From a virus: a stretch of 22,727 nucleotides of DNA. The notes under the pieces are model-generated. The model did no database searches and was not told the DNA's origin. It saw only the letters and a list, made by a program, of their open reading frames with translations. Position 1 is the stretch's first letter. Each line of letters starts with the position of its first letter. The stretch is taken from positions 1-22,727 of the IMG/VR virus record IMGVR_UViG_3300044843_000244, one strand, 5' to 3'. A program made the position numbers and the translations under genes. Positions 1 to 22,727 of the stretch are shown here, piece after piece.

Positions 1-113
1 TCAAAAATTATATAATCTAATGCGTATATAATCTGTTCGGCTGTCCAATCGTGCTTTTCTGCATAATCTACGATTAATACTAAATCGTTATGTATTTCGT
101 CTGCTTTATCCAT
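1..113 (-). CDS. Partial hypothetical protein, cut by left edge
   Basis: An ATG at 113-111 opens a minus-strand frame that stays open to base 1, so at least 37 residues are visible and the C-terminus lies outside. The visible part is acidic with aromatic residues and helical in character (MDKADEIHNDLVLIVDYAEK, then a W-T-A-E-Q stretch). I do not recognise the family. The start is supported by its leader: TAAGTGCTAAAAG lies 24 nt upstream, and nearly the same sequence stands 25 nt before two other minus-strand genes here (starts at 7281 and 3304). It diverges from the HNH ORF that starts at 159. Confidence 0.5.
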   Translation of the reverse strand, partial: MDKADEIHNDLVLIVDYAEKHDWTAEQIIYALDYIIF

Positions 114-137
114 GTTTATATTGTTATCTGTCCCCGC

Positions 138-150
138 CTTTTAGCACTTA
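138..150 (-). promoter_or_regulatory. Conserved leader motif, copy A (TAAGTGCTAAAAG)
   Basis: On the minus strand TAAGTGCTAAAAG ends 24 nt before the ATG of the gene leaving the left edge. The same 13 bases recur at 7307-7319 (25 nt before a start), and the core GTGCTAAAAG recurs at 3330-3339 (25 nt before a start). TGCTAAAAG resembles an extended -10 element (TG-n-TAnnnT), but no convincing -35 box is seen. A promoter or an operator is the likeliest reading. It lies in the short divergent region between this gene and the HNH ORF, so it could affect both. Confidence 0.45.
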
Positions 151-158
151 ATTATATT

Positions 159-680
159 ATGCCCTACTCTGCGGAAAAACGAGCTCAGTTACGCTATGAG
201 GCTCTTGTTGGTATATCTAAGGGAAAATCCCCCCGCTGTATCTGTTGCGGGGAACGCAGAGTATGGGCTTTATGTTTCGACCATATAAACGGGGGCGGTA
301 CTGCCCATCGTCGAAATAATGCTAAAAATCCTACTGTCGCTTTGGTTCGTCGTAGTTATAAAAAAACTGGTAAATGGGATACTAATACTTACCAAATTTT
401 ATGTGCTACCTGTAATCATGGCAGGCGAATTTCTGGCTCTCTATGTCCACATAAAAAGGAGGTGTTATATATGACTTATCAAATAATCGAGGCTTTAAAA
501 TCTTATGTAAAAGTATTTTTAGCTACCGTACTATCTCTGTTCCTTGCAGATGGTGCTGATGTTTTCGCTGTTACTTTTGCTGATGTTAGAACTTGGTTAG
601 CGGCTGCAATAGCTTCTATCCTTCCTCTAATCATTACTGCTCTTGACCCTAACGATACTCGTTTTGGCGTTAATTCTTAA
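159..680 (+). CDS. HNH endonuclease ORF continuing in frame into a holin
   Basis: This is the only clear plus-strand coding unit. From ATG 159 the frame encodes 173 aa. Residues 1-100 form a zinc-finger HNH nuclease: C27-x2-C30, the D41-H42-I-N-G-G core, and C82-x2-C85-N86, ending in a C-P-H-K-K sequence typical of the C-terminus of such phage proteins. There is no stop there. The frame runs straight into residues 105-173, a complete-looking two-segment holin that has its own Shine-Dalgarno sequence. HNH proteins of this kind often help terminase in packaging or act as homing nucleases. An upstream in-frame ATG at 90 would add 23 hydrophobic residues overlapping the divergent gene, so 159 is preferred. 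The product may be a fusion, an internally re-initiated pair, or two genes whose separating stop was lost. Confidence 0.72.
   Translation: MPYSAEKRAQLRYEALVGISKGKSPRCICCGERRVWALCFDHINGGGTAHRRNNAKNPTVALVRRSYKKTGKWDTNTYQILCATCNHGRRISGSLCPHKKEVLYMTYQIIEALKSYVKVFLATVLSLFLADGADVFAVTFADVRTWLAAAIASILPLIITALDPNDTRFGVNS
456..463 (+). promoter_or_regulatory. Strong internal ribosome-binding site for the holin
   Basis: AAGGAGGT sits 7 nt before the ATG at 471, inside the open HNH reading frame. It is a near-perfect anti-16S match and supports independent translation of the C-terminal membrane domain as a separate 69-aa protein. Confidence 0.7.
471..680 (+). CDS. Putative phage holin (two transmembrane segments)
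   Basis: A 69-aa membrane protein that would form lesions in the cytoplasmic membrane and release endolysin at the end of infection. It has a short amphipathic N-terminus, a first hydrophobic helix (about residues 12-24) running into L-A-D-G-A-D-V-F, and a second helix (about residues 38-54) followed by a polar tail containing A-L-D-P-N-D-T-R-F-G. Length and layout fit small class II holins, and the A-D-G-A-D and D-P-x-D-T-R-F-G pieces resemble actinophage holins as I recall them. It has its own strong ribosome-binding site but lies in the same open frame as the upstream HNH domain. It is transcribed opposite to the endolysin, which is unusual because lysis genes normally sit together. A second holin candidate lies beside the endolysin at 8811-9125. 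Confidence 0.6.
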   Translation: MTYQIIEALKSYVKVFLATVLSLFLADGADVFAVTFADVRTWLAAAIASILPLIITALDPNDTRFGVNS

Positions 681-720
681 ATAAGCTTCGCGTGCTGGGG
701 GCTTATATATCCATAAATAA

Positions 721-750
721 AAAAACCCTAGAAACTAATCTGGGGTTTTT
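721..750. terminator. Bidirectional intrinsic terminator between convergent units
   Basis: AAAAACCCTAG (721-731) pairs with CTGGGGTTTTT (740-750) over 11 bp with one G-T wobble, leaving an 8-nt loop. The plus strand carries on with two more T, and the minus strand has an A/T-rich run on its side. The hairpin lies between the holin stop at 680 and the end of the leftward gene series at 761, so it can end both transcripts. Confidence 0.85.
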
Positions 751-760
751 TTACTGGCAC

Positions 761-913
761 TTATTCCGTAATATCGCTAGGGACGCTCTCGACGCAGTCC
801 CCTTCTAGGCAATTACATTCCGAGCTTTGCTCGTTAGCCGTATCTATATTTACTTTATTTGCTTCATTTTGCGAATTACGGTTTAATCGCTCATTAGCTG
901 TTATTCGTGCCAT
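761..913 (-). CDS. Small 50-aa hypothetical protein
   Basis: A 50-aa frame begins 3 nt after the integrase stop and ends just before the bidirectional terminator. It is asparagine- and glutamate-rich with a short cysteine cluster (S-E-C-N-C-L-E-G-D-C), starting M-A-R-I-T-A-N-E-R-L. No family is recognised. The leader TAGAGGCACAG(G)TATAAG, two bases before the ATG, is shared with the gene starting at 3304, and this conserved spacing is the main evidence that it is translated. The Cys-x-Cys...Cys group might bind a metal, but that is a guess. Confidence 0.45.
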   Translation of the reverse strand: MARITANERLNRNSQNEANKVNIDTANEQSSECNCLEGDCVESVPSDITE

Positions 914-916
914 ATC

Positions 917-2725
917 TTATACCTGTGCCTCTACTTCTTGTTTATCAGTTTTAGTCATGTTTATATGTCTAGTATTCCATTCGGCTGGCTTCTCTGTGTT
1001 CCTCCACCATATAACTATTCGTGTCTTATCGAATTCAAATCTACCATCTCTTTTTCTACCAAATGGATTGTTTCCTACCTGCTTAATTAAAATACCTTCA
1101 GTCGCTGCTCTAATGATTGCTGTTTTCTGATGTAATTCTAATGTATCCCAAATTTTTGGTAATCCGTAACCATCTATTTCCATACCGTCTAATGCTAATA
1201 ATAAATTAGGCTCTGACGGCTCTTTAACTTTGTATGAATTTAACGCATCCATTTTAGCTGCTAATTCGTCTTGCTTCTCTTTATATTTCTGTCTAGCTGT
1301 TGGGGATTGCTCGTCTAATAATAAATCGGTGAGGATATCATATTTTTTATTTAACTCTGCGAGCTCTGAACCAAAAGCCTCTGGTAATTGCTTAATTAAT
1401 AAACTTTTCTCGTCCTCGTATGACGCTCTACTTTGCTCTAATTTCTTTTTTGTAAATACTTTAAATAATTCCTCTACTATATATTTATCTAAACTATCCA
1501 TAGATATTACTACTCCTTTACAATTACATGTTTTTGTTTTTAAGCAGATATATCCTGTAAAATCATTAGCTTTATTATGGTATCTAGTCATCCCGTATCC
1601 GCATCTTTCGCAGGTTAATAAACCCTGTAATAAAAATGGGGTTCGTGGTTTTCTTAAATCTTTAATTTTAACTAATGCGTGCTGTAAATCTACCCAGCGA
1701 CCATAATCCATAACTGGCTCTACGCCTGCTACAGGATTACCGTTACTATCTTTCTGAACATACTTTAATCTTTCGAAACCTGAATATTTAGCTACATTTC
1801 CTGATAATGCATTACCTTTATCGTTACTTAAATATCCTATTAATATCGGACTTGATAAATAAGCTTTTACTCTTGTACTTTCAACCGTATTGCTTCCAGG
1901 CGGTGTGCAACTAAATCCGTATTTCTCTAATGCTCTACCTGCTGCTCTTAAAGATTCGCCCTTTAAAATAGCTGATGTAGCTTCCTCTACTGCTTCTTTC
2001 CAATTTGGTAGCGGGTCTAAAATTTTACCATGTATTGTCATTCCCTTTTCGTGAGTTCTTGGGAATTTAGGGGCGTGTAAAACTAATATTTTATTTCCTC
2101 TGGTATCTACTTCCTCTATGTATTTTCCTTCTCTAGGGAAATAACCAGTCTGTAATCCGCCCATCCAAAAACCGCACTCTTTTAACTCTAAAGTATTCTC
2201 TAAAATTCTTTTACCGATTGTTCGAGATTCGTTACTATTTGTTGCTGCTTTTAACATAACTTGTATAACGGTTGCGAAATTCTGATTATCAGAACAATCT
2301 CCCTCTATACCATCTATGTATGATTGTACATGAACTCCGTTAATTCTGCAATCTCTAAGCCAAACTAATAAATCCTCTACGATACGATTATAACGAGATA
2401 ACTCTCTTGCTAATGTCAATTCTATTGCTTTATTTTTAATTAGCTCGTTTAGCGTATCCATACCAGGTCTTTTTGGTGCAGGTCCGAAATCTGTCCATGC
2501 GGGTGTTTTATCCCAAACTCTGTACTTTATATGAACTACTTTATTTGTAGCTCTCTCGGCTTTTTCTACCCATCTTAACTCTGCTGCTATCTGGGCTTCC
2601 ATACTATCCTGCTCGCCTTTTGATTGACGAATATAACAAGCAGCTTCTATACAACCGTTAGCTTTACATTTATCGGTATGTACTATTTCTAACTCTATAA
2701 TGTTTCTTAATTTTGTAATATCCAT
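917..2725 (-). CDS. Large serine recombinase (phage integrase)
   Basis: A 602-aa site-specific recombinase of the large serine integrase family, which would integrate the phage genome at a host attB site through a covalent phosphoserine intermediate. The resolvase domain contains the Y-I-R-Q-S catalytic motif with nucleophile Ser35 and the R-E-L-S-R-Y-N-R segment near residues 107-114. A recombinase domain follows (about 180-350), then a zinc ribbon (C372-x2-C375, C394 and C400 or C402) and a charged coiled-coil-like region (about 410-500). The start at 2725 is preceded by AAAGGAG at good spacing. The N-terminus carries an extra stretch of about 25 residues with C20, C25 and C30 before the catalytic domain. 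It lies one base after the 92-aa gene and probably shares its transcript. It indicates a temperate lifestyle, although no repressor is visible. Confidence 0.93.
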   Translation of the reverse strand: MDITKLRNIIELEIVHTDKCKANGCIEAACYIRQSKGEQDSMEAQIAAELRWVEKAERATNKVVHIKYRVWDKTPAWTDFGPAPKRPGMDTLNELIKNKAIELTLARELSRYNRIVEDLLVWLRDCRINGVHVQSYIDGIEGDCSDNQNFATVIQVMLKAATNSNESRTIGKRILENTLELKECGFWMGGLQTGYFPREGKYIEEVDTRGNKILVLHAPKFPRTHEKGMTIHGKILDPLPNWKEAVEEATSAILKGESLRAAGRALEKYGFSCTPPGSNTVESTRVKAYLSSPILIGYLSNDKGNALSGNVAKYSGFERLKYVQKDSNGNPVAGVEPVMDYGRWVDLQHALVKIKDLRKPRTPFLLQGLLTCERCGYGMTRYHNKANDFTGYICLKTKTCNCKGVVISMDSLDKYIVEELFKVFTKKKLEQSRASYEDEKSLLIKQLPEAFGSELAELNKKYDILTDLLLDEQSPTARQKYKEKQDELAAKMDALNSYKVKEPSEPNLLLALDGMEIDGYGLPKIWDTLELHQKTAIIRAATEGILIKQVGNNPFGRKRDGRFEFDKTRIVIWWRNTEKPAEWNTRHINMTKTDKQEVEAQV

Positions 2726-2726
2726 T

Positions 2727-3005
2727 TTATATAATCTCCTTTGCTAATTGTTTCAATTGTAAAACATAAAATATTAATTCTTTAACACCTTTATATTTAG
2801 CTACTACTCTTACATCCTCTGAATTATTTTTATTTACTTTATAAATTGTATCTTTATCAATCCATAAAAAATATCTATGAAATTTATTACCTAATTTTAC
2901 ATGTGCATAATCTACTCCGCCGCCTGTTGAGTCATAACCAGCGTCTATACCGAATTCGTATAAATCTCCTATTATCCTAACTATATCTAAATCTTGTTTA
3001 ATCAT
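2727..3005 (-). CDS. Hypothetical protein next to integrase (92 aa)
   Basis: A 92-aa protein ending one base before the integrase start, with a good AAGGAGAT ribosome-binding site 4 nt before its ATG. It has a soluble alpha/beta look, with a central Y-D-S-T-G-G-G-V-D-Y segment and a basic strand-rich middle. I do not recognise the family. Being translationally linked to a serine integrase makes a recombination directionality factor or integration regulator conceivable, but no sequence motif supports that directly. Confidence 0.6.
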   Translation of the reverse strand: MIKQDLDIVRIIGDLYEFGIDAGYDSTGGGVDYAHVKLGNKFHRYFLWIDKDTIYKVNKNNSEDVRVVAKYKGVKELIFYVLQLKQLAKEII

Positions 3006-3103
3006 TTTAATCTCCTTTTGCGTGTTGGGGGCTATTGCCTTATACCTAACAGTATCTGCACCTGCTCTACTTGCAAGTATATGATTAAATAAATACCTTA
3101 AAA
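3006..3103. promoter_or_regulatory. Intergenic region with palindrome and repeat elements
   Basis: This 98-nt gap upstream of the integrase module is rich in short elements. It has a perfect 12-bp palindrome TACTTGCAAGTA at 3068-3079, a GGTATAAGGC box (3035-3044 region, minus strand) also found near 3375, and GCGTGTTGGGGGCTAT (3020-3035), which repeats in direct orientation at 690-705. A promoter or operator for the integrase genes, or part of attP, would fit. None is proven. Confidence 0.4.
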
Positions 3104-3304
3104 TTATTTAACCTTTCTCGAATTCTTGGGCTTTATAATTCTTACTCTTTCTGTTTTAGGTACGCCTATTTCTTTTAGTATATTAACGATAGATGTCCAT
3201 GTTTTTAAATACGGGTCGTTTATATCTAATAGTTCGTTATCGTCGTCGTTTTCTAGCTGGGTGTTTTTTACTTCGCCCTTTGGGCTTTTCTTTTTATTTG
3301 TCAT
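3104..3304 (-). CDS. Small basic hypothetical protein (66 aa)
   Basis: A 66-aa protein with a lysine-rich N-terminus, an acidic middle (N-D-D-D-N-E-L-L-D) and a basic C-terminus (R-I-I-K-P-K-N-S-R-K-V-K), including a possible helix around W-T-S-I-V-N-I-L-K-E-I-G. No family is recognised. There is no close Shine-Dalgarno sequence; GAGG lies 13 nt before the ATG. Its leader combines both recurring elements of the window: GTGCTAAAAG 25 nt upstream and TAGAGGCACAG-TATAAG just before the ATG. A small DNA-binding role would suit its charge but is not shown. Confidence 0.55.
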   Translation of the reverse strand: MTNKKKSPKGEVKNTQLENDDDNELLDINDPYLKTWTSIVNILKEIGVPKTERVRIIKPKNSRKVK

Positions 3305-3329
3305 GCCTTATACTGTGCCTCTATCCTCG

Positions 3330-3339
3330 CTTTTAGCAC
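3330..3339 (-). promoter_or_regulatory. Conserved leader motif, copy C (GTGCTAAAAG)
   Basis: The core GTGCTAAAAG on the minus strand ends 25 nt before the ATG at 3304, the same spacing as copy B at 7307-7319 and one more than copy A. An imperfect inverted repeat with GCACA/TGTGC arms and an A/T centre overlaps it at 3336-3357. Confidence 0.45.
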
Positions 3340-3446
3340 ATAAAAATATTTTTGTGCGTAAATGAGCGTAAAATAGCCTTATACCTTACGCTGATGTCCC
3401 GCCTGCCAAAACGGGCTTGGGTATATGGGTATAGATGCCACCACAT
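3333..3446 (-). CDS. Possible 37-aa peptide coupled to upstream gene
   Basis: The ATG overlaps the stop of the 45-aa frame by one base (TAATG), the same coupling seen between the helicase and sigma genes. The frame runs 37 codons (starting M-W-W-H-L-Y-P-Y) and stops inside the GTGCTAAAAG motif. The sequence is basic and aromatic with no known homologue to my knowledge. The TAATG join is the only evidence, and the stretch could equally be leader sequence with chance coding. Confidence 0.22.
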   Translation of the reverse strand: MWWHLYPYTQARFGRRDISVRYKAILRSFTHKNIFMC

Positions 3447-3583
3447 TAATGGGTAGGTGGTTCGCTTTCCTCTATACTTTTTATGATATCGTCTAACTGC
3501 ATTTCTGGTATATCGTCAAATACATCGAATACAGTATCGGCTTTTATTTTGTCTAAAATAATACTAAATAATTTTCTTATCAT
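3446..3583 (-). CDS. Small 45-aa protein downstream of sigma factor
   Basis: A 45-aa frame whose ATG overlaps the sigma-factor stop (ATGA), implying translational coupling. The N-terminus is basic and hydrophobic (M-I-R-K-L-F-S-I-I-L-D-K-I-K) and the rest strongly acidic (D-V-F-D-D-I-P-E-M, D-D-I-I-K-S-I-E-E-S-E). Size, charge and coupling to a sigma gene would suit a small sigma partner or anti-sigma peptide, but there is no motif to prove it. Confidence 0.5.
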   Translation of the reverse strand: MIRKLFSIILDKIKADTVFDVFDDIPEMQLDDIIKSIEESEPPTH

Positions 3584-4404
3584 AATTCCTCAAATGAAAA
3601 CGGGTTTTTAATTGCTGGGTGTCTTAATTTGGCTAATGCCGTAACTTCTATTCGTCTAATTCCTTCTCCAGTCATATTAAACTTTTCGCCCATTTCTGCT
3701 AGCGTTAGCCTTTCGTTATTTAACCCAAAACGGTAACTAATAACTAATCTCTCTATTTCGGTTAATTCCTCTATTGCTTTATGTAAGCTATCGTTTATTA
3801 ATTTCTTTTCTACAATTTCATGAACATCGTCCGAATTATCCAAAATTGTATCTTTTATAGTAAATTCAATATTATCATTATTATAAACTGGCTGGTCTAA
3901 TACTAACTCCCCTAATGGTAATTCTGTTATATCTACTCTATCTCCTATAATATCTTTTATCTCGGCTTGTGTTAATGAACGCATTAAAACTTCCTCTTTA
4001 GCTTTTATTTCGTTTCTAATAATAGCCGCTTCGCGTGCCTTCCGCTCTGGTATTCTAATCGTCCTTGTATGGTCTATTTCTTTTATAATAGCTGTTGTAA
4101 TCCACCTAACCGACCAGTGATATAAAACACCTTTGCTAGGTTGCCATCTTTTTACTGCTGCTACTAAACCCATAATACCCGCAGATACTAAATCCTCCCA
4201 CTCTATTTTACCTTTAAAATTCTTGGCTATATGTAATACTAATCTTATTTGCCTGTTTATTAATTCCTCGTGTATTAGCTCAATTTTTTTAAAATTGTTG
4301 CTATCTAAAGCATTCTGTAATTGCTCCGCTAACTCCTTTTCTCTCTCGGGCGTTAGCGGTTCAAATTCTGGCTGATTTAATTTCTGTAAATAATTTCTAA
4401 TCAT
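3580..4404 (-). CDS. Phage-encoded sigma-70 family RNA polymerase sigma factor
   Basis: A 274-aa sigma factor that would direct host RNA polymerase to chosen promoters. Region 2 (about residues 46-112) has N-R-Q-I-R-L-V-L-H-I-A-K, then E-D-L-V-S-A-G-I-M-G-L and the aromatic DNA-melting stretch Y-H-W-S-V-R-W-I-T-T-A-I. Region 3 follows at about 115-165. Region 4 (about 206-264) has a helix-turn-helix, L-T-L-A-E-M-G-E-K-F-N-M-T-G-E-G-I-R-R-I-E, then L260-R-H-P263. Region 1.1 is absent. The layout (regions 2, 3 and 4) is that of primary-like or group 2/3 factors, not short ECF sigmas. It starts by a TAATG overlap with the helicase stop and is followed by an ATGA-coupled 45-aa gene. Retention of L-R-H-P, part of the WhiB-contact surface of actinobacterial primary sigma as I recall, is notable because this phage also encodes a WhiB. 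Confidence 0.92.
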   Translation of the reverse strand: MIRNYLQKLNQPEFEPLTPEREKELAEQLQNALDSNNFKKIELIHEELINRQIRLVLHIAKNFKGKIEWEDLVSAGIMGLVAAVKRWQPSKGVLYHWSVRWITTAIIKEIDHTRTIRIPERKAREAAIIRNEIKAKEEVLMRSLTQAEIKDIIGDRVDITELPLGELVLDQPVYNNDNIEFTIKDTILDNSDDVHEIVEKKLINDSLHKAIEELTEIERLVISYRFGLNNERLTLAEMGEKFNMTGEGIRRIEVTALAKLRHPAIKNPFSFEEL

Positions 4405-6020
4405 TAAAATGGGTTCTCCATATGGTCTGAGGCGTGAGTAGGTCCAAACTCTGCGTTATATTGTTTTAAATTATATAACATCTCGTTTCTGCCTTCTTTT
4501 TCTAATCTAACCCAACCATTTCTAATTAAAAATTCTACGGCTTTTACGATTGTTTCTGCTCTCCAACCTGAACCGCCGTTTTTCTTTCTATCCTCGTTTA
4601 ATGTTTCTTTGATTTCGGACTTACTCATACTGCGACCGATTTCGTATAATAACTTACTAATTTTTTCTGCTAAAATTAAATCCCATCTTTTTTCGCTTGC
4701 TTCTTGGTCTGCTTGCTCTGGGCTTAATATTTCTAATTTACAGGTTTCTATTACTCCATCCATACTTGGCGTTGATACTAAAACTCCTGCTAATCTTTTT
4801 CCTGATGTATTTTTAATTTTTACTCGACCAGGTCTATCTTTATCTACATGTATTTCTACTCGTCCAGATTGCCAGGCTGACCCTGCCTGAACTACATTAG
4901 CTCGTAATGCTACTCCGCTAACTGCTGCTAATTTAGCTCCTGAACCTCTAGGTCCTCTATTTTGAAATGTACTCATACCTGCTCCGCCTGAACTTTTTGT
5001 AACATGGTCGACTACTAATACACCTGCTCCTGCATTTACTACAGGCCATACTGAACCGCTTAAAAATAAATTTACATCTCTAGCTTTATCCTCCTCTAAA
5101 GGTGGCGTATGTGATGACATAGCGGCGGCGAAACCATCTATAACTACGAATTGAACTTTACGCGTTTTTACTATTCGCATAATTGTAGCTCTGGTTTTAC
5201 CATCTAATCCTGTTGCATCTGCTCTATAATAAAATAATCTTTTATTTCTATCGCGTAATCCCATTTCGTCTAAAGGACCTTCTAGCCAGTTTCTAATTGT
5301 ATCTCTATCAATACCTAAACCTGACGCTATACTAAATATTCTTTCTGTACAGGTTACACCATCGCTTTCCTCGCAATCAATATAAACCGTCGGAAAACCT
5401 TCTATCATTTGCTGTACGCAGGTTAATTTTGCTAGCCACGATTTCATGCTCTCTGGCGGTGCTGCTATTAAATTTAATCTTGACGGATAAATTAAAAATT
5501 CTCCATCTGTTCGTTTTAATAAATTAGGCTCTAATCTCCTATGTGTTCCTGTAATAATAGCTCCTACGATACCACTTAAATCTGTCCAACCATCGTCGTC
5601 TGCTACTTGTGCTTCGTTTAATTCTGCTATTTCTAAAGCTGGGTCTCCGCCCTCGTCTATAACATCTGCTACCTTTCTTGCTGCTCTTGCTTGGTCGCGT
5701 CTCTTAGCTAAATCTCTAATTAATTTTGCGTTTTCTTTAGCTTCCTCTACTGTTCCCGCATTAGATAATAACCACGAAATAGCTCTATCTCCGCCTATAA
5801 ATTCTAACTCTTGGGCTAATCTTAAATCCTCTACTACCGCTGCGGGTGTAACATCCCACTTACTTGCTGTTCGGGCTATTGCGGAAAATATCGAACCTAA
5901 TTTAGCGTCGCTAAAATCTCCAGGTCCAATTTTATCTATAATTAATTCTATTGTTTCTGGGTGCTTCAAACATGCCCCCACTAATCTGTGTTCAGCTGGT
6001 AAATTGTGTAACTTACTCAT
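4404..6020 (-). CDS. Replicative helicase-like ATPase (DnaB/RepA-like)
   Basis: A 538-aa protein with three parts. The N-terminus resembles the DnaB N-terminal domain (E-H-R-L-V-G-A-C-L-K-H-P-E, about residues 10-110). The central RecA-fold ATPase (about 150-400) has a degenerate Walker A, A-P-P-E-S-M-K-S at 187-194, still ending in K-S, a Walker B-like F-V-V-I-D-G at 291-296, and D-H-V-T-K-S at 338-343. The C-terminus (about 450-515) looks like a winged helix (S-K-S-E-I-K-E-T-L, I-V-K-A-V-E-F-L-I-R-N-G-W-V). RepA-type hexameric ATPases and DnaB-like helicases share this design, so a role in unwinding at the replication fork is likely. It overlaps the RusA-like gene upstream by 8 nt and the sigma gene downstream by TAATG, placing it in the early operon. 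A primase-helicase or DNA-repair ATPase cannot be excluded. Confidence 0.8.
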   Translation of the reverse strand: MSKLHNLPAEHRLVGACLKHPETIELIIDKIGPGDFSDAKLGSIFSAIARTASKWDVTPAAVVEDLRLAQELEFIGGDRAISWLLSNAGTVEEAKENAKLIRDLAKRRDQARAARKVADVIDEGGDPALEIAELNEAQVADDDGWTDLSGIVGAIITGTHRRLEPNLLKRTDGEFLIYPSRLNLIAAPPESMKSWLAKLTCVQQMIEGFPTVYIDCEESDGVTCTERIFSIASGLGIDRDTIRNWLEGPLDEMGLRDRNKRLFYYRADATGLDGKTRATIMRIVKTRKVQFVVIDGFAAAMSSHTPPLEEDKARDVNLFLSGSVWPVVNAGAGVLVVDHVTKSSGGAGMSTFQNRGPRGSGAKLAAVSGVALRANVVQAGSAWQSGRVEIHVDKDRPGRVKIKNTSGKRLAGVLVSTPSMDGVIETCKLEILSPEQADQEASEKRWDLILAEKISKLLYEIGRSMSKSEIKETLNEDRKKNGGSGWRAETIVKAVEFLIRNGWVRLEKEGRNEMLYNLKQYNAEFGPTHASDHMENPF

Positions 6021-6426
6021 CTATTTTTTCTCCTTTATATATCATAATTAAAACTTCATTTCTATCGTCTATTGATAATCTAGGTTCCAATACTTCTATA
6101 TATTCAGCCGTATCGTCTGGGGCTAACCCTTCCTTAATTAATGCGTCTATAATTGTTTTTACATTTGTACCAATATAATTATGGGGGTCTCGCCTACCTT
6201 TATTTTTAAATGGTAATGTTACGAATATTTTTAATTTATATCCATAAAATTTCTTTCTTTCGGAAACTGAAATAGCTCTATATGCTATTGCTGTCCAAAA
6301 TGCCCAAGGTTTTAATCTTTTACTTCTGGCTGCCCAGTGCATACGATTACTCTCGTTAATACTTAATGGTCTATTTGGTGCTATAAAATTTACTTGTAAC
6401 CATCGAAAATCCTCGTCTTTATTCAT
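6013..6426 (-). CDS. RusA-like Holliday junction resolvase
   Basis: A 137-aa endonuclease predicted to resolve branched DNA formed during recombination and replication. Motifs are R78-R-D-P-H-N83, K90, D94 in I-I-D-A-L and D104-D105 in L-A-P-D-D-T, the order expected for RusA (D-x-D-N, K, D, D-D). The second acidic residue of the first motif is a histidine (D-P-H-N), a variant I associate with actinophage members. Length is close to the usual 120-140 aa. It overlaps both neighbours by 8 nt and sits with a putative annealing protein and a helicase, forming a recombination/replication cassette. Confidence 0.75.
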   Translation of the reverse strand: MNKDEDFRWLQVNFIAPNRPLSINESNRMHWAARSKRLKPWAFWTAIAYRAISVSERKKFYGYKLKIFVTLPFKNKGRRDPHNYIGTNVKTIIDALIKEGLAPDDTAEYIEVLEPRLSIDDRNEVLIMIYKGEKIDE

Positions 6427-6628
6427 CCTGCTCCTCTATCCAATTTTCGTAACCCCAGATTTCTATCGGGTGAAAACCGCATCGAATAGCGTACGCATCC
6501 GCTTGCTCGTATGTTAATCCTTCTAATTTAGCTCTTTTCAAAACTGTATGTCGAGCTCTAACGACCTCTCTAAATTCCCGCCAAGGTCTGTTATATTTTT
6601 CTACTAATGGCTCTATGGGAAATCTCAT
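6419..6628 (-). CDS. Small helix-turn-helix-like protein (69 aa)
   Basis: A 69-aa protein that couples to the upstream gene by ATGA and overlaps the RusA-like gene by 8 nt. The C-terminal half, with G-L-T-Y-E-Q-A-D-A-Y-A-I-R-C-G-F-H-P-I-E-I-W, has the spacing of small actinophage DNA-binding proteins that end in a x-x-H-P-x-x-x-W motif and carry a helix-turn-helix. The N-terminal half is strongly basic, and no clear recognition helix is obvious there. A DNA-binding accessory to recombination or a small regulator is likely, but the function is not established. Confidence 0.5.
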   Translation of the reverse strand: MRFPIEPLVEKYNRPWREFREVVRARHTVLKRAKLEGLTYEQADAYAIRCGFHPIEIWGYENWIEEQDE

Positions 6629-7281
6629 TTATACAGCCTTTGTTGGTCTTGTGCTTTTGTTAGCTTCTCAATTAAATCAGATGCTTGTTTTTGTGTTAAA
6701 TCTTTTACTGAAATTACTCCATACGATTTTAATAATTTCTGCGAAAATTCGCCGTCGTCCTCTAATCCTGCAATTTCTCTACGCTGTATTTGTATTTTCT
6801 GTACTTGTTTTTCGCTAGCTCTTTTAGGCTGTTCCTCGTCTCTGCTCTGCCAGCCTAAATCATATTCCCTCACCTCCTCTACTTTATTATTTGATTTTCC
6901 CGCTTGTCTTTCTTTTGCTGCTATAATTTCCTCAGCTGACGCTATTCCCTTCTTTGTATCTGCTGCTAATACTGCTACTATTGCTCTACCCCAGGCTGAT
7001 GTTTCGCAAACCATTGCCTCTGAGTCTCTTGTAAATGGTGTCCGTCCAGGAAATAATTCCCATGCTATACCTATACCAGGTTTTGTATCCTCTGGGCTTC
7101 TATACGCACATGCGACATACTGTAAATATGTCTTATCTGCTATTTGTATAATCTTTATAGGTTCGTATAAATCAGCAGGCTGTAAGCTGCCTTCTGGGTG
7201 CTTAGCTCTAAATTCGGCTATTCTTGTTGCAACATCGATATAATCTTTTGCCCATTCTCTTGGTGTATTTTGTGTAGTCAT
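6625..7281 (-). CDS. Putative single-strand annealing protein (ERF/Rad52-like)
   Basis: A 218-aa protein. Residues about 8-130 contain V-A-T-R-I-A-E-F-R-A-K-H-P-E-G-S-L, a beta-rich segment, and S-E-A-M-V-C-E-T-S-A-W-G-R-A-I-V-A, which resembles the E-T-S-A-x-G-R-A signature of phage ERF-type annealing proteins and related actinophage proteins. The second half is charged and helical, with a Q-K-I-Q-I-Q-R-R-E-I region. Such proteins anneal complementary single strands during recombination. Position next to RusA and a helicase supports this. The start at 7281 is preceded by the conserved leader TAAGTGCTAAAAG at 25 nt, suggesting its own promoter. The family call rests on one motif plus context and could be wrong. 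Confidence 0.5.
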   Translation of the reverse strand: MTTQNTPREWAKDYIDVATRIAEFRAKHPEGSLQPADLYEPIKIIQIADKTYLQYVACAYRSPEDTKPGIGIAWELFPGRTPFTRDSEAMVCETSAWGRAIVAVLAADTKKGIASAEEIIAAKERQAGKSNNKVEEVREYDLGWQSRDEEQPKRASEKQVQKIQIQRREIAGLEDDGEFSQKLLKSYGVISVKDLTQKQASDLIEKLTKAQDQQRLYK

Positions 7282-7306
7282 GTTTTATATCGTTATCAAC
7301 TTTCCG

Positions 7307-7319
7307 CTTTTAGCACTTA
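7307..7319 (-). promoter_or_regulatory. Conserved leader motif, copy B (TAAGTGCTAAAAG)
   Basis: Identical over 13 bases to copy A at 138-150, and 25 nt before the ATG at 7281. The region just before the start (GATAACGATATAAAACATG) also matches copy A (GATAACAATATAAACATG), so most of the roughly 40-nt leader is conserved between two unrelated genes. It lies in the 71-nt gap after the 197-aa gene, where a new transcript could begin. Confidence 0.5.
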
Positions 7320-7352
7320 AACTTTTCGCCCAATTTAAAAAAGCGGGGGTAC

Positions 7353-7946
7353 TTATTTATAAAACATATTTAAATCTTTTAAAACTTCTTTTGTAATCTT
7401 ATAATATCTATATATAATACGCGGATTTATTGAATTAATCGATTTACTTATATGATATATCTTTCTTATCCCTCTAAATGTCTGCTGGATTAACATAACT
7501 CTATCTATTAAAATATCTTTGTGATATTGTTCCAATCCTAATAATTCCTCTAAAAATAATCTTTCGTCGCTATTTACTTTGTAAAAATCTAATACATCTT
7601 TTGGCTTTTTACCGTCTTTTATATCATAAATTATATTTCGTAAATATGCTGGTGTCGTTTCGCCTATCCAGTTATTTTGGCAGTTTATTGCCATTGATAA
7701 AAACGGATAATCCTCTAAATGTCTTTGTCCACAGGCTACAGCGAGCATTTTAGGCGGTAATATATCGAAATCGGGTAATATTGCCCTAACTACTCTTAAA
7801 GCGTGCCTATTCGCCTGTAATGCGATATCTGGGGGCATTGTAGCGGTATCCTCTAACCTCTCTATAATATTAAATAATGCCTCGTCTCCTATCGGTAAAT
7901 CTGGGGCAAAATGTATTAATATCTCTTTTATAGGTATCTCGTTCAT
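7353..7946 (-). CDS. Hypothetical protein (197 aa)
   Basis: A 197-aa protein that starts by ATGA overlap with the WhiB gene. The N-terminal half is acidic (F-A-P-D-L-P-I-G-D-E-A-L, P-P-D-I-A-L-Q-A-N-R-H). The C-terminal half is helical and becomes basic and aromatic (R-G-I-R-K-I-Y-H-I-S-K-S, R-I-I-Y-R-Y-Y-K-I-T-K-E). No membrane segment, metal site or catalytic motif is evident, and I do not recognise the family. Coupling to WhiB suggests co-expression. It ends just before the conserved leader motif at 7307-7319. Confidence 0.6.
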   Translation of the reverse strand: MNEIPIKEILIHFAPDLPIGDEALFNIIERLEDTATMPPDIALQANRHALRVVRAILPDFDILPPKMLAVACGQRHLEDYPFLSMAINCQNNWIGETTPAYLRNIIYDIKDGKKPKDVLDFYKVNSDERLFLEELLGLEQYHKDILIDRVMLIQQTFRGIRKIYHISKSINSINPRIIYRYYKITKEVLKDLNMFYK

Positions 7947-8170
7947 TTTTTAACCTTTAATTTAGCTCTATCTTTTGCTAATAAACCGCCCCAAATACCT
8001 ACTCTAAGCGGGTCGCCTGCCTCAAAATTTAACGCGTAATCTAAACATTCCTTTTTTACGGGGCAACTAAAACATAAACTTTTTTGCTTTTCTCTATCCT
8101 CTGTATTTCTACGATTGAAAAATAGCTCTAAACCTACCCCTTTACAGGCTGCCCTGCTTTTCCAACTCAT
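7943..8170 (-). CDS. WhiB-family iron-sulfur transcription regulator
   Basis: A 75-aa WhiB-like protein. Four cysteines bind a 4Fe-4S cluster in the family and are all present: C9, C33, C36 and C42 (C-x23-C-x2-C-x5-C). They are followed by the turn G58-I-W-G-G62 and a basic tail (K-D-R-A-K-L-K-V-K-K). WhiB proteins bind region 4 of the primary sigma factor and regulate transcription, and phage WhiB proteins (for example from mycobacteriophage TM4) can interfere with host WhiB function. This gene is the strongest host marker in the window because the family is essentially actinobacterial. It lies between the lysis genes and the replication genes, coupled by ATGA to the unknown 197-aa gene. The same phage also encodes a sigma factor. 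Confidence 0.95.
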   Translation of the reverse strand: MSWKSRAACKGVGLELFFNRRNTEDREKQKSLCFSCPVKKECLDYALNFEAGDPLRVGIWGGLLAKDRAKLKVKK

Positions 8171-8201
8171 ATTTTATTTATGTGCGTTAAATAGGGGACG
8201 A

Positions 8202-8702
8202 TTATAATAATTGCTGTATAAGTTTCTTACAATCTGGGCATAACTTTTTGATTTCTTGTTTATTTAGTTTTATATCCGTTTTAGCTACTGGAAACTCTAT
8301 ATTAAATGGTTTATTATCATTATCACCTAATTTTGTAAAACTAATATGTATATGCGAAAAATGCGGGTTCGTACCCTTATAAGGTCTCCAAATCCAAAAA
8401 CCTATACTACCACTTGCTATTTTTTTATTATGAATTATATAAGAAATTCTTTTATCTCCATTTTTAGCTGCTAATCTTATCGCCTCTGCTAACTCCCAAC
8501 TATCGACATTTTTTGCTAAGTCAGCGTCTATATCGACAGCCCTAACTATTCCATTTTTAGGGTCTGGGTTATGGTCGCTCTTTTGTGTAACATGCTTTTT
8601 ATCGCCTATCCAACCGTCGCTATCTTTCTTACGATTTGGGTATTTCTTGTTTATCTGGTCTCTTAATTTAGCTCCTGCTAAACTTAATTTTGCTCTTGGC
8701 AT
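8202..8702 (-). CDS. Endolysin, M15-like peptidoglycan peptidase
   Basis: A 166-aa cell-wall hydrolase. The catalytic domain shows S42-D-H-N-P-D47, A-V-D57-I-D59 and the late P-H-F-S-H-I-H-I-S (H114, H117, H119). This is the order of zinc ligands in M15-type peptidases (H...D...HxH), which cut the peptide cross-links of peptidoglycan. W-R-P-Y-K-G-T-N-P-H just before the last histidines is also typical of actinophage lysins of this class. There is no signal peptide, so a holin is needed for export. The C-terminal tail is short and basic with C-P-D-C and is too small for a full wall-binding domain. The start is supported by GAGGAGAGAG 4-6 nt upstream. Confidence 0.87.
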   Translation of the reverse strand: MPRAKLSLAGAKLRDQINKKYPNRKKDSDGWIGDKKHVTQKSDHNPDPKNGIVRAVDIDADLAKNVDSWELAEAIRLAAKNGDKRISYIIHNKKIASGSIGFWIWRPYKGTNPHFSHIHISFTKLGDNDNKPFNIEFPVAKTDIKLNKQEIKKLCPDCKKLIQQLL

Positions 8703-8827
8703 ATTTCTCTCTCCTCTTTCTTTATTATATTTCTTTTGTATTCTTTTTTACTTGGTTTATAACTTGCTGCGTTACTTCGTCTTAATTCTTGTATCCTTCT
8801 AATCTCGTCTTTAGTTTTCGCTATCAT
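8684..8827 (-). CDS. Possible small basic protein (47 aa) in lysis region
   Basis: A 47-codon frame opens inside the end of the putative holin gene (17-nt overlap) and closes 19 nt into the endolysin. It fills the only gap in this block. The product would be very basic and helical (K-D-E-I-R-R-I-Q-E-L-R-R-S, K-K-E-Y-K-R-N-I-I-K-K-E-E-R). GAGG precedes the ATG but at only 3 nt. The continuous frame in a compact genome supports it, but AT-rich sequence produces such frames by chance. Confidence 0.3.
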   Translation of the reverse strand: MIAKTKDEIRRIQELRRSNAASYKPSKKEYKRNIIKKEEREICQEQN

Positions 8828-9125
8828 CGTCCTCAATTTCCTCGTTATTATTTATTTCCTCTTGTTCGAAATGCCATGCTCTATGTTGCGTTAAATCGTT
8901 TTCAATTCTATTGATTGAATAATTTAAATTCTCTAATGTATCTGAAACCTCATCTATAACTTCTATTAATTTTTTCTGTCCAGGTACTCTATGATTTACC
9001 GCACTATTTACTTCTGTAATAGGTTTTTCTAATCTCTTTGCTCTCCGATAAGCTGCCGCTGCCATAATTGTTGGCGGTACTGCTCCTATTAATGCTATAA
9101 TAATTTGTGTTACTAATTCGCTCAT
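8811..9125 (-). CDS. DUF2746-like membrane protein, putative holin
   Basis: A 104-aa protein with one N-terminal transmembrane segment (about residues 5-26, L-V-T-Q-I-I-I-A-L-I-G-A-V), a basic turn (Y-R-R-A-K-R), a coiled-coil region (about 55-82) and an acidic, disordered tail. The H-R-A-W-H-F-E-Q segment matches the H-x-x-W-H ending of DUF2746-type actinophage proteins that often sit beside endolysins. It overlaps the tail gene upstream by ATGA and is followed by the endolysin, so a lysis role (holin or lysis accessory) is likely. A second holin candidate is at 471-680. Confidence 0.65.
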   Translation of the reverse strand: MSELVTQIIIALIGAVPPTIMAAAAYRRAKRLEKPITEVNSAVNHRVPGQKKLIEVIDEVSDTLENLNYSINRIENDLTQHRAWHFEQEEINNNEEIEDDDSEN

Positions 9126-11650
9126 GTTAAAATAACCTCGTATGTGTAGGCTCCGTTTATTGCTCCCCCTGAACCTGTAAATTCGTGTGCACTAAATCTA
9201 ATCTTATTTGGTTCAATTTCTCTAGGAGCTCCTATAAAATCTGCTGAATTAACCGCCGTTGTATTATCTGTATAAATATATGATGTACTAGTTAAATTAT
9301 TAGATGCTAACGAAATTCTATTAGTACCCGATACATCTCTAACACATGTAATTAAATGTAATCCTGAATTTGAAATGGTGTATCCGTACGGTTTTCTTGG
9401 GTCTGTACCCCATTCTATTCCTGTTAAATATGTTGTTGTAATTCCAGTATTATTATTAAAATAATTTATAGCTACTTCATCTGGCGTGCTTGGTGTATAT
9501 TGCGTTAAATAATAAAAACCTTCTGCTCTAACTACCTGCTTAGGGTCGTTACCTTCTCTACCAGTACTATTTAATAAAAATATATTTGTTTCATAATTCC
9601 ATGCGAAATTACCCGTATTCGAACTATTTTTATAATAATATCTATATGGCTCTCCTGAACCTGAATTATTATATTGTAAAACTAATTGACCGTCTCCCGC
9701 TGCCATCCTCACTGATGTATTCGCTACAGTTGTGCTTAATCCTAAACCTAAATCCCCTCTGCCAACTGGTGCTGTATCGTTAGGTCCCATACTATAAAAA
9801 GGACCTCCTGCTACAGGGCTTGTTCCTGCTGAATATATCCACAACCACTCATTACTATAATCAAATGCTATATCTTGTATATCGTCTGCCGAGTTAAATG
9901 CTGTTGTCCAAATTCCTGTGTTAGGGTCTCTCACTTCTATATGGTCATCACCATCTATTAATATTATTCTACCATTACTTAATAAATAACTAGCTCTTGT
10001 AAAAACTGCTGACGAAAATGTATTAATATCGGGTGCATTTAATGTAAAACTAGATGCTAAATTTCTACTAAATCCATAAAATGTATCTGGCGTAATAGTT
10101 CCATAATTAGGACCTAAAATAGCGTCTGCTCCTGCACCTAAATTTCCTGCTAAATCATATAAATCTCCCCTACCACCTTCGACATTTATATTACCTTGAA
10201 ATCCGTTAGGTAAATTATCTGTTCGTAATGGAAACCCTGTAGATAATACTCCAATAGGCTGATTAACTGGCGTAATAGCTCCTGACCTTTCCGTAACTCC
10301 AAAAACTATTATTGTATCTGGTGTATTTGGGTCGTTATCTGTCTGTAATAATGCTACTACATCGTCCCCTACTCCTAAATAAAAACCTGTCGTATTAGTA
10401 AACTCTAATGCATTATCTGGGTCTAATAATGGAAAATCTGCCGTACCTTCTCCTAATAAATTATCGTATGTTACTACCGTACCATTATATATATCTGAAC
10501 CTGCTCCTAAATCTCCCTGACCATTTAAATCCGTACTAGCCGCTGACGCATCAAAATTACCGTCTGCTGTTTTAGCTTCTTGTCTATCTATTAATCTTTT
10601 TAATCTTTCCTCTAATGCTGCTTTTACTGTTCCTAATTCAGGTACTATTCTAACCGAACCGTCGTCTTGTTCGGATAATGTAATAGCTCTAATTCTTAAT
10701 TTTGTCCTTGTTCCTAATTTATCTACTAACCATACCCAATCGCCTATTTCAAAATCTATATATGGCTGAGGTCCATCGTTCGTTAATTCTGTCGTTGCTC
10801 CACTAGTAGGGTCGTCTGATAAATCTAACATTCTACTAATTGCTAAATCTGCTGTTACGCTATCTTGAATATTTGTTAATGATAAAAAAGTTTCGTTCCT
10901 TCCATAACTTGATATTGAGGACGGTCTAGTAGCTGTTTTAATATTATTATCTCCCCATACTACTACTGCTGCGTTTTTAACAGGTCCTTGTGTTTCTCTT
11001 TGATATTCTAATAATGTATCGCCTATTCTTAAATTTAATGGATTATCCCCTACTGTTTTATCCGTACCTCTGGTAATATAATAATTTAAACTTAAATCAG
11101 GCTTTACCCAAATATCTACAGCCATTTCGCCATGCCTTCTAGCTACTTCTGCTAAATTATTACCTAACTTTTCCTCTATCGTTAATGTTTCATTAGCTGT
11201 AAAATTTACTCCGTTGCTATCTTGTGTATTTGTAAAGGTCTTACTCATACCCGCTAATGCACCTCTGGTCTGGGCTTCTGTAAATAATTCTCCCATAATA
11301 TAACCTACGGTTTTATCTATATAATTTCTATCGCTCGTATATATAACTGCATTACCTAATAATGACCTAACGCCCCTACCGTTTATTTTTACTAAATTTG
11401 TTTCGTCTCCGTCTGCTTTACTTATCTTTTCTATAACGCCTGCAAAAACATAATCGTCTGAATTTTCTCCATAACTAAACTTAACTATTTGCCCTACCTG
11501 TACTGTAGATGCTTCCTCCTCTGGTATTGATAAACTAAACGAACCTTCTCCTATTAATTCATCTGTAAATTCTTTATTCGTTGAATTAACAAACGAGGAT
11601 AATCTCGTACTACCTGACGAATTAAATAAATCTGCGTGTAAAAAATTCAT
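9122..11650 (-). CDS. Tail hub / receptor-binding protein (minor tail)
   Basis: An 842-aa protein. Residues about 1-350 resemble the tail-hub family known from siphovirus ReqiPepy6 gp37 (G-S-F-S-L-S-I-P-E-E-E, V-K-I-N-G-R-G-V-R-S-L-L, repeated beta strands). A linker with G-Q-G-D-L-G-A-G and small beta domains follows (about 385-460). From about 540 to the end is a long beta-rich, aromatic region with repeating blade-like units (D-G-D-D-H-I-E-V-R-D-P-N-T-G, I-A-F-D-Y-S-N-E-W-L-W-I-Y) suggesting a propeller-like host-binding head. It follows the distal tail protein with 1 nt between them and overlaps the DUF2746-like gene. It probably forms the tip that contacts the cell. The hub call is by length, order and similarity, and the receptor-binding part is inference. 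Confidence 0.7.
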   Translation of the reverse strand: MNFLHADLFNSSGSTRLSSFVNSTNKEFTDELIGEGSFSLSIPEEEASTVQVGQIVKFSYGENSDDYVFAGVIEKISKADGDETNLVKINGRGVRSLLGNAVIYTSDRNYIDKTVGYIMGELFTEAQTRGALAGMSKTFTNTQDSNGVNFTANETLTIEEKLGNNLAEVARRHGEMAVDIWVKPDLSLNYYITRGTDKTVGDNPLNLRIGDTLLEYQRETQGPVKNAAVVVWGDNNIKTATRPSSISSYGRNETFLSLTNIQDSVTADLAISRMLDLSDDPTSGATTELTNDGPQPYIDFEIGDWVWLVDKLGTRTKLRIRAITLSEQDDGSVRIVPELGTVKAALEERLKRLIDRQEAKTADGNFDASAASTDLNGQGDLGAGSDIYNGTVVTYDNLLGEGTADFPLLDPDNALEFTNTTGFYLGVGDDVVALLQTDNDPNTPDTIIVFGVTERSGAITPVNQPIGVLSTGFPLRTDNLPNGFQGNINVEGGRGDLYDLAGNLGAGADAILGPNYGTITPDTFYGFSRNLASSFTLNAPDINTFSSAVFTRASYLLSNGRIILIDGDDHIEVRDPNTGIWTTAFNSADDIQDIAFDYSNEWLWIYSAGTSPVAGGPFYSMGPNDTAPVGRGDLGLGLSTTVANTSVRMAAGDGQLVLQYNNSGSGEPYRYYYKNSSNTGNFAWNYETNIFLLNSTGREGNDPKQVVRAEGFYYLTQYTPSTPDEVAINYFNNNTGITTTYLTGIEWGTDPRKPYGYTISNSGLHLITCVRDVSGTNRISLASNNLTSTSYIYTDNTTAVNSADFIGAPREIEPNKIRFSAHEFTGSGGAINGAYTYEVILT

Positions 11651-11651
11651 A

Positions 11652-12476
11652 TTATAAATATACCGCCTTAAAACTAATAGTCATCGCTACGCTTGCTCCG
11701 CCAGGTCTTTGTACTCTTAAATTATTTGTTCCTGCTTTTAATGGCATCCAAAATGGCGTCCCACCTGTCGTTATTTTCCCCGAAACATTTGTAGCTCCGT
11801 CGGTTGCTTGAAATATCGGGCTAATAATTGTTAAACCTGTATTTATCGGATAATTATAAACTAAACTTGCTCCTGTCGTATTATTTGTAATCGTTAAACT
11901 ATTTGCTGCACCAGGTATCGTAAAAGTAACTCCATAATTATCTGCTGTACCAGGAACTCCTATATTAAATGTCTCGTCGTTATCAACCCATTGATTAATT
12001 GTAGTAGTTGTCGTATCTCGTAATACGCCTGCTGGTATCTCTACTGTAATTACTCCTCTTGCGGTCGTTGGTGATAATCTTTCTATATCTAAATTAGGTT
12101 TTGTCTGACATACTGCCTCTAAATCGGTTGTAGTTCTATGATATGTTAATAATCTTGTTAAATCATTTGGCTGATATGGATTAAATAACGCTTTCTTTAA
12201 TAAATCTAAATTGTATTGTAATCCTTCTCTTGCATCTGAATAAACTGTACCGTCTGGGGCTTTGTTACCATAAATAATAATAGGTATATTAACTATTTTT
12301 TGGTCGATAATTCTAGCTCTAACAAATGCTCCAGGTCTGCGTGGTATAACTAAACTTTGTCCTCTTGTTTCTACTCCGTTATTTAATTCGTCTAAATTTA
12401 ATGTCTGCCAGGCTGGTGTAGATAATGGAACTCCGTCTATATCTATATATTCGTCTGATGTTATGATATAACTCAT
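11652..12476 (-). CDS. Distal tail protein (Dit-like minor tail protein)
   Basis: A 274-aa beta-rich tail protein. It starts D-E-Y-I-D-I-D-G-V-P-L-S-T-P-A-W and has R-G-Q-S-L-V-I-P-R-R-P-G-A-F with strands around R-A-R-I-I-D-Q-K-I-V-N-I-P-I-I, a pattern common to distal tail proteins of siphoviruses that connect the tail tube to the tip. The second half looks like a carbohydrate-binding-like beta domain. It starts by ATGA overlap with the tape measure gene and is followed by the hub protein, the usual gene order. Confidence is by position and fold impression. Confidence 0.72.
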   Translation of the reverse strand: MSYIITSDEYIDIDGVPLSTPAWQTLNLDELNNGVETRGQSLVIPRRPGAFVRARIIDQKIVNIPIIIYGNKAPDGTVYSDAREGLQYNLDLLKKALFNPYQPNDLTRLLTYHRTTTDLEAVCQTKPNLDIERLSPTTARGVITVEIPAGVLRDTTTTTINQWVDNDETFNIGVPGTADNYGVTFTIPGAANSLTITNNTTGASLVYNYPINTGLTIISPIFQATDGATNVSGKITTGGTPFWMPLKAGTNNLRVQRPGGASVAMTISFKAVYL

Positions 12477-14875
12477 ATATTACTCCTCAATACATTAGCT
12501 CTGCGTAATGCTGCTGGAATACTTGCCGCTGATGTCTCCGCTACTGGATTATTTATAGTTACATTATAAATGGCGTTATTACCTTGTCCTAAAATACCCG
12601 ATAATGCGTTATTTGGTATTACTGTTCCATTTGATTTTGGTATAATTAACTCAGGTCCTAATTCGCCAACTATATAAGGATTGCCTGCTTTTACAGGTCC
12701 TCCCTCTGCTTTACCAGGTATGAATTTTGTAAAATTACCTAAGAAACTACCTATACCGCTAAAAATCTTACTTGGTAAATTCTTTATAAAATTAAATATA
12801 TTTACTATAATTGTCTGTAATGTTTTAAACCCATTTATAACAAAATTAATAGCCGTACTTGCTCCGTTTTTAATTTTATCCCAAACGCCCGTAATAATAG
12901 ATACTGCTGCTGTAAATCCTGATGAAATTATATTACCAATATTTCTAGCTATATTTGAAATAAAATCTACCGCTGCTTTAAATCCGCTTTTAATTTTATC
13001 CCAATTCTTTATAATAATCGCTACTGCTGCCCCAATAGGTCCGCCTAAAATGGTAAGTATCTTATCCCAATTTTGTTTAATAAAATCTATCGTTGCTTTA
13101 AATGCTGTTTTTATTCCTTCCCAAACCGATATAAATAAATTTAATACTGTTTCTAAAATTAGTTGTAATCCTGCTATTAAACCCTGACCTAATAATACCC
13201 ATCCTTCTACTACCATTTTAAATCCTTCTACTAATCCGTCAAATAATAATTTAGCTCCTGCTACTATTCCTTCCCATAGTGCTTCAAAAAACGCCTTTAT
13301 TTCGTCCCAATATTTTACAATTAAAACTACTGCTGCTACGGCTGCTAATGCTATTAGCGTCCAAGGATTAAATAATAATGTTAAATTTAATAATTTTACT
13401 ACCCCTATTATTGATTGAATACCTGTAATTACTTTTCCAAAAATAATTAATGTAGGTCCTAAAATTGCTAATACTCCTGCTATTCCTACTATTAATTTTT
13501 GAGTATCTGGGTCTAAATTTCTAAATGCTTCTGTAAATCTTTTTATAACTGGCTCTGCAGTTGTAAATGCGTCGTTGATTGCTGGTATTAATACATTTGC
13601 TATCGGCTCTAATGCTAGCTTAGCACTATTTTTTAATTGTAATATCTTTACATCAAAATCTGCGGTCTCTGCCGCTAATCCATTAATTGTTTCGTCTGTA
13701 GCTAAAACGGTATTTGTAAATTCCTCTAAATTAAATGTACCATCTTTAATTTGTTTAACTACCTGTGCAAATCCTCGAGCTCCAAATATATCCTTTGCTA
13801 ATGCGTTCGCTGCTGCCTCATCGCCAGCGTTTATTAAATTAGTAATCTCTCCAATAACTGACTTAAATAAATCTTGGGCTGATGTTGCTACTCCGCCTGT
13901 ACTATCTGCTATTATTTTATTACTTGCATCTATCTGGCTTGTTGCTGATAAAATTTCGTCTCTTAATTTTTGCACTGCGTTTTGTGCTGCTAATACATCT
14001 GACGGTTTAGCTTTAGGATTAGCTCTTATTTCATCTAATTTTAATTCCGCTACTTGTAAATCTAAATTTTTTTCTCTTAATGTTTCTTGTGCTTTTGCTA
14101 AATCTGAATATGCTTTTTCTGCATCTTTATTTCCTTTTACTGACGCTATAATTGTCCTATTTAATGCTGCTAATACTGCTCCTGAATTTGCTCCATTCTT
14201 TTCTAATTGTCCTACAAATGCTGCCGCTTCTAATGCACTAAATCCTAGTTGCTGGAATTGTGCTACGCTTCCCTGTACTTGTGAAATTAACTGATTAAAT
14301 CCAACTCCTGTTTTTTGTGATACTACAAATAATTTATCTAATGTTTCTGTCTGCTTTTCGCCTTCAATACCAAACGCATTAAAAAATTGTGTAACTGTTT
14401 CTATATCTGCGGTCTCGCCTGTAATTTGCTTTATATTTAATAGCTGGGTAGTTAATGCTTCTAATGGTTTCCCTGTTAATCCTAATCTAGTATTTAATGT
14501 AGATATTGTACTTCCTACATCCTCAAATGATTGAGCCGTACTACTTGCAACCGTCCTAAAACTATCTTGTAATCCTTCTAATGTTTTACCTGTTGCTCCA
14601 GTTGTAACTCTAATGCTATCAAATGCATCGTCTATTTCTAATCCTACCGCTACCGCTGCTCCGCCTACTGCTAAAATAGGGGCTGTAATGCTTTTAGATA
14701 ATGTTTTACCTGTTTTGTTAAAACCTTCGCTAAGCTTCTCACCTAATGTCTTACCAGCTTTATCGCCTGCGTCGCCTGCTGCTTTATCTACTTCGAACCC
14801 TAATTTATTTGCAAAATCGCTAACTAATTTAGGACCGATTAGGACATTTAAAAAACCTGCCTCAATTCCCGCCAC
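12473..14875 (-). CDS. Tape measure protein
   Basis: An 800-aa tail length-determining protein, started by GTG at 14875. The TP901-like core at about residues 60-230 has the expected T-V-A-S-S-T-A-Q-S-F-E-D-V and A-L-E-A-A-A-F-V-G-Q-L-E-K-N-G motifs. A coiled coil (about 250-320), two hydrophobic segments (about 462-480 and 505-522), and a run of tryptophan-led helical units (W-D/E-x-I, about 523-690) follow. The end contains the G-G-P-V-x-A-G-x-P-Y-I-V-G-E-x-G-P-E-L-I-I-P sequence common near tape measure C-termini. At the roughly 1.5 angstrom per residue rule a tail of about 120 nm is expected. It overlaps the frameshifted chaperone by 14 nt at its start and the Dit-like gene by ATGA. Confidence 0.93.
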   Translation of the reverse strand: MAGIEAGFLNVLIGPKLVSDFANKLGFEVDKAAGDAGDKAGKTLGEKLSEGFNKTGKTLSKSITAPILAVGGAAVAVGLEIDDAFDSIRVTTGATGKTLEGLQDSFRTVASSTAQSFEDVGSTISTLNTRLGLTGKPLEALTTQLLNIKQITGETADIETVTQFFNAFGIEGEKQTETLDKLFVVSQKTGVGFNQLISQVQGSVAQFQQLGFSALEAAAFVGQLEKNGANSGAVLAALNRTIIASVKGNKDAEKAYSDLAKAQETLREKNLDLQVAELKLDEIRANPKAKPSDVLAAQNAVQKLRDEILSATSQIDASNKIIADSTGGVATSAQDLFKSVIGEITNLINAGDEAAANALAKDIFGARGFAQVVKQIKDGTFNLEEFTNTVLATDETINGLAAETADFDVKILQLKNSAKLALEPIANVLIPAINDAFTTAEPVIKRFTEAFRNLDPDTQKLIVGIAGVLAILGPTLIIFGKVITGIQSIIGVVKLLNLTLLFNPWTLIALAAVAAVVLIVKYWDEIKAFFEALWEGIVAGAKLLFDGLVEGFKMVVEGWVLLGQGLIAGLQLILETVLNLFISVWEGIKTAFKATIDFIKQNWDKILTILGGPIGAAVAIIIKNWDKIKSGFKAAVDFISNIARNIGNIISSGFTAAVSIITGVWDKIKNGASTAINFVINGFKTLQTIIVNIFNFIKNLPSKIFSGIGSFLGNFTKFIPGKAEGGPVKAGNPYIVGELGPELIIPKSNGTVIPNNALSGILGQGNNAIYNVTINNPVAETSAASIPAALRRANVLRSNI

Positions 14876-15568
14876 TATTATCTCCCTTAGCTAGTTTTTT
14901 TATACTTAAACCTTCTTTAATTAACTCATTTAAATTTGTGCCTCGTTTAGCTCGTTTATCAGCCTTTTCCCAAGGTCTTGGGATTTTTATCGGTTTAGGT
15001 TTTTTTGAATTTGGCTTACTATGTACTTGTAAATATGACCTTAAAATAGCGTCTAATATTTCTATTGTCGTTGCCTGTAATTCTGCGTTAGTATCCCATG
15101 CCGTCTGATTTGAACGCCATAAAGCAGCTTCTGGCGGTAGCCATTTTATTAGGTTAAAAATCTTTCTAACCCCTAGAAAATTATCGCTCCATAAATCCTC
15201 TGCGATATCTCTATTATAAAATCTCCGCCAGTCCGCCTCGAGTGCCCCGTAATGTTCATTAACGAGTAACCCGAGGCTTTTTAGTTTCCCTGCTCTACTC
15301 CATAAATTTTGGCGATATTCTCTATTAGAATTTGCATATCTCCTACGCTAACTCCTAATTTCTGAAACTCGTCCCACTGTTCGCCTAGTAATGATTTTAT
15401 CGCTAAAATAATTTCTTTGCTATCTTGGGTAGTTGCGGCTTCTACTATGCTCCAAGGTAATTCTACTGGTAATTTAAATTCTTTACCTTCTAATTTAATT
15501 ACTGGTATTTCTTTCTTGGCTTCTGCTCTAGCTTCTCGGGCTGCATCTAAATCTATGATGCGTTTCAT
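14862..15568 (-). CDS. Tail assembly chaperone fusion made by -1 frameshift (gpGT-like)
   Basis: The 95-codon chaperone frame (15281-15568) ends in CAG GGA AAC TAA. The heptamer G-GGA-AAC at 15284-15290 is a textbook -1 slip site directly before the stop. In the -1 frame, reading goes on from CTA at 15284 for 140 more codons without a stop, ending in TGA at 14862-14864 after the tape measure GTG. The fusion is thus 235 aa. The extension is tryptophan- and charge-rich (A-D-W-R-R-F-Y, D-L-W-S-D-N-F-L-G-V-R-K, I-K-W-L-P-P-E-A-A-L-W-R) with a basic lysine-rich end, as in the T parts of gpG-T chaperones that load tape measure. It explains the 400-nt space that otherwise seems empty. Confidence 0.9.
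15235..15290 (-). promoter_or_regulatory. Frameshift signal: GGGAAAC plus downstream stem
   Basis: Slip site GGGAAAC (15284-15290), then a 6-nt spacer (15278-15283) and a GC-rich 6-bp stem: GCCTCG (15272-15277) with CGAGGC (15235-15240), enclosing 31 nt. The loop can form a second, bulged hairpin (CGTTAAT with ATTACG, GAAC loop). The 6-nt spacing is ideal for stimulating -1 slippage. Confidence 0.8.
15281..15568 (-). CDS. Tail assembly chaperone, short form (gpG-like)
   Basis: The 95-aa normal-frame product, normally made in excess over the frameshifted form. It opens with M-K-R-I-I-D-L-D-A-A-R-E-A-R-A-E, followed by I-K-L-E-G-K-E-F-K-L-P-V-E-L-P-W and a helical C-terminal half (I-L-A-I-K-S-L-L-G-E-Q-W-D-E-F). 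This pattern (a conserved 'F-x-L-P-x-x-x-P' strand, then helices) is common to chaperones that coat tape measure before tail tube assembly. It lies 2 nt after the major tail protein gene, its usual place. It stops with TAA at 15281-15283, directly after the slip site. Confidence 0.88.
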   Translation of the reverse strand: MKRIIDLDAAREARAEAKKEIPVIKLEGKEFKLPVELPWSIVEAATTQDSKEIILAIKSLLGEQWDEFQKLGVSVGDMQILIENIAKIYGVEQGN

Positions 15569-15570
15569 TA

Positions 15571-16134
15571 TTATGCCCCAGCGTCAAATGCGTCGTCGTC
15601 TGTAAATAGATACCATGCGTCTGTATTTTCAGAACCTAAAATAGATAGCGTAATCGGTAAATCTGCTGCTGCATTTCTAACTATCTGTGTCTCTACGCTT
15701 TCTACTACTACGCATCTGCGAACGATTAAACGATAATTTTTGCTTCCGTCGTTCCATTCGATAACTGCTGCGAACTCTGATAAACCGTCGTTATTAGCTG
15801 GCGGATAAAAAATATAGTTACCGCCCGTCTCATCGAACGAACCGCCTCCTAATGCCAAACTAAATGTATCTGCGTTCCACTGACGACATACAAAAGATAA
15901 ATCCGCTGTGCGTCCAGTTACTACTCTGCGAATAGGTAGTAAACTTTGAAATGCGTTTATATCCTCTACGGATACTCCAAAAGATGCTGTAATACCATCC
16001 TCTGAAATATATCCTAAATCTTTAAATGCTGCGTTTAATGCTTCTGTTGGTGTATTAGGCTCTGCCGTTCCTACAGGACCGATAAATACCTTACCACCGC
16101 TTCCTACTACTACTTCTCCTGCGTCTATTGCCAT
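15571..16134 (-). CDS. Major tail protein
   Basis: A 187-aa tail tube subunit. It starts M-A-I-D-A-G-E-V-V-V-G-S-G-G-K-V-F-I-G-P, a strand-rich opening seen in siphovirus tube proteins, and continues with D-L-G-Y-I-S-E-D-G-I-T-A-S-F and conserved beta strands through L-P-I-T-L-S-I-L-G. An ATG 14 codons further up (16176) is in frame but overlaps the tail terminator gene, and only the 16134 start has a strong AAAGGAG site 7-8 nt upstream, so 16134 is chosen. Position right after the terminator and before the chaperone pair is canonical. Its GC content (about 40% in the line I counted) is above that of neighbouring minor genes, as in the capsid gene. Confidence 0.85.
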   Translation of the reverse strand: MAIDAGEVVVGSGGKVFIGPVGTAEPNTPTEALNAAFKDLGYISEDGITASFGVSVEDINAFQSLLPIRRVVTGRTADLSFVCRQWNADTFSLALGGGSFDETGGNYIFYPPANNDGLSEFAAVIEWNDGSKNYRLIVRRCVVVESVETQIVRNAAADLPITLSILGSENTDAWYLFTDDDAFDAGA

Positions 16135-16153
16135 ATGGTTTTCTCCTTTTGTA

Positions 16154-16558
16154 TTATGGGTGTATATGAATAACAAATCCGAGCAGATATCTTGCTTTAT
16201 TTGTTACTGGGTCTGGCGACCAGCTAAGCCCTGTCTCTTGCCTAACTGATGTTATTACTCCTTCTGTTACCTGTGTGCCGTCTTGTAATGATGTCAAGGT
16301 TACTGCACAGGCATTTATTAAATCAAACGCTTCCTCTTTATTATCTGCCCATGCCTCTATATTTATACGCGGTGCTTGTAACCAACCTGTAACCGCTGGC
16401 GTTCCTCCGCTTAATGTAATTCTAACTCTTGGTAAATTTGCTTCTGGCGGTAACTCAGTAGATACTGCATCTGCTCCCGCTATATCAATTACTAACGAGC
16501 TCTCAGATAAAATTCTTACTATGCTTTGCTCTATATCTGGGATTGAACCAAAACTCAT
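16154..16558 (-). CDS. Tail terminator protein
   Basis: A 134-aa protein placed between a neck protein and the major tail protein, where the tail terminator belongs. It starts with a helix (I-E-Q-S-I-V-R-I-L-S-E-S-S-L-V), then has L-P-R-V-R-I-T-L-S-G-G-T, I-N-I-E-A-W-A-D-N-K-E-E-A-F-D-L-I and a final strand G-F-V-I-H-I. This helix/strand order matches small terminators (DUF3168-like), which cap the tail tube and join it to the head. The call is from order and fold pattern. Confidence 0.65.
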   Translation of the reverse strand: MSFGSIPDIEQSIVRILSESSLVIDIAGADAVSTELPPEANLPRVRITLSGGTPAVTGWLQAPRINIEAWADNKEEAFDLINACAVTLTSLQDGTQVTEGVITSVRQETGLSWSPDPVTNKARYLLGFVIHIHP

Positions 16559-16559
16559 A

Positions 16560-17153
16560 TTAATTACCTCTCTTAGCTCTAATTTCTTTCATTTTAGCTT
16601 TTCCTACTGCCTGTTTTGCTTTTAATTCTGCTATATTTTGTTCGTGAGTTTTTGAATATAAAGGCTCCCAATCTCCTTCATTTTTATTTGCTACTTCCTC
16701 TGTTGCTTTAGATAAAATAAATCTAGGACCTTTTGCTATGCTACCATACTCTACCCAAACTGCTTTAAAATCCTCATTTATAACATAACCTAATGACCCG
16801 TTATATTCACTTCCATCTATATCGCCTTTTATTCTGGTTTCTTTTCCGTCCTCACCTTTAATAACTGGTCTATCTATAAATCTACTTGTAGTACCTCGTC
16901 TTTTACGATTTCTCCTACTCTGATAATCCTTAGTAAATATTTTTCTTACATTAGCTGATGAGTCCGTACCTGACTTAAATAAATCTGCATAATAACCTTC
17001 GTCGTATGCTTCGCTTCTTGCTTTGCTTGTTGCTACGCCCTCGACTTCTTTTGCTAATGCCTCTAAATAACTTTTTAATTGACTTGATTTACTTATAGCA
17101 GCCCAAACTACATCAAAATCAAACTCTACGAATTCAAAACCTTCTTTACTCAT
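16560..17153 (-). CDS. Neck protein (HK97 gp10-like)
   Basis: A 197-aa basic protein in the slot of HK97 gp10-like neck components, between head closure and tail terminator. The N-terminus has A-I-S-K-S-S-Q-L-K-S-Y-L-E-A-L-A-K-E-V-E and the C-terminal half shows V-W-V-E-Y-G-S-I-A-K-G-P-R-F-I-L-S-K-A, which resembles the 'V-E-x-G-T...P-x-x-F-L' ending of that family. It is longer than the usual 130-150 aa and has an arginine/lysine-rich central insert (S-R-R-N-R-K-R-R-G-T-T-S-R-F) and a lysine-rich tail. It overlaps the head closure gene by ATGA. Confidence 0.65.
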   Translation of the reverse strand: MSKEGFEFVEFDFDVVWAAISKSSQLKSYLEALAKEVEGVATSKARSEAYDEGYYADLFKSGTDSSANVRKIFTKDYQSRRNRKRRGTTSRFIDRPVIKGEDGKETRIKGDIDGSEYNGSLGYVINEDFKAVWVEYGSIAKGPRFILSKATEEVANKNEGDWEPLYSKTHEQNIAELKAKQAVGKAKMKEIRAKRGN

Positions 17154-17479
17154 GGATTAACCTTTTTTAAATCTAATTCGTAATGATGATTATTATTAGC
17201 TTTCTGTCTTAATAATGGATATGCTACTACTTCCCAAATCTCGCTATCATATTCTATTAAATCTGCTGGCTCTATATCTGAATATCTTGTAAATCCACGA
17301 GCTCTCTTAATCGTACTATTAGCGTCTGCTTCTACTTCTGTTCCTGTCTGTTCGTCAAATCTAAACGCTATATCTGTTGCTAAATTAGTATATACTTTTT
17401 CTATATTTCCATATCGGTCTGTACTACCTGATAATCTTTTTATTGTAACTAATTTATTTAATAATGCATCAAAACTCAT
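17150..17479 (-). CDS. Head closure protein (SPP1 gp16-like)
   Basis: A 109-aa protein whose strands match small head closure proteins: V-T-I-K-R-L-S-G-S-T-D-R-Y-G-N-I, F-R-F-D-E-Q-T-G, G-F-T-R-Y-S-D-I-E-P-A-D-L-I-E-Y-D-S-E-I-W-E-V-V and H-H-Y-E-L-D-L. Such proteins stop DNA leak after packaging and bind the adaptor. Both ends overlap the neighbours by ATGA, fitting an operon of connector genes. Confidence 0.72.
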   Translation of the reverse strand: MSFDALLNKLVTIKRLSGSTDRYGNIEKVYTNLATDIAFRFDEQTGTEVEADANSTIKRARGFTRYSDIEPADLIEYDSEIWEVVAYPLLRQKANNNHHYELDLKKVNP

Positions 17480-18009
17480 ACTATAACCTTATATGCGTCT
17501 AATGCCGCCTGTTCATTTGCTCTCAATACTGGGGCTGGGTCTGCGTATGTTACTGAATACGACCCTATCGTTTCTTGTTTAATACCACTACTTCCGTCTG
17601 TAATTCTTGCCGATAATGATAAAACTACTCCTAATATAGCGTCTGGTATAACTTCGTATCCATGATTATATATTACTTCAATAATATTAGGGTTATTAGG
17701 AAATATACCCCCGTCTGTTCGTTTTACCCATCCTTTTTTGCTATATTTATATTTATCGTTAGTTAATAACTCTCCGTCTATTTCTAATAAATCTATTCCA
17801 TTAACAGGTGCCGCAGGTAACAATATCGTATTAGTTCCATTTCCGTCTAAAAAAATATTATCGTTTAATATTCTTGTAATCGAGTGACCGCAATAACTTC
17901 TAACGATATCGCTAGCTATATCTATTGCTAATTCAGGCGTGGTTGGGTCGTCAAATGTCCTACCTAAATAAGCTTCTAAATCTGCTACTGTTGCTAATGA
18001 ATTAGGCAT
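17476..18009 (-). CDS. Head-tail connector (adaptor, gp6-like)
   Basis: A 177-aa adaptor that binds under the portal. It begins L-A-T-V-A-D-L-E-A-Y-L-G-R-T-F-D-D, typical of HK97 gp6/SPP1 gp15-like proteins, with helix A-S-D-I-V-R-S-Y-C-G-H-S-I and a C-terminal helix A-N-E-Q-A-A-L-D-A-Y. It is followed by the head closure gene and overlaps the 65-aa gene by 8 nt. Length and order fit the family. Confidence 0.78.
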   Translation of the reverse strand: MPNSLATVADLEAYLGRTFDDPTTPELAIDIASDIVRSYCGHSITRILNDNIFLDGNGTNTILLPAAPVNGIDLLEIDGELLTNDKYKYSKKGWVKRTDGGIFPNNPNIIEVIYNHGYEVIPDAILGVVLSLSARITDGSSGIKQETIGSYSVTYADPAPVLRANEQAALDAYKVIV

Positions 18010-18199
18010 CTGCGTCTAAAACCTTATCCTCTGCCTCCGCTTTTTCCTCTGCTTTGGCTTTTGGTTTCATCGCTTTATTCTTTTCTGGTTTAGCTTCTAC
18101 TGCTAATTTTTTGTATTCTTTCCATCCGTTAGCTTTTGCTACTTCCTCATCTATTCTTATTAGCTCGCCGTTTTCTAACTCTACTATTATAATTGCCAT
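18002..18199 (-). CDS. Small Lys/Glu-rich protein after capsid gene (65 aa)
   Basis: A 65-aa protein with a beta start (M-A-I-I-I-V-E-L-E-N-G-E-L-I-R-I-D-E) and a low-complexity Lys-Ala-Glu tail. AAGGAG lies 5-6 nt before ATG 18199. It is the first gene after the strong terminator. Small proteins of this kind are common between capsid and connector genes in actinophages, but the role is unknown; a capsid accessory is possible. Confidence 0.6.
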   Translation of the reverse strand: MAIIIVELENGELIRIDEEVAKANGWKEYKKLAVEAKPEKNKAMKPKAKAEEKAEAEDKVLDADA

Positions 18200-18225
18200 T
18201 TTATCTCCTTTTTGTTTTTTTATAA

Positions 18226-18261
18226 AAATGTCCCGACAGGGCTAACCTTATCGGGACATTT
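18226..18261 (-). terminator. Intrinsic terminator after the major capsid gene
   Basis: AAATGTCCCGA (18226-18236) pairs with TCGGGACATTT (18251-18261) over 11 perfect bp with a 14-nt loop. On the minus strand the stem is followed by TTTTTATA. It begins 10 nt after the capsid stop and precedes the next gene, so it probably reduces read-through from the highly expressed capsid gene to the connector genes. Confidence 0.88.
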
Positions 18262-18271
18262 CCGTTTTCTA

Positions 18272-19465
18272 CTAAGCAGTCAAATCAACTGTGCAAAACG
18301 CTTCTGGGTGTAAAACACCGAACGCTGCACGAGCATTTGCTACTAGGGCTACTAGTCCCTTAATCGCGTAATCGCTATGCTGTGGATAAACCGCAACTGT
18401 TAGCGGGCTACGCTCCCAAATGATTGCCTTACGGAAATCACCTACGATTGCGTTTCCTACTGGTACTGCTTGGCTTACTACTCTTGGCAACCCCCAAATT
18501 GTTGGTGTGCTTTGTGTAGCAGGTCCGCCGAATAGATAATCGGTATTATCTCCGCTAAGCAGGTCAATACGCTCATTATCCTCTGGGTGTAACAAAACCG
18601 CTGTGGCTCTGCTATTTCCTACTGTCTGAACCTTACGAATTGCTTTACGGATTGAGGTTACCAAATCTGTATCCCATGCCTGTGCCTGAACATAACCAGT
18701 ATTAAAAATACCTGTCCAGTTTTCGCCTTGTCCGTTACCATTTACTAACTGGTCTTCAATCTCTTCCTGAATACCATAGGTTAGAAATGTATTCGCTAGG
18801 GTTTCTAGCTGTTGAGCGTCTGATAATGCTCTTACTGACGCTGGTAAGAAATGGCGGATATCTTTTACTGCTGCACTATCCTTAACAAAAGTTAATGTAG
18901 ATTCGTCAGCTGCTATTCCTTCTGCCTTTGGTACTGCTGCATTTACTGATTGACCGCCTGTAATTCTCATAGCACGAGCGAACTCTACTAAATCGCTTGT
19001 GGTTGAACCTACGGTAACCAAATTAATTGCTGTAATGTCACGACCAAATGCCTGAGCGGCTGGACGGTACATATCGTTTTGTACCATTGCTCCAGCACTT
19101 GTATCGCTACCGCCTAATAGTGTTGCCTTCAAACCTGATACGGCTACTGTTGGGCTATTTGGTAATGATTTAATATCTGGTGTTCCATTTCTATTTGCTG
19201 AGTCAATCCATGTTTTAAAAGATGGGTCTGCAAATAGTTTCTCGCCTGTGGTTCGAGCCTTTGCGGTCTCTGTAACTACTGGCTTTACTTCTGCTAGCTC
19301 GTTGCCTAATTCATCAACTGCTTTGCGTAATTCTGCATCTGCCTTTACTGCTTTTGCTCCTGCAATTGCGGTCTCTACGGTTGCTCTTTCCTCGTCTGTT
19401 AGTGTGCGTCCTTCCGCTGCGGCAGTCTCGGCTAATGCCTTTGCTTGCTTGATTAAGTCTTTCAT
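18272..19465 (-). CDS. Major capsid protein (HK97 fold)
   Basis: A 397-aa capsid subunit. A helical, charged N-terminal scaffold-like delta region (about residues 1-90: M-K-D-L-I-K-Q-A-K-A-L-A-E-T-A-A, A-E-L-R-K-A-V-D-E-L) is followed by the HK97 core: a D-L-V-E-F-A-R strand, the Q-E-E-I-E-D-Q-L-V-N-G-N-G segment, V-L-L-H-P-E-D-N-E-R-I and the C-terminal strands. An upstream in-frame ATG at 19513 overlaps the protease gene; 19465 is chosen because AAGGAG lies 7 nt before it. Protease-capsid order agrees with cleavage of the delta region. GC in the lines I counted is 43-50%, against about 22-32% in tail gene lines, consistent with selection on a highly translated gene. A strong terminator follows. 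Confidence 0.92.
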   Translation of the reverse strand: MKDLIKQAKALAETAAAEGRTLTDEERATVETAIAGAKAVKADAELRKAVDELGNELAEVKPVVTETAKARTTGEKLFADPSFKTWIDSANRNGTPDIKSLPNSPTVAVSGLKATLLGGSDTSAGAMVQNDMYRPAAQAFGRDITAINLVTVGSTTSDLVEFARAMRITGGQSVNAAVPKAEGIAADESTLTFVKDSAAVKDIRHFLPASVRALSDAQQLETLANTFLTYGIQEEIEDQLVNGNGQGENWTGIFNTGYVQAQAWDTDLVTSIRKAIRKVQTVGNSRATAVLLHPEDNERIDLLSGDNTDYLFGGPATQSTPTIWGLPRVVSQAVPVGNAIVGDFRKAIIWERSPLTVAVYPQHSDYAIKGLVALVANARAAFGVLHPEAFCTVDLTA

Positions 19466-19487
19466 ATTTCTCCTTTTTGAAATGGGT

Positions 19488-20480
19488 TTAGTTGTTTTCT
19501 GTATCGAGCTCATTTAGCTCTAACAAATTTAATGCTACTTGCGGGTCTAAACTCCGTTCCTCGTCCTTGACCATTTCAGGTTCCTCGAACTTGACAGGCT
19601 CTGCCGCTTCTACTTCTAACGAATTTAGGACACCTTCGAGTAAATTTTTAGCCTCTTTGATTGAGCCTTCATTCTTTCTTGATAATGTGCGTCCTGCTTT
19701 TATGTTTTCAATATCTAAAGTTTTCTTTTTGCTTTTTTGTTCAGTTACTTCTAATTCTGAAAATCTAAATCCTCTAAAATTTTCCGTTGCTGTATAATCA
19801 TCATCGTTTTCTATATATACTCTTACCATAGCTAACGGGTCGTCTGCTGTTGCTTCTAAGCTTAATGGGTCGTTTTCTACTCCAAAAGTACCCTCAGTCA
19901 TAATATATTCTACTCTACCATAACCTGTACTCCATTCTACCCATGACCCTTCCTGCAATTCTCCAGGTTCGGCTTTAATTTTATTCTTTGCTATTGTTTT
20001 TGCTGCTATTAATTGAGTTGCTGGATTAGCTCCTTTTAATGTAGGACCTGCTTCTAATATATGCAATTCGTATAATTCGTTTATCCCGTCGTCGCCTTTT
20101 TTCTCGGTAATTGTATCGTATGCGAAACTAAACTCATTTACTACTTTTTCTGCTAATAGCGTCCTAACTGTCTGAGCTCTAGGAGTATCGAAAAATGCAC
20201 CTCTAATCATTAATCCTTGCTCTGTTTCTACTGCTGATAGTGTTTTACCTATAAAAGATTCCGCATTTCCCCAATCGTGTGACCAAACAATAGGTAAATT
20301 TTTACCTTTGGCTGTATAATTTGCTAAACTTTTTGCGAACGCTCCAGGCATAACTCTATCTCCTACTAAATCTGTATTATTAAATACTGATACGAGAGCC
20401 GTAAATTCGCCATGTGGTGCGTCTGTAGTGGCTTTTATTTTTACTTCTATTGCCTCTAATGGAAATGATTTTACCTGCAT
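19488..20480 (-). CDS. Alternative internal start of the prohead protease
   Basis: The ATG at 20480 is in the same open frame as the full protein and has GGAGG 8 nt upstream, a stronger ribosome-binding site than either far-upstream start. A product of 330 aa would begin M-Q-V-K-S-F-P-L-E-A-I-E and hold the complete S78 protease and Tudor-like domain, close to an ordinary protease gene. It would let the phage make protease alone and with the N-terminal domains attached. This is an inference from sequence; no separate stop is present. Confidence 0.5.
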   Translation of the reverse strand: MQVKSFPLEAIEVKIKATTDAPHGEFTALVSVFNNTDLVGDRVMPGAFAKSLANYTAKGKNLPIVWSHDWGNAESFIGKTLSAVETEQGLMIRGAFFDTPRAQTVRTLLAEKVVNEFSFAYDTITEKKGDDGINELYELHILEAGPTLKGANPATQLIAAKTIAKNKIKAEPGELQEGSWVEWSTGYGRVEYIMTEGTFGVENDPLSLEATADDPLAMVRVYIENDDDYTATENFRGFRFSELEVTEQKSKKKTLDIENIKAGRTLSRKNEGSIKEAKNLLEGVLNSLEVEAAEPVKFEEPEMVKDEERSLDPQVALNLLELNELDTENN

Positions 20481-21023
20481 TTTATATTCCTCCGTTTTTA
20501 TAACTGTGCTTTTTTCTCTATCTCTTTCAATTCCCGCTAATATTCTTTCCGCCCAAACTCTACCAGCGTCTCCGCCCCATAAAGCCCATGCTATCCTACC
20601 AGCTGACGGAAAACCTTCCTCGCCTTGCCTAAAACCTTCTGCCTCTTTATCTACTTCGTGCCTTGCAAAATATGAAACCATTCTAACTATTGTATCCTCA
20701 GATAAATTTCTACCATTAGCTATATCTCTTGCTCTGGCTACTCCTACTTCTGTACCGCCTCTATTATATTCTCTACGCCATTCTAATCCTCTTTCTGCTT
20801 CCTCTCTTGCTCCTTCAGGAGGCGAAAATTGTTTATAATTTTTCTTATCCTCGTCCTCGTCGTCAATATAACCCCCAGGCTCTATACCTTCTGCTAATGA
20901 TACTGCTACCATTTGGTCTATTGCATCTTGTAAATTATTATGACAGCCTATAACTTCGCCGTCTCTTTTTTGAACTGCGTAACCATCGCAATCTGGATTA
21001 TTTTCGCTAATATAATATGGCAT
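19488..21023 (-). CDS. Multidomain capsid maturation (prohead) protease
   Basis: A 511-aa protein with ATG 21023 (an in-frame ATG at 21041 adds six residues overlapping the portal stop). Domains: (1) residues about 1-50, P-Y-Y-I-S-E-N-N-P-D-C-D-G-Y-A-V with G-C-H-N-N-L-Q-D-A; (2) about 65-165, S-P-P-E-G-A-R-E-E-A-E-R-G-L-E-W-R-R-E followed by G-F-P-S-A-G-R-I-A-W-A-L-W-G-G-D, a helical domain frequent in actinophage and other phage protease or capsid proteins; (3) about 185-345, the S78-family prohead protease, with I-V-W-S-H249-D-W and N-E-F-S299-F-A-Y as the catalytic His and Ser; (4) about 358-430, a Tudor/SH3-like domain (E-G-S-W-V-E-W-S...D-P-L-A-M-V-R-V-Y); then an acidic helical tail. 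Between (2) and (3) GGAGG stands 8 nt before Met182, so a shorter protease may also be made. The protease cuts the capsid delta region. Confidence 0.88.
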   Translation of the reverse strand: MPYYISENNPDCDGYAVQKRDGEVIGCHNNLQDAIDQMVAVSLAEGIEPGGYIDDEDEDKKNYKQFSPPEGAREEAERGLEWRREYNRGGTEVGVARARDIANGRNLSEDTIVRMVSYFARHEVDKEAEGFRQGEEGFPSAGRIAWALWGGDAGRVWAERILAGIERDREKSTVIKTEEYKMQVKSFPLEAIEVKIKATTDAPHGEFTALVSVFNNTDLVGDRVMPGAFAKSLANYTAKGKNLPIVWSHDWGNAESFIGKTLSAVETEQGLMIRGAFFDTPRAQTVRTLLAEKVVNEFSFAYDTITEKKGDDGINELYELHILEAGPTLKGANPATQLIAAKTIAKNKIKAEPGELQEGSWVEWSTGYGRVEYIMTEGTFGVENDPLSLEATADDPLAMVRVYIENDDDYTATENFRGFRFSELEVTEQKSKKKTLDIENIKAGRTLSRKNEGSIKEAKNLLEGVLNSLEVEAAEPVKFEEPEMVKDEERSLDPQVALNLLELNELDTENN

Positions 21024-21024
21024 C

Positions 21025-22727
21025 TTAGAAATCAAAATCAACTATACAATTACAGTTAATTCTTTCCTCCTCGTCTAAATCTGGGTCTCCAGGCCATCTT
21101 GCTCCGTTACTAAAATTATCTTGTATTGCTACTGTTTCTCCGTTTAATACTGCGTGGCTTGACCTAGGGTTTCCTGATGTTACTACCCATGTTTTAAATT
21201 TTCTATTATTAGCTGTTGCAGATTCGTTTCTACCAAAATTAACCGCTGTTGCTGCTAAACTTAAACTTGCGGATATTGTATCGTTATCAGTCATCTCGTT
21301 AAATAATTCGTCTGCTGCTTCTGTAAAATCTCCGTCATCAGGTATATTTCTAAATTTAGCTACTAATCTGCTTTGAGTTGCTTTATTAATTCTTTGTGCT
21401 GATTTTACCGCTACTGCTTCTACCCAATTTTCTGCGTTATCTGCATCCCAGTTGCCTACTGTCTTTGCACCTTTCCTTACTGATTTATATATAACTGGTT
21501 TTAAATCGTCTGCTAATTCTCTATCAAATCTTTTCCTATCATAAACCTCTGTTGCACTTGCTTTTGTTTCAATAGTAATATTTTTTTGAGCTCCTAATTT
21601 ACTAATAATACTTCTGCGTTGCCTTTCTATATTATCTTTAAATACTTTACTAAACTCTTTTGCTGAGTCGTTTTTTATTTTTAAATACTCGCCTCTTGTA
21701 AATGCTTTCTCTAAACTTTTTGCTTCTGGTGTAGCTGATAATGCTCCAATAGGTACGCCTTCTGGGGCTGTATCTTGTGGAGATGCTAAACCGCCTGTAA
21801 TAACATTTAGCGGAGTTACTAATTCGTCTCCGCCCTCTATTGACGGTAAATTTAAACGAGCTCTTGCTTCGTTTCTTGTTAAATATGGAGCACCTACGCT
21901 TGCCTGTAAAACCGCTGCCTGCTCCTCAAAACTTCCGCGTAATTTATCTGCTAATTGAAATTCTAAATATGCGTTTTCTAATTCGAACTCGTATAATAAT
22001 TGCGTTTCTAATTCCTCTTGAATAACTGTTAGCCAAGGAGCTAAACAATCTGTGTATAACTGCCTATGTTGCTCTGTTAAACTTGAGTAATTTTGATTAC
22101 CTAAACCTAATAATCCTGCTGGGATACCATAAGCTGCTGCTACTATTTCTCTTGCTAACTGATTACTCTCTAAATACTGGGCGTCTCTTGGGCTAAATGT
22201 CTGTAACGGTTTTGCTATCATGCCTTCCTCTAAAACCGCTGTCTTACCACTATTTCTAGCTCCTGTAAAACTTGCTTCCCAATCTGCTCTAAATCTTGAC
22301 CTAGCTACATCTGACCATTGAGGAGCACCTAACGGTCTTTCTATAACTAAACTAGCTCTTGCTCCTTGTCTCCACAGTCCTTCTCTATGTTCGGCTGCTG
22401 CTTGTTGCTCTGCTAATAATTGTCTTAATGTTTCTAATGGGCTTAATCCTTTTCTAGGGTCTTTCGGGTTATATCCATGAATATGTATAACTTCATCTCT
22501 ACTATATTCTATATTTCCCGTCGTGCCTTTTACTAAATAACTATCTGGTCTTAGCCAATTAGTTCCCTGCGGTTGAACCATACTTACTGGAACTCTTATT
22601 AATGAAATTCTACCGCTCTCGCCTCTAACTTTAATTCTAATTGCTTCGTCGTAAATACATAAATCTTTTACTAATGCTTCCATCCATCTTGACCTTGTAG
22701 TATAAAAATCAGGTTGCTCTATTGTCT
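21025..22727 (-). CDS. Portal protein with C-terminal MuF-like domain (N-terminus missing)
   Basis: The frame is open to the right edge (the stretch before the ATG at 22683 reads T-I-E-Q-P-D-F-Y-T-T-R-S-R-W), so at least 566 residues are present and the true start lies outside. The portal part has typical HK97-type motifs: V-I-H-I-H-G-Y-N-P, G-L-S-P-L-E-T-L-R, the Q-L-A-R-E-I-V-A-A-A-Y-G-I-P-A-G-L-L-G segment and N-E-A-R-A-R-L-N-L-P. After about residue 320 comes a MuF-like head morphogenesis domain with V-V-T-S-G-N-P-R-S-S-H-A-V-L-N-G-E-T-V and a final C-N-C-I-V, normally a separate gene. The portal forms the dodecameric ring through which DNA enters; MuF is a minor head protein. The stop is one base before the protease ATG at 21023. 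Confidence 0.9.
   Translation of the reverse strand, partial: TIEQPDFYTTRSRWMEALVKDLCIYDEAIRIKVRGESGRISLIRVPVSMVQPQGTNWLRPDSYLVKGTTGNIEYSRDEVIHIHGYNPKDPRKGLSPLETLRQLLAEQQAAAEHREGLWRQGARASLVIERPLGAPQWSDVARSRFRADWEASFTGARNSGKTAVLEEGMIAKPLQTFSPRDAQYLESNQLAREIVAAAYGIPAGLLGLGNQNYSSLTEQHRQLYTDCLAPWLTVIQEELETQLLYEFELENAYLEFQLADKLRGSFEEQAAVLQASVGAPYLTRNEARARLNLPSIEGGDELVTPLNVITGGLASPQDTAPEGVPIGALSATPEAKSLEKAFTRGEYLKIKNDSAKEFSKVFKDNIERQRRSIISKLGAQKNITIETKASATEVYDRKRFDRELADDLKPVIYKSVRKGAKTVGNWDADNAENWVEAVAVKSAQRINKATQSRLVAKFRNIPDDGDFTEAADELFNEMTDNDTISASLSLAATAVNFGRNESATANNRKFKTWVVTSGNPRSSHAVLNGETVAIQDNFSNGARWPGDPDLDEEERINCNCIVDFDF

Follow-up and report, generated by a model that had tools for sequence, protein, structure and literature searches.

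A conserved WhiB and sigma-70 gene pair as a candidate transcription take-over module in a temperate actinophage family

The window, that is, the whole stretch of 22,727 nucleotides analysed from the virus record IMGVR_UViG_3300044843_000244, encodes both a sigma-70 family factor and a WhiB-like protein, and both genes were present in all 12 related viral records, from about ten lineages, that extend over the two gene positions. Because the two genes occur in every such record, their pairing is not due to chance. The best overall explanation, to which we give an even chance of being right on the basis of sequence comparisons, is that they are the two parts of a conserved module with which a temperate actinophage family takes over transcription.

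We infer the binding and regulatory steps of this module from direct observations, namely the presence, conservation, and linkage of the two genes, the docking residues kept on both sides, and the changed DNA-reading residues. The WhiB is most likely a [4Fe-4S] protein that docks on the host primary sigma, contacting its region 4 through W3, F17, F18, and W60, as WhiB1, WhiB3, and WhiB7 do; transcription from host promoters would then be redirected or dampened. The most likely role of the phage sigma is to bind the core RNA polymerase of the host and to recognise phage promoters whose -10 and -35 elements are altered. Since the residues for WhiB docking are also retained in the phage sigma, the WhiB may ride on it as well; this is the least certain step, and a direct contact between the two phage proteins is no more than plausible.

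Gene block and properties of the sigma factor

The window is a viral contig with genes for an HK97-type capsid, a portal, a prohead protease, and a serine integrase. The capsid has relatives in the genomes of Streptomyces, Microbacterium, and Lentzea, an indication that the host is actinobacterial; the sigma-A comparisons were made with bacteria other than the true host. The sigma and WhiB genes share one co-oriented block with a helicase and a RusA gene and are non-adjacent, lying 3.5 kb apart. The genes of this region are as follows.

3446–3583, minus strand: 45-aa ORF overlapping the sigma stop codon in an ATGA, kept in L014 and L015
3580–4404, minus strand: sigma-70 family factor, 274 aa, group 1/2-like (Pfam, PHROG 351, PDB alignments, AlphaFold model)
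4404–6020, minus strand: DnaB-like replicative helicase, immediately upstream of sigma (Pfam DnaB, PHROG 19)
6013–6426, minus strand: RusA-like resolvase (PHROG 34)
6625–7281, minus strand: conserved early-type protein (PHROG 23738, which has no function attached)
7353–7946, minus strand: fast-evolving all-helical protein that has a 4-nt overlap with the WhiB stop codon and always adjoins WhiB
7943–8170, minus strand: WhiB-like [4Fe-4S] protein (cluster predicted), 75 aa (PF02467)

The sigma factor matched Sigma70_r4 (PF04545) with 50.2 bits (cut-off 24.1), Sigma70_r2 (PF04542) with 37.7 bits (cut-off 24), and PHROG 351 (RNA polymerase sigma factor) at 6e-34. Its residues 4 or 9 to 264 aligned with RpoD/RpoS chains in the PDB. 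The RpoD alignment begins at residue 4, in the region 1.2-like N terminus, and the RpoD/SigA alignments span region 3, where the model is helical; neither region gave a Pfam match. The AlphaFold model matched actinobacterial SigA (Foldseek probability 1.00), and the score against TIGR02393 (RpoD equivalog, primary sigma) was 107 bits, below the curated cut-off of 354. These results bear out the original prediction of a sigma-70 factor, with clear regions 2 and 4 and a probable region 3; that prediction had omitted the region 1.2-like N terminus. The sigma and helicase used as probes against annotated phages gave distant matches only, with no annotated relative among them.

The DNA-reading residues of the sigma factor lie in two regions.

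4075–4263, minus strand: sigma region 2, aa 48–110 (Pfam), with altered -10 reading residues
3619–3777, minus strand: sigma region 4, aa 210–262 (Pfam), with an altered recognition helix

The equivalents of E. coli W433 and Q437, which read the -10 element, are R and T, and this replacement in region 2.3/2.4 was found in 7 of 7 aligned family sigmas and differs from every primary sigma aligned. The recognition helix of the window sigma, which carries the -35 reading residues, is MTGEGIRRIE instead of VTRERIRQIE; across the 7 aligned family sigmas TGE[AG][MI]RR[ILV]E stands in place of TRERIRQIE, in contrast to all primary sigmas aligned.

In regards to the small neighbours, the 45-aa ORF is a candidate sigma-linked regulator and gave no family match above cut-off. 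The model of the protein at 7353–7946 (all-helical, pLDDT 92) had no PDB fold match at E ≤ 0.001, and its fold was therefore dropped as an indication of a partner for WhiB. A repeat, GTGCTAAAAG, occurs three times in the window against 0.04 expected and is a candidate promoter- or operator-like element.

7307–7316, minus strand: GTGCTAAAAG copy 1, upstream of 6625–7281, with a counterpart in L014 and L015
3330–3339, minus strand: GTGCTAAAAG copy 2, upstream of 3104–3304
138–147, minus strand: GTGCTAAAAG copy 3, upstream of an ORF running off the left end of the window

A scan for sigma-70 consensus promoters was uninformative, giving fewer matches (48) than in shuffled sequences (67.4), and Rfam and tRNA scans gave no matches.

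WhiB docking residues and the R-H-P motif

The WhiB matched PF02467 with 64 bits (curated cut-off 23.6), and its cysteines C9, C33, C36, and C42 fit the CxnCx2Cx5C pattern, in agreement with the complete four-cysteine WhiB first described from the sequence. The sigma-A docking aromatics W3, F17, F18, and W60 are all present, in register with M. tuberculosis WhiB1. In WhiB3, replacement of the equivalents of F17, F18, or W60 with Ala abolishes the complex with SigA, as does the H516 to Ala replacement in SigA (PMC10245118). The residues considered on the two proteins are the following.

8162–8164, minus strand: W3 of WhiB, equivalent to WhiB1 W3
7985–7999, minus strand: G58-I59-W60-G61-G62 turn of WhiB (G[V/I]WGG), with W60 equivalent to WhiB1 W60 and WhiB3 W76 (PMC10245118)
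3616–3624, minus strand: R261-H262-P263 of sigma, equivalent to M. tuberculosis SigA R515-H516-P517 (sequence and alignment; residue roles from PMC10245118)

The family WhiBs, at 48–53% identity, retain W3, C9, F17, F/Y18, C33, C36, C42, W60, G61, and G62. The best PDB matches of the window WhiB were S. venezuelae WhiB (8dy7_H) and M. tuberculosis WhiB1 (6ono_A).

The L260-R-H-P263 segment was located in the phage sigma exactly as predicted, and R-H-P is invariant in 9 of 9 full-length sigmas of the phage family. The implied special tie of this motif to WhiB binding did not hold, and R-H-P was ruled out as a WhiB signature: it was present in every primary sigma sampled, also in those of Salmonella, Acinetobacter, and Enterococcus, bacteria that lack WhiB. 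A motif shared so widely among primary sigmas is weak evidence for a WhiB–sigma partnership. Furthermore, R-H-P lies within the part of the protein that is most conserved, with 17 of the 31 columns of region 4.2 invariant, and the chance expectation for three adjacent invariant columns there is about 0.13–0.16.

The strongest rival explanation, which we consider possible though less probable than the take-over module, is that the two proteins are independent regulators. The WhiB would act on host sigma-A only (or with host WhiA, or, like TM4 WhiB, at a host whiB promoter), the phage sigma would work alone, and R-H-P would be kept for folding or polymerase contacts. The host-side steps would be the same as in the take-over module, and a contact between the WhiB and the phage sigma would be excluded. 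The R-H-P of WhiB-less bacteria favours this explanation, as does the top-scoring match of the phage WhiB, S. venezuelae WhiB, a partner of WhiA (8dy7/8dy9; entry title). For TM4 WhiB, inhibition of host whiB2 expression and a block on secondary infection have been reported, as cited in PMC8612146. On the other hand, R-H-P was kept in 8 and lost in 13 of 21 actinobacterial group-2-like and SigB sigmas, and was kept in none of the five cyanobacterial-phage sigmas examined, which indicates that structure alone does not force its retention. Retention in the phage sigma is suggestive only, because the motif is often lost in alternative sigmas and universal in the primary ones sampled; as judged from these alignments, it would speak mildly against a WhiB that silences the host sigma alone.

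Co-occurrence of the two genes in related and other viruses

The 12 records carrying both genes are the window, G013, G014, G018, G021, G028, G029, G031, G032, the records of L101 and L104, and L098, the last being counted although a contig end cuts its sigma. This bears out the predicted sigma and WhiB pair as real and conserved; the docking aromatics and R-H-P are retained as well. Gene position, strand, and order were constant across the family, with a GC content of 37–59% in the replication block.

Outside the family, 42 other viral records with a WhiB gene were examined, and none had a Sigma70_r2 match (Pfam). A WhiB without a sigma is thus the common state in actinophages, which favours independent regulators. 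Sigma-like region 4 matches in such records were restricted to L050 (weak, ECF-like) and L051 (weak, region 4 only); the remaining region 4 matches were not sigma. The named matches of the WhiB search among phages were Mycobacterium, Gordonia, and Microbacterium phages, and no Synechococcus or Microcystis phage was matched.

Two relatives, L060 and L098, carry an extra WhiB gene directly against the sigma gene, and this clustering of WhiB paralogues beside sigma stands against independent regulators. In these second WhiBs, W60 is replaced by F or R. It is conceivable, though we hold it to be somewhat unlikely, that the phage sigma and WhiB form a promoter-selecting complex of their own, a phage sigma-A/Wbl system, to which the second sigma-linked WhiB of some relatives, with its W60 changed, would be tuned.

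A narrower alternative, which appears distinctly unlikely, is a self-contained switch in which the WhiB serves as co-activator or brake for the phage sigma specifically, without action on the host sigma. The constant co-occurrence, the docking residues retained on both partners, and the second WhiB beside sigma in two lineages agree with it. However, the WhiB docking face is that of host WhiB-like proteins, and host sigma-A, having R-H-P, should bind too; moreover, the 42 records without a region 2 match indicate that a phage WhiB needs no phage sigma.

Compared with L014/L015, the sigma, the WhiB, and the protein at 7353–7946 differ by 42–52%, whereas the genes between them differ by 14–33%, which could reflect gene replacement. 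This divergence and the non-adjacency of the two genes would suit host-derived cargo, acquired independently and kept as neighbours without shared function, but the constant arrangement at 37–59% GC and the retained key residues make this very improbable. The link between the WhiB and sigma distance matrices (partial r 0.64, single-test P 0.0125) lost significance once all 36 gene pairs were corrected for, and a higher score was obtained for an unrelated gene pair; co-evolution is therefore no more than suggestive.

Comparison with known systems

The pairing of WhiB with sigma-70 in actinophages is not new. The Planktophila phages LanE43AprE7 and LanE43AprF5 both encode a WhiB-like protein and a sigma-70, as the window does, and their authors suggested that the two serve host control (PMC10202952, ISME J 2023). 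The original prediction that no phage WhiB–sigma partnership had been described therefore holds for a physical partnership, which was unreported in the literature searched, and is not supported as regards co-occurrence. By the published description, the two systems are set apart: the E7/F5 sigma was assigned to TIGR02943 (a 188-position model), whereas the window sigma is primary-like, probably spans regions 1.2–4, carries R-H-P, and gave no TIGR02943 match even at E 10. The window also has a serine integrase, whereas the E7/F5 text mentions none.

Among transcriptional regulators encoded by actinophages, WhiB-like genes rank first in abundance, occurring in 24% of genomes (PMC10117723), and their role in infection has been called "largely enigmatic" (PMC8612146). 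The window WhiB shares PF02467, the four cysteines, and G[VI]WGG with the actinophage WhiBs (TM4 WhiB and those surveyed in PMC8612146); no phage sigma accompanies their descriptions, and sigma goes unmentioned in the text of the survey. It shares the W3, F17, F18, and W60 register of WhiB1 with the M. tuberculosis WhiB1/WhiB3/WhiB7 and SigA region 4 system, and the phage sigma has the R515-H516-P517 equivalents. Those are host proteins, whereas both members of the candidate pair are phage-encoded, and the window WhiB has neither an AT-hook nor a WhiB3-type N-terminal extension. The group 2-like sigma of Synechococcus phage S-CBS3 is likewise a primary-like sigma on a phage genome, but the sigmas of S-CBS3, S-CREM2, MA01, S-B68, and Microcystis phage MaAM05 lack the R-H-P that the window sigma has. 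Because its primary-like sigma keeps the WhiB docking site while the DNA-reading residues are changed, the family offers a clean pair for testing whether a phage WhiB acts on the sigma of the host, on that of the phage, or on both.

WhiB and sigma factor docking residues

The original prediction of a WhiB accompanied by a sigma factor with L260-R-H-P263 was confirmed in the ORF sequences:
3580-4404 (-), sigma factor, 274 aa
7943-8170 (-), WhiB, 75 aa

The sigma exceeds the Pfam cut-offs for regions 2 and 4, and its residues 4 to 264 can be aligned with RpoD, which indicates that a region 1.2-like start is also present. Its AlphaFold model (pLDDT 72, poor linker) matched actinobacterial SigA chains in Foldseek with a probability of 1.00, and cyanobacterial SigA and RpoS were the top matches in the sequence search. 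When placed in a tree alongside primary, group-2, and phage sigmas, the sigmas of the family (viral records related to the window) grouped on a long branch that had full support but an uncertain position. WhiB matched PF02467 with 64 bits, in gapless register with the M. tuberculosis WhiB1 N terminus at W3, C9, F17, and F18.

Sigma R261-H262-P263 (R-H-P) corresponds to M. tuberculosis SigA R515-H516-P517. Alanine at the WhiB3 equivalent of F17, F18, or W60, or at SigA H516, abolishes the WhiB3-SigA complex, and R515 contributes less in this assay (PMC10245118); R515H blocks WhiB7 and WhiB3 binding in a two-hybrid assay (PMC3905903). All these mutated positions are retained in the phage WhiB and phage sigma.

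We determined the distribution of R-H-P in an Actinomycetes sample, using approximate group labels based on length and score rank rather than annotation. R-H-P was present in 28/28 primary-like sigmas, 0/2 SigB, and 8/19 other group-2-like sigmas. Primary sigmas of Salmonella, Klebsiella, Acinetobacter, and Enterococcus (from records filed as phage) also carry it, and the Synechococcus and Microcystis phage sigmas examined do not. These results indicate that R-H-P is neither WhiB-specific nor obligatory in an alternative sigma. It is kept in all nine full-length family sigmas, inside the stretch where the protein is most conserved. In Streptomyces, WhiD binds region 4 of HrdB but not of HrdD (PMC7363131). 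In S. stelliscabiei, R-H-P is found in the primary sigma, and two of the other group-2-like sigmas of this species, either of which may be HrdD, have LRDHA and LKKLA. The phage-collection records AGRM01000002 and CAKLQH020000002 carry bacterial rpoD genes and resemble bacterial chromosome; rpoD is present in the Klebsiella phage record MK416018 as well.

Genome context and conservation of the pair

Capsid relatives from named genomes were Actinobacteria without exception, and WhiB is confined to Actinobacteria and their phages (PMC10202952). We infer a freshwater or marine, low-GC host. The 22,727-base IMG/VR window has a GC content of 33-43% throughout and no detected end repeats, and a search of annotated phages gave no close relatives. 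Nearly all genes lie on the minus strand, including those for the portal, prohead protease, HK97-type capsid, and tail, with an 800-aa tape measure-like protein (assigned by length and position only) and a peptidoglycan hydrolase-like protein (assigned by a sequence motif rather than a family match). The set continues with WhiB, a helical protein of unknown function, a conserved protein likewise without assigned function (PHROG 23738), RusA, a DnaB-like helicase, sigma, small proteins, and a serine integrase. Three ORFs had notable features:
90-680 (+), single ORF whose N-terminal half is HNH-like (Cys/His) and whose C-terminal half is hydrophobic and holin-like; no Pfam match; relatives in the viral records L015, L046, L048, and L060
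3446-3583 (-), 45-aa ORF with an ATGA overlap with the sigma stop
7353-7946 (-), WhiB-coupled protein, modeled with confidence as all-helical; no match in a PDB fold search

Family relatives were collected by helicase (85-86%) and capsid (mostly 74-90%) searches and extended through alignment-based searches. Both WhiB and sigma occurred, in identical order and strand, in 12/12 records reaching both positions; these include several near-duplicates (approximately 10 distinct lineages) and L098, whose contig breaks off just within the start of sigma, a start that was read by eye. In 42 further viral records with a WhiB gene, 8-133 kb long, Sigma70_r2 had no match. Weak hits turned up in two of the first 12 WhiB relatives: an ECF-like sigma in L050 and a region 4 in L051. 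L028 (49 kb), related more distantly through its capsid, carried neither gene. Fisher tests ignore relatedness and are descriptive only.

Three related records contain extra WhiB-like genes:
L060, 10819-11211, second WhiB, directly adjoining and after sigma, beginning on the last base of its stop codon
L098, 13846-14154, second WhiB, between helicase and sigma, directly adjoining sigma
L046, 1643-2389 (-), third kind, elsewhere in the genome, 249 aa, with GHGIYAGL at the position of GVWGG, followed by a long C-terminal extension, besides a standard WhiB

Each of these proteins retains all four cysteines and FF and has F or R (L060, L098) or Y where G[VI]WGG has W. The position following sigma is occupied in the window, L014, and L015 by a conserved ORF of 45-50 aa, possibly a sigma-linked regulator.

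Between the window and L014/L015, WhiB differs by 49-52%, sigma by 42-45%, and the 7353-7946 protein, at a pace equal to both, by 42-44%, versus 14-33% for the other genes lying between WhiB and sigma. This faster change fits polymerase-facing proteins adapting to a new host, or replacement. A specific WhiB-sigma correlation was not significant after correction.

Promoter recognition and comparison with known phages

Sigma-70 regions 2.4 and 4.2 are linked to -10 and -35 preference. In 7/7 aligned family sigmas, the recognition helix reads TGE[AG][MI]RR[ILV]E, versus TRERIRQIE in primary sigmas, and R and T stand at the positions of E. coli W433 and Q437; altered -10 and -35 preferences are therefore predicted. 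Three copies of the 10-mer GTGCTAAAAG lie on the window minus strand (0.04 expected), each shortly upstream of an ATG:
138-147 (-)
3330-3339 (-)
7307-7316 (-)

Two copies share GTGCTAAAAG-N9-GATAAC, and the orthologous site in L014 and L015 carries a related element. The element may be a phage promoter or operator, with no particular sigma attached.

The original interpretation, a possible phage WhiB-sigma partnership or WhiB disabling the host sigma, is partly supported. The docking residues are retained on both phage proteins, and the pairing has already been described in another phage group. We favor a mechanism in which the phage WhiB would act on host sigma-A and the phage sigma on phage promoters; a direct complex of the two has a minority chance. 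No paper testing such contact was found in the literature searched, which misses many subscription papers. Both isolated Planktophila phages carry WhiB and a sigma-70 (TIGR02943), for which the authors suggested use in host control (PMC10202952). In contrast to theirs, the window sigma is primary-like, and TIGR02943 had no match in the window. Judged by these sequences, the window family is a variant with a primary-like sigma keeping the WhiB docking site, new beside the Planktophila phage pairing.
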